45,509 nucleotides of DNA from assembly GCA_946566685.1 (NCBI GenBank), contig CAMNXA010000024.1, positions 1-45,509 of the forward strand. Reading direction: 5' to 3'. Each line of letters opens with the position of its first letter. Positions within the stretch are counted from its first letter, which is position 1. Positions 1-45,509 of the stretch are shown in pieces. Origin of the DNA: an uncultured Lachnospiraceae bacterium. GTDB taxonomy: Bacteria; Bacillota; Clostridia; Lachnospirales; Lachnospiraceae. Below the pieces are notes generated by a model. That model did no database searches and had not been told where the DNA came from. It saw only the letters and a program-made list of their open reading frames with translations. The translations under genes and the position numbers were made by a program.

Positions 1-179
1 CTCAAAATCTTCGTATGATATCTTTAACTGACTTTTTTACACCCCCCCCCTTTTTTTCTAGCATTTATTATACATATTCTTTAAAAATCACTCACATCTT
101 TATCCCAGTCAAAATTTTTAGAGCCAAAATAGAGCCACTCACAAAATCCCGATTTTTTCCTTATCTACCCTTATTACGT

Positions 180-191
180 GGTGCTAGCACC
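180..191. promoter_or_regulatory. Perfect 12-bp palindrome, candidate regulator site
   Basis: GGTGCTAGCACC is a perfect inverted repeat about 90 bases upstream of the marR promoter. The same GCTAGC core reappears twice between marR and the MATE gene (803-826). MarR-family proteins bind short palindromes near their own genes, so this is a candidate operator, but binding is inferred only. The surrounding 1-295 stretch is AT-rich and contains a C9-T7 homopolymer run at 42-57; no gene is recognisable there. Confidence 0.35.
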
Positions 192-278
192 ATGTCTAAA
201 ACTGTCAATAAGGAAAAATCCGAATTTCAAATCCTCTACTTATCGTTAAAATTTTTCAAAATATTCAATCGCATACTA

Positions 279-307
279 TTGACATTCCTCTAACGATGTG
301 CTATGCT
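279..307 (+). promoter_or_regulatory. Sigma-A-type promoter of marR-MATE operon
   Basis: TTGACA (279-284), a 17-base spacer and TATGCT (302-307). It ends 24 bases before the proposed marR TTG start, so the 5' leader is short and contains the GGAGGG ribosome binding site. Confidence 0.6.
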
Positions 308-331
308 ACTTTACAGATTGGAGGGTTGAAA

Positions 332-763
332 TTGAGTGAAGTAAATACTTTCGGAATGTTAATACGTCAAATACACAACGCTTTGGAGAAAATAGCAAAC
401 AGCCAACTAAAAGCAAAAGACCTTACCCTTTCCCAAATGACCGCTTTAGTTGAAATCCTAAAAGCGCCTACGAGGAAACTTACTTTTAAGGAACTGGAAA
501 AGCGCCTGTCACTTGCCCAATCCACGACCGCCGGACTGATTTCCCGCTTAGAACAGAAAAAACTTGTTTCCGTTTCCGGGGACACGGACGATAAACGAAT
601 AAAGTATGTGGAAATAACCCCTGTTGGAGAGAAGTTCTGCAAGGAGGCAAAGCGGGAAATAGATGATACGGAAAAAAAGCTTTTAGAAAATCTTTCAGCC
701 GCAGAAAGAGAAAACCTGTTGTCTTTGTTGGAAGAAATCAACCGCACAATAAGGAAGATGTAA
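332..763 (+). CDS. MarR-family transcriptional regulator
   Basis: A MarR-type winged-helix DNA-binding protein of about 143 residues. Visible features are the helix-turn-helix region with LSLAQSTTAGLISRLEQKKL, followed by the wing DTDDKRIKYVEITPVGEKF, which is the usual MarR D-R-R/K-x-x-x-L/V-T-x-x-G pattern, and an amphipathic C-terminal dimerisation helix. I place the start at TTG 332 because GGAGGG (320-325) sits six bases upstream; an in-frame ATG at 296 would lie inside the promoter. It is followed after 87 bases by a MATE efflux pump on the same strand, the classic arrangement of a ligand-responsive repressor and the exporter it controls. The ligand is unknown. GCTAGC-containing repeats on both sides of the gene are candidate binding sites. 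Confidence 0.88.
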   Translation: MSEVNTFGMLIRQIHNALEKIANSQLKAKDLTLSQMTALVEILKAPTRKLTFKELEKRLSLAQSTTAGLISRLEQKKLVSVSGDTDDKRIKYVEITPVGEKFCKEAKREIDDTEKKLLENLSAAERENLLSLLEEINRTIRKM

Positions 764-802
764 TGTCTGCCTATATCGGGCGGACAAAAAAATGCCTATA
801 TC

Positions 803-826
803 AATCGCTAGCTTTTAATCGCTAGC
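803..826. repeat. Tandem AATCGCTAGC direct repeat upstream of MATE gene
   Basis: AATCGCTAGC occurs at 803-812 and again at 817-826, a period of 14 bases, each holding the palindrome GCTAGC. It lies between the marR stop and the MATE ribosome binding site (AAAGGAGG, about 837-844). It may be a second MarR operator or a residual mobile-element scar; sequence alone cannot decide. Confidence 0.35.
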
Positions 827-850
827 AATCATTGAAAAGGAGGAAATGTA

Positions 851-2257
851 ATGAATAATCAAAAATCTATGGAAGTCTTTAGCAAAGCACCTGTTTCACA
901 GGCGGTATTCAAAAATGCCCTGCCCGCTATGGCGGCAATGCTTATGGTACTGGTCTACAATTTAGCCGACACGTTCTTTATCGGGCAGACGCATGACGCT
1001 TTACAGGTTGCGGCTGTATCGCTTGCAACTCCTGTATTTCTGATATTTATGGCGGTAGGTACAGTTTTCGGCATTGGAGGCACGTCTGTTATTTCCCGTG
1101 CATTAGGCGAAGGTAAAGAGGACTACGCCAAAAAAGTCTGTTCTTTCTGTATGTGGAGTTGTATTATCGTAGGCGTAATTATGGCGGCTTTATTTTTGAT
1201 TTTTATGAACCCTATCCTGTCACTGATTGGAGCAAGTTCCGACACATGGGATTTGACAAAAACATATCTGACCATAGTTGCGTGCAGCGGACCTTTTGTA
1301 CTGATTTCAAACTGCTATACAAACGTTATCCGTGCAGAGGGAAAATCGGGGATTGCCTGTATGGGACAGCTTCTCGGAAACCTTTTCAATGTCATTCTTG
1401 ACCCGATTATGATTTTAGGTTTCGGTTGGAACATAGCAGGTGCGGCGATTGCTACCGTAATCGGTAACGTGGCAGGCGCAGGATATTACATCTGCTACTT
1501 TCTCCAGGGAAAATCAAGCCTTAGTATCAGTTTCAAAGAGTTTACCGTGAAAAATAAAGTTTGCAGTAGCTGCCTTGCAATCGGTATTCCCGCAGCGTTA
1601 AGTTCTTTGTTAATGAGCATTTCGCAAATCATCGTCAACAGCCAAATGGCAGAATATGGGGATATGGCGATTGCCGGTATGGGCGTTGCCATGAAAGTAA
1701 CTGTCATTACCGGCATGATATGTATGGGATTAGGACAGGGAATACAGCCTTTGCTTGGCTATTGCGTAGGGGCGAAATTGTGGAAAAGGTTCAAAGATAT
1801 TTTCAAGTTTTCAGCTATATTTGCGTTGATTTTGGGCACTTCTCTGACAATTCTTTGTTATCTGTCTGCGGGTCAGATAGTTAGCGCATTTTTGACTGAT
1901 ACGACTGCTTTTGATTATGCCGTCCAGTTTTCACGCATTTTATTGACAACAAGTTTTCTGTTTGGTCTGTTTTATGTCCTTGTCAATGGCATACAGGCTA
2001 TGGGGGCAGCTACCGCTTCACTCATCATCAGTTTAAGCAGACAGGGTATTATCTACATTCCTGCCCTATTTATCCTAAAAGCGGTTCTCGGTCTGACCGG
2101 GCTTGCATGGGCACAGCCTGTAGCAGATATATTTTCAACTATCCTTGCCGCCGCATTGTATATCAAAACATATCGCAAATTAAGCAGGGAACAGATAGCG
2201 GGGCAGATTGAAGCCAATAATCAAATACATTATTTAGCCAAAGGGAGAGCGATATAG
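851..2257 (+). CDS. MATE-family multidrug efflux transporter (MepA-like)
   Basis: An integral membrane antiporter of 468 residues, the normal size for MATE/MepA proteins, with about 12 hydrophobic segments in two homologous halves. The N-terminal motif MVLVYNLADTFFIGQ matches the start of DinF/NorM/MepA transporters, and VFGIGGTSVISRALGEG is the typical loop after the second helix. It uses an ion gradient to export cationic drugs or dyes; the substrate cannot be read from sequence. ATG 851 has an excellent AAAGGAGG upstream. It is co-oriented with the MarR gene before it and the winged-helix gene 15 bases after it, suggesting one drug-responsive operon. A second, only distantly similar MATE gene lies at 30588-31952. 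Confidence 0.9.
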   Translation: MNNQKSMEVFSKAPVSQAVFKNALPAMAAMLMVLVYNLADTFFIGQTHDALQVAAVSLATPVFLIFMAVGTVFGIGGTSVISRALGEGKEDYAKKVCSFCMWSCIIVGVIMAALFLIFMNPILSLIGASSDTWDLTKTYLTIVACSGPFVLISNCYTNVIRAEGKSGIACMGQLLGNLFNVILDPIMILGFGWNIAGAAIATVIGNVAGAGYYICYFLQGKSSLSISFKEFTVKNKVCSSCLAIGIPAALSSLLMSISQIIVNSQMAEYGDMAIAGMGVAMKVTVITGMICMGLGQGIQPLLGYCVGAKLWKRFKDIFKFSAIFALILGTSLTILCYLSAGQIVSAFLTDTTAFDYAVQFSRILLTTSFLFGLFYVLVNGIQAMGAATASLIISLSRQGIIYIPALFILKAVLGLTGLAWAQPVADIFSTILAAALYIKTYRKLSREQIAGQIEANNQIHYLAKGRAI

Positions 2258-2272
2258 ATTGGGAAAATATTA

Positions 2273-2686
2273 GTGCTGACGCTTAATGAACAGGAAGAAA
2301 AGGCGATTGACAAAATCGTGTCGTCAATCGCTGACTGTATACAGATTGGACCTATGCAAGTCGCCCCCGCTTCTGTCTTATCCTTTCCGGGACTTGAAAT
2401 CAGACAGCACCAACGCCGGGTACTTCAAGGCGGGGAGGAAATCAACCTTACCCGCCTTGAATACAACACCCTTGTTCTCCTTGCTTCCAATCCCGGCATT
2501 GTCCTCACAAGGACACAGATATTTGAAGCTGTTTGGAACATGGATAGCGATACCTGTCAGTCAAGCATTTCTACCGTGATTTGCAATCTACAGAAAAAGA
2601 TAGAGCCGGGCAGCAAGAACCCTACTTACATCAAAACCGTGTTAGGTGTCGGCTACAAATTTGACGTAAAAATTGCCGGGGAATAA
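2273..2686 (+). CDS. OmpR/PhoB-type winged-helix protein lacking a normal receiver domain
   Basis: 137 residues. The C-terminal two thirds form a typical OmpR-type DNA-binding domain: INLTRLEYNTLVLLASNPG, the recognition region VLTRTQIFEAVW, and the closing TVLGVGYKF wing. The first ~45 residues are too short for a CheY-like receiver and contain no phosphoacceptor Asp pattern. It could therefore work as a phosphorylation-independent regulator of the adjacent pump. The start is uncertain: GTG 2273 is used here; translation could also begin at the in-frame ATT 2258 with sequence I-G-K-I-L-V-L-T, which resembles the first strand of a receiver. Its last codons form the 5' arm of the operon terminator. 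Confidence 0.75.
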   Translation: MLTLNEQEEKAIDKIVSSIADCIQIGPMQVAPASVLSFPGLEIRQHQRRVLQGGEEINLTRLEYNTLVLLASNPGIVLTRTQIFEAVWNMDSDTCQSSISTVICNLQKKIEPGSKNPTYIKTVLGVGYKFDVKIAGE

Positions 2687-2720
2687 CTTTCTACCGCTGT
2701 CAATCCCCGGCAATTTTTAT
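2668..2720 (+). terminator. Rho-independent terminator overlapping the 3' end of the winged-helix gene
   Basis: A 15-base perfect inverted repeat, arms 2668-2682 (AAAAATTGCCGGGGA) and 2704-2718 (TCCCCGGCAATTTTT), with a 21-base loop and a terminal T-run. The stop codon of the upstream gene lies inside the loop-proximal part of the stem. It can also work for the convergent minus-strand transcript. Confidence 0.8.
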
Positions 2721-2805
2721 CGCTCCAACTGCGCCCGCACTCCCTCCCGGCAATCCGGCTCTATCTTTTTATATTCCCCAGTCAGATTACGGATTGTATT
2801 TTTCA

Positions 2806-4098
2806 TCACTCAAATTCAATCGTAGCCGGCGGCTTAGGACTCATATCATAGCAGACACGGTTCACATTCTCAACCTCCGCCAAAATCCTCTCCGTGATCT
2901 TGTCCAGAACCTCCCAGTCAACCTTCTCAACAGATGCCGTCATCGCATCAACGGTATTGATGGCGCGAATGATCACCATATACTCGAACACCCTCGCATT
3001 GTTCTTCATTCCCACAGACTTAAAATCCGGAACTACTGTAAAATACTGCCATACCTTCTTATCCAATCCGGCTCTGGCAAACTCTTCCCGCAAGATTGCA
3101 TCCGATTCGCGGACTGCCTCCAGCCTGTCTCTGGTAATGGCTCCCAGACATCTGACGCCAAGCCCCGGCCCTGGGAACGGCTGTCTGTATACCATCTCAT
3201 GCGGCAGCCCCAGTTCCACACCACAGGCACGCACTTCGTCTTTAAAGAGTTGTTTTAACGGCTCCACAAGTTCAAATTTCAAATCCTCCGGCAGACCGCC
3301 TACATTGTGATGGGATTTTACCATCTTCGCAGTCTTGGTGCCACTCTCAATGATATCCGGATAGATGGTGCCCTGTCCCAGGAAATCAATTCCTTCCAGT
3401 TTCCGTGCTTCTTCTTCAAACACCCGGATAAACTCCCCGCCGATAATCTTTCGTTTCTGCTCCGGATCCGCCACATTTTCCAGCTTACTTAAGAACCGCT
3501 CGGAAGCGTCCACATAGATCAGATTTGCATGAAGTTCATCGCGGAACACTTTTACCACGCTCTCCGACTCATTCTTCCGCATCAGGCCATGATTTACATG
3601 CACGCAGACAAGCTGTTGCCCGATGGCTTTGATCAGCATCGCCGCCACCACAGAGGAGTCCACGCCGCCTGACAATGCCAGAAGCACTTTCCGGTCGCCT
3701 ACCTGCTGTCTGATCAGTTCCACCTGGTCTTCAATAAAATTCTTCATATTCCAGTTTGCTTCCGCCCCGCACTCCTCGAAAACAAACTTTTTCAAGGTCT
3801 CCTGATCGGGAAGAGCCGTAAGTCTCGTCTTGCACTTTGACTGGGGATAATCTATGGAGATCATGGGAATACCCATATCGTAAAGTTCCGGTCTAACCTC
3901 CACTTCCTGGCCGTCAACCACACGGTTTTCCCCGCCGTTTAGCAGAATCCCCTTTACGTTCTTCAGGGATTTCAGTTCATCCACTGTAATATCATGGGGA
4001 TGTATTTCGCTGTATACGCCGAGATCACGAATCTCGCGGGCCAGCACGGTATTATTTGTACTGCCCAGATCCAAAATGACTATCAAATCCTGTTTCAT
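2806..4098 (-). CDS. guaA: GMP synthetase-like protein with degenerate glutaminase domain
   Basis: 430 residues against about 515 for standard GuaA. The C-terminal synthetase half is intact: the ATP-pyrophosphatase P-loop [10 protein letters not shown] (about residues 142-151), the [13 protein letters not shown] motif and the dimerisation end DMSPKPPATIEFE. This half adenylates XMP and aminates it to GMP. The N-terminal class-I amidotransferase region is cut to about 110 residues and lacks the catalytic Cys: where GuaA has GLCYG, this protein has SIDYPQ. No His-Glu (HPE) motif is seen either. It should therefore need free ammonia or a partner glutaminase. A complete guaA sits at 28919-30475, so this is a second, altered copy rather than the only one. 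Preceded by AAGGAGG and its own promoter. Confidence 0.9.
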   Translation of the reverse strand: MKQDLIVILDLGSTNNTVLAREIRDLGVYSEIHPHDITVDELKSLKNVKGILLNGGENRVVDGQEVEVRPELYDMGIPMISIDYPQSKCKTRLTALPDQETLKKFVFEECGAEANWNMKNFIEDQVELIRQQVGDRKVLLALSGGVDSSVVAAMLIKAIGQQLVCVHVNHGLMRKNESESVVKVFRDELHANLIYVDASERFLSKLENVADPEQKRKIIGGEFIRVFEEEARKLEGIDFLGQGTIYPDIIESGTKTAKMVKSHHNVGGLPEDLKFELVEPLKQLFKDEVRACGVELGLPHEMVYRQPFPGPGLGVRCLGAITRDRLEAVRESDAILREEFARAGLDKKVWQYFTVVPDFKSVGMKNNARVFEYMVIIRAINTVDAMTASVEKVDWEVLDKITERILAEVENVNRVCYDMSPKPPATIEFE

Positions 4099-4185
4099 AA
4101 AGTATAGCCTCCTTATCCTTCGCTTTGCAGTTCTGTTGTCTTATATCCTGCTTCCTGTGCATATGTAATATGGCGTTTCCACTTA

Positions 4186-4215
4186 ATTATATAGTAACCG
4201 TCTCGGGAAAAGCAA
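4186..4215 (-). promoter_or_regulatory. Sigma-A-type promoter of the GMP synthetase-like gene
   Basis: On the minus strand TTGCTT (4210-4215), 18-base spacer, TATAAT (4186-4191). The ~80-base leader down to the ATG shows no riboswitch that I recognise. Confidence 0.55.
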
Positions 4216-4227
4216 TACATTTACGTC

Positions 4228-5295
4228 TCACATAACATCAATAATCTCCTTCACCCAGATTCCCTCAGCACAAAATCCAGGTTCCATAGCCTCCCTGATC
4301 ATCAGAAACTCCTTCGGATAGATACAGCTTACAAAAGTTCCCTTATGTATTCCCTCAAGAATCTTTTCATAATCCATAAATATAACGTGTTCTACTTCGC
4401 TTTTCTGAAGGATAAGAGACGCTTCCTCCACAGGCTTCTCATAAAGATATACGGCACTGATCTCCCAATCTTTAAACGGCTGTCCCCAGAACTGATTCTC
4501 CACATACCCTTCATGGAAACCGATAAATCTTAGCTCGTCTTCTTTCGCTGTAATGCCAAGTTCTTCTTTCAATTCTCTTACCGCAGAGTCGGCAAAGTCA
4601 TCCCCCGCCTGGACATGGCCGGCAGAGGAAACATCATAACAGCCCGGATAAGCATCCTTATCTTTACTGCGCTTCTGCAACAGTATATCTAATCCGCCAT
4701 CCGGCCTCCGTCTGACCACCCATATATGCACTGTCCGATGTAAATTCCCGTCACGGTGAACCATGCCTCTTTCCTTGACATGGCCTGTAGGCGTACCATC
4801 TTCCCCACAGATATCAAACAATTCCAGTTCTCTTCCATCCAGCACGCCTCTATACCAACCGCCATCCTTACGATAACAGAGTTTCAGGGAAAAGAAAGGT
4901 ATCTCCTGTCGAAGAAGTTCCAGAAACAACAGATCACCGTCCCAGAGATTGAGATCTTGTATGTCATCCTTATCCACCCACTCCAGTTTTCCCTCATCGG
5001 ATTCTCTTAGGGTTCCTTCAAATGCATCACTGGTATAAAGACACATATACTCCGTAGGATAATCCTCACAGATAAAGGTAATGATCCCCCGAAATCTGTA
5101 TGTCGTAAGCGTAAGCCCCGTCTCCTCCAGCACCTCTCTCAAAAGGCAGTCTTCCGGGCTCTCACCCTCCTCAAAATGGCCTCCTACGCCAATCCACTTA
5201 TCCTTATTCACATCATTCTTTTTTGATATTCTGTGCAGCATCAGATATTGATTGTCTCTCTCGATGTAACACAGTGTGGTAAGTCTGCTTTTCAT
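4228..5295 (-). CDS. Tandem double-Nudix hydrolase (MutT-like + isopentenyl-isomerase-like)
   Basis: 355 residues made of two Nudix domains. Domain 1 (about 1-135) carries a complete Nudix box at 38-61, GGHFEEGESPEDCLLREVLE and following ETGL, and resembles 8-oxo-dGTP diphosphatases. A linker (136-165) leads to domain 2 (about 165-345) of the type annotated as isopentenyl-diphosphate delta-isomerase-like, with a box at 226-248 (GHVQAGDDFADSAVRELKEE). In the second box Asp replaces the first invariant Glu, but the REL-KEE-LG core is kept. Likely a housekeeping hydrolase of damaged nucleotides or related diphosphates; the substrate of the second domain is not known. It starts two bases after the yqeY stop, so the two genes are translationally close and probably one transcript. 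Single Nudix domains are usual; the fusion is less common. Confidence 0.85.
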   Translation of the reverse strand: MKSRLTTLCYIERDNQYLMLHRISKKNDVNKDKWIGVGGHFEEGESPEDCLLREVLEETGLTLTTYRFRGIITFICEDYPTEYMCLYTSDAFEGTLRESDEGKLEWVDKDDIQDLNLWDGDLLFLELLRQEIPFFSLKLCYRKDGGWYRGVLDGRELELFDICGEDGTPTGHVKERGMVHRDGNLHRTVHIWVVRRRPDGGLDILLQKRSKDKDAYPGCYDVSSAGHVQAGDDFADSAVRELKEELGITAKEDELRFIGFHEGYVENQFWGQPFKDWEISAVYLYEKPVEEASLILQKSEVEHVIFMDYEKILEGIHKGTFVSCIYPKEFLMIREAMEPGFCAEGIWVKEIIDVM

Positions 5296-5297
5296 GA

Positions 5298-5750
5298 TCA
5301 GCCAAGTATCTCCCCGACAATCTTATTTACCAGTCCTCCATCAGCCTTGCCCTTTACCTTCGGCATCAACTCTTTCATCACTCTTCCCTTATCTTTCCCT
5401 GAGGGTTCCGTGATGCCCAGCGCCTCCAGCACTTCTTTCACCTGCTCTCGAATAGCCTCCTCGCTCATCTCCTCAGGCGCAAACTCCTGATAGACAGCCA
5501 ATCTGATCCGGCAGGCTTCCTTGATATCCTCTCTGTCATCAGGCGCCAGTTCCATGGTCTCTTTCGTCTGTTTGATCTCTTTCTTGACTACCTCATACTC
5601 TTCCGTCTCCGTGAGATCTGCCCTCTTATCAATCGCTTTGTTCTTAAGGGCCGAAAGCAGCATGGACAGCGCGTCCTTCCTGTCTTTGTCTCTTTTCTTC
5701 ATAGCCTCCATCATCTGGGAGCGCACTTCTTCGATCATATTCATTGTCAT
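5298..5750 (-). CDS. yqeY: GatB/YqeY-domain protein
   Basis: About 150 residues, the usual YqeY length. It has the family's N-terminal helix (EEVRSQMMEAMKKRDKDRKD), LSMLLSALKN, the central ELAPDDREDIKEA-like helix and the C-terminal GRVMKELMPKVKGKADGGLV. YqeY matches the C-terminal domain of amidotransferase subunit GatB and is thought to interact with tRNA or the Asp/Glu amidotransferase, but its cellular role is not established. The reading frame stays open for about 200 bases further upstream, but ATG 5750 is preferred because AGGA lies six bases before it and family homology begins there. Two alternative ATGs follow at 5744 and 5738. First gene of a pair with the double-Nudix gene. Confidence 0.85.
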   Translation of the reverse strand: MTMNMIEEVRSQMMEAMKKRDKDRKDALSMLLSALKNKAIDKRADLTETEEYEVVKKEIKQTKETMELAPDDREDIKEACRIRLAVYQEFAPEEMSEEAIREQVKEVLEALGITEPSGKDKGRVMKELMPKVKGKADGGLVNKIVGEILG

Positions 5751-5898
5751 GTACCATCCTGTATCATAAAAGTAGTAGTGATTATCGTCCCTCTCCAAGG
5801 ACTGTGTTTTATTTTTGCCCCTATATGTTACCATAGGAACGCCTATTTTTCTATAAAAAGGTGGCAATCTCTTTTTACTGTGATAAAAATATTTGAAT

Positions 5899-5927
5899 TT
5901 GATGACTGGAATATTTTTGGATATAAT
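5899..5927 (+). promoter_or_regulatory. Sigma-A-type promoter of bcp
   Basis: TTGATG (5899-5904), 17-base spacer, TATAAT (5922-5927), about 80 bases upstream of the bcp start. It lies in the divergent gap between yqeY and bcp. Confidence 0.55.
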
Positions 5928-6006
5928 AAGAATGATCACTGCAACAGACAACTTTTAATAAAAATTTGGAACATTACCAAATAGCATTAAAAACGGAGGA
6001 AGAACT

Positions 6007-6459
6007 ATGTTAGAAATCGGAACAAAAGCACCAGCATTTTCCCTGCCTGACCAAAACGGAACCATTCACACTTTGGAGGAATATCGCGGCAAGAAGGTAA
6101 TCCTGTATTTTTATCCCAAGGACAATACGCCCGGCTGTACCAAACAGGCCTGCGGGTTTGCCGAGCGCTATCCGCAGTTTGAGGAAAAGGGCGCTGTGGT
6201 AATCGGTATCAGTAAAGACAGCGTGGCATCCCACAAGAAATTCGAGCAGAATTACTCCCTGCCTTTTACCATCCTGTCAGATACGGAACTGACAGCCATC
6301 AAGGCATACGATGTATGGCAGGAGAAAAAGAACTATGGCAAGGTATCCATGGGTGTGGTGCGCACCACCTATCTGATCGATGAAGAGGGCACTATCATCA
6401 GGGCAAATGATAAGGTAAAAGCGGCAGACGATCCCGAAATGATGTTGGGCGAGGTCTAA
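6007..6459 (+). CDS. bcp: Thioredoxin-dependent thiol peroxidase (Bcp/PrxQ peroxiredoxin)
   Basis: 150 residues, full length. The peroxiredoxin fold is clear: YFYPKDNTPGCTKQACGF with peroxidatic Cys44 in TPGCT and the nearby resolving Cys49 five residues later, the typical atypical-2-Cys PrxQ spacing. VVIGISKDS and VVRTTYLIDEEG (with the family Arg) follow. Reduces hydrogen and organic peroxides with electrons from thioredoxin; cytoplasmic. ATG 6007 has GGAGGAAG upstream. A monocistronic unit between its own promoter and a bidirectional terminator, as expected for a stand-alone stress gene in an anaerobe. Confidence 0.93.
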   Translation: MLEIGTKAPAFSLPDQNGTIHTLEEYRGKKVILYFYPKDNTPGCTKQACGFAERYPQFEEKGAVVIGISKDSVASHKKFEQNYSLPFTILSDTELTAIKAYDVWQEKKNYGKVSMGVVRTTYLIDEEGTIIRANDKVKAADDPEMMLGEV

Positions 6460-6463
6460 AGCA

Positions 6464-6520
6464 AAAGACACAGGGCTTAAGGATGTGTAAAATAACCTCC
6501 CCATAGCCCTGTGTCTTTAT
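6464..6520. terminator. Bidirectional rho-independent terminator between bcp and the chemoreceptor
   Basis: Arms AAAGACACAGGGCT (6464-6477) and AGCCCTGTGTCTTT (6505-6518) form a perfect 14-bp stem between the convergent bcp and mcp genes. The A-rich and T-rich flanks allow function in both directions. Confidence 0.75.
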
Positions 6521-6528
6521 ATTTCTGC

Positions 6529-8202
6529 TTACCTGACGGTATTTCTCAACCTGAACGAACCTATCAATTCTTTCAGCATATTGGACTGAGATGATAATTC
6601 CTCACTGGCCGCCGCACACTCCTGGCTGGTCGCAGAATTGTTCTCCACCACTGCTGAAATCTGCTCGACACCTGTAGCCACCTGATCCATCGCCAGGGTC
6701 TGTTTCTCAACTGCCTCTACGACCTGATCCATCTTGACCGTTACATTGCCGGCAAGTTCCCCTGTCCGTTCCAGTGCCTCTGATACGCGATTCATCACTT
6801 TGCCGCCTTCCACAATCGTTGCCGCAGAGCTTTCGATCAATTCCTTTGTCGCCTTAGCCGCTTCGTCAGACTTTGATGCAAGATTACTGATCTCCTCCGC
6901 CACAACAGCAAAGCCTTTACCTGCGGCGCCGGCTCTGGCCGCTTCCACAGCCGCATTCAGCGAGAGTATATTTATCTGGAAAGCAATATTTTCTATCGTT
7001 GCGATGATGGTGCCAATCTGTTTGGAGTCGCTGGAGATACGCTCCATCGATACCCGCAGTTCTTTCATGTTCTCCATACTGATATTCAGCTGCGCCCCGG
7101 CCTGATTGGTAATCTTGCCAACCTCTGCTGTCGCAGTAGAAGTCTGTTTCGCACCTTCTGAAATATCCGTAATCGTTGTTGAGATTTCCGTAACCGCACT
7201 GGCCTGCTCGGTCGCCCCCTGCGCCAGGGTCTGGGCACTTGCTGCAACCTGTTCCGAACCGTCTGATACATGTCCCGCACTGGCCGCGATCTGCCCCATC
7301 GTCTGATTCAATGCTCTAAGAATACTCTCCAGAGATTCTTTAATTGCCCGGAAATCTCCTGAGTAATCCCGCTGTGTATTCTGTGTCAGGTCACCTTTCG
7401 CAATGGCTCCCAGTATGTCTGATATCTCTCCTATGTAAGCGCGTAAATTACCGATGGTCTTCTCGAATATCTCCCCTAAAAGGCCAATCTCATCATTGGA
7501 ACGAACACCGATCGCCACTTCCTTGCCGTCAGCCAGCCCAAGTTCTCCTCTTTCCAACTGCATAGCTGCCTGCGTAATCCTGGCAAGCGGCCCCGATACT
7601 CTCTTTTTCAAATAGACACTCAGGAAAATAATGCAGACGATAATAACCGCCACACTGATCGCTATGGCATAATTGATGATCCTGGCAGTTTCCTGCTCTG
7701 CGTCCGCTATGGATATTCCTGCAAAGATCAGTCCGTCAACCTTACCCGTTTCCCCTTTTGTCGGTACATAAGAGCACAGATATGTAGAACCCAGAATATC
7801 TGCCTCACCCACATAAGCCTGTCCCTGCTTTAATACAATATCTATAAGATTGTCAGCCAGCTTGGTTCCCACGACACGTTCGCCATTCTTAGTCACCGTA
7901 CTATATGCTCTCGTATCACCTTCAAAAATAGTAAACTCACAACCCATGCGCTCCTTCAATCCGTCCAGAACCTGATTAATATCATCTTCTGCTGATATCC
8001 GGCTCAATTCATATGCAAGCATGTTGGTGCCGTCCGTACAAATCTTTTCCTGCATGCTTCTTACCAGGGAATCAAACATATTAACGCAGATCGCTACCGC
8101 AAAAACAACGGAAATAGCCTGCATGATCACTACCACATTACCAACCTTTTTTCCGATACGCTTGATTTTTCTCCTGCCTTCTTTCCTATGTGTGTTTTCC
8201 AT
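6529..8202 (-). CDS. Methyl-accepting chemotaxis protein with extracellular single Cache-type sensor
   Basis: 557 residues. Order: basic N-terminus, TM1 (about 21-42), an extracytoplasmic domain of ~130 residues resembling an sCache fold (GCEFTIFEGDTRAYSTV ... GLIFAGISIA), TM2 (about 177-198), HAMP (about 199-275), and a long coiled-coil signalling domain. The hairpin tip is canonical: NIAFQINILSLNAAVEAARA followed by GAAGKGFAVVAEEI. The protein should pass ligand state to CheA/CheW, controlling flagellar motion or another output. No che genes are in the window, so it is an orphan receptor here. GGAGAGG precedes ATG 8202. The ligand is unknown; proximity to the sugar locus hints at a sugar or organic acid but does not prove it. 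Confidence 0.92.
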   Translation of the reverse strand: MENTHRKEGRRKIKRIGKKVGNVVVIMQAISVVFAVAICVNMFDSLVRSMQEKICTDGTNMLAYELSRISAEDDINQVLDGLKERMGCEFTIFEGDTRAYSTVTKNGERVVGTKLADNLIDIVLKQGQAYVGEADILGSTYLCSYVPTKGETGKVDGLIFAGISIADAEQETARIINYAIAISVAVIIVCIIFLSVYLKKRVSGPLARITQAAMQLERGELGLADGKEVAIGVRSNDEIGLLGEIFEKTIGNLRAYIGEISDILGAIAKGDLTQNTQRDYSGDFRAIKESLESILRALNQTMGQIAASAGHVSDGSEQVAASAQTLAQGATEQASAVTEISTTITDISEGAKQTSTATAEVGKITNQAGAQLNISMENMKELRVSMERISSDSKQIGTIIATIENIAFQINILSLNAAVEAARAGAAGKGFAVVAEEISNLASKSDEAAKATKELIESSAATIVEGGKVMNRVSEALERTGELAGNVTVKMDQVVEAVEKQTLAMDQVATGVEQISAVVENNSATSQECAAASEELSSQSNMLKELIGSFRLRNTVR

Positions 8203-8280
8203 CCGTTACCTCTCCATTCTAAAGTGATATTGGCAATATCATATGATATTCTCAGAAGCTGTAATCCCTGGCAATGCCAG

Positions 8281-8328
8281 CAAGAATTACGTAGTAATTC
8301 TTGGGACGCAAGCTGCTGAGCTTGCGTC
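8281..8328. repeat. Two adjacent perfect stem-loops downstream of the mannosidase operon
   Basis: CAAGAATTACGTAGTAATTCTTG (8281-8303; split as two arms CAAGAATTAC/GTAATTCTTG around GTA) is followed directly by GACGCAAGCT-GCTG-AGCTTGCGTC (8305-8328). Both have perfect 10-bp arms. They sit between the GH38 stop and the mcp start. There is no T-run, so they look more like processing/stability hairpins or a repeated palindromic unit than a simple terminator. Confidence 0.5.
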
Positions 8329-8410
8329 TATTATATCATAGAGAAAATTTTTGAAAAGACCCTTCTTTCATTTATATATTCAAAATCCCACTACCAGTTT
8401 TATGCAATAA

Positions 8411-10876
8411 TTATTTCTTCTCATTTTCTATTAGGAAGGCAGCTTCTTCACAACCATCTTCTTCCAGCATATTATTGCAGACTGCTTCTTTTCCCTGCGA
8501 AAGCCGTACTGTCTTAATCTCAAAAGGCGTAAAAGAGAGGCTGAATTCTCTTCCCAGGGAGGGCAGTTTACATTCTGCCGTTGTATCCCTGCCTGCCGCC
8601 TCATAAGCCCTCAGGATGATATCTCCGCTTCCATCCTCCGCTTCCTTTAACACTTCCACAAATATATTGTCTTCGCTTACCTGCAAGAAAGAGCCTTTCT
8701 GGGAAAGCTTTCCTTTGTGGTAGGTCTCGAACAGGGCAATGGGCTTTTCATTCAGAACCTTTGCCCGCTTGACGGTGTCTGCCTCTTCCCAGCTTCCATC
8801 ATGGGGATAAATGCCATAGGTAAAGGTCTGTACGCCCTGGTCCAGATACACATATTCCAGTTCCGGATCGGGAACGTAAGGTTCGTGCTGGGCATAAATA
8901 GGGCTTCTGAGTATCGTCAGTTCTGCGTTCTTTCCTGCTGTGTCCGCCGCAAACTTGCCATCATTCAGGATAGAAAGGCCATGCATCATCGTATCTAATC
9001 CTGGCGCCGCTCCTTCTAAGTCAAACCAGGTCTGTACCGGATATTCTTCCCCATTGGGCTCCCGCTGGGCAACGCCATAAGGAATTTCATAACTGGCCCT
9101 TAAGTAATTCATATTCATGGGAAAACGCAGTTTCAGCATGGACATTTTCTCATGCCAGTCCACAGTAGTTTCCACGGAGATAAAGTCCAGTTCCTTATAG
9201 ATGGAAAAATCCTGAAACATCCTGGAATTGCCATATTCACTGGTCACCCGGATCACAGCCTTCACAGGGCCGTTCTCAATGCGCTGTACCTTTACCGCCT
9301 CAAACCGTCCGATCTCTTCATCAAAAATACGCACGCCGTGAGACCATGTATCGCTCTCATCCCTGATGACCACAGGCACTGCCGCAGGAGCGGAAAAATA
9401 CTCTGTATTGTCATTCTTTTTCATCAGGGAAGCAATATATCCCTTTTCATCAAATTTGACCGAGAACCATTTATTTTCCGCACTGGTCTGGGTAGAACCT
9501 ATATTCTCAAACTGTTTTCCTCTTTCCCGCACCGCAAAGCGATAGGTGCGCCAGCCCAGAGATGGCAGCTTTGCCACAAAGACAATCCGGCATCTTCCGT
9601 TGCTGGAAGCCTTAGACTGCACAAGCTGATAGGGAACCTGGTTGTCCTCCTCGTCTAAAAGCACGGTATGTTCTTTCAGGGAAAGGGATTCCACAGCCAC
9701 TTCCGCCATGGTCTCAAAGGGGTTGGGATTCATCACCACCAGAGGCTTCATGTCCTCCTCCATGGGAATGTCAATGTTCCAGCTGATGGACTGTAAGGCG
9801 CTGTTCAGTTGTCTGCCGGCTATGTGCAGGGCATAATCATAATCTTCTCTGGCATCCACATAGGCTTCCTCCAGGCTGCTGCCCGCCAGAATATCATGAA
9901 ACTGATTAAACAGCACTGTTTTCCATGCCTTGGTAAGTTCTTCTTTGTCGTATTTCCCGGCAGCCAAGGTCTTCGCCATGACAGATATCTTTTCTGCCAT
10001 GCGGAGTCTGTTTTCCGCCTTTCTGTTCAGACTCTTTACCTCGCAGTGAGCGCTGTAGCAGCCGCTGGCATGATGCAGCAGTTCTCCCGTCACCACGGGA
10101 AGGGCTCTGCCCGCCTGCTCCACATCCTTAAAGTAATCTATCGGAGAAGCAAAAAGCAGTTCCGGCATATCCTCTCTTTGATTCATTTCCCGGATGCTGT
10201 CAAGATTCCTTTTAGTGGGGCCGCCGCCGTGATTGCCTACGCCGTAAAAGCACATGATACCGTTGCCGGGATTCTTGATCTCTCCGGCACAGCGCTTTAC
10301 ATGCTCCTCGATTTCCTCCGGCCAGGTACAGTATTCAAAGGGAATGCGGAATGCCTTCACCTGCGAGCCGTCTGCGGATTTCCACAGGAAAGTCTCCCCA
10401 TCCATGCCCTTTTCATGTCTGCCGGGACGCATGAACACATAATAATCCATGCCTGACTTTTTCAGAATCTGAGGCAGATTTCCGTTATGTCCAAAGCTGT
10501 CCACGTTATAGCCGCACACCGCTTTCACGCCGAACTTTTCCTCAAAATATTTCTGTCCGTAAAGTCCCTGACGCACATAGGACTCTCCTGAGGGCGCATT
10601 GCAGTCCGGCTGGATCCACCAGCCCCCTTCGATGACCCAGCGTCCTTCCTTTACGCGCTCTTTTATTTCCGCAAACATAGCCGGATCATTTTGCTCCACC
10701 CATTCATAGAAGGAAGCGGAACTGCCTGTAAAAATGAACTCCTCGTATTCTTTCATCCGGTCCAGCACGGAACGGAAAGTAGCCTTGATTTCCTGGAATC
10801 CCTCCTGCCACCGCCACATCCATACGGGATCGATGTGTGAATTTCCTATCATATATAATTTTTTCTCTTTTTTCAT
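8411..10876 (-). CDS. Alpha-mannosidase, glycoside hydrolase family 38 (first copy)
   Basis: 821 residues, near the usual GH38 size. The N-terminal catalytic domain has the zinc motif in GNSHIDPVWMWRW (His14, Asp16) and the nucleophile Asp126 in YNVDSFGHNGNLPQ. A second zinc-site region is GVGNHGGGP. Middle three-helix bundle (about 260-370, ending FNQFHDILAGSS) and beta-sandwich C-terminus follow. GH38 enzymes hydrolyse alpha-mannosides with retention, typically alpha-1,3/1,6/1,2 mannose of N-glycans; no signal peptide is present, so it acts in the cytoplasm on imported oligosaccharides. Last gene of the ROK-led operon, 65 bases after the FAD oxidoreductase. A paralogue lies at 23995-26454 and shares the same N-terminal signature. 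The exact linkage cannot be told. Confidence 0.92.
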   Translation of the reverse strand: MKKEKKLYMIGNSHIDPVWMWRWQEGFQEIKATFRSVLDRMKEYEEFIFTGSSASFYEWVEQNDPAMFAEIKERVKEGRWVIEGGWWIQPDCNAPSGESYVRQGLYGQKYFEEKFGVKAVCGYNVDSFGHNGNLPQILKKSGMDYYVFMRPGRHEKGMDGETFLWKSADGSQVKAFRIPFEYCTWPEEIEEHVKRCAGEIKNPGNGIMCFYGVGNHGGGPTKRNLDSIREMNQREDMPELLFASPIDYFKDVEQAGRALPVVTGELLHHASGCYSAHCEVKSLNRKAENRLRMAEKISVMAKTLAAGKYDKEELTKAWKTVLFNQFHDILAGSSLEEAYVDAREDYDYALHIAGRQLNSALQSISWNIDIPMEEDMKPLVVMNPNPFETMAEVAVESLSLKEHTVLLDEEDNQVPYQLVQSKASSNGRCRIVFVAKLPSLGWRTYRFAVRERGKQFENIGSTQTSAENKWFSVKFDEKGYIASLMKKNDNTEYFSAPAAVPVVIRDESDTWSHGVRIFDEEIGRFEAVKVQRIENGPVKAVIRVTSEYGNSRMFQDFSIYKELDFISVETTVDWHEKMSMLKLRFPMNMNYLRASYEIPYGVAQREPNGEEYPVQTWFDLEGAAPGLDTMMHGLSILNDGKFAADTAGKNAELTILRSPIYAQHEPYVPDPELEYVYLDQGVQTFTYGIYPHDGSWEEADTVKRAKVLNEKPIALFETYHKGKLSQKGSFLQVSEDNIFVEVLKEAEDGSGDIILRAYEAAGRDTTAECKLPSLGREFSLSFTPFEIKTVRLSQGKEAVCNNMLEEDGCEEAAFLIENEKK

Positions 10877-10941
10877 ATTTTTTATCTTCCTTTCCTCAAC
10901 TAGTTTCCTGCTCTGCCGTTCTTGAATTCTTTTCCCGTCTC

Positions 10942-13500
10942 CTAAGGTCTTCTATTCAGCCCTTCCATAAGAGCCTTTTTTGCCCCTATCCTGATTGCCG
11001 CACTGCCGCTCTCTCTGGCCCGCATCAGCCCCTCTTCTCCTTCCCCGCTTCCCAAGAGGAAAAGAGTTCTGTTCAGAATCACCCACAACATCTGCCATCT
11101 CTGACTCATCAGTTCTGCCCTGTTCTCCCGGACAAAGGCCTTTTTAAATTCCGGCAATCCGGTCAGTCTGTGCAAAAGCGGAATAAATTCCTTCCTTTTA
11201 CTGTGTTCCCCTGCATAGGCAATGGATTCCATATAAGCAAAAATCCCTTTTTCGATGGTTTCATAATCTCTCTCCCCCTCTGCCAGTCTGTCCGTCACCA
11301 ACGCGTAGGGCTTCATGGAAAAGCGCTTTCCGTGGGACAACAGATTCAACTCGTAGGCCACCTCCGGCATCACCCCATGATCCGGCAGAAGCTGGGCACA
11401 CATGCAGGAGCCTTTCCTTTTGGGTAAAAAGGGGGCGCTTTCCGAAAGCTGCCGCAAAATATGCGCCTCTATTTCCTGTGTATATTCATCTGCACCGTGG
11501 AACAAAGCAATCTTTTTCAAGGCCAGGAGCACCTCCTGTAAATCCGTTTCTCCTGCCCCCTTAATCCTCCCGATTCTCTCCCTAACCGCTAAAAGAACCT
11601 CATCCCTCTCGCCGTACACCAGCGCAAGCAAAGGACTGACTCTCTTTTCTTCATAAGTAAAAGGCACATCAATCCAGTGTGTCCGTTCATCTTTTCCTAT
11701 CAAAGCTGCGGCCTCCCGCAGACTGTGGAAATTCCTTTCCCGGGAAAGGGTAAGGTCATCTCCCGTCTCCTGCCCAATCCAGATACGGCACTGCGCCATT
11801 GGCAGCTTCTCTACATCCGTCCCTGCCAGCACGGCCTTTGCCGCCAGCATCCCCAATACCGCTCCCTGATGCATCAGATCACGCTGCATCCGAAGGCCGG
11901 GGAAGGCATTGTGATCGGCGGAAATGGCCTTGCCCGCCACAATAAGCCCCTCAATCCGCCTACCCTCACCGTCCACCGGCAGACAGGCGCCAAGCGGAAC
12001 CTGCATCTTCATCTGGGGCACCAGGTAGCCGCAATAAATTGCATCTGCATCCGGCCTGCCTTTGGGATCATAGTTGGAAAAGCAGGTATAAATGCCATCC
12101 TCATAAGTCCGAAACAGGCACAAATCCCGTAAGCCAATGACACATTTCCCCCGGATATGCCTGCTTTCCCGGACACTCACATAAGAGCCATGGTCAAACA
12201 GGTTCCGGCCGCCTCTTCTTCTGCCCGTGATGATAAAGTCTGTAAAATCCGATACATCGTCCAGCCTCACCATGGAAGAGAAATTGTTCTGGTAGCTGTC
12301 AGGCCCGCTGTACTGGGCTAACGACCCCCAATAGGTGAAGCCGTCTCGTGCCGCCCCATATAGAATGTCCGCTCCTGCCGCTGCCGCCAGATCCCCGTCT
12401 CCGGTGGCGTCAATGACAAGCCTGCCGTAGCAGGTTTCCTTTCCTCTCCTGCCTGCACAGCTTACACCAACAATGCGGCCATTCTCCCGAATCACATCGT
12501 ATGCCAGTCTGCCGAAATGTATCTCTACCCCCGCCCGCAGACAAAGTTCTAAAAGTACCAGTCCCTTGATGCCTCCATGAAAAGCATCGTATCTGCCGAA
12601 GGTTCCGGCGGGCCGTTCTATGCCGCAGTTTTCACACAGCCGATCCACCCTTTCATCCACTTCTTTCGTATCACCAAAGGGCATGCCGAACCAGTAAGCA
12701 TTCACACCGCCCAGGGTAGCAGTGCCGCCCAGATCGTACAGAGGCTCAATCAAAACCGTTCTGGCGCCGCCTCTTGCCGCATACAGGGCCGCCATCGCAC
12801 CTGATGTGCCTCCTCCTGCCACGATGACATCTGCGGGTTCTGCCGCACTTTCACTCTCCAGCCTGCCGCCCCACCGGTCCGCAAACCTGCCAAGGACAAG
12901 CAATGGGTTCTCTTTCCGCTTCCTTCGAAATTCCGCCAGCAATTCCTGTCTCAGCATGAGCAGCTTTTCTGCCGGCGTTTTCTCTGAATCACTGTCAATG
13001 AAAGCCTCCACCAGCCCGAAGCCTCCATCTCTTTTATCTCTCGTCCAGGCCCGCAAAGACAGCCTGCCAATGAAATCCTCCTCTTCCTGATACCGCTCCA
13101 CATATCTACATGTAATGGAAATAAGGCCGCCCTTTCCCGCCAGGCGTACTGCATGAAGTTCCGGAGCAGAACCTGCATCGCACTGCCCACCCGCTTCTTC
13201 CACAAAATACAGGCCGTAATAAAACCTTACGCCCGCCGCCAGACAGCGTTCCTCCAGATACTGCTTACACCTGTCGGGAATCATCACGCCGCCGTCAAAA
13301 CATTCCTCCGGAAAAAATTCCTCCGGAACCTCCTGCCTTTTATAGCAACAGCGTCCACAGATATCCACCGCCAGATAAGTCTCCTCCACCGCCAGTATGA
13401 CATCCTTTCCCTGCCCTGCCAGTTCCATTGCCCTGCACACTCCCTGCCAGGTATTGTTCATCAGAAGGTATTCCGTCTGCCACGCTTGATTTCCTACCAC
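10942..13500 (-). CDS. Large FAD-dependent oxidoreductase (FAD_oxidored family), possibly sugar-oxidising
   Basis: 852 residues. A dinucleotide-binding Rossmann motif VIVAGGGTSGAMAALYAARG is at about 225-244, and VIDATGDGDLAAAAGADI is the second FAD motif typical of the FAD_oxidored (PF12831-like) family. About 220 residues precede the Rossmann fold and contain a weak fold-like repeat (VILAVEETYLAVD), and the last ~200 residues are helical and HEAT-like. The GTG start at 13500 overlaps the stop of the sucrose-phosphorylase gene by a few bases and has GAGGAGG five bases before it, inside the upstream coding end, so translation is probably coupled. Substrate unknown. In this company (two GH38, GH36, GH13, kinases) a role in oxidising or epimerising a sugar moiety is plausible but is inference. 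Confidence 0.82.
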   Translation of the reverse strand: MVGNQAWQTEYLLMNNTWQGVCRAMELAGQGKDVILAVEETYLAVDICGRCCYKRQEVPEEFFPEECFDGGVMIPDRCKQYLEERCLAAGVRFYYGLYFVEEAGGQCDAGSAPELHAVRLAGKGGLISITCRYVERYQEEEDFIGRLSLRAWTRDKRDGGFGLVEAFIDSDSEKTPAEKLLMLRQELLAEFRRKRKENPLLVLGRFADRWGGRLESESAAEPADVIVAGGGTSGAMAALYAARGGARTVLIEPLYDLGGTATLGGVNAYWFGMPFGDTKEVDERVDRLCENCGIERPAGTFGRYDAFHGGIKGLVLLELCLRAGVEIHFGRLAYDVIRENGRIVGVSCAGRRGKETCYGRLVIDATGDGDLAAAAGADILYGAARDGFTYWGSLAQYSGPDSYQNNFSSMVRLDDVSDFTDFIITGRRRGGRNLFDHGSYVSVRESRHIRGKCVIGLRDLCLFRTYEDGIYTCFSNYDPKGRPDADAIYCGYLVPQMKMQVPLGACLPVDGEGRRIEGLIVAGKAISADHNAFPGLRMQRDLMHQGAVLGMLAAKAVLAGTDVEKLPMAQCRIWIGQETGDDLTLSRERNFHSLREAAALIGKDERTHWIDVPFTYEEKRVSPLLALVYGERDEVLLAVRERIGRIKGAGETDLQEVLLALKKIALFHGADEYTQEIEAHILRQLSESAPFLPKRKGSCMCAQLLPDHGVMPEVAYELNLLSHGKRFSMKPYALVTDRLAEGERDYETIEKGIFAYMESIAYAGEHSKRKEFIPLLHRLTGLPEFKKAFVRENRAELMSQRWQMLWVILNRTLFLLGSGEGEEGLMRARESGSAAIRIGAKKALMEGLNRRP

Positions 13501-14951
13501 ACAAAGTCCTCCTCAAGGGACAGCTTCCTTTCGCCGCCCTCCCTGTCCGTATAGGTAATGTCAAAGCTTTTTTCTTTCAGCCGCGCTGTCAGTGTCGCCT
13601 TAAGGGCCTTCTCCTGCCAGGAAATCTGTATGATATCATCCCTCGTATCATGTACTGTCATTTCCCCGTCAAACACAGGATAGTCATTTCGAAACTGCAT
13701 CAGCCTGCACAGTTTCTGCACCACAGGTTTCTTTACCAGTTCCCGTATTTCCTCCACCGTATAGTCATGGCGGCTGATATTTCTGTCATACTGGGTGCGC
13801 TCCATCAACTCATAGTCATTTTCACCCGCCAGAAGCCCCATATAGTAGACCTGGGGAACCCCCGGCGTGAAAAACTGCAATGCCCTCGACAGGAGATAGG
13901 CCTCGTCATTTTCCCCTACGGCAGAATAATAAGAGCAGTTGATCTGATAGACAATCTTTTTCCCGGTGGAACCTGCACTGTAATCCCATTTGAAGTTCGC
14001 GCCGTACTTTTCCGTCTGATCGATGACGCTTTGCAATTCCTCCGGGCTTAACAGATCCACCACATCCACAGTCCCCAGACCGTCATGCGTATCCAGTGTG
14101 GTCTGCTGATTCTTAGGGCAAATGGAAAGCCAGTGCTTCATCCTTTCGCCGCTTCCCGTATAGAGAGTATGGAGCACCATCACCGGCAGGACGAAATCAT
14201 AAATGGCATAACCATGCTCCGAAATCTTCATCTGCACGGAATAATGGTCGTGAATCTCCGGCAGCATGGGAATATTTTTTTCATCCAGAATTTTCTGAAT
14301 CCGTTCCATCATCTCCCAAATCTCAGGTTCCAGGAAGAAGCAGGTGGTGTCAATCTTCTTGGTGGCAAAGGCAAAAGCATCCAGACGAAGCTGGGACATT
14401 CCATGATCCATCAGGAAACGCAGTGTCCTTTCCACGTAATCCCACGTCACCTGCCTGCTCAGATCCAGATCCATCTGCTCATCATCAAAAGTGCACCAGA
14501 TTTTTTCTGATGTCCCGTCCGCAAAGACAATCTCCTCGCAGGGAGCACAGGGCTTTCTTTTATTCAGAAGATCTACCTGCTCCTGGGTGGGTTCCCCGCC
14601 CGGCCAGAAATTTTGAAACCGAAGAAACATGTCCGCATAAGCGGAATCATCATGTTTCGCAATAAAGTCAAGGAACTCCGGGCTTCTTCTGGACAGATGG
14701 TTGATCATAAAGTCAAACATCAGCTCATAGTCCCTGGCAAGAGCCTGAATATCCTCCCAGTCACCAAACTTTTCATCCACCCTGGTATAGTCCATGGGCG
14801 CAAACCCCCGATCCCCCGAGGAGGGAAAGAAGGGCAGTATATGGATGGAGCCGATTTCCCGCTTAAAATAAGTATCCACCATTTCCTTCAATTCTTTCAA
14901 ATTCTTGCCAAAGCTGTCCGCATAGGTGATCAGCATAATTTTGTTTTTCAT
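13494..14951 (-). CDS. Sucrose phosphorylase-like enzyme, GH13 subfamily 18
   Basis: 485 residues, close to bifidobacterial sucrose phosphorylase (about 504). The GH13 catalytic triad is visible: nucleophile Asp191 in LRLDAFAFA, acid/base Glu232 in MLPEIHDHY and transition-state Asp290 in LDTHDGLG; spacing is essentially that of the Bifidobacterium enzyme. VPQVYYMGLLAGENDYELM is also characteristic of the subfamily. Phosphorolyses sucrose to glucose-1-phosphate and fructose; related GH13_18 members use sucrose-6-phosphate, glucosylglycerol or glucosylglycerate, so sucrose specificity is likely but not certain. It lies directly with a Sip1-type alpha-galactosidase that could deliver sucrose from raffinose-family sugars. 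AAGGAGG precedes ATG 14951, ten bases after the FGGY kinase. Confidence 0.85.
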   Translation of the reverse strand: MKNKIMLITYADSFGKNLKELKEMVDTYFKREIGSIHILPFFPSSGDRGFAPMDYTRVDEKFGDWEDIQALARDYELMFDFMINHLSRRSPEFLDFIAKHDDSAYADMFLRFQNFWPGGEPTQEQVDLLNKRKPCAPCEEIVFADGTSEKIWCTFDDEQMDLDLSRQVTWDYVERTLRFLMDHGMSQLRLDAFAFATKKIDTTCFFLEPEIWEMMERIQKILDEKNIPMLPEIHDHYSVQMKISEHGYAIYDFVLPVMVLHTLYTGSGERMKHWLSICPKNQQTTLDTHDGLGTVDVVDLLSPEELQSVIDQTEKYGANFKWDYSAGSTGKKIVYQINCSYYSAVGENDEAYLLSRALQFFTPGVPQVYYMGLLAGENDYELMERTQYDRNISRHDYTVEEIRELVKKPVVQKLCRLMQFRNDYPVFDGEMTVHDTRDDIIQISWQEKALKATLTARLKEKSFDITYTDREGGERKLSLEEDFVW

Positions 14952-14961
14952 GAGTACCTCC

Positions 14962-16347
14962 TTACTCTTTTTCGTTTCTGCCTAAAATCCCTGCCAGAAT
15001 TGCCGCACCTGCGGCAGCTTCCTCTTCCCTGTCGGTAAATACCACCGGCAGCTTATAGATTTTCTCTATCTCTTCCTGCAAAAGCGGGTTCTTCCGGATG
15101 CCGTTTCCCGATGCTGTGATATGGGTCTTGCCTGTCCGCAGTTCTTCCGGAAAGCCCTGATACATCGCATACAGTTCTCCCGCCATTCCCGCCACAAAGC
15201 CTCTTACCAGATCGCCCCCGTGAAAGTTCTCCTCTCTCAGTCCGAAAATACCCGATTTTACGCCTTTTCTCTGTTCTCTCCCCTTCTCTCTTTCTCCATA
15301 AAGAGCCGGCACAACCTGCAAATCCGTTTCTTTTTTGCCTCTGCCAAGACGTTCCATGGCTTCATACACCGCTGTCTGCCCCGCCGAAACACCGAAGGCA
15401 TCCAGAATCTCCCGGAAAAATACTGCCAGCCTCTCGTACACTTTACCGCCATTCACCGAGGCTCCCACATACAGCCAGCCGCCGCCCGGAAAAGGGCGCA
15501 CTTCCCCTTCCCCCATTTCATACAACTCCTGGGAAAATACCGAGACCTGAGAGCCCGTTCCCACATTCACGCTAACGCTTGTCTTTTTATCCTTAATGGC
15601 GCCCAGAAAGCTGGCCTGATTATCCCCCACGGCGCAAGACACAGGAATCCCCTGAAAAGTTCCTGCCGCTTTCCCTTCCGACACCTCAGGATAATAAGAG
15701 ATATCGACACCCGCCTTTTCCATAGCCGCAAGGGCAAACTGCCGTTTCTTTAAGTCAAAGCCGCCGAAACTGGCCGCTATGGTCACATCCGCCAGGAATT
15801 GCGGCGTGTTCGTCAATCCCATCGCCAGGTAGTCTCCAATGTTCACAAAAGCTTCCGCTTCCTTCGGAATCCGTCCCTTCTTTTGCAGATAAAAATGCGT
15901 CACACTGCCATAGCCGGAATACAGATTCATTCCTGTCTGTTCCGATAAATATTGGGCATAGGTTTTTCCCGCCTGATAAGGCTCATTCCCCCACTCATTC
16001 TTCCAGGTGTAAAAAGGACTTACCGCCCTCCCCGCCCGGTCTACATATAAAATTCCGTGCATCTGGGAGGAAATGCCGATGCCGCCAATCTGTGGTCTGT
16101 CATTCTCCCCCTGCCCGGATTTGGCCTCTCCTTCCGGTCTGCCTGCTCCTTCCGGACAGCAATCCTTAAGAAGCTTTTCCAGCAGATTTCTTGAGGTTCT
16201 TACGATTGCTTCCGGATCCTGCCGGAACCCTTCTCCTTCCAGGAAATGATTCTCCCCATGAAATTCTCTCACCACTTTATCCTGTACAGGATCATATAGA
16301 ACTCCGCAGATAGAGGTGGTGCCGATATCGATTCCAATGAACAACAT
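14962..16347 (-). CDS. FGGY-family carbohydrate kinase (sedoheptulokinase-like)
   Basis: 461 residues. The N-terminal FGGY motif IGIDIGTTSICGV binds ATP phosphate; SQMHGILYVD is the conserved substrate-loop region; SVNVGTGSQVSVFS and ITASGNGIRKNP are the later adenosine-binding motifs, and EEEAAAGAAILAG closes the second domain. The family phosphorylates ketoses or polyols such as xylulose, ribulose, glycerol or sedoheptulose; overall motif shape is closest to the sedoheptulokinase branch in my judgement. Sits between Sip1-type GH36 (32-base gap) and sucrose phosphorylase (10-base gap), so it is in the same transcript. The exact sugar is unknown. Low-complexity insert EGAGRPEGEAKSGQGENDRP at about residues 64-83 is odd for the family and looks like a disordered surface loop. 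Confidence 0.85.
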   Translation of the reverse strand: MLFIGIDIGTTSICGVLYDPVQDKVVREFHGENHFLEGEGFRQDPEAIVRTSRNLLEKLLKDCCPEGAGRPEGEAKSGQGENDRPQIGGIGISSQMHGILYVDRAGRAVSPFYTWKNEWGNEPYQAGKTYAQYLSEQTGMNLYSGYGSVTHFYLQKKGRIPKEAEAFVNIGDYLAMGLTNTPQFLADVTIAASFGGFDLKKRQFALAAMEKAGVDISYYPEVSEGKAAGTFQGIPVSCAVGDNQASFLGAIKDKKTSVSVNVGTGSQVSVFSQELYEMGEGEVRPFPGGGWLYVGASVNGGKVYERLAVFFREILDAFGVSAGQTAVYEAMERLGRGKKETDLQVVPALYGEREKGREQRKGVKSGIFGLREENFHGGDLVRGFVAGMAGELYAMYQGFPEELRTGKTHITASGNGIRKNPLLQEEIEKIYKLPVVFTDREEEAAAGAAILAGILGRNEKE

Positions 16348-16379
16348 ACCCTATTTCCCTTTCCTGAAAATTTCCTCTC

Positions 16380-18416
16380 CTAAAAGCGCAGTTCCACCAC
16401 GCTGTTTTCCTGCAAAATCTTCACCCCGTACAAGCCGCCTGCCATCGGTTCACAAGCACATTCCCTGCCGTTAACCAGCACTTGCCCGGGTTCCATTTGA
16501 GCCGCAAAGCCAAAGGTGCCCGGCTCTGTCACAAGGACTCCCACAGCGTCCGCCCTCTCCCAAAGCCTGCTGACACAGCCCGGGCCGATGTATTTTTCCA
16601 GAATACCGATGATCTGCACCTTTTCATCCGGCAGAATCAGGTACAGTTCCGACTCTCCAGAAGCAAGACTTATGACCACCTCACAGCCCTCCTCCAGAGG
16701 CGACAGCTTCCGCGCAAGCCAACTATAAACCAGCCATTTACCACCTGAAAGCCCGGGAATATCCTGCACACTCAAGACGCCCTCGCACCGCTCTTCCTCC
16801 TGATGGATAGAAAAAGCTGCCGCCGCATAACACGCGCCGTAACAGTTCCATATCTTCAAGGGTTTCCCGCTTGTCAGGGGATCTGCCAGCAGACAATCCA
16901 TTGTGGGCATTCCCACACCGTCACAGCGGATCACCCTGCCATCCTTCCTGATCAGGGGCCATATCCAGGCCGGATCTGTCTCTCCCACCCTGTCACTGAC
17001 ATACACGGGGCCGCCGCTGACTGCCCGCAGCATGGAATTACAGCGGTTCTCCCTGTGATCTGTATAGAACATATCCCAGTCTCCCCAGTAGAACTGTCCT
17101 TGCAGCAGATTGTTATAGCCATTCTGGATCACATGCTCCCGAAAACCATTCTTTTCACCAGGTACGAAATCATCACTGCTTCTGGACACAGCGCTGGAGG
17201 GACGGTTCCACATATCCTCACTGGCCATGCCCATGCAGTTAATGATACAGTTCCCGAAATGGAGGGCAGCCGAGGCATTTAATCCCTTTTGTATCTCCCG
17301 ACTGGCCTCCCCATAGGTCTCCATACCACCGTAGGCCAGGGAAATGGCGCTTTGTCCGTCCACCTTCACAAAGTCAATACCGCAGTGATTCTTTAAATAT
17401 TCATGCCACCGATCATAAAATAAAAACGCCTTGTCCGCGGAAGGGGCGGGCAAAAGCCTTCCGTCAGGAAGCTGAGAGAGCCCTCTCTGCAAAATCCGCC
17501 GGGCAGGTGTGCCTTCCTTGACCCCGTTCCAGTAACCCATGACTGCATGCCAGACACCAACTTTTTCGATGCCGTATTCTTCCTTCAATTCCCGAACACA
17601 GCCGCCAAGTCCTGCCGGGAACTGACCTTCCCTTGCATCCAGATCCGTCAGCACCTGCTCTTCATAGTCTGCCGAGAGCCAGCCATCATCAATCAGCGCC
17701 CACTTCACCGGAACCTTCTTCTCCCGAAACTCCTGCATCTTATCCCGGATACCCTGCTGGGATACCTGATGATAAAAGGCATCCCAGCTGCACCAGCCAA
17801 AATACTCAAACATCTCAGGATACCTTCTGTTCTTTCGAAGCATAGCTTCCCTGCCCTGATACGACAAAGCCTCCTCCACTGCCCTTTCACAGCAGCGATA
17901 AGGATCCTCCCCTGCGGCGATCACAAGACTGCTGTCCGAAAGGCGGTTTCTGTTCCCCGCCCCCGGAGCCATCCGTACCAGTAGACTGTCCTCATCTTTC
18001 CCGCACATATCCGTCCTGCAAACCGCCCCGCAGACCGAGAGCAGTACAAAAAAGTCGTTTCCCTTCCGGAAAAGAATCATCTGGGTTCTGTCCGGCACTT
18101 CGGCAAGTTTCCCCACAAAAGCCGGCCTGACCCACCAGTCCTTATGCTGGTATATGGCTGTTGCCCCTTCCAATCCCGCAATTCCAAGTTCGTAGGTCAG
18201 TCCCTCCTTTGCATCATAATACCTCTGGGGGCCGAAGCAAGGTTCCTGCACGTCAATCTGTCCCTCCGGGCAGATCAGTGCGGTATCTTCCTTACAATAC
18301 ACTTTCAGTTCCTCTGCTTTCCCTTCTTTCGAACATAAAGAAAGCAGAAAAACCACTCCGTCATCCCAAACAATTTCTTTATCCCTGCACCGAGTCGTTG
18401 TTCTGCTTTGAAACAT
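16380..18416 (-). CDS. Sip1-type/raffinose synthase-like alpha-galactosidase (GH36 group)
   Basis: 678 residues. The raffinose-synthase/Sip1 pattern is clear: the TIM barrel has FGWCSWDAFYHQVSQ, WALIDDGWLS, the nucleophile Asp353 in FVKVDGQSAIS and the acid/base Asp pair in SRSSDDFVPGE. An N-terminal beta-domain (about 1-190) precedes the barrel and a C-terminal beta-domain follows. No signal peptide, so cytoplasmic. Bacterial members act as alpha-galactosidases; plant ones transfer galactosyl from galactinol. With sucrose phosphorylase two genes downstream, a raffinose-to-sucrose-to-glucose-1-phosphate route is a good model, although the mannosidases in the same locus argue for a more complex substrate. 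GGAGAA precedes ATG 18416, 16 bases after the ROK regulator stop. Confidence 0.85.
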   Translation of the reverse strand: MFQSRTTTRCRDKEIVWDDGVVFLLSLCSKEGKAEELKVYCKEDTALICPEGQIDVQEPCFGPQRYYDAKEGLTYELGIAGLEGATAIYQHKDWWVRPAFVGKLAEVPDRTQMILFRKGNDFFVLLSVCGAVCRTDMCGKDEDSLLVRMAPGAGNRNRLSDSSLVIAAGEDPYRCCERAVEEALSYQGREAMLRKNRRYPEMFEYFGWCSWDAFYHQVSQQGIRDKMQEFREKKVPVKWALIDDGWLSADYEEQVLTDLDAREGQFPAGLGGCVRELKEEYGIEKVGVWHAVMGYWNGVKEGTPARRILQRGLSQLPDGRLLPAPSADKAFLFYDRWHEYLKNHCGIDFVKVDGQSAISLAYGGMETYGEASREIQKGLNASAALHFGNCIINCMGMASEDMWNRPSSAVSRSSDDFVPGEKNGFREHVIQNGYNNLLQGQFYWGDWDMFYTDHRENRCNSMLRAVSGGPVYVSDRVGETDPAWIWPLIRKDGRVIRCDGVGMPTMDCLLADPLTSGKPLKIWNCYGACYAAAAFSIHQEEERCEGVLSVQDIPGLSGGKWLVYSWLARKLSPLEEGCEVVISLASGESELYLILPDEKVQIIGILEKYIGPGCVSRLWERADAVGVLVTEPGTFGFAAQMEPGQVLVNGRECACEPMAGGLYGVKILQENSVVELRF

Positions 18417-18432
18417 AGTGTTCTCCGATCAT

Positions 18433-19653
18433 TTAATTTTTCAGGAATACATCATTTACCCGTTTATTGAAGAAATCATCTGCCACGATTTCTCCGGCTC
18501 CTATCACACCTGCGCTTTCTTTCAGGGAAGAGACCCGCATTCTGTTCTCCTTTGCTCCCTTTACCTTCCTTTGGCCCGCCACATCCTTTACGATATCAAA
18601 ATACATGGGATACCTTTGAATCAGTATGCCGCCCATGATCACCATCTCCGGATCCAGGATATTGATCAGGTTGCTGATGGAAACGCCCAGATAGAACGCT
18701 GACTGGTTCAGGATCGACATCGTGAGCATATCCTTCTTCTTCGCCATCTCAAACACATCTTCAATGACCAGTTCGTTCCTCCTGTGGTAAAGGGGGTGTT
18801 TCACTTCCTTCTCCAACTGCCGGCTTAAGGCTTTCAACACTGCAATTCCGGAACTGACTGCCTCCAGACATCCTTTGTTGCCGCAATTGCATAGGGGGCC
18901 GTTGATATCTGCCGTGATATGACCAAATTCTCCCGCAACACCATTTGCGCCGATATTCAATTTGCCGTCTATGATGAGTCCGCTTCCGATGCCCATGTCT
19001 ACGTCCACATAGACCAGGGTATTACAATCCTTCGCTTCCCCGCACCAGTATTCCCCAAAAGCGATCACATTGGTATCCTTATTGATAAAGACCGGAAAGC
19101 CCGTGTTCTCTTCCAGGATTTCCTGCAAGGGAAGATAATTTAAAATAGGCATGTTGGGCGGCGTCAGTATAATGCCGCTCTCATAGTCTATGGGCCCGGG
19201 TGCTCCCACACCAATCCCCAGAATCTTGTCCTTTGCGATTCCGGAAGTATCTATGACACGCTCCACCGCCTGAACCAGCATATCCACAAATTCATTCTGA
19301 CCCGAAAAATCTTTGTCCATGGAATAATTTTCCCGGGCAATGATCTGTCCCCGCAGGTTCATCAGGACCACGCCGGTAACAAACTTGTTGATATGTATGC
19401 CGATGCTGTAACGATAATTTTCATTGATGGCATAGGACACTGCTTTTCTTCCGATGCCTGTGGATTCCATCTGATCGCACCTGATCAGATTCAATTCTTC
19501 CAGTTCTGTCAGAATCTTTTTGATGGCCATGAAGGTCAGTCCTGTCACGGAAGCAAGTCCTGCCTTTGTGGCTGTTCCGTGTTTTCGGATATAGTTTAAG
19601 ACCGTCCTTCTGTTATAATTTTTAAGCTGTACCTGATTATTTTGTTCCGCCAT
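18433..19653 (-). CDS. ROK-family transcriptional regulator (NagC/XylR type)
   Basis: 406 residues: an N-terminal winged helix-turn-helix (about 12-65, RRTVLNYIRKHGTATKAGLA, VTGLTFMAIKKILTELEEL) joined to a ROK sugar-binding domain with IGIGVGAPGPID, GEFGHITADINGPLCNCGN and zinc-binding Cys cluster CNCGNKGCLE. Such proteins are repressors that release DNA on binding a sugar or sugar phosphate. It is the first gene of its transcript (sip1-type GH36, FGGY kinase, GH13, FAD enzyme, GH38) and lies between it and the CUT1 transporter operon, so it probably controls all three transcripts of the locus. Candidate operators are the TTAAACTTAA-like repeats near 23.0-23.3 kb and 27.7 kb. Confidence 0.9.
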   Translation of the reverse strand: MAEQNNQVQLKNYNRRTVLNYIRKHGTATKAGLASVTGLTFMAIKKILTELEELNLIRCDQMESTGIGRKAVSYAINENYRYSIGIHINKFVTGVVLMNLRGQIIARENYSMDKDFSGQNEFVDMLVQAVERVIDTSGIAKDKILGIGVGAPGPIDYESGIILTPPNMPILNYLPLQEILEENTGFPVFINKDTNVIAFGEYWCGEAKDCNTLVYVDVDMGIGSGLIIDGKLNIGANGVAGEFGHITADINGPLCNCGNKGCLEAVSSGIAVLKALSRQLEKEVKHPLYHRRNELVIEDVFEMAKKKDMLTMSILNQSAFYLGVSISNLINILDPEMVIMGGILIQRYPMYFDIVKDVAGQRKVKGAKENRMRVSSLKESAGVIGAGEIVADDFFNKRVNDVFLKN

Positions 19654-19695
19654 ATTTTCTCTTTTCCTTTTTATACTATAAAAAGTATTTTATAT

Positions 19696-19724
19696 TATTA
19701 TCATTATACTTCATATCTTGTCAA
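19696..19724 (-). promoter_or_regulatory. Promoter of the ROK regulator-led operon
   Basis: Minus-strand TTGACA (19719-19724), 17-base spacer, ATAATA (19696-19701), about 45 bases before the ROK ATG. The region 19676-19700 is a symmetric AT-rich stretch (TACTATAAAAAGTATTTTAT) that may be an operator. Confidence 0.55.
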
Positions 19725-19746
19725 AAAAGGATAAAAAATTGAAAAT

Positions 19747-20625
19747 TTAGCCTTTTACTGCTCCTCCCAGATTCATACCGGCCGTAAAATATTTTTGCAG
19801 GCACATAAATACCACAATAATGGGCAAAAGCACGATACAGGATGCCGCCATCAGGTAATTCCACTGCGTGTTTGACTGACTCACAAAAATCTTAAGACCG
19901 ATCTGAAGAGTAAAGCTGTTCGTGTCCGTCAAATACAACAAAGGTTTCAGGAAATCATTCCAGCTCCAGTTAAAGGAAAGAACCACCACCGTCATAATAG
20001 CCGGCTTGGCCATCGGGAGCATAATCCTTCTCCAGATACAAAAGTGTGAGGCCCCGTCCATCTGTGCCGACTCTATCAGTGAATTGGGAATGCTGGCATA
20101 AAACTGCCGCAGCATAAAGATAAAGTATGCCGTTCCCATAAACTGCGGAACGATTAACGGCAGATAAGTGCCTACCCATCCCAGTTTCGCATACAGCACA
20201 TACTGCGGGATCATAGTCACAAACTCGGGGATCATCATGGTCGCCAGAATAATCGCAAACATAATGTTCTTTCCCGGGAACTTAATCTTCGCAAAACCAT
20301 AAGCCACTAAGGAATTGGCCAGCACACCGCCCAGAATGGCAAACCCGGCCACAAATACGGAGTTAAAAAACCATCTTGTAAAGTCCGCGCTCATCCAGGC
20401 GTCTTTAAAGTTGCTCCATATCGGATCATGGGGATACCAGGTGATCGGATACGTAAAAACCTCATCCATACTCTTAAGCGCTGTGGAAATCATAAACCAC
20501 AGAGGCATAATGACTGTCAGGGCTGCTGCCGCCAGGAGGACAAAACAGATAATGTTCCCTATCTGTTTCTTTCTTTTCCTGCTTGCCAGGCCGCCTTTTG
20601 CTATTACACGTTCTTCTCCGCTCAT
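19747..20625 (-). CDS. CUT1-family sugar ABC transporter permease (MalG/MsmG-like)
   Basis: 292 residues with six hydrophobic helices. The EAA loop is seen as SLIESAQMDGASHFCIWRRI followed by MLPMAKPAIM, the contact to the ATPase. Position and sequence make it the second permease of the pair. The preferred ATG (20625) overlaps the upstream permease stop as TGATG; a TTG one codon earlier is possible. GAAGGTG lies upstream. No ATPase gene is nearby, as is normal for Firmicute CUT1 systems that share a general MsmK/MsmX-type ATPase encoded elsewhere. Imports oligosaccharide delivered by the binding lipoprotein. Confidence 0.92.
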   Translation of the reverse strand: MSGEERVIAKGGLASRKRKKQIGNIICFVLLAAAALTVIMPLWFMISTALKSMDEVFTYPITWYPHDPIWSNFKDAWMSADFTRWFFNSVFVAGFAILGGVLANSLVAYGFAKIKFPGKNIMFAIILATMMIPEFVTMIPQYVLYAKLGWVGTYLPLIVPQFMGTAYFIFMLRQFYASIPNSLIESAQMDGASHFCIWRRIMLPMAKPAIMTVVVLSFNWSWNDFLKPLLYLTDTNSFTLQIGLKIFVSQSNTQWNYLMAASCIVLLPIIVVFMCLQKYFTAGMNLGGAVKG

Positions 20626-21536
20626 CAAGTATCACCTTCTTCCGTATGAACCCAATATTTTGATGCCACCAGATTGATCAGCGTAATCGTCATAACGATC
20701 ACCAGCAGGAACCAGGCCATGGCCGAGGCATATCCCATATTGTATCTGGTAAACGCTTCATCATAAATGTGCAGATTATAAAAGAGCAGCGATCCCGCCG
20801 GATCTCCCTTTCCGTTCTTGCTCATGACAAGCGCTTCCTGAAATACCTGAAAAGCTCCTGTCATATTGGTAATGATATCGAAGAAGATAATGGGAGATAT
20901 CTGCGGCAGCGTGATCTTTCTGAATTTCTGCAAGAAGTTTGCGCCATCGATATCCGCCGCCTCATACAAGTCCCTTGAAACCGAATTCATGGAGGACAGA
21001 TACAAAAGCATACTGGTTCCCAATGCCCACACCCTCATCATCACGAGAGAAGGCTTGGTCCACGAAGGGTCTGACAGCCAGGACGGTCCCTCGATGCCGA
21101 TCAGGCGCAGGGCCGAGTTGATCAGGCCGCTTTTGGGAGCCAGAAGCTGTATCCAAAGTTGGTATACCGCCACACCGGAAAGAACCGTGGGCAGGTAGAA
21201 CAGCATCCTGAAAACAGGTGTCCCTTTCACTTTCCGGTTCAACAGTGTCGCCAGGAAAATGGCACACACACAAGAACTGGGAACTGCCAGCAGCACATAG
21301 TAAAGTGTGTTCCCCAGAGCCTTCCAGAATACAGGATCCTTCCTGAACATCCTGATATAATTTTCCAGCCCGATGAAGTCCATTCTGGAGGTCATGTTAT
21401 AATTCGTAAATGAGGCGTACAGCGAAAACAGCAGCGGGCCTCCCGTAAGACAGATAAATCCGATGACCCATGGACTGATGAACAGCCACCCTGCACGCGC
21501 TTCTTTCTTTTCCCTTTTAGTCATACCACGCTTCAT
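20625..21536 (-). CDS. CUT1-family sugar ABC transporter permease (MalF/UgpA-like)
   Basis: 303 residues with six predicted membrane helices and the EAA loop DLYEAADIDGANFLQKFRKI, then TLPQISPIIFF. The start used is ATG 21536, with AAGGA nine bases upstream; ATG 21545 would be right against that motif. Forms a heterodimer with the next permease. Separated from the upstream binding-protein gene by 86 bases containing a long hairpin (21561-21613), which usually lowers permease expression relative to the binding protein. Confidence 0.9.
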   Translation of the reverse strand: MKRGMTKREKKEARAGWLFISPWVIGFICLTGGPLLFSLYASFTNYNMTSRMDFIGLENYIRMFRKDPVFWKALGNTLYYVLLAVPSSCVCAIFLATLLNRKVKGTPVFRMLFYLPTVLSGVAVYQLWIQLLAPKSGLINSALRLIGIEGPSWLSDPSWTKPSLVMMRVWALGTSMLLYLSSMNSVSRDLYEAADIDGANFLQKFRKITLPQISPIIFFDIITNMTGAFQVFQEALVMSKNGKGDPAGSLLFYNLHIYDEAFTRYNMGYASAMAWFLLVIVMTITLINLVASKYWVHTEEGDT

Positions 21537-21560
21537 ATTTCTCATTCCTTCATGATACTT

Positions 21561-21613
21561 TCAGTCATCCTTACTCTGCCGCATCTTACATGCGGCAGAA
21601 GGGGGATGACTGA
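21561..21613 (-). promoter_or_regulatory. Intercistronic two-part stem-loop between binding protein and permease genes
   Basis: Outer arms TCAGTCATCC (21561-21570) and GGATGACTGA (21604-21613), inner arms CTGCCGCAT (21576-21584) and ATGCGGCAG (21590-21598). The structure lies in the mRNA after the binding-protein stop. There is no T-run, so it is more likely an RNA-stability or partial-attenuation hairpin that keeps the binding protein more abundant than the permeases. Confidence 0.65.
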
Positions 21614-21622
21614 GAATTTTAG

Positions 21623-23014
21623 TTATTTATTGTCATTTACAAGCTGCTCTACCTGAGCCTGCGCTTCATCCAAAGCTTCCTGCGGTGTCTTGTTGCCAAG
21701 AATGATCTCATCGAGATAAGGAAGCACAATGTCTGATGCGCCGGGCGCTGTCAGTCTGTCAAGCGTAACCACTGTGGTAGGCATTGCCTTCAAAGCTGCC
21801 TCGAATACAGGGATCTCCATCAGGGAAGGATCCTGTGACGCTTCGATATTCGCAACGGTATCATATACCTGAGATGCCCAGTATACCTGAGACTCTTTGC
21901 TGGTGATGAACTTCGCGAACTCCCAGGAACCCTCTACGTCCTTCGCGCCGTAAGGGATTTCTACCGAGAAGCCGCCGCCCCATGAATAATGCTCGCCGCC
22001 TTCTTCCAAAGCAGGCATCAGTGCAACACCATAATTCTTTTCAGGTGCAAAGTCACGAACCTTGGTAAACTCAGTAGGTGTGTTAACCCACATAGCTACT
22101 TTGCCGGCTACGAAAGGATTTGTCATACCGCTGCCAAACTCTGCCGTAAAGCTGTCCAATTCTTTCTTTCCGTAGTACTCATAGAAATCTGTATAAATAT
22201 TCTCAAACAGTTTCACTTTTTCAGGTGTGTTTACGGTTACATTTCCTTCTGCATCCGTATAATCCTTACCGTCTGCACTGAATGCCCATGCATTCCACTC
22301 CAGGGTGCCGGGGTAGAAACCGAGGCGGTCATAGGAACCGTCATCATTCTTCACATCCAGCTTTCTCGCATATTCTACCAGTTCATCCCAGGTCTGCGGC
22401 GGAGCCTCCGGATCCAGTCCTGCCTCTGCAAAAGCGTCCTTATCATAGTAAAGGATTCTGGTATCTGTTACATAAGGAAGTCCATATACCCTGCCGTCAT
22501 AGATCATGGCATCCATAAGCTGCGGATAAAACTGATCTGTGAAGCCTTCTCCTTCCTGTGCGATCAGATCGGTCAGGTCAGTTGCCTGATTCGCCTGGCC
22601 TCTATGGGTCACAGTACGGATATCCTGAATGATGATATCAGGCGGATTGCCTGCTGCCGTTGCCGCAAGAGCCTTGGTCCACACATCACCCCAAGGATAA
22701 TTTACATGCACTACCTCGTACTTATCCTGAGATTCGTTGAAGTTCTGGCAGAGCTGTTCGATCACATATTTATACTGACCATCTCCCCACCAGTCCCAGA
22801 CTTCCAATTTAACTCTCTCTCCGGAAGCCGTCTCTTCTGCACCTGCACTTTCATTTCCTGCTGTCTCAGCAGCCTCTGTTGTGCCTGTAGCTTCTGTCTT
22901 TCCACTGTCTGCTTTGTCTGCTGTATCTGTGGATCCTGTACTTCCACAGCCTGCAAGACTTGTAACACTAAGCGCTGTCGCTAACAGCAGTCCAATTAAT
23001 TTCTTTGCCTTCAT
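21623..23014 (-). CDS. Extracellular sugar-binding lipoprotein of the CUT1 transporter
   Basis: 463 residues. A clear lipoprotein signal with lipobox LAGC (Cys23) is followed by a low-complexity Thr/Glu/Ala linker of about 40 residues, then a solute-binding fold: LEVWDWWGDGQ, NPPDIIIQDIRTV, and GKVAMWVNTP are typical family-1 binding-protein motifs. The reading frame is open for 47 further codons, but ATG 23014 has GGGAGGAAAAA just upstream and the signal peptide begins there. Anchored outside the membrane, it captures the oligosaccharide and hands it to the two permeases. Ligand not predictable; the adjacent glycosidases suggest an alpha-mannosyl or alpha-galactosyl oligosaccharide. Confidence 0.92.
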   Translation of the reverse strand: MKAKKLIGLLLATALSVTSLAGCGSTGSTDTADKADSGKTEATGTTEAAETAGNESAGAEETASGERVKLEVWDWWGDGQYKYVIEQLCQNFNESQDKYEVVHVNYPWGDVWTKALAATAAGNPPDIIIQDIRTVTHRGQANQATDLTDLIAQEGEGFTDQFYPQLMDAMIYDGRVYGLPYVTDTRILYYDKDAFAEAGLDPEAPPQTWDELVEYARKLDVKNDDGSYDRLGFYPGTLEWNAWAFSADGKDYTDAEGNVTVNTPEKVKLFENIYTDFYEYYGKKELDSFTAEFGSGMTNPFVAGKVAMWVNTPTEFTKVRDFAPEKNYGVALMPALEEGGEHYSWGGGFSVEIPYGAKDVEGSWEFAKFITSKESQVYWASQVYDTVANIEASQDPSLMEIPVFEAALKAMPTTVVTLDRLTAPGASDIVLPYLDEIILGNKTPQEALDEAQAQVEQLVNDNK

Positions 23015-23030
23015 GTCTTTTTCCTCCCAT

Positions 23031-23296
23031 ATTAAATTTAGTTTAATTCTGGTCGCGAAATCTTTCTTTTGTTCCTTCGCTCTTTCAGTATATACTGCTG
23101 TTTTATCCTTGTCAATCTCATTTAATGAAATTAAGTTTAATAAATGCTTTTTCATTATTATGCATAATTTTTACTAATAACTTTTGTTAATAATATATAT
23201 ATTTAGTTATTTAGTACATCTTTCCCTTATTTTACAATTTTATGCAGACTTGTCGTGTCTTTCCTAAATACAAATATATTATATTAAGTTTAATTA
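23031..23296. promoter_or_regulatory. Repeated AGTTTAAT/ATTAAACT motif, candidate operators for the ROK regulator
   Basis: ATTAAGTTTAAT occurs identically at 23130-23141 and 23283-23294, and a near-palindrome ATTAAATTTAGTTTAATT at 23031-23048. Related AAGTTTAATTAAAT lies just upstream of the -35 box of the ROK kinase operon (about 27736-27750). The placement around promoters in one locus suggests a shared operator. The rest of the 312-base gap is very AT-rich, with no other gene seen. Confidence 0.5.
23087..23115 (-). promoter_or_regulatory. Sigma-A-type promoter of the transporter operon
   Basis: Minus-strand TTGACA (23110-23115), 17-base spacer, TATACT (23087-23092). Candidate operator copies lie just upstream (23130-23141) and between promoter and start codon (23031-23048). 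Confidence 0.65.
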
Positions 23297-23326
23297 GTAT
23301 TGTTTTCCTTAATGCACTCCGTCTCT

Positions 23327-23938
23327 TTACTCACCCGGGAAAAAATAATCTTCCAACATCGCACACAGCGCATGATAGATCGGGAGATGCAGTTCCTGGA
23401 CATCCGCCGCTCCCTGCGCCGGAACAACCAGGCACACATCACTTAACCCCTTTAACATTCCGCCATCCTTTCCCGTCATCGTGATGACCTTCAGCCCTTT
23501 TGATGCCGCCACCTTTGCCGCCGAAATCACATTCACGGAATTTCCCGAGGTACTCAGCCCCAAAAACACGTCCCCTTCCCTGCCATATCCATAGACCTGC
23601 TGGGCAAACACCATCTCAGGATCCACATCATTTAAAAACGCAGTCGAAAGCGCGCCATGCTGGGTTAGGGCAATGGCCGGAAGAGCCCCTTGCAGCTTTT
23701 CGCCCTGCTCCCCAAAACGGATCTTTTCCTCCGCCAGAAGCTTCCTCTGCTTATAAAACCCTTTCATCAGTTCTCCCACGATATGGTCGGAATCCGCCGC
23801 GCTTCCACCGTTCCCGCAAACCAACAGTTTTCCGCCCTTTTCATAGCTGTCTCTTATCATTTCATATGCCTGTCTTATTCCAGCCTCCATCTCGGCAAGC
23901 GCCGGATAACGTTCCATCAAACGTGTCAAATGATCCAT
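23327..23938 (-). CDS. SIS-domain phosphosugar isomerase, GmhA-like
   Basis: 203 residues, the usual size of GmhA/DiaA proteins. Signature features: LLVCGNGGSAADSDHIVGEL, the phosphate-binding LSTSGNSVNVISAA, and ADVQELHLPIYHALC near the end with the catalytic-type Glu/His pair. GmhA isomerises sedoheptulose-7-phosphate to D-glycero-D-manno-heptose-7-phosphate; related SIS proteins act on other phosphosugars, so the substrate here is unsure. It is in the transcript of a GH38 mannosidase and ROK kinase rather than a heptose-biosynthesis cluster, which favours a catabolic role. GGAGAGGAAAGGG precedes ATG 23938. Confidence 0.82.
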   Translation of the reverse strand: MDHLTRLMERYPALAEMEAGIRQAYEMIRDSYEKGGKLLVCGNGGSAADSDHIVGELMKGFYKQRKLLAEEKIRFGEQGEKLQGALPAIALTQHGALSTAFLNDVDPEMVFAQQVYGYGREGDVFLGLSTSGNSVNVISAAKVAASKGLKVITMTGKDGGMLKGLSDVCLVVPAQGAADVQELHLPIYHALCAMLEDYFFPGE

Positions 23939-23994
23939 TTCCCTTTCCTCTCCTTCAACCCCTGGTTATATCCACTGCCAGTCCGCCGCAGCAC

Positions 23995-26454
23995 TTATAA
24001 TTCCAGAAGATTCACCTTCCGTATCCTGCTGCCATCCTGGCTGATCTTATAGGTCACGATCTCATCATGGCCCACATAAACAGGATAGCTTTCTCCCCGG
24101 AAGATAAGCCTGGTCTGGGTATCCTTCCCTTCCATTTCCAAAAGACGCAGCACAAAATCTCCATCCTCTTCCGCTTTCTTTACCAGCACAAGGGATACAT
24201 TTTCCGCCTCAACCCTGCCCAGCGAGAATCGGTTCTCTGCAAGCCCCTCCCTGCCCTGTGAGGACCGGCTCTCTGCAAGTCTGCCCCTGCCCGAAGCAGC
24301 ATGGGCGCTGTCCCCCAGATAGTCGTATGCGCCATTGATCTTATCCGCAATACGATGCAGCTCCCTTTCTGGCAAAACTGCTCCATGGGGCTTCAGCACC
24401 ATCCAGAAAGTCTGGGACCCAATATCCGTATATTCATAGGTCTCCTGTTCATTCCACCAGTCAGGGCTGTTGCCCTGAGCATAGATGGCGCTTCTGACCG
24501 CCGTGATCTGTACCCGGCCTTCCTCCATGTTGAAAGCATATTTACTGTCATTTGCTATCGCCAGGCCTCTTCCTGCCCCATCACTCACATCCAGGAATCT
24601 TTGCATGTTATATTCCACGTTGTCGCTGATGGTACGGCGGACTATGCCGTAAGCCGCTTCCGCCCGCGTTTCCACCGCTTCTTTTCCCACAGGATAAGCC
24701 AGTTTCAACAGATGCCACGTGTGATTGAACCTGAGCCTGTTTTCCACCCGCAGTTCTTTCTCCTCTTCCCCCAGATAATAGAGCTGCTCCAGCCTGGTGT
24801 CCTCATAAGAAAGGCGCACGCGGATCACTTCCCTGAGCCTTCCGCTCTCCACCTTTTCTATGGAATCCAGATGAAAATCCGCCCGCAAATCCTCGTACCT
24901 CCTGTCCTGCGGATGCCCCCAGGCGTCCCGCTCATCCAGATACATCCGCAGAGAGGCCGTCTCCGTGAGGGCATTGTATCCCGTCTCCTTTTCAACCAAA
25001 GAAGTGAGCATTCCTGTTTCTTTGTCAAATTCCGCCCGCAGATATGCATTTTCCAGCCTCAAAGCATCAGGGTTCACAACCTCCATATGGGGTGTAAATT
25101 CCAGCGTAGGCTCCGCTTTCACCACCCTGTACTGCGCAAAACCACACGCCGGGACAGAAGCGTGGAACACAAATCTCCTCCTGCCGCCCAGAACGGTGTG
25201 GCGCACTTTGGCATCCGTATGGATTCTCTGATAAGGAATCTCCCGGCCCTCGGGATCCAGCAGTTTCAGAGGGCTCTGGCAAAACCACTCCAATTCCACC
25301 TCCACATAATCTTCATAAGCCATCCCGCCGGTATGGAATAGGAACAGCGGAAATCCCTCACCCCTGGTATCCTGCGCATTCACCACATGCTGAATCGCCA
25401 AAGCGCAGATTTCGCCCGCCCTGGCACAGACCCCGGAAATCTGCATAATAGCCTCGTCTCTGGCAGATTTGATCGTGGTGCCGCCCATAGTGTCATGAAA
25501 TTCATTGAAATGGATCACTTTCCACAGGCGTTCCATTTCTACCGTTTCCTTCATAAAGTCCCCACAAACATCACAGGCTATACCCATCAGGATATCCGCC
25601 TTCACAAGCCGCATTTCCGCCTGACGCATCTTCTGTTTGAAGAGAGAATCAATCGAATAGCAGCCCTGATTGATCCCCTCAAAAGGCCCTGTCAGCACAG
25701 GCAGATCATCTTCTCCCACATCCTGCAAAAACTCTGTATAACTCGAGAACGTAAGTTCTGCCCCTTCCATGGACGCCTGTAGTTCATGAATGGTATTTAT
25801 ATTCTCGATGGTGGGCCCGCCGCCATGATTACCCACGCCATAACAGCAGACCATCTTGTCATAGGCCTGTGTGCGTTCCAAAGTAAGTTCTATATTCTTC
25901 ACCGTAGGCTCATGAAACCATGTGGTGTATTCAGCCGGAAGACAGATGGCATTTACCTGACTTCCATCACTGCTTTCCCACTTAAATACCGGCACATCCA
26001 GTCTCGGACGCATGAACACATAAGCATCCATACCGCTCTTTTTCAGGATCTGCGGCAAGACCGGGTTATGCCCGAAACTGTCCACGTTGGAACCGATCTT
26101 TGCCATCTTCCCGAAGCGGCTTAGCAAATAGCGCTGCCCATACAATCCATGCCGCACAAAAGCCTCCCCGCAGGGCAAAATGCAATCCGGTTCAATAAAC
26201 CACCCTCCCGTAATTTCCCAGCGCCCCTGCGCCACTCTCTGTCTGATTTCCTCGAACATCTCCGGCAGAATCCCTTCGATCCATTCAAAAAAGGCTGTGG
26301 AAGTCGAAGTAAACCTGAAGTCCTCAAACTCCTTCATGCGTTCCAGAACAGAGGCATAGGTGGCCTTTACCTCCTGCATGCCTTCTTCCCAGTTCCAGAA
26401 CCAGACAGGATCAATATGTGAATTTCCAATCATGTACAGCTTTTTCTTTTCCAT
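23995..26454 (-). CDS. Alpha-mannosidase, glycoside hydrolase family 38 (second copy)
   Basis: 819 residues. Same architecture as the copy at 8411-10876: GNSHIDPVWFWNW (zinc ligands His13, Asp15), nucleophile Asp125 in SNVDSFGHNPVLPQ, GVGNHGGGP, and the bundle/beta-sandwich end (FNEFHDTMGGTT). Cytoplasmic, no signal peptide. A repeated stretch near the C-terminus (about residues 732-756: GRGRLAESRSSQGREGLAEN, RFSLGR) looks like a recently expanded 12-13-residue direct repeat not needed for catalysis. The two copies are clearly paralogues but diverged, so they may cut different mannosidic linkages of one glycan. Lies 33 bases after the ROK kinase and 56 before the SIS gene. Confidence 0.92.
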   Translation of the reverse strand: MEKKKLYMIGNSHIDPVWFWNWEEGMQEVKATYASVLERMKEFEDFRFTSTSTAFFEWIEGILPEMFEEIRQRVAQGRWEITGGWFIEPDCILPCGEAFVRHGLYGQRYLLSRFGKMAKIGSNVDSFGHNPVLPQILKKSGMDAYVFMRPRLDVPVFKWESSDGSQVNAICLPAEYTTWFHEPTVKNIELTLERTQAYDKMVCCYGVGNHGGGPTIENINTIHELQASMEGAELTFSSYTEFLQDVGEDDLPVLTGPFEGINQGCYSIDSLFKQKMRQAEMRLVKADILMGIACDVCGDFMKETVEMERLWKVIHFNEFHDTMGGTTIKSARDEAIMQISGVCARAGEICALAIQHVVNAQDTRGEGFPLFLFHTGGMAYEDYVEVELEWFCQSPLKLLDPEGREIPYQRIHTDAKVRHTVLGGRRRFVFHASVPACGFAQYRVVKAEPTLEFTPHMEVVNPDALRLENAYLRAEFDKETGMLTSLVEKETGYNALTETASLRMYLDERDAWGHPQDRRYEDLRADFHLDSIEKVESGRLREVIRVRLSYEDTRLEQLYYLGEEEKELRVENRLRFNHTWHLLKLAYPVGKEAVETRAEAAYGIVRRTISDNVEYNMQRFLDVSDGAGRGLAIANDSKYAFNMEEGRVQITAVRSAIYAQGNSPDWWNEQETYEYTDIGSQTFWMVLKPHGAVLPERELHRIADKINGAYDYLGDSAHAASGRGRLAESRSSQGREGLAENRFSLGRVEAENVSLVLVKKAEEDGDFVLRLLEMEGKDTQTRLIFRGESYPVYVGHDEIVTYKISQDGSRIRKVNLLEL

Positions 26455-26487
26455 CCTTCCACCCTTCCACCCTCTCCATATCAGGAT

Positions 26488-27567
26488 TTATATTATCCGC
26501 ATTTCCTTCATGTCTTCCTTATAAAAAATCGAACTCCGCTCCATTGCGAGATCCGCTTCGCAGTCTCTGATAAGCAAAGAACTATCCATATCATAAAAAT
26601 CCTCATAGGCTTTAATACCCACAGATACCGCAGCATAATCCCCGATCTGCTCTCCCAGGGAAGCCGGCAGGATCCGGCACACCCTTGCCGATGCTTTCAG
26701 CGCCTCCGCCTCGATGACTTCCAGCATCCTTTTTTCCAGCGCCTGCTTCTGTCTGGCATAAATACTTCCGATAATAATCCGCTCCGGATTCAGAATATCT
26801 ATCAGAAGAGAGATCCCTCTCCCCAAATATTCCCCTACCGTATCATAAATCTCCTTTGCCAGCAGATCCCCCTGTTCCATGGCCTCCGCAATCGTTTTGG
26901 CAGAAATTCCAGGAAGTTCCTCCTTGCTTCGACAGAACAAGGGCGGATTCCCCGCATCCAGAGCCTCCCCGGCCCGCTTCCTGCCAAGATCAGCAATGCC
27001 TCCGCCGCTGCAAAAGCCTTCAAAGGAGCCCACTTTGCCATATCCCACAGGGCCTTCCTTATCCAGCCGGATATGGCCTACCTCTCCCGCCAGATTGTTC
27101 GTTCCGGAATACAGCCTGCCATTGAGGATAAGCCCTGCTCCCATACCCGTGCCAAAAGTAAGGAAGATCATATTCTGGCAGCCCTTTCCCGCCCCCATCC
27201 TCCACTCTGCCAGGGCGCAGGCATCTGCATCATTTTGAATCATCACCGGCACACCGAAGGCCCTTTTCAGCGGCGTAAAAATATCCGCCCGCTCCCATCC
27301 CGGCAGATTAGGCGGAGACAGGATCAGTCCCTTCTCCGCATCAAGCGGCCCCCCGCAGGAAATCCCGATAGAACACAGTCTCCAATTGGGATTTTCCTTT
27401 AATTTCAGCCGGATTATCCTGATAAATTCCTGCACCGCCCGGCTAAAGTCCTCCCTTATCGTATCCATCCTGATCTTTTCCAGAAACCTGATCTCTTCTC
27501 CCTCAAAGCAGGCAAAGGAAACGGCACATTTCGTCCCCCCTATATCAATACCGGATACCACCCGCAT
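26488..27567 (-). CDS. ROK-family sugar kinase
   Basis: 359 residues without a DNA-binding domain. VSGIDIGGTKCAVSF is the phosphate-binding ROK motif, TFGTGMGAGLILNG and GEVGHIRLDKEG the sugar-site motifs. The usual zinc-binding Cys cluster is missing: the corresponding segment is VGYGKVGSFEGFCSGG, as in some ROK kinases that do without zinc. Phosphorylates a hexose such as mannose, glucose or N-acetylmannosamine; mannose released by the adjacent GH38 enzyme is the best guess. First gene of its operon; AAAGGAG precedes ATG 27567. Confidence 0.88.
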   Translation of the reverse strand: MRVVSGIDIGGTKCAVSFACFEGEEIRFLEKIRMDTIREDFSRAVQEFIRIIRLKLKENPNWRLCSIGISCGGPLDAEKGLILSPPNLPGWERADIFTPLKRAFGVPVMIQNDADACALAEWRMGAGKGCQNMIFLTFGTGMGAGLILNGRLYSGTNNLAGEVGHIRLDKEGPVGYGKVGSFEGFCSGGGIADLGRKRAGEALDAGNPPLFCRSKEELPGISAKTIAEAMEQGDLLAKEIYDTVGEYLGRGISLLIDILNPERIIIGSIYARQKQALEKRMLEVIEAEALKASARVCRILPASLGEQIGDYAAVSVGIKAYEDFYDMDSSLLIRDCEADLAMERSSIFYKEDMKEMRII

Positions 27568-27705
27568 CTCTCAATCCGCTCCTTTCATAAGAAAAACCAT
27601 AATAAATAAATTTAATACTAAAAAAACTATAAAAAGAGTGCTATGTACTGCTTCTGCACATTTTCCCTATGCTTAAGATATATTTTCATATTTCCCGTGT
27701 CTCTT

Positions 27706-27734
27706 ATTATGCTCTCAACACGCTTCTAAGTCAA
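27706..27734 (-). promoter_or_regulatory. Promoter of the ROK kinase - GH38 - SIS operon
   Basis: Minus-strand TTGACT (27729-27734), 17-base spacer, CATAAT (27706-27711), giving a ~130-base AT-rich leader. An AGTTTAATTAAA candidate operator sits immediately upstream of the -35 box. The gap 27568-28001 otherwise holds only the terminator at 27792-27825. Confidence 0.55.
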
Positions 27735-27791
27735 TATTTAATTAAACTTTTTTTAATATCTATTTTGTTTTTGTCGCTATCTACAAAAAGC

Positions 27792-27826
27792 AAAAAGGGA
27801 AGTGCCTGATTTCACTTCCCTTTTTG
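27792..27826. terminator. Rho-independent terminator, probably bidirectional
   Basis: AAAAAGGGAAGTG (27792-27804) and CACTTCCCTTTTT (27813-27825) form a perfect 13-bp stem with an eight-base loop. It separates the serine hydrolase gene from the ROK kinase operon. Confidence 0.8.
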
Positions 27827-28001
27827 TTCAAATTCACTATACCATTTGTCCCGGATCAGTAGAGCGCCTCCCTGACCTTTCGCATTTCCCTCCAGATTCA
27901 GTCTTTCCCCGATCTGCCGCTTTGTTTTTCTTTATTGCTTGCGGTTATTTGTCTTTATTGCAGGGGGATAGCGCCATATCCATAATTTATTTCTCTACTC
28001 A

Positions 28002-28811
28002 TCATACAAACTGCTTACTTATTAGCTCATATCCCCACACCGAAGGCTTCCTATCACCCTCGGAAATTAACTTGTGGATTGTTTGCTGTTCTTCGCACCG
28101 CCTTTTGAAACTATCTTTACCCACACAATACAATTCAATATGAATATTCTGGTTAACACGAACCAAATACAGTTTTCCGTAATCATGCATATAATTGCTT
28201 GCTTTGTTTGGAATAATATCTTGACCATTGTCAAGCAAAGTATTGTTCATTCCTATCTTCGAAAAAATGTTTTCCTGCAAAAATTCATTGTAAGTTAGCC
28301 CTGAAACATACTCGATAATCCAGGCAAGCAAATTATAATTAGAATTATTATATTCGAATTCTTTCCCCGGCTTCTTTATAGGCTCCTTAATAATCCAGTC
28401 TCTGAAAAATCGCTCCTTATTATAAGGTTTTCTGTCCTCACCCACATAAAAATCATCTTCAAAATTATAATTATTATGCAGTCCCGATGTGTGTGATAAA
28501 AGATGATGAACTGTTATTTCCGAAGGAAGCTGCATGTTTGCAGGCAGATACCGATTGGCCTTTTCATCAAGCTGCAACAGTCCTCTGTCATGCAAAATCA
28601 TGATTGCAAACGCTGTAAACTGTTTGGCGACAGAGGCAACCGCAAATCTTGTTTCCATTGTATTTTTAATACCAAATTCAATATTTGAATATCCACGACA
28701 AGTTTCAAATAAAATTCTTCCATTCTGTATGATTCTTACAACGCCAGAAAAATCCCAATCGTCCATTTCTGCGGTGATATAGCTTTGCAAGCTTTCCCGA
28801 ATCTCTGTCAT
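28002..28811 (-). CDS. Serine hydrolase of the beta-lactamase class C/penicillin-binding type, shortened at C-terminus
   Basis: About 269 residues. The nucleophile motif SVAK (about 60-63, in AVASVAKQFTAF) and the second motif Tyr-x-Asn (EYNNSNYNLLAWI, about 154) are present, plus HHLLSHTSGL, a hallmark of this esterase/peptidase group. The family normally runs past 330 residues and has a KTG-like third motif; here the sequence jumps after ASNYMHDYG to a C-terminal-looking end and no KTG is seen. An internal deletion is likely, so activity is doubtful. Much more AT-rich than its neighbours, which suggests transfer. ATG 28811 is preferred over ATG 28829 because GGGAAG sits upstream of it. Confidence 0.72.
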   Translation of the reverse strand: MTEIRESLQSYITAEMDDWDFSGVVRIIQNGRILFETCRGYSNIEFGIKNTMETRFAVASVAKQFTAFAIMILHDRGLLQLDEKANRYLPANMQLPSEITVHHLLSHTSGLHNNYNFEDDFYVGEDRKPYNKERFFRDWIIKEPIKKPGKEFEYNNSNYNLLAWIIEYVSGLTYNEFLQENIFSKIGMNNTLLDNGQDIIPNKASNYMHDYGKLYLVRVNQNIHIELYCVGKDSFKRRCEEQQTIHKLISEGDRKPSVWGYELISKQFV

Positions 28812-28918
28812 CCATAATCTTCCCTGCATACTTATAATATTTTCTTATTGCTTATACTGCTCTCAGCAAAAATTATAATCTGCATGGTGCAAAAAGTTGG
28901 TCTGCAAGAATAATATCT

Positions 28919-30475
28919 TCACTCCAGTTCAATTGTCCCGGGAGGCTTGCTCGTCAGATCATACAGCACCCGGTTAACTCCCTTAACCTCATTGATAATC
29001 CTGTTCATAACCCCCTGCAACACCGCCCAGGGAATCTCCGCGCTCTCCGCCGTCATAAAGTCAATCGTCTTCACTGCCCGCAGCGCCACCGCATAGTCAT
29101 AAGTCCTCTCATCCCCCATCACGCCCACACTGCGCATATTGGTAAGCGCCGCAAAATACTGGTTAATCTCCCGGTCAAGCCCTGCCTTCGCAATCTCCTC
29201 GCGGTAAATTGCATCCGCATCCTGCACGATTCTTACCTTCTCGGCCGTTACTTCCCCGACAATCCGAACTCCCAGGCCCGGACCAGGGAACGGCTGTCTA
29301 TACACCAGATATTCCGGAATCCCAAGTTCCAGGCCAACTTTACGCACTTCATCCTTAAAAAGATCCCGAAGGGGTTCAATAATTTCCTTAAAGTCCACAT
29401 AGTCAGGAAGCCCGCCCACATTGTGGTGGGATTTGATAACCGCGCTCTCGCCGCCCAGACCGCTCTCAACCACATCCGGATAAATCGTTCCCTGTACGAG
29501 AAAATCCACGGCACCGATTTTCTTAGCCTCCTCCTCAAACACACGGATAAACTCTTCCCCGATGATTTTCCGCTTCTGTTCCGGTTCTTCCACGCCCGCC
29601 AACTGCTGGTAGAAACGCTCCTGCGCATTGACACGGACAAAGTTCAGATCATAATTTCCTGTGGGCCCAAAAACAGCCTCCACCTCGTTTCCTTCGTTTT
29701 TACGCAAAAGACCATGATCCACAAAAACGCAGGTCAGCTGACTGCCGATCGCCTTGGAGAGAAGCACCGCTGCCACAGAAGAATCCACACCCCCGGAGAG
29801 GGCACAGAGAACTTTGCCATCTCCCACTTTGTTGCGAATGGTCTCGATTGACTGCTGAACGAAAGAATCCATTTTCCAATCGCCTTTACAGCCACACACC
29901 TGATAGACAAAATTGGACAACATCTTCGTGCCCTCCACCGTGTGAAGGACTTCCGGATGAAATTGAATCGCATATAAGCTTTTGTCCGGATTCTGTGCCG
30001 CCGCCACGGGACAGTCTGCCGTATGGGCGCAGATGGTAAAACCCGGCGCCGTTTTGGCAATATAATCATTATGGCTCATCCAGCAGATCGTCTGCGGGGA
30101 TACATTTTGAAAAAGAGCGCTGTCATTGTCCACCGTCACCCTTATCTTCCCATACTCTCTGACCGGCGCCTTCTCTACCTTACCGCCCAGCACCTGCATC
30201 ATGAGCTGTGCACCATAACAGAGACCCAGCACCGGAATCCCCATCTCGAAAAGTTCCGGAGAACAGGTTGCCGCCCCTGGTTCATAACAACTGTTAGGGC
30301 CGCCCGTCAAAATGATCCCTTTCGGATTCATCTCCCGTATCTTCGCCAAGTCTGTCTTATAAGAATAAATCTCACAGTAAACGTTGCATTCTCTGACGCG
30401 GCGCGCCACCAACTGATTATACTGCCCACCAAAGTCAATCACTATGACGGTTTCTCTGCTCATGTTCTCAACCAT
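28919..30475 (-). CDS. guaA: GMP synthase (glutamine-hydrolysing), full length
   Basis: 518 residues. The glutaminase domain has the nucleophile Cys86 in [10 protein letters not shown], the His/Glu of QFHPEVLHT and [19 protein letters not shown] at the start. The ATP-pyrophosphatase domain has [15 protein letters not shown], and the C-terminal dimerisation domain ends in [13 protein letters not shown]. Converts XMP, glutamine and ATP to GMP in the final purine step. Contrast with the altered copy at 2806-4098, whose glutaminase part is degenerate. Starting at ATG 30475 or, equally possible, ATG 30463 ([10 protein letters not shown]). Monocistronic with its own strong promoter. Confidence 0.95.
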
Positions 30476-30529
30476 GCCTTTCTCTCTACTTGGTCATGTC
30501 TCCTATGACCCGGTACAGCTTCGTCCTTT

Positions 30530-30559
30530 ATTATACGTTAGCCCCAAAACCCTTGTCAA
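30530..30559 (-). promoter_or_regulatory. Consensus sigma-A promoter of full-length guaA
   Basis: Minus-strand TTGACA (30554-30559), 18-base spacer, TATAAT (30530-30535), both hexamers perfect. The ~55-base leader has a small GTCAT...ATGAC hairpin but is too short for a purine riboswitch. Confidence 0.7.
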
Positions 30560-30587
30560 AGCTTATTTCCCGTATCCTTATAAATGC

Positions 30588-31952
30588 TCATAATGCCCGT
30601 TTGCCCATCGCATTCTCCCACTTCCCGCCGCGGTATCTGATCTCATAGCAGATGCCCCGAAACATCCAGTCAATCGTCATGGCAATCCAGATCCCGATCA
30701 GTCCCAAATGAAATACATTGCTGAAAAAGTACGCCGTTCCGATTCGGAAAACCCACATGGAGATAATCGCAATCGCCATCGTCCACATCACATCCCCCGC
30801 CGCACGCAGGGTATTGGGAAGCGTAAAGGAAGGCACCCATGCCACCATACACATGACTGCATGATAACGTATCACCTGCATAGCCAGCGCAGTTGTCTCC
30901 GGTGTCAAATGATAAATCTTTAAAAAGAAAGGCGCCCCCGCTATCATGATGAGTGATACCACACTTGTGCACAGCCAGGTAAGACGCATCAGTTTTCTCG
31001 TATAATACCTTGTCTGTCCGAAATCACCCGCACCTATACAGTATGAAGACACCGACAAAAGCGCCATATTAATCGCCATGCCCGGCAGAATATTAAAATT
31101 TGTAATCGTGCCACAGACAGCATTCGCGGCAATCGCAGACGTACCGAACGTGGACACCAGACTTAAAAGCAGAATTTTACCAAGCTGAAACAGACTGTTC
31201 TCCAATCCGTTTGGAATTCCGATATAGAGAATTTTTTTCACCTGTGGAATGTCCATTCGCAGAGTCAGACGTTTCTGGAAATGAATTTCCCGCTTTTCAT
31301 CAAACATGAGTCTGAAAATAAGAAGCGCCGCAACCGTCCTTGCTATCAGCGTTGCAATCGCCGCACCGGCAACACCCATCTGAAAAAGGAAAATCAGAAT
31401 GGCATTTCCAACCAGATTGATCAGATTCATCAAAAGCGAAATATACATAGTTGTCCGCGAATTACCCATGGCACGGAAAAGCGCGGCGCAGCCATTGTAA
31501 AGCGCCAGCGGGCAGATGGAAAGCCCCGTAATAATCAGATAAGTGACTGCACTTGTCATCACCGCCTCTTCCACCTGCCCAAATATGGCTCGTAAAATCA
31601 CTTTGTGCGCGCCCAAAAGCAGAACCGTCATCGCCACAGAGGAATAGAGCAGGAAAAGCACCATCTGCCACGCAGATCTGCCCGCCTGCTCCTGATTTTT
31701 CTGTCCCAACGCATGCCCTGCCACGACAGCGCCGCCCGTTGCCATCGCCGCAAAAATATTAATCACCAGAATGTTGATGTTATCCACCAGAGAAACCCCG
31801 GATACCGCCGCCTCTCCAACACCGGAGATCATAACGGTATCGAGCATACCCACCAAAATAGCCAGAAGCTGCTCCATAACAAGCGGCAGGATCAGACTTC
31901 TGAGATCTTTGTTGCTGTATATGGTTCCCTGTTGATTTTCCTTAGCGCGCAT
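30588..31952 (-). CDS. MATE-family efflux transporter (NorM/DinF-like)
   Basis: 454 residues with about 12 hydrophobic helices. LVMEQLLAILVGMLDTVMIS is the MATE start motif, GGAVVAGHALGQKN the second-helix loop. Likely a cation/drug antiporter; substrate unknown. Different from the MepA-like protein near the left edge. GGATGATGAAGGG precedes ATG 31952, with a separate promoter upstream. Confidence 0.9.
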   Translation of the reverse strand: MRAKENQQGTIYSNKDLRSLILPLVMEQLLAILVGMLDTVMISGVGEAAVSGVSLVDNINILVINIFAAMATGGAVVAGHALGQKNQEQAGRSAWQMVLFLLYSSVAMTVLLLGAHKVILRAIFGQVEEAVMTSAVTYLIITGLSICPLALYNGCAALFRAMGNSRTTMYISLLMNLINLVGNAILIFLFQMGVAGAAIATLIARTVAALLIFRLMFDEKREIHFQKRLTLRMDIPQVKKILYIGIPNGLENSLFQLGKILLLSLVSTFGTSAIAANAVCGTITNFNILPGMAINMALLSVSSYCIGAGDFGQTRYYTRKLMRLTWLCTSVVSLIMIAGAPFFLKIYHLTPETTALAMQVIRYHAVMCMVAWVPSFTLPNTLRAAGDVMWTMAIAIISMWVFRIGTAYFFSNVFHLGLIGIWIAMTIDWMFRGICYEIRYRGGKWENAMGKRAL

Positions 31953-31986
31953 TGCCCTTCATCATCCTTTTAAAGACTATGACCCT

Positions 31987-32015
31987 ATTCTATGCCCATT
32001 TCGTCACAATGTAAA
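31987..32015 (-). promoter_or_regulatory. Promoter of the second MATE gene
   Basis: Minus-strand TTTACA (32010-32015), 17-base spacer, TAGAAT (31987-31992). Confidence 0.5.
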
Positions 32016-32055
32016 GGGATTCTGCGCCTATTTCGCCCCTGGTATTCTCTCTGAT

Positions 32056-32313
32056 TTAGCATGTATGCTGATGCAGATATTTTTCTCTGGTTGCCAATCC
32101 TCCCCGGATATGCCGCTCAGATTTATTGACATCCAGGACTTTCCTTGCCTCGGCTGCAAGGGACGGATTGATCTGCGCAAGACGTTCGGTTACGTCTTTA
32201 TGTACCGTGGACTTACTAATCCCAAACTCTTTCGCCGTCTGCCGCACCGTAGCATTATTCTCAATGATATAATTGGCAATCTGAATTGCACGTTCCTCAA
32301 TATAATCTTTCAA
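32056..32313 (-). CDS. spoIIID: SpoIIID, mother-cell sporulation transcription factor (intact copy)
   Basis: 85 residues, full length. The helix-turn-helix is VRQTAKEFGISKSTVHKDVT, and the basic tail KSERHIRGGLATREKYL is characteristic of SpoIIID. It activates and represses mother-cell genes after sigma-E becomes active. It starts at TTG 32313, with GAGGGG seven bases before it. Codon 38/39 (His-Lys) is the exact point where the three other copies of the gene start in this window diverge: codons 1-38 and promoter belong to the repeated segment, codons 39-85 occur only here. The gene is therefore a chimera: host 3' part plus a 5' part brought by the adjacent cassette, if the integration model is right. 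Confidence 0.95.
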   Translation of the reverse strand: MKDYIEERAIQIANYIIENNATVRQTAKEFGISKSTVHKDVTERLAQINPSLAAEARKVLDVNKSERHIRGGLATREKYLHQHTC

Positions 32314-32371
32314 AAGGAAACCCCTCAGAACACTTTTTTACATTGTATGAAGCATTCCGAGAGGGTATGAC
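32199..32371 (-). repeat. spoIIID 5'-segment repeat, copy 1 (att-like site of module 1, gene-restoring)
   Basis: A 173-base segment running from the shared junction TATGTACCGTGG (32199-32210) to the -35 box of the spoIIID promoter (TCATA, about 32366-32370). The same segment recurs at 37290-37462, 40648-40820 and 44760-44931. Homology stops abruptly at both edges in every copy. To the left of the junction this copy continues into spoIIID codon 39; the other three continue into an unrelated common tail. This is the pattern of attL/attR sites. Confidence 0.85.
32342..32371 (-). promoter_or_regulatory. Sigma-E-type promoter of spoIIID
   Basis: On the minus strand GTCATACC (-35, about 32364-32371) and CATACAAT (-10, 32342-32349) match the sigma-E consensus of Bacillus/Clostridium sporulation, with about 14 bases between. 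The same two boxes are kept in all four repeat copies, each time ending exactly at the edge of homology. Confidence 0.8.
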
Positions 32372-32433
32372 TGATTATAAAACAAAGAAATTCAATTATA
32401 CTGTCTACTTGTAGAAATAAAAACCTTACACCA

Positions 32434-33150
32434 TTAGCGCTTAATATCTAATTTATCATTCTCTGTTATTTTCATAAATTTTGAAGAAATAAAGCCCAGC
32501 AAAACTACATCCCAAATCCTACACGCAAAGAAATCAACGATATACATTCTCACATTTGCATCAGACAAGTCCTCACTGATAGGATTAAGACAGTAACTTC
32601 TCTGTATTGTTACATAAACTCCTTTCCAAAACTGTTGTTCCGAAAGTGCAATCAAAAATTCATTACTTAGCACTGCATTGACACTAATCACTAAAATATA
32701 TAAAATAATAGCCCCAATAATCTGTCCAAACACAACTACATTTTTTAACGCCACCAAACCCATTAATAATGTTAGCAACAACCACACTTTAAATACACAA
32801 ACCAATTCTATCCGATGTATTTCCAATGCCGTAACAGCAAAAACAAAAGACACATAGCACCATACTATTATAACACCTGATTTTTTCCAGAAACACACTG
32901 ACAAATCAGTAATAATCAACATCGAATATAAATATCCCCAGAGCATTTCTATTATTATGATTACACAGTCTATTAATGACAATTCCACCGTTTGAGTATT
33001 AATATTAAATATAATTCCAAAGGTATATAATCCTAGCCATCCTAAAATGGCTTTTGCTTTATAAATCCCTTTTTCATCAATAAGTTCTTTTACAAATATA
33101 AATGCCATTGGTAACATAAAAAGCAAAAAAACAACTATTTTTTCTATCAT
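32434..33150 (-). CDS. Predicted multi-pass membrane protein of unknown function (module 1)
   Basis: About 238 residues from ATG 33150 (an upstream ATG at 33180 lacks a ribosome binding site). Around six or seven hydrophobic segments, e.g. IVVFLLFMLPMAFIFV, VIIVWCYVSFVFAVTALEI and VVVFGQIIGAIILYILVIS; charged cytoplasmic tail at the end. I do not recognise the family. It follows the DUF6414-like gene by 43 bases on the same strand and is probably the last gene of the ATPase-TOPRIM operon. Membrane partners are frequent effectors in anti-phage systems, so a role as effector is possible but unproven. Strongly AT-rich. Confidence 0.6.
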   Translation of the reverse strand: MIEKIVVFLLFMLPMAFIFVKELIDEKGIYKAKAILGWLGLYTFGIIFNINTQTVELSLIDCVIIIIEMLWGYLYSMLIITDLSVCFWKKSGVIIVWCYVSFVFAVTALEIHRIELVCVFKVWLLLTLLMGLVALKNVVVFGQIIGAIILYILVISVNAVLSNEFLIALSEQQFWKGVYVTIQRSYCLNPISEDLSDANVRMYIVDFFACRIWDVVLLGFISSKFMKITENDKLDIKR

Positions 33151-33193
33151 TATATTCTCTTTCGTAAATCCACAACACATGCTATTTTACAAT

Positions 33194-34008
33194 CTATTGA
33201 TAAACTGCTATTGGAATAACTATCAATAAAGGTCCCTTAACAATATCTCTTACAGCATCCGGATTTTCCATATTTTTAGGTAAATTTCTTCTCTGTTTTC
33301 TATTTAGTTGCAAATTTTTAACATCTTCAAACATTTCATCCAGTTTAATGCTTTCTCCCTTAGGAACTTTCCTCAATACTTTACACAACATATATGACTG
33401 CCCAACAAAATTATCATGGGAACATCTAAAGTAGCTCTCATCCAAATACGCAACTAACGGAAACTTCCCATCTTCAAAATCAAATACGCATGATATTTCT
33501 TTTCCTGAACGTAATTGTCCTATTGTCGAAAAACCATTTATAGCTTCTTGTGTTTTACGATCAAGAAGTTGCTGATCCGCAATTCCCTGAATAGCAGACG
33601 CAAGTTCTCCCAACTTTATAACACTATCAGTCAGCTCTTTCATTTTGGAAAATCTCGCTGTTACCAAAACCTCTAAAAAATCATCTCTATGTAACTTCAA
33701 AAAATTTCTTCTGATAAAAATTCGTAATACTTTACTTGCTCATCCTCGTCTCCTGATTGTAAATACGTAAATACTTTGTCAAATTTACTAGCATCACTTA
33801 TTTTTACAGAACGTTTCACTTCCTCGTCCATTTTGTGCACTTTATTTCCTTTTCCAGTAATAATTTTTATATCAGCCTTACCTACAACTTCATTTTCGGA
33901 ACTATTTATTATTGCTCGAGATTCTTCATCATAGACATACCCATCAATTGCAGACAAATAATCCTCAATTATTCTTGTATTTAAATATAAGAAATTTCTT
34001 AATTTCAT
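33194..34008 (-). pseudogene. DUF6414-like protein split by a one-base frameshift in a T-run
   Basis: Two overlapping reading frames: 34008-33697 (103 residues, starts MKLRNFLYLNTRIIEDYLSA) and 33700-33194 (168 residues, starts LKLHRDDFLEVLVTARF). The first ends EEIF-stop at a run of six T (minus strand, near 33699-33704); one extra T would fuse both into a protein of about 271 residues. Together they look like the DUF6414 family, whose proteins begin with a similar xFxYLNTxxxxxYLSxIDG pattern. Whether this is a disabling mutation, a phase-variable tract or a sequencing error cannot be told. The first ATG overlaps the stop of the RloB-like gene (ATGA), so translation is coupled. Family assignment is moderate and function unknown. 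Confidence 0.55.
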
Positions 34009-34718
34009 CTTTTATCTTCCTCCGCAAAATATTGTCTTGTATTTTTAGGCAAGTACCTCGCCAATTCCTCAGCTAACTTATACACCTTCGTTCCCGGCAC
34101 AATATCTGCCGGCATCTTACCCTTATTTTCCTCTATAATCCGTTTCGCATACCGTATCGCCAATTTAGGACTACCCTTCTCCATCAGAACATCAAATATA
34201 TCCCTCCTATTCTTCTGATACTTTCCAACCCCAAGTTCTGTGAACTTATCATTCAAAAATTTAACATACTCAGATCTATGATTGTTTGAAGTATAGTAAG
34301 CAAAATGCAAAATAAACCAAAACTCAATGCATTCATTGCTCCACGCCTCATGATATTGTAATTCCTGATTCTCCAAATTTAGCTTTTCCACCCGCTCTGA
34401 CACACCATTAAAATCTTTTGCCGGAAAGCTGTCCTTATCATACACACACCAAATCTGTCCTCTGTCAATCCTATTTTTATGGACATATCGTTCCGCCATA
34501 CCAATGACCTGCATGGTCTCCGCGGCGCAAGGTTCAATTTCAATCAGAACCATATCCTTATAAATCGGATTATTCTCTATCAAACGTTTAAATCCTTCAA
34601 AATATAGCGGTTCCGTTTGCTCACCCTCACAAAAGATATAATAGCGGTATTCCTTTTTCTCCAGATATTCTTTGCGCCGCTGTTTCCTCCACTGAGACGT
34701 TCCGACTTTTTTAGGCAT
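34005..34718 (-). CDS. RloB-like (AbiLii-type) TOPRIM-family protein
   Basis: About 237 residues from ATG 34718 (MPKKVGTSQWRKQRR), with GGAGTGAGG just upstream; an ATG nine bases earlier is less likely. The TOPRIM-like core is visible: YYIFCEGEQTEPLYFEGF with the conserved Glu, and IWCVYDKDSFP with the Asp-x-Asp. C-terminal part ECIEFWFILHFAYYT fits the RloB family. In AbiL-type systems this protein is the nuclease-like effector paired with an SMC-like ATPase. Its start overlaps the ATPase gene stop by eight bases, indicating a two-gene functional unit. Confidence 0.85.
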   Translation of the reverse strand: MPKKVGTSQWRKQRRKEYLEKKEYRYYIFCEGEQTEPLYFEGFKRLIENNPIYKDMVLIEIEPCAAETMQVIGMAERYVHKNRIDRGQIWCVYDKDSFPAKDFNGVSERVEKLNLENQELQYHEAWSNECIEFWFILHFAYYTSNNHRSEYVKFLNDKFTELGVGKYQKNRRDIFDVLMEKGSPKLAIRYAKRIIEENKGKMPADIVPGTKVYKLAEELARYLPKNTRQYFAEEDKR

Positions 34719-35937
34719 TGACCTCACTCCAATCTATAATCTTTTTCAGATATGGATCTGCGCCATACTTGCCCTCTAAATACTGCTTATCATATTTCGC
34801 ATCCATGCGGACGGATTCCCCTTTTGTATTTTTAAACTCAACCAGCGAATAAAGTTTAGAATTTTGATCCTTTCCCTTTGCCACAAACCAGATCTCATCC
34901 CGGCGGAATATATCATTATTCATAGTTGACAGATCATGCGAAGTAAAGATTAACTGTGCGCCGTTCTTGTTAATCTCCATATTATTATACAGCATGACTA
35001 CGTACCGTAGCAATACCGGGTGAATTTTTGCATCCAGTTCATCGATGACTAATGTCGTTCCTGCGACAAGACTTTTCGCAATAAAAGGTAGTAATCCAAA
35101 CAATTTTTTTGTTCCGCTAGATTCCTCTGACAAAGTCAATTCCGTACTATATCCATTTACAATATGCCTGGTATAAACTTCTATATGGTTTTCATCTTTT
35201 TCCTCAATGCGAAAATCCGCAATATCTAAATCCATCTCACGGATCATATCGAGCACAATTTTTTTTACCTCGTCTGTCTTAGCTATTGCTGTTCGCAGCT
35301 CCTGTCTTGGATTTCCGTAATTTAAAAAATCAATAGAATCCTCAAACCACTGGATCACATCAGAAATAACCTCGTTCTTCTTATAAGTTATCCCAAGATA
35401 AGACAGCAACGGCAAGTTTTCTGAGATTTCCTCACTAATTTTGATTTTTCCAAAAACCCCTTTTAAATCTACCTCATTATCATTTCTAACAAAAAGCGCC
35501 GACCGCCTCCCGGTGTCTAACTTGATTCGATCCAGACTCTCGTATGCAACAATATCTTGTCTCACATGGAGAATATAGCGGTACTCTGCCACATTAGTCC
35601 TAAAGAACACTTCAAACTGTGTCGGCTCTTTTCTTGTCTCTTCCGAAAAAGCAAAGGGCTCCACCGGAATCTTTCTGGCTTTAAACTCACACTCCGATTT
35701 ATCACAAGTCGCACAAAGAGGTCTTAATATCTTTGCATCCAGTGTATGCAAAGCCTCCAGCACATTCGATTTACCACCGCCATTCGGTCCATAGATAACG
35801 GATACCGGCAAAAACTTTTCTCCGTCCTTCGTTTGAATGATTCTATCCTTATGCTCCATAATTGCCGCAGCCTGCATATCGAAAGTCATCTCTTCACGGA
35901 TACTTTTATAATTTTTTACGGTAAATTGGCATAACAT
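34711..35937 (-). CDS. RloA-like (AbiLi-type) AAA/SMC-like ATPase
   Basis: 408 residues. Walker A is YGPNGGGKSNVLEAL (about 49-63), an ABC-like signature is LSEESSGTKKLFGLLPF (about 285), and Walker B is TTLVIDELDAKIHP (about 315). The four-residue CDKC pair CATCDKSEC near residue 80 could bind zinc. The family includes RloA/AbiLi and OLD-like ATPases that sense phage infection and license a nuclease partner, here the RloB-like protein. First gene of a minus-strand operon continuing into the DUF6414-like and membrane genes. The start ATG 35937 follows GATGGAGG. Confidence 0.87.
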   Translation of the reverse strand: MLCQFTVKNYKSIREEMTFDMQAAAIMEHKDRIIQTKDGEKFLPVSVIYGPNGGGKSNVLEALHTLDAKILRPLCATCDKSECEFKARKIPVEPFAFSEETRKEPTQFEVFFRTNVAEYRYILHVRQDIVAYESLDRIKLDTGRRSALFVRNDNEVDLKGVFGKIKISEEISENLPLLSYLGITYKKNEVISDVIQWFEDSIDFLNYGNPRQELRTAIAKTDEVKKIVLDMIREMDLDIADFRIEEKDENHIEVYTRHIVNGYSTELTLSEESSGTKKLFGLLPFIAKSLVAGTTLVIDELDAKIHPVLLRYVVMLYNNMEINKNGAQLIFTSHDLSTMNNDIFRRDEIWFVAKGKDQNSKLYSLVEFKNTKGESVRMDAKYDKQYLEGKYGADPYLKKIIDWSEVNA

Positions 35938-35964
35938 AGTCTTTTACCTCCATCTTATTTCTAT

Positions 35965-35992
35965 ATTATACACGATTCTTGCGATTTGTAAA
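35965..35992 (-). promoter_or_regulatory. Promoter of the AbiL-like operon
   Basis: Minus-strand TTTACA (35987-35992), 16-base spacer, TATAAT (35965-35970), about 28 bases before the ATPase start codon. Confidence 0.55.
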
Positions 35993-36506
35993 CAATATTT
36001 GAGATTTTTTCTCATATTTATAACTTTATTGTATCGAAGTAAAATTTATCACTAAATTCTTTAAACTCTTGACCCAATTAAAATATTAGAATAAAGTAAG
36101 GAAATAAATAATAACTGAGTATTCCAATTCAAAAGTGCATGTTTTTCGGAAATTCAGAGCAGTTAAATTTAGTCAAGCAAATATTTGCTTTTGGTGTATT
36201 AAGGGTATCTGAAAGCCAAACTTTTGTAAAGGATGCTTACGCACTGCAAAGCTGCTCTGTCCTTGACAAAAGCCCTCCTTCCAAATGCAAAATAGTCAAC
36301 CTAAAAACGAAAATGCCTGCTCACAAATATTGGATTTTGATGTTCCGAAGATGCAGAAAGAGTGCACTATTAGAACGGAATATCCAATAATTTTACTCTT
36401 CCACAAAAAACAATTTCTTTATACCAAAAAGCACTCATATCATCTAATCCGTTTAATGCACTAAATGATATAATTTTAACATTTTAAGTATTAAGGAGAA
36501 ATACAT
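35993..36506. other. Non-coding stretch of module 1
   Basis: About 510 bases, AT-rich, without a convincing gene. A short open frame at 36139-36390 has neither ribosome binding site nor recognisable motifs. I see no tRNA, riboswitch or recombination site. The last ~20 bases hold AAGGAG, the ribosome binding site of the next gene. Confidence 0.4.
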
Positions 36507-37079
36507 ATGATAAATACAATTATAACAATCTTTATTCTCGTTATTCTTTGTGGCGTTGGTTTATGTATATGGGATTATTTATCTAATTTAACTATACAAG
36601 AGGAAAGAAAAAAGGTAGAAACAGAAAAAGCCGAAAAGGCACGAATGGAATTCCCCCCAATTGAAGATTGGATTTCTCATCCCTTATATAAAGCAACAAT
36701 ATCATTTTTAACAGAAAAAATAGATTATTTTATTCAATGTGCGAAAGAAACTGTTGCTACGAGGAATGGAATTTTCTCAATTGGAATAGAGATAAAACCT
36801 AACGGAGCATATTTATTTTCCAATATTCAAAACTATACCTTTTATTTTTCCAGCATAGGATATGATAATATTAAAGTAGGATATTATGAAGAAGAGTCAA
36901 ATCAAGCATGTAGAGACCTTGCAGCAGAATTAGTAATATACTTGAGAAAATATTACCAAAAGGAAAATATAAATATAAGTGACGTCAATTATTTCATTGA
37001 TCCCGAGGGATATTTTGCTTCATCAATCAAATTCTGGATTGATCTTAGCAATCTTATGTCCAGATTAAAACAAGTTTAA
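36507..37079 (+). CDS. Hypothetical protein with N-terminal membrane anchor (module 1)
   Basis: 190 residues. One N-terminal membrane helix (about 3-24, TIITIFILVILCGVGLCIWDYL), then a charged Glu/Lys coiled stretch (about 30-47) and a soluble domain of ~140 residues with no motif I recognise. The only plus-strand cargo gene among the cassettes. ATTAAGGAG lies nine bases before ATG 36507. High AT content agrees with recent acquisition. Function unknown. Its stop is directly followed by ACATTGTATGAA, the same 11-12 bases found at the sigma-E -10 region of each spoIIID copy. Confidence 0.6.
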   Translation: MINTIITIFILVILCGVGLCIWDYLSNLTIQEERKKVETEKAEKARMEFPPIEDWISHPLYKATISFLTEKIDYFIQCAKETVATRNGIFSIGIEIKPNGAYLFSNIQNYTFYFSSIGYDNIKVGYYEEESNQACRDLAAELVIYLRKYYQKENINISDVNYFIDPEGYFASSIKFWIDLSNLMSRLKQV

Positions 37080-37272
37080 CATTGTATGAATTAATCCTAT
37101 ATAAATTTCTGGTGTTAGCAAGTGCATTGGTAACTGTAATTCGCAATCCACCATCCAGTATGTATACGGTGTGTAATTGGAAACTTTGTGTACCAACACC
37201 TTTACAAACTAACGCTAAACCTCTTCCTTCTCAATATCTTTTCGTCTCACATTACAGCCCAAACAAACCGTT

Positions 37273-37404
37273 CTATTTTGTTACTACCGTATGTACCGTG
37301 GACTTACTAATCCCAAACTCCTTCGCCGTCTGCCGCACCGTAGCATTATTCTCAATGATATAATTGGCAATCTGAATTGCACGTTCCTCAATATAATCTT
37401 TCAA
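37273..37404 (-). pseudogene. spoIIID: Truncated spoIIID 5' fragment, copy 2 (43-codon reading frame)
   Basis: Begins at TTG 37404 with the same GAGGGG site as the intact gene and reads MKDYIEERAIQIANYI... up to SKSTVH, then TVVTK and a TAG stop in the common tail. It keeps the first helices of the helix-turn-helix but loses the basic tail. The sigma-E promoter upstream is intact, so a 43-residue peptide could be made in the mother cell. Best seen as the by-product of site-specific insertion. Confidence 0.85.
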
Positions 37405-37462
37405 AAGGAAACCCCTCAGAACACTTTTTTACATTGTATGAGGGGTTGGGAGGGGTTATGAC
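37290..37462 (-). repeat. spoIIID 5'-segment repeat, copy 2 (att-like site between modules 1 and 2)
   Basis: From TATGTACCGTGG (37290-37301) to the -35 box (TCATAA on the minus strand, about 37456-37461). It is nearly identical to copy 1 in the coding part but has the promoter-flank type found in copy 4. Left of the junction is the common tail ACCGTTCTATTTTGTTACTA (37269-37287 region), shared with copies 3 and 4. The -10 box CATACAAT is at 37433-37440. Confidence 0.85.
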
Positions 37463-37644
37463 CATTTGTTAGTTCAAAGATTGTTCTTAGCCAGAGACCC
37501 ATAATCAAAATTTGTGGGCTGGGATGTTAATAAATCATCATAAAGGCATTTCCGAAATCACCTGGATACTATTCTCGATTCTTTTTAATATGCTCCCGCA
37601 AACCATCCCTCCTCATTGCCCATATATTACAGAACACTGTCAAC

Positions 37645-38157
37645 TTAATTCCGTTTGCCAACCTCTTCCGCATATACCATAAACGTCCTGTCATCGAACA
37701 GCACCCACTCGACCAGATCGATCACATTGGGAAACTGCTCCAGAAACCGGCAGACTGCCCCAACTGCTTCCTTCGCCGCTTTCTCTACTGGATAACCGTA
37801 AATCCCTGTTGAAATTGACGGAAAGGCCACCGTGCGAATTCCATTCTCCATCGCAACCTTTAAAGAATTATAATAGCAGGAGGCGAGTTTTTCCGGCTCA
37901 CCGTTTGAACCTCCATGCCAGACAGGCCCGACCGTATGGATCACATAATCGCATGGTAAATGATAAGCCTTTGTCAGTTTTGCTTCCCCTGTTGGGCAGC
38001 CATGAAGCATCCGGCACTCTTCTAAAAGCTGCGGCCCTGCCGCCCTGTGGATTGCTCCATCCACACCACCTCCTCCGAGCAGGCTCGTGTTCGCCGCATT
38101 GACGATTGCCTGCACATCCGTATTTTTTGTAATGTCTCCTTTTACTGTCTTTAACAT
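37645..38157 (-). CDS. Macrodomain protein, ADP-ribose hydrolase / O-acetyl-ADP-ribose deacetylase type
   Basis: 170 residues, one complete MacroD/YmdB-type domain. [20 protein letters not shown] is the adenosine-site start, [14 protein letters not shown] the catalytic loop, and [17 protein letters not shown] the second loop. Such proteins remove ADP-ribose from Asp/Glu or hydrolyse O-acetyl-ADP-ribose. Last cargo gene of module 2. The neighbouring module 3 carries an ADP-ribosyltransferase-like protein and a NADAR protein, so ADP-ribose chemistry recurs in the array. ATG 38157 has a weak site upstream. GC higher than in module 1. Confidence 0.9.
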
Positions 38158-38179
38158 GTTTTCGTCCTCCCACTTTCAA

Positions 38180-38400
38180 CTAATTGATTTAGATATCCGC
38201 CTCGTAAAGCATCCTTATCAGCTATCTCTCTTGGTAGAATTTTCTTCCCTTGATCGGGTTCAAATAAATCCGTATTTTTTTGTTTCGGCCGTCCTATGAT
38301 AAGAAATCCCCGCCTTGTCCAGCAGGGATTTCAGATACTGATTTTCTTTATCCAAATTTTCAATTTTATAATCAATCTTTTCTACTATAAAATACCTTTA
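38180..38400 (-). pseudogene. Relic of the N-terminus of a TOTE-type helicase/primase protein
   Basis: Not an intact gene. Reading the minus strand from 38397, one frame gives a coiled-coil segment ENLDKENQYLKSLLDKAGIS ending at a TGA; after a one-base shift the next frame reads LFEPDQGKKILPREIADKDA. This pair strongly recalls the start of large TOTE conflict-system proteins (coiled coil, then PDQGxxIxPxEI). No start codon and no downstream domains remain. The assignment is from memory of family motifs and is only moderate. It lies between HD and macrodomain genes, as debris inside module 2. Confidence 0.42.
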
Positions 38401-38417
38401 TCCAGCATCATATCCTC

Positions 38418-38879
38418 TCACATCCCAAACTCAGCACACAGCTTATCAAAGCGTGCCTGCTCTTTTTCTTTGACAGGTTTCGATAAATCATTCATGCAGT
38501 GATGTATGACGTCCGCATCCTTCAAAACCTCATCCATCGGGCTATCCACCACCAGCTTGTCATCATGATGATATATCGCAGAACAGATGATATCCGTCTC
38601 GTTTTCATCCGTCAGTTTCAATTCTCTGAGAATATCCCCTGCAAGTGCCGCTCCCTTGTGCGCATGGTCATCATAAGACCCGGTCTTATAGGCATGCAGG
38701 TCATGGAGCATCGCCGCCATCGAAGAAAGTTCCGGATCAAGCCCCCGCTTCTTCGCAATCATCGTGGCTGCAAGAGATACGCCGTAAAGGTGTGCAATTG
38801 CACTGTTTTGTTTACTGACATCTTCCATCTTATTTAATTCGCCATCCACATACTTCCGAAGTTCTTTCAATCTGCTCAT
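38418..38879 (-). CDS. HD-domain metal-dependent phosphohydrolase
   Basis: 153 residues. HD superfamily pattern: His in IAHLYGVSLAA, then AAMLHDLHAYKTG (His-Asp), SAIYHHDDKL, and the distal Asp in LKDADVIHH. Small stand-alone HD proteins hydrolyse nucleotides or phosphodiesters. Its ATG is directly adjacent to the stop of the AAA/PD-(D/E)XK gene (TAGATG, no gap), so the two are co-translated; a functional pair is likely. Confidence 0.82.
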   Translation of the reverse strand: MSRLKELRKYVDGELNKMEDVSKQNSAIAHLYGVSLAATMIAKKRGLDPELSSMAAMLHDLHAYKTGSYDDHAHKGAALAGDILRELKLTDENETDIICSAIYHHDDKLVVDSPMDEVLKDADVIHHCMNDLSKPVKEKEQARFDKLCAEFGM

Positions 38880-40460
38880 CTATTCCCTGTATTCCTCTAT
38901 CTTACAATAATGTTTTCTTTTCCCTGCCGGGGCCTCCCTGTCATAGCTGATCCCCACCAGCAGAATATCACTTCCATAACTCTGAAACGCCGCCGGATAC
39001 CGCCTGTCCCTGATCTGTTCCAGAGCGCTTTCTGCCGACTGATTCCACTTCAATTCGATAATCAATACCGGCAACACGGAATCCCGCTTCGGCAGATAGA
39101 CAATATCCGCATATCCGACACCTGCCGGCAGTTCTTCAAGCATGACATACTCATCTCCATAGCTGAAATAGGCCCGTTTAATCACACTGCGCAGTGCCTG
39201 TTCATTGTTGTAATACAACGGCGATTCTTCTTCATGAATCTTCTCTATCTGACTGGCCACCGCCTCTTCGTTCTGGTGCACGGTATCCATGATAAGCTGC
39301 TCGCTCTCCCGCACCCGCCAGATGGTCTCATCCCGCTTTACCTGTCGTATTGCCCTTGCAAATTCCAAACGAATTTCTTCATTAGGAATACGAACCGTCT
39401 GTGTTTCTTCATCATAGACCAGATAACCCAGGTGGATCAGCAGTGTCAGCACATCGTTCCTGTCCCGAAATGTCACCAGATCGTTGGCAAAACCTTTTGT
39501 ATCCACTTTTGTTTCAGCTCCACCGATTAACTCCGCCACCGTCTTGCTAAGTCCGTCAAAATCAAGGCTGATATATTCCATGAGGCTCTCCGCGGCAGAT
39601 GTCTGCGTCCAGTAGGAATCGAAATCATCGTTGCGGATTGCTTTCATAACCGAATTGGGGTTATAAACAGCCGACAACTCCCGAAAAAAATATCCGTCAT
39701 ACCAACGTTTCATTTTTTCAAAGTCACTGCCATAGTCATGGCACAGCCTCTTTACCTCGTCTTCCGTGAATCCCACATATTTCGCAAACTGTCTGGGCTT
39801 GAGCATAGAATACTCCTGGAAATCCGATATCGCCGACTGGGAACCATCCTTTTTAATGGGCAGGATGCCGGTCATGTACACTGCCGCAAAAATTTTATCT
39901 GTCATCCCGCTGTTTTTAAATAAAGCACGCAAAAATTCCAGATATTTTCTCTGTAGATCGGGGCGCCCTTTCGCCTCCCTGATCGGCGCATCCCACTCAT
40001 CGATGATCATAATAAATTTATTACCCACCACTGCCGCCGCATTGGCAAGAGTTGCCGCAAATCCTTCCGCCGTCCTTAACCCCGGATACTGTTCCACCAG
40101 TTCCTGTATCACATTCCTCTGGATATATGGTATCATATCCTCAATAGATGTTTCTCCAATTACCCCTGTCATATCCAGATAAATCACATCATACAGATTT
40201 AAATAATCCCGAAATCCTACATCCCCGGCAATCTCCAGACCCTCAAAAAGCCCGGATGAATCACAAGTCTTATCGTAATAAGCACATAACATTTTAGCAG
40301 CAAAAGATTTCCCGAAACGGCGGGGTCTGCTGACGCAGGTCATACACCTTGGCGTATCAATCGTCTCATTAATCAGACCAATCAGCCCCGACTTGTCAAC
40401 ATAAATATCATTCCTGATTCTAGCGAACCCACCGTTGCCGGGGTTTAAATAATTTCCCAT
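38880..40460 (-). CDS. AAA-ATPase-like protein with C-terminal PD-(D/E)XK nuclease domain
   Basis: 526 residues of the common Firmicute/Bacteroidetes family AAA-ATPase_like + PDDEXK. Walker A in SRPRRFGKSFAAKMLCAYYD (about 45-60), Walker B FIMIIDEWDAPIREAK (about 150), and a C-terminal nuclease core DIVYLPKRDSVLPVLIIELK (Asp, then Glu-x-Lys) near residue 470. Function is not established; it is often found in defence or mobile loci. First gene of module 2, with GGAGGAACG before ATG 40460 and the cassette-end promoter 40 bases upstream. Confidence 0.87.
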   Translation of the reverse strand: MGNYLNPGNGGFARIRNDIYVDKSGLIGLINETIDTPRCMTCVSRPRRFGKSFAAKMLCAYYDKTCDSSGLFEGLEIAGDVGFRDYLNLYDVIYLDMTGVIGETSIEDMIPYIQRNVIQELVEQYPGLRTAEGFAATLANAAAVVGNKFIMIIDEWDAPIREAKGRPDLQRKYLEFLRALFKNSGMTDKIFAAVYMTGILPIKKDGSQSAISDFQEYSMLKPRQFAKYVGFTEDEVKRLCHDYGSDFEKMKRWYDGYFFRELSAVYNPNSVMKAIRNDDFDSYWTQTSAAESLMEYISLDFDGLSKTVAELIGGAETKVDTKGFANDLVTFRDRNDVLTLLIHLGYLVYDEETQTVRIPNEEIRLEFARAIRQVKRDETIWRVRESEQLIMDTVHQNEEAVASQIEKIHEEESPLYYNNEQALRSVIKRAYFSYGDEYVMLEELPAGVGYADIVYLPKRDSVLPVLIIELKWNQSAESALEQIRDRRYPAAFQSYGSDILLVGISYDREAPAGKRKHYCKIEEYRE

Positions 40461-40499
40461 CGTTCCTCCATAAATTTTAATGTTGATTTCTTAATTACC

Positions 40500-40648
40500 C
40501 ATTATACCCTCACCGATACTATTTCTCAATCCAATATTTCAAAAAGGCATTTGGAAGTCCCATAGCAGTTCCTCCAAATGCCCTATTCTCCGTTACTTCA
40601 CGGCCCACATCACTTTATTCCGAAACCGTTCTATTGTGTTACTACCGT
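40500..40648 (-). repeat. Conserved cassette right end, module 2, with promoter
   Basis: Homologous over about 140 bases to 44623-44760 at the end of module 3, though cargo differs. Shared parts: CATTATACCCTCACC (40500), an AT-rich spacer, a hairpin with arms CATTTGGA (40548-40555) and TCCAAATG (40572-40579), and the AACCGTTCTATT...CTACCGTA tail at the att junction. It carries a minus-strand promoter TTGAGA (40524-40529), 17 bases, TATAAT (40501-40506) that drives the cargo operon. Confidence 0.72.
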
Positions 40649-40762
40649 ATGTACCGTGGACTTCGAAATCCCAAACTCCTTCGCCGTCTGCCGCACCGTG
40701 GCATTATTTTCAATAATATAATTGGCAATGTTCATCGCACGCTCTTCGATATAATCCTTCAA
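40631..40762 (-). pseudogene. spoIIID: Truncated spoIIID 5' fragment, copy 3 (43-codon reading frame)
   Basis: TTG 40762 to TAG 40631. Reads MKDYIEERAMNIANYI... to SKSTVH then TVVTQ-stop. It is the most diverged copy: many synonymous changes plus Gln-Ile to Met-Asn-type changes around residues 10-12. That level of synonymous difference from the other copies suggests it was picked up from a different host lineage. Confidence 0.83.
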
Positions 40763-40820
40763 GAGAAAACCCCTCAGAATACTTTTTTACATTGTATGAA
40801 GTATTCTGAGGGGGTATGAC
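40648..40820 (-). repeat. spoIIID 5'-segment repeat, copy 3 (att-like site between modules 2 and 3)
   Basis: From TATGTACCGTGG (40648-40659) to the -35 box (TCATAC, about 40814-40819); -10 CATACAAT at 40791-40798. In this copy the -10 is framed by a perfect 15-base inverted repeat, CCCCTCAGAATACTT (40770-40784) and AAGTATTCTGAGGGG (40799-40813). Confidence 0.85.
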
Positions 40821-40823
40821 TGT

Positions 40824-42134
40824 TTATGTGGCGGTACTTTGCCTGGCAGTTATAAATTTCTTAACCTCTTCATATTTTTCGGTATCACAATCTTCCCGTA
40901 AAAGTCTGCACAACTCCCCAAGCCACTCTTCAGTCAAGTAATGAATACTGCATTCTTGATCGTATTCAGTAAATGATGGAATCTGCTCTTCTTCCATTCT
41001 TTCCCTGCACCTTTGAAACGCAAGGTACAAATACTCCTTCGCCCTCTTCTCCTCCTCTTTTATATTCCTCTTCCAAATTAATCCCGGCCGGTTCATCAAA
41101 GCAAGATAAAGAATTTTATCCGTTTCTATACTTGCTTCATCATAATAGTCTGCGAGATAAATTCTGCCCTCAACTTTTACCTTACCTGTATACGGATATC
41201 TTTTGAGCCATTTATTGCGTTCTTCCGGATTTTCTATCAGATCTATAGCCGCCTTCGGCTTATTCAGGCAGCAAAATTTATATTTCTTACCACTCCCACA
41301 GGGACAAGGATCATTTCGACCAATTTTCTTTTTGTGCACAGGCTGGTCTTCTTCTCTTTCCAACATACGTATCACTTTTTCAAAATCCTTTTCCTTGGGC
41401 ACATTCTCCTCTGTTTCAGAAAACATTGCCCAATGCCGCAAGGCCTCTATAGCGCAAAAAGAATTCTCACAAAATCTTTCCTCATTCTCACGATATTCAA
41501 ACATAGCGTCCACATAAGAATCATATTTGCCCATGCACATTTCGTCTATCAAATCCTGATCAATCAGATACCGGATTTCCGGCAACATATCCACAAAATG
41601 GCATTTACACAGCACATATGCTATTGCATTATAAACATAATCATATTCCCTTCCATTATACACGCTTTGTTTTAAAAAGTCTCTCCACTCATTTTCCTCC
41701 AAAACACCATCCAGATACAATTGTCCCATTACGTCAAGCATCGCCGTTCTTACAAATTCATTGATATCTCTGTCTTGAATTGATTTTTTCAGTAGCGCAA
41801 TATTACCATCATATGTATTGTACAATATATCTTTCAGTTCTGTTGTGATACAATCTCCAAGCAGATACTCAGCTATACCATCCGGCTGAGAAACAAGATC
41901 TATAATCTTTGAAAAAGATTCTCTATCCCGAAACTCTCCCAATAAATATAACGTATAAAAATGAAGTTGATAATTCACATCCAACATTTTCCCTTTACTA
42001 ATCGCATAATCAATAGCTTCCCGCAAATATGGAATTGCCTCCTCCTTATTTTCCGCAATTACCCGGAACGCTGCTTTTGGAAGAGACTCACTTAAATATT
42101 TTACTTCCTCAATCGCCTTTTGTACTTCACTCAT
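40824..42134 (-). CDS. DUF1186-like protein with SEC-C zinc motif
   Basis: 436 residues. The first ~250 residues are all-helical and HEAT-like (EVQKAIEEVKYLSESLPKAA, LHFYTLYLLGEFRD), resembling DUF1186. A SEC-C motif follows at about 285-305: IGRNDPCPCGSGKKYKFCC, with the Cys-x-Cys and Cys-Cys zinc ligands complete. About 130 further residues end in a helical region. SEC-C motifs mediate protein contacts (SecA, tRNA-modifying or defence proteins); the role here is unknown. It lies directly beside copy 3 and is the last gene of module 3. Confidence 0.8.
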   Translation of the reverse strand: MSEVQKAIEEVKYLSESLPKAAFRVIAENKEEAIPYLREAIDYAISKGKMLDVNYQLHFYTLYLLGEFRDRESFSKIIDLVSQPDGIAEYLLGDCITTELKDILYNTYDGNIALLKKSIQDRDINEFVRTAMLDVMGQLYLDGVLEENEWRDFLKQSVYNGREYDYVYNAIAYVLCKCHFVDMLPEIRYLIDQDLIDEMCMGKYDSYVDAMFEYRENEERFCENSFCAIEALRHWAMFSETEENVPKEKDFEKVIRMLEREEDQPVHKKKIGRNDPCPCGSGKKYKFCCLNKPKAAIDLIENPEERNKWLKRYPYTGKVKVEGRIYLADYYDEASIETDKILYLALMNRPGLIWKRNIKEEEKRAKEYLYLAFQRCRERMEEEQIPSFTEYDQECSIHYLTEEWLGELCRLLREDCDTEKYEEVKKFITARQSTAT

Positions 42135-42217
42135 ATCGTCTTTCTTCCATCCCTTTCAATCATTTTAAACCTTTTTGAACAATTGGATTAGCACTTCAGC
42201 ACCCTCATTTTCACTCC

Positions 42218-42694
42218 TCATATGCAAGGTGTCTTAAACGAAAGTACCGTCTCTTCTTCGTTCAAATGATGCTCTTCCGGACCATAAGGAGCAACCACAG
42301 TATTCCATAACTTCTTTGCCCCGATGTTTTTCTCGTTATACTTGATTTCCCACTTTCCCGGATGCTTATCCAAGATCATTTTCACTATATCAAGAGCAAA
42401 ATGTTTCCTCCGGAATGCCGGAAATATCGTAAACTCTGCCATTGTATAGTCTGGATTCTGATCAATATTTGAGTATGGACAGAGCATTGCAAAACCTGTC
42501 AGGACATCATCATTGTAAATAAAATACGCCTTTCTCTTCAAATCCGTGAAATAATCATCAAAATATCCGTAATGATAATTCCCGTTTTCATCCATTGGAT
42601 CGTCATAGAAGCTTGTCATCTCATACAGATATTTCTGATTAATATTCCAGAGCAGATCTCTGTCCTTTGGCTGTACGGCCTGTAATCTTAACAT
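42218..42694 (-). CDS. GNAT-family N-acetyltransferase
   Basis: 158 residues with the GNAT fold: AYFIYNDDVLTGFAMLCPYS (strands 2-4), AEFTIFPAFRRKHFALDIVK (acetyl-CoA loop; the Q/R-x-x-G-x-A motif is altered to RRKHFA) and WEIKYNEKNIGAKKLWNTV near the end. Transfers an acetyl group to a small molecule or protein; substrate unknown. GGAGGGAGG precedes ATG 42694. Single-gene spacing from the kinase relic and SEC-C gene. Confidence 0.83.
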   Translation of the reverse strand: MLRLQAVQPKDRDLLWNINQKYLYEMTSFYDDPMDENGNYHYGYFDDYFTDLKRKAYFIYNDDVLTGFAMLCPYSNIDQNPDYTMAEFTIFPAFRRKHFALDIVKMILDKHPGKWEIKYNEKNIGAKKLWNTVVAPYGPEEHHLNEEETVLSFKTPCI

Positions 42695-42717
42695 TTGCCT
42701 CCCTCCAAATATTCATA

Positions 42718-42974
42718 TTATTTCTTTAATTTCAGCAATCTTTCCACAATCTCCAATGTTTCCATAACCGTTCTGTTATCATCATGCAGCAAAACTTGAA
42801 AACCCAAGTGGAGAAACCTGTCATATCTATCTTTGGGATATCAAGTTTTTCATCCACCATACTGTCATGATAATTTTCCTCACATGCAATACCATCATAT
42901 TTCTCAGCAAGAAGCTTCACCATTGTGGATTTTCCGGCATAAGCAGTTCCGATTATGTAATATACATCATCCAT
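42718..42974 (-). pseudogene. P-loop kinase relic with internal deletion and frameshift
   Basis: The N-terminus is MDDVYYIIGTAYAGKSTMVK (P-loop GTAYAGKST) and continues through KYDGIACEENYHDSMVDEK. The open frame then drifts into unrelated residues and stops at 42732. In the next frame the true C-terminus of this kinase family follows: LGFQVLLHDDNRTVMETLEI and VERLLKLKK, stop at 42718. About 100 residues of the middle are gone, judged against the ~200-residue family. Non-functional. The start is likely ATG 42974. Confidence 0.7.
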
Positions 42975-43007
42975 CTGCATTTTCTCCAAATACTTGCCTT
43001 CTTCATA

Positions 43008-43484
43008 TCACAGCCTGTCCCGCGCCACCATCAGGGCATATCCCAGCAGATTTTGCCCCTTCCGCTTCATCCGGTCAAACCTGTCCGGGTCGTTCATTGA
43101 CAATCCGATACCCCATATGCGGTCTTTTACGGCGCACTCCGCTAAAACAGCACTTTCTGTAGCCATAAGCTGTACTTTCAGCTTATCATTCTGCGAAAAC
43201 TTTGCAAGTAATCCCTCATAAACAATAAGCTGACGCACGCCGTTCCAATGGTTCTCATCATATCCTGATACATGTCGTCCCAAATCCTTAATGCGGCCAG
43301 CATCGTCCGTTTCAAGAATTTTATTAGCTATATTATTGTCATGAAAACAAATCGCTTTGCGGTACATCACAAACTGTTCCATAGATGAAAAAACTATCCC
43401 ATCCATTTTGAAAGGGGATGGATACCAATTGCTCAGATAACCGTACTCCTCATCCGGATTGTGAAAACAAATGATATGATTCAT
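43008..43484 (-). CDS. NADAR-domain protein (YbiA-like)
   Basis: 158 residues, a complete NADAR domain: YLSNWYPSPFKMDGIVFSSM with EQFVMYRKAICF, then IKDLGRHVSGYDENHWNGVR, KFSQNDKLKVQLMATESAVL, and the end DRIWGIGLSMNDP with GQNLLGYALM. NADAR proteins hydrolyse N-glycosidic bonds in riboflavin intermediates or, in recent work, remove ADP-ribose from guanine in DNA as antitoxins of DarT-like enzymes. ATG 43484 overlaps the previous gene's stop (ATGA), and a DUF3990 ADP-ribosyltransferase-like gene leads the operon, so a reversal/antitoxin role is the best inference. Confidence 0.9.
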   Translation of the reverse strand: MNHIICFHNPDEEYGYLSNWYPSPFKMDGIVFSSMEQFVMYRKAICFHDNNIANKILETDDAGRIKDLGRHVSGYDENHWNGVRQLIVYEGLLAKFSQNDKLKVQLMATESAVLAECAVKDRIWGIGLSMNDPDRFDRMKRKGQNLLGYALMVARDRL

Positions 43485-43897
43485 GCGATCCCTACTTTCC
43501 TTACCGCAAGCTCCAATTCCAGATCATGCAGCCCGGCGTACGCCTTTTTCAAATATGCAAGCGGCACTTTTTCGATAACCTCAACACTCGGAATGCTGTA
43601 CTGCCATTGATAGTAGGCATAAAATTCGCCTATCCAATCAGGCATAAATCCGCCCAACGCTGTCCCTTTTTTCAGTTCATATCGGTCCGTATGCAGAAAA
43701 TACTCCCACAAAGTCTGAGCATCCATCGTACAGACATACGCCTGTGCTTCGTCCACATATTTCCTTGTATTGCTTTTCATATAGGAACAAATAAAATCCT
43801 CCGTATCCATATCGGGATAGGTTACCGCCACATAGTCGAACAGTTTTCCCTGATTCTCAATTATCTCATCCAAATATGCTTTGGAATAGGCTCCCAT
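43481..43897 (-). CDS. Conserved protein of unknown function between DUF3990 and NADAR genes
   Basis: About 138 residues from ATG 43897 (GAGGTG upstream; a GTG three codons earlier is also possible). Acidic, mostly helical, with aromatic clusters: GAYSKAYLDEIIENQGKLFD, FMPDWIGEFYAYYQWQY, and a C-terminal LKKAYAGLHDLELELAVRK. I recognise it as a protein often found beside DUF3990 genes but know no name. 17 bases after the ADP-ribosyltransferase gene stop and four-base overlap with NADAR. It could be a neutralising partner or adaptor. No signal peptide or membrane segment. Confidence 0.75.
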   Translation of the reverse strand: MGAYSKAYLDEIIENQGKLFDYVAVTYPDMDTEDFICSYMKSNTRKYVDEAQAYVCTMDAQTLWEYFLHTDRYELKKGTALGGFMPDWIGEFYAYYQWQYSIPSVEVIEKVPLAYLKKAYAGLHDLELELAVRKVGIA

Positions 43898-43914
43898 ATT
43901 GCTCACCTCACTTT

Positions 43915-44562
43915 TCAGAGTAATGTACTGAACACCTTAGTTACACGGTTCCGGTCTGAGTCAATTAGCTTTCGCATATTCTCCCGTGCCCATGTATCCC
44001 GTTGGTTGTACTTTTCATTAAACTCTGCAAATGCAACAGACTGCAATGCATCAAAATGCTCGGACAGTTTTTTATATGCCTGCTCCGTTTTGATGCAATA
44101 CTGAATACCTAATCCGCCGAGGGCTAGCAATTCCTCCAAGATGTCTATATCTACTTCATCGCGGACAAAAGACTTGGCGATATAAAAATATGATGCGTTA
44201 GCCCTCCACCCCTTGATCACATCATATTCATCCATCGATATTCCAAATTTTTCGATAAATTGTTTTGATAAGATGCGATATCGTTTGGAATCTGCCGCAT
44301 CACGATGCTTCATCAGCTCGGCCAGCCACGTTAACGCACTATGCTCTTGAAAATCCAGTATATTCAATCCTTCTGTATCCAGTTCAAATTCATGCACCCA
44401 GCCGTTTGAAGCGTTCGGACGGTAAACCGCCCATTCTTTCGCAAGTTCCAAACTTTCCGTAAGGTAAAACCCTTTTCCGTAATCGTGCTTTTCCTCCCCC
44501 AGTCTGAATTTCGGCGTTACCGTTTCATCCGGACTGCCATGATATAAAATAATCTTTCCCAC
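43915..44562 (-). CDS. DUF3990-family ADP-ribosyltransferase-like protein
   Basis: About 215 residues from GTG 44562, which has a perfect AGGAGG six bases upstream; an in-frame ATG further up (44652) is less supported. IILYHGSPDETVTPKFRLG (the H-G of ART folds), EKHDYGKGFYLTESLELAKE and WAVYRPNASNGWVHEFELD are the DUF3990 hallmarks. DUF3990 belongs to the ADP-ribosyltransferase fold group, so it probably moves ADP-ribose from NAD to an unknown target, likely as a toxin. First gene of a three-gene operon with an unknown protein and a NADAR domain. Driven by the conserved cassette-end promoter (TATAAT 44624-44629). Confidence 0.82.
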   Translation of the reverse strand: MGKIILYHGSPDETVTPKFRLGEEKHDYGKGFYLTESLELAKEWAVYRPNASNGWVHEFELDTEGLNILDFQEHSALTWLAELMKHRDAADSKRYRILSKQFIEKFGISMDEYDVIKGWRANASYFYIAKSFVRDEVDIDILEELLALGGLGIQYCIKTEQAYKKLSEHFDALQSVAFAEFNEKYNQRDTWARENMRKLIDSDRNRVTKVFSTLL

Positions 44563-44622
44563 GATACGCCTCCTGTCATACAAGCATCTTTTCAAATCCC
44601 TTGCCCATCGCTTATCTGTATT

Positions 44623-44760
44623 CATTATACCCTCACCCATATTATTCCACAATCACATATTACAAAAGGAGCCTTTAGAAGTTTCCTGCTGCACTCCTAA
44701 AGACCCCTATAATAAATTATCTTATTCGCCACACCAACCGTTCCATTTTGTTGCTACCAT
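44623..44760 (-). repeat. Conserved cassette right end, module 3, with promoter
   Basis: Counterpart of 40500-40648: CATTATACCCTCACC (44623-44637), AT-rich spacer, hairpin with arms CTTTAG (about 44670-44675) and CTAAAG (about 44696-44701), then CCAACCGTTCCATTTTGTTG and the junction. Minus-strand promoter TTGTGG (44647-44652), 17 bases, TATAAT (44624-44629), with GGTGAGGG directly before the -10 in both ends. Confidence 0.72.
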
Positions 44761-44874
44761 ATGTACCGTGGACTTCGAAATCCCAAACTCCTTCGCCGTC
44801 TGCCGCACCGTAGCATTATTCTGGGTGATATAATTGGCAATCTGAATTGCACGTTCCTCAATATAATCTTTCAA
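44722..44874 (-). pseudogene. spoIIID: Truncated spoIIID 5' fragment, copy 4 (50-codon reading frame)
   Basis: TTG 44874 to TAA 44722. Same start as the others up to SKSTVH, then a longer tail MVATKWNGWCGE because the TAG seen in copies 2 and 3 is TGG here. One coding difference (Ile-Glu to Thr-Gln near residues 17-18). Sigma-E promoter kept (-10 CATACAAT, 44903-44910). Confidence 0.83.
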
Positions 44875-44931
44875 AAGCAAACCCCTCAGAACACTTTTTT
44901 ACATTGTATGAGGGGTTGGGAGGGGTTATGA
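44760..44931 (-). repeat. spoIIID 5'-segment repeat, copy 4 (rightmost att-like site)
   Basis: From TATGTACCGTGG (44760-44771) to the -35 box TCATAA (about 44926-44931). If the insertion model is right, either this copy is the original host 5' end of spoIIID with its chromosomal upstream region, or a further module extends beyond the window. Its promoter flank is identical in type to copy 2. Confidence 0.83.
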
Positions 44932-44976
44932 TCTTATATTGAACAATATATTTTCTGCTTAACTTTTTAAGGATAA

Positions 44977-45240
44977 CTAATTACATTTTTCATTGTATGA
45001 AATGTTTTCGTAATCATGCGCATGCAAATTTCTCATTCCTCTAATCGCCCGCCATGGAATGTTGGGGCTGCTTTCTTTGGTTTCATCCGATAATCTGTTA
45101 GCAAGCTCTCCAATCTATATGATACACATGTTACACGAATACCGGAAGGAAATATCCGCTTTATATCTTTCAAAATCTGTATTGACTCTTGCCATAAGAG
45201 TGCCAATATCACTACAGTTCCACAAGTATTGGTTTATTAG
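44977..45240 (-). pseudogene. hepT-like (DUF86/HEPN) toxin relic with internal amber stop
   Basis: Minus-strand frame of 88 codons ending at TAG 44977-44979. It reads DFERYKADISFRYSCNMCII, then a TAG, then IGELANRLSDETKESSPNIP and WRAIRGMRNLHAHDYENIS. This matches HepT proteins (RxxCxMCIIQIGELxxxLS, and the HEPN nuclease motif R-x4-6-H as RNLHAH). The amber stop replaces the usual Gln of IIQIG, no start codon is seen, and the C-terminal helix after HDY is lost. The partner nucleotidyltransferase MntA is absent. A dead type VII toxin-antitoxin remnant to the right of the array. Confidence 0.72.
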
Positions 45241-45330
45241 TAATTGCACTAGTGCTTCTCAAAGTTATACTGTTTATGTAACGAATTGTAAATTAATGTG
45301 ATATAAAGGGTAGAGGAGGTGAGTTAAGGA

Positions 45331-45509
45331 ATGGATTACTCAGATATGGAAATTGTTTATCAGAAGTATTCCAGATTAGTTTATGGATTTTTATATTCCC
45401 ATACACACAATGCTGAATGGTCAGAGGAAATGACGCAAGAAACTTTTTTGAAGGCGAGTATGTCTATTTCACGTTATGATGCTTCTTGTAAACTGTCTGT
45501 ATGGCTTTG
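45331..45509 (+). CDS. ECF-type sigma-70 family factor (partial, runs off the window)
   Basis: First 59 residues only. MDYSDMEIVYQKYSRLVYGF and EEMTQETFLKASMSISRYD form region 2 (sigma2) of a small ECF-type sigma factor, including the -10-binding and core-binding helices. Ribosome binding site AGAGGAGGTG lies about ten bases before ATG 45331. First plus-strand gene after the array; regulator or target genes would be beyond the window. Confidence 0.85.
   Translation, partial: MDYSDMEIVYQKYSRLVYGFLYSHTHNAEWSEEMTQETFLKASMSISRYDASCKLSVWL

What the first reader, a model, noticed from the sequence alone, without database searches (positions are those of the whole stretch)
32199..44931. Array of integrase-less cassettes inserted serially at one codon of spoIIID
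Four copies of a ~172-base segment (spoIIID codons 1-38 plus its sigma-E promoter) begin at the same junction, TATGTACCGTGG, and end at the same -35 box. Only the leftmost is joined to codons 39-85; the other three run into a common tail. Between them are three unrelated cargo modules of ~5.1, 3.4 and 4.1 kb, rich in defence or toxin-type genes, none with a recombinase. This is what repeated site-specific insertion into spoIIID would leave, with each newcomer re-supplying the 5' end and promoter so sporulation survives. The arrangement resembles a chromosomal cassette array with its integrase elsewhere. I know of no described element using spoIIID this way.
Basis: partly seen in the sequence, partly recalled or inferred. 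Interest (0 to 1): 0.93.

Follow-up and report, generated by a model that had tools for sequence, protein, structure and literature searches.

The report
Cargo cassettes in a sporulation gene
In a Lachnospiraceae bacterium, three cassettes carrying defence-type and other genes are stacked in the start of the sporulation gene spoIIID, each beginning with the end of a DNA-recombinase gene, and relatives carry elements with that recombinase that split spoIIID in two and are predicted to cut themselves out when the cell makes a spore.

Summary
Four copies of the spoIIID promoter plus codons 1-38 sit at 32199, 37290, 40648 and 44760; only the first runs on into the gene. The array continues on the next contig with a fifth, damaged copy. 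The common "tail" is the last 15-19 codons of a large serine recombinase (LSR) gene (28 of 28 junctions). No near LSR was found in this genome. Elsewhere LSR relatives abut a spoIIID 3' half in 77 of 80 loci, mostly Lachnospiraceae and Oscillospiraceae. Of 24 such genomes, 0 have a whole spoIIID and 22 have just the two halves. Joining the ends in silico gives an open spoIIID in 22 of 22 elements. A small protein encoded with the LSR has a sporulation-type promoter box (50 of 57; 4.8 in shuffles) and is the likely directionality factor. Two hosts share parts of an element at 99%, its junction end at 93%, and the next genes at 73-74%, so it moves. Best reading: skin-like drivers in spoIIID with integrase-less passenger cassettes accreted beside them. 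Excision and hitch-hiking are predicted, not shown. I found no report of spoIIID as a target.

The parts
32056..32313 (-). intact spoIIID (85 aa); the B-B' (attB-like) site lies at 32199-32210
   Evidence: Pfam PF12116 E 3.1e-43; junction table
32199..32371 (-). copy A: sigma-E-like promoter plus spoIIID codons 1-38 (B half), joined to the spoIIID 3' part
   Evidence: alignment, upstream sequences
32199..37290 (-). cassette 1 (5091 bp): AbiL-type defence pair, DUF6414 in two ORFs, two ORFs without a Pfam match
34005..34727 (-). RloB / AbiLii
   Evidence: Pfam RloB 1.7e-37; PADLOC AbiLii 1.5e-30
34711..35937 (-). AAA_21 ATPase / AbiLi
   Evidence: Pfam AAA_21 2.4e-28; PADLOC AbiLi 3.4e-83
33194..34008 (-). 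DUF6414 gene read in two overlapping ORFs (33194-33700 and 33697-34008), probably frameshifted
   Evidence: both parts match PF19952
37247..37294 (-). P' tail of cassette 1: 3' end of an LSR gene (TYGSNKIERFVWAVM*)
37290..37462 (-). copy B: promoter plus spoIIID codons 1-38, joined to the P' tail (B-P', attL-like)
37290..40648 (-). cassette 2 (3358 bp): macro domain, HD domain, AAA-ATPase_like with PDDEXK_9
38880..40460 (-). AAA-ATPase_like / PDDEXK_9 protein
   Evidence: Pfam PF09820 2.2e-28
40593..40652 (-). P' tail of cassette 2: LSR gene 3' end (TYGSNTIERFRNKVMWAVK*)
40648..40820 (-). copy C: promoter plus spoIIID codons 1-38, B-P' junction
40648..44760 (-). cassette 3 (4112 bp): DUF1186/SEC-C protein, NADAR and DUF3990 proteins (PDC-M42 components), three ORFs without a Pfam match
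43008..43484 (-). NADAR protein, PDC-M42C
   Evidence: Pfam NADAR 1.1e-46; PADLOC PDC-M42C 6.9e-82
43915..44652 (-). DUF3990 protein, PDC-M42A
   Evidence: Pfam 9.5e-38; PADLOC PDC-M42A 2e-117
44717..44764 (-). P' tail of cassette 3: LSR gene 3' end (TYGSNKMERLVWRIR*)
44760..44932 (-). copy D: promoter plus spoIIID codons 1-38, B-P' junction; the array continues beyond it onto contig C2

Best explanation
The window holds three complete integrase-less cassettes lying in a row at codon 38 of spoIIID, each starting with the last 15-19 codons of a large serine recombinase (LSR) gene and ending with a copy of the spoIIID promoter and codons 1-38, and they are likely passengers of LSR-bearing elements that in relatives split spoIIID at that same codon and are predicted to be excised in the mother cell, which would rejoin the gene. 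Shown by sequence: in relatives the LSR gene abuts the spoIIID 3' half (P-B'), and the spoIIID 5' half runs into codons that fit the LSR's own end (B-P'), so the circular form's attP would lie inside the 3' end of the LSR gene and integration cuts that end off. Joining the two ends in silico gives an open spoIIID and, in most elements, an LSR with a longer C-terminus like that found uncut in viral contigs. Inferred: the LSR is made from a vegetative-type promoter, and a small companion protein with a sporulation-type promoter acts as directionality factor, so that excision happens in the mother cell and the spore keeps the element. Inferred: a cassette that brings its own spoIIID promoter and 5' end leaves the gene whole, so the next LSR element can insert below it; recombination between an upstream B-P' and the driver's P-B' could then carry cassettes along as a composite circle. 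How a cassette first gained its 5' end is not known; duplication of the locus followed by loss of the LSR is my guess.
For: Junctions: four in the window; the B-P' pattern with up to 2 mismatches in 16 of 77 same-genus genomes and, with a looser pattern, in 24 of 397 same-family genomes from 23 of 334 genera, with 0 hits of the reversed control. Tails: 28 of 28 B-P' junctions found by pattern in the genus loci stay open as TY(G/S)xN... to a stop after 15 or 19 codons (the pattern itself fixes part of the first codons). LSR next to the spoIIID 3' half: 77 of 80 loci. Split gene as the only copy: of 24 genomes, 0 with a full-length match, 22 with one 5' and one 3' part, 20 of these on the same contig and strand, 5-35 kb apart. 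In-silico excision: SpoIIID open in 22 of 22; LSR extended through P' in 19 of 22. Uncut LSR ending TYRSNKIERLIWRIK in viral contigs L172-L174 (identical ends) and AYSSNNLERFIWLIS in L171. Companion small protein within 2.5 kb upstream in 45 of 75, not found in the window or in the genus loci without the LSR; CATA box upstream in 50 of 57 against a mean of 4.8 in shuffles; the LSR lacks a sigma-E-like promoter (2 of 79 against 2.8). Mobility: G009 and G044 share element parts at 99.2% and 99.0% (2.8 and 2.4 kb), other parts at 92-93%, next genes downstream at 74.3% and 72.8%; a cassette start is 99% identical in G009, G044 and G043 whose guaA region is 73-81% identical. G044 shows cassette and driver side by side: B-P', cassette, B-P', LSR element, P-B'. 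Cargo strand: 51 of 61 ORFs follow spoIIID. Precedent: in C. difficile skin the LSR is sigma-A dependent and a 72-aa directionality factor is sigma-E/SpoIIID dependent (PMC5025042, passages).
Against: No excision, circle or transfer was observed. No near LSR in the window's genome at E 1e-150 (18 of 20 candidates scored, genome about 95% complete), so its cassettes may be stranded. Only 4 of 77 same-genus genomes carry the LSR, fewer than carry junctions. The origin of the re-supplied 5' end is unexplained; in G072 the repeated block is 814 bp and includes an upstream gene, which fits duplication better than a fixed cassette end. The directionality factor is a guess from neighbourhood and promoter: 30 of 75 loci lack the motif within 2.5 kb, and Pfam and PHROGs gave only weak matches (best E 0.024 and 0.01). 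The promoter sequences are related to one another, so the shuffles overstate the contrast. My stricter sigma-E motif found only 11 of 20 spoIIID promoters and 13 of 57 of the small genes (0.9 in shuffles); the 50 of 57 uses a looser box chosen after looking. 3 of 22 elements do not extend the LSR as described (L111, L152, and L123 with only four extra residues), and L102 and L162 fit loosely. Cassette and LSR counts come from related genomes and are not independent. It is not known that these species sporulate.
Confidence: 0.74

Rival explanations
1. The cassettes are stranded remains of LSR elements that now move only by homologous recombination between the 172-bp spoIIID 5' repeats; no LSR has acted on them since they lost it.
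For: No near LSR found in the window's genome; repeats up to 95% identical over 173 bp within the array; the outermost copy on C2 has a damaged core; G072 repeats 814 bp at 98.5%.
Against: The core is intact in 4 of 4 window junctions; a cassette sits directly above an LSR element in G044; the same cassette start is 99% identical between distant hosts. Homologous transfer through the repeats is not excluded by any of this.
Confidence: 0.35
2. In relatives the LSR elements simply inactivate spoIIID for good in lineages that no longer sporulate; there is no developmental excision.
For: Sporulation of these species was not examined; no excision data; 29 of 77 same-genus genomes have no spoIIID match at all, some of them incomplete.
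Against: Both halves stay open and rejoin in frame in 22 of 22; no full-length copy in 24 of 24; sporulation-type box on the companion gene.
Confidence: 0.13
3. The four copies arose by tandem duplication of one block, with later divergence of the interiors.
For: Longer repeats occur (814 bp in G072); cassettes 2 and 3 share some sequence beside the junction.
Against: The three interiors carry different genes; the break is at the recombinase core each time; every tail is an LSR gene end.
Confidence: 0.03
4. An integron-like or tyrosine-recombinase cassette system at spoIIID.
For: Array of unlike cassettes, 51 of 61 ORFs on one strand; one tyrosine recombinase among the 61.
Against: The gene that abuts the spoIIID 3' half in 77 of 80 relatives is a serine recombinase; tails are the end of that gene.
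Confidence: 0.02

Closest known systems
Sporulation gene-intervening elements (skin in sigK, SPbeta in spsM, vfbin, vrin, gin in gerE, yin in yabG)
   Same: Serine recombinase element splits a mother-cell sporulation gene; small partner protein with a sporulation-type promoter; excision would rejoin the gene. gin in gerE, unlike the prophage-like ones, has no phage genes (PMC5595907, passages).
   Different: The target is spoIIID, which the passages I read do not name as a target; attP would lie inside the LSR gene's 3' end; at least 77 loci; integrase-less cassettes that restore the gene stand beside it. If the directionality factor needed SpoIIID, as in C. difficile, the switch would deadlock, so a SpoIIID-independent promoter is expected.
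CIMEs and tandem accretion of ICEs/IMEs (PMC5704250, passages)
   Same: Elements that lost integrase but keep att junctions, stacked at one site, and able to move with an integrase-bearing neighbour.
   Different: CIMEs as defined there keep attL and attR; here each cassette shows only the B-P' type and ends in a fresh spoIIID promoter and 5' end; serine recombinase; sporulation gene as target.
SCC / pseudo-SCC arrays at rlmH (recalled; search listing only)
   Same: Large serine recombinase (best NCBIfam models CcrB, CcrC, XisF, all far below cut-off), tandem elements, some without recombinase.
   Different: SCC leaves rlmH whole and has no developmental excision (recalled); the LSR here is below every Ccr cut-off.
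Chromosomal integron cassette arrays (recalled)
   Same: Strings of unlike cassettes, mostly in one orientation.
   Different: The junctions are LSR att sites; no integron integrase or attC was seen.

Membership tests
sporulation gene-intervening element (skin type), for the LSR elements of relatives | Interrupts a sporulation gene with both halves in the same orientation | tested here: met
   22 of 24 genomes with both halves, 20 on the same contig and strand
sporulation gene-intervening element (skin type), for the LSR elements of relatives | Encodes a site-specific recombinase at its end | tested here: met
   77 of 80 loci; Resolvase, Recombinase and Zn_ribbon_recom domains in P0001
sporulation gene-intervening element (skin type), for the LSR elements of relatives | Precise joining restores the reading frame | tested here: met
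   22 of 22 in silico
sporulation gene-intervening element (skin type), for the LSR elements of relatives | Excised during sporulation in the mother cell | not testable with these tools
   Only indirect: sporulation-type box upstream of the companion gene
sporulation gene-intervening element (skin type), for the window's cassettes | Encodes its own recombinase | tested here: not met
   None in 15 cargo ORFs and no near LSR found in the genome
CIME / accreted element | No integrase but flanked by att junctions of a related integrase | tested here: met
   B-P' junctions of the same kind as those of LSR elements
CIME / accreted element | Keeps both attL and attR | tested here: not met
   No P-B' (attR) seen in the window; each right end is a spoIIID 5' copy
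CIME / accreted element | Mobilised with a neighbouring active element | not testable with these tools
   One genome (G044) has a cassette directly above an LSR element
integron | Cassette junctions are integron attC/attI sites | tested here: not met
   Junctions are LSR att sites; attC models were not run
SCC | ccr recombinase above NCBIfam cut-off | tested here: not met
   CcrB 155 and 152 bits against a cut-off of 900

The most novel reading that the evidence does not exclude
spoIIID is a clade-wide docking site at which a serine recombinase whose gene is cut by its own integration shuttles defence cassettes between gut Clostridia: drivers split the gene and are released only in the dying mother cell, while passengers that carry a spare spoIIID start stack up beside them, travel with them as composite circles, and have their cargo read from the stacked sporulation promoters.
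Probability: 0.35. Interest if true: 0.92.

Novelty: new variant of a known kind. Interest (0 to 1): 0.84.

Why it matters
It would add an early mother-cell regulator to the sporulation genes split by recombinase elements, in dozens of species rather than single strains. It would tie a developmental DNA rearrangement to the spread of defence genes, and it suggests a way by which integrase-less islands can grow at a site without killing sporulation. A recombinase that loses its own tail on integration is a testable switch, and the conserved small partner gives a family of candidate directionality factors. It also warns annotators that spoIIID may look broken in species that could still sporulate.

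Tried and rejected
Integron-like reading and tandem duplication: rejected on the junction and tail evidence. Sigma-E promoter upstream of the LSR gene: not found, 2 of 79 against 2.8 in shuffles. What stands there is GTAACAGAACG, 40 of 79 with at most one mismatch against 0.04 in shuffles; of the 56 with at most two mismatches, 44 have a -10-like hexamer (several spellings allowed, no control run) in the 20 bases before it. The motif matches the spoIIID half-site beside the core in some genomes (seen) and may be an LSR operator, but it also resembles the SpoIIID motif quoted in PMC5025042, so I leave it open. Strict sigma-E motif upstream of the small gene: 13 of 57; replaced by a looser box after looking at the sequences. 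Pfam and PHROGs on the small protein: weak matches only. No fold prediction and no search of the 5.8-billion protein set was run. First pattern search had one N too many and found nothing; repeated correctly.
Full report
1. What is in the window. Read in the sense of spoIIID (minus strand), the array is: sigma-E-like promoter and spoIIID codons 1-38, then a 12-base junction CCACGGTACATA, then a tail and a cargo module, repeated three times, and finally the promoter and codons 1-38 joined to the true rest of spoIIID. The copies are 84-92% identical to a reference copy over 212 nt and 88-95% in pairwise matches of 172-203 bp. Cassette 1 includes an AbiL-type pair (PADLOC AbiLi 3.4e-83, AbiLii 1.5e-30). 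Cassette 3 includes two parts of the candidate system PDC-M42 (2e-117 and 6.9e-82). Cassette 2 has macro, HD and AAA/PDDEXK proteins; the two of these given to one search had no PADLOC match. No recombinase was found among 15 cargo ORFs. The contig ends at 45509 and overlaps contig C2 by 55 identical bases; C2 carries a fifth 5' copy with a damaged core, and between them lies what looks by eye like an ECF sigma gene and a companion.

2. Relatives. The genus search covered 77 genomes including the window's. A junction pattern (2 mismatches) hits 16 of 77, at 21 places. SpoIIID (PF12116) matches 48 of 77 (the rest tallied by hand from its table): 40 have a full-length copy; 4 have a 3' part without a full copy (G044, G009 and G058 split; G008 an uninterrupted junction cut by the contig end); 4 have only a 5' part (G026, G030, G049, G069; G026 also has the LSR abutting a 3' part at a contig end). 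Of the 40, 12 have clear further 5' copies, 2 are doubtful (G012 degraded, G066), and 26 have none, the expected empty sites, although G003 among them has a junction by pattern. Cargo differs between arrays but pieces are shared: the first 2.1 kb of one cassette is 99% identical in G009, G044 and G043, and 1.65 kb of the window's AbiL module is 95% identical to a stretch of the G044 element, while the guaA region between these hosts is 72-81% identical.

3. The driver. In G044, G058 and G009 the spoIIID 3' half is preceded directly by a ~540-aa serine recombinase gene. A scan of one genome for each of 84,980 species found 109 relatives, of which the best 80 were kept. In 77 of these 80 a SpoIIID 3' part lies at the end of the LSR gene; the three without are L113, L132 and L135. 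Record titles name Lachnospiraceae, Blautia, Schaedlerella, Extibacter, Pseudoflavonifractor, Flavonifractor and Anaerotignum among others; a few MAG titles name other groups. I passed 24 of the 80 to a whole-genome SpoIIID search: none has a full-length copy, 22 have one 5' and one 3' part, one has only the 3' part (G090), one has none (G087). Where both are on one contig (20 of 22) they lie 5-35 kb apart. The LSR at E 1e-150 is in 4 of 77 same-genus genomes and was not found in the window's own.

4. The tail is the recombinase. In 28 of 28 B-P' junctions found by the pattern in the genus loci, the tail read in one frame is TYGSNKIER...* or a variant, ending after 15 or 19 codons. The pattern fixes part of the first codons, not the frame beyond; three more junctions (L082, L083, L084) fall outside it. 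In the 22 loci where both ends of an LSR element are held, joining the ends gives an open SpoIIID of 79-91 aa in 22 of 22 (L158 starts inside the gene at a contig end). The LSR continues over the core into this tail in 19 of 22, two of them loosely (L102, L162); L111 is frameshifted before it, L152 reads another frame and L123 adds four residues only. Four viral contigs carry relatives with no spoIIID match and end in the uncut tail; three of the four have identical ends, and their neighbours look phage-like by eye. So attP would lie in the LSR gene and integration truncates it; in most elements the stop codon is then made with spoIIID sequence.

5. Control. A small protein (KLNYRFHNPN family, 33 members aligned) lies within 2.5 kb upstream of the LSR in 45 of 75 loci with enough flank. 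In the window and 36 genus loci the motif was found only beside the LSR elements of G058, G044 and G009. In 50 of 57 such genes a box CATAn1-4AT stands 40-105 nt before the motif, against a mean of 4.8 (maximum 13) in 200 shuffles; many show, by eye, CTATTTT or TTAATAA some 15 bases before it. The LSR gene has no sigma-E-like box but often a vegetative-type -10. This is the arrangement shown for C. difficile skin, where the LSR is expressed from a sigma-A promoter and a 72-aa directionality factor is under sigma-E and SpoIIID (PMC5025042, passages). As SpoIIID itself is the split gene here, its directionality factor should not need SpoIIID; this is a prediction.

6. Mobility. Comparing G009 and G044 in spoIIID sense, parts of the element are 99.2% and 99.0% identical over 2.8 and 2.4 kb, its start 92.2% over 2.9 kb, the LSR with the spoIIID 3' half 93.1% over 2.2 kb, and the next genes downstream 74.3% and 72.8%. 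The identity falls beyond the junction, as expected after transfer. G044 has the order B-P', cassette, B-P', LSR element, P-B', so removal of the driver alone would leave the window's kind of array, and removal from the upper junction would take the cassette along. Neither event was seen.

7. Unexplained. How a cassette gained the promoter and 5' end is open. The homology starts near the -35 box in most copies, also between species, which selection on the promoter could explain. In G072 the repeated block is 814 bp and contains an upstream gene that looks by eye like an HTH regulator, pointing to duplication of the locus.

8. Cargo. In 17 LSR-less cassettes with both ends held, 51 of 61 ORFs of at least 110 aa lie on the spoIIID strand; some cassettes are near-copies of one another. 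PADLOC at 1e-10 matches 96 families among the 61 (25 shown), including PrimPol (4), PbeA (4), AbiLi (2), AbiLii (2), PDC-M42C (2), PDC-M42A, PsyrT, PsyrA, ZorD and DpdE (1 each); helicase families overlap, so this is not a count of systems. Pfam (49 families, 25 shown) gives TOTE primase (4), ParE (3), RloB (2) and one tyrosine recombinase.

9. Novelty. Listings of held papers gave none that describes spoIIID as a target: 20 of 114 listed; 25 of 2,139; 13 of 13; 15 of 188; 10 of 10. Passages of PMC4191935, PMC10747680, PMC5595907 and PMC6957869 and the abstracts name sigK, spsM, spoVFB, spoVR, gerE, yabG and kamA. Subscription papers are mostly not held. I therefore file the LSR elements as a new variant of sporulation gene-intervening elements, and the window's array as an accreted, integrase-less derivative that works like, but is not strictly, a CIME array.

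Noticed in passing
L171-L174 (viral contigs): Phage-like contigs carry the same LSR family and small companion protein with the uncut C-terminus and no spoIIID match: possible free form or donors of the recombination unit.
   Followed up: partly
L132, L135, L113: LSR relatives not beside a spoIIID 3' part; L132 lies in a Christensenella genome without any SpoIIID match. Other targets are possible.
   Followed up: partly
window 32199-32371 and the other 5' copies: The spoIIID promoter block in many genus members contains an inverted repeat (AACCCCTCAGAACACTT ... AAGTGTTCTGAGGGGTT) around the -10 box; it is imperfect in the window's copies. Seen by eye.
   Followed up: no
upstream of LSR genes, L091-L170: GTAACAGAACG a little before the LSR start codon matches the spoIIID half-site beside the core in some genomes: possible self-repression, or a SpoIIID site.
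   Followed up: partly
window 37290, 40648, 44760 (B-P' junctions): The truncated spoIIID copies keep the HTH part and gain a new end (VHTVVTK, VHTVVTQ, VHMVATKWNGWCGE). A possible effect on SpoIIID is untested.
   Followed up: no
L076:10369-11289 (+): A 306-aa tyrosine recombinase-type gene inside the large G072 element between the two 5' copies.
   Followed up: no
window 33194-34008 (-): DUF6414 gene split over two frames, probably a pseudogene.
   Followed up: no
cassettes in L026, L027, L033, L034: Primase proteins of the TOTE conflict type recur in the cargo (4 of 61 ORFs); the assignment to these four loci is inferred from shared cargo DNA.
   Followed up: no
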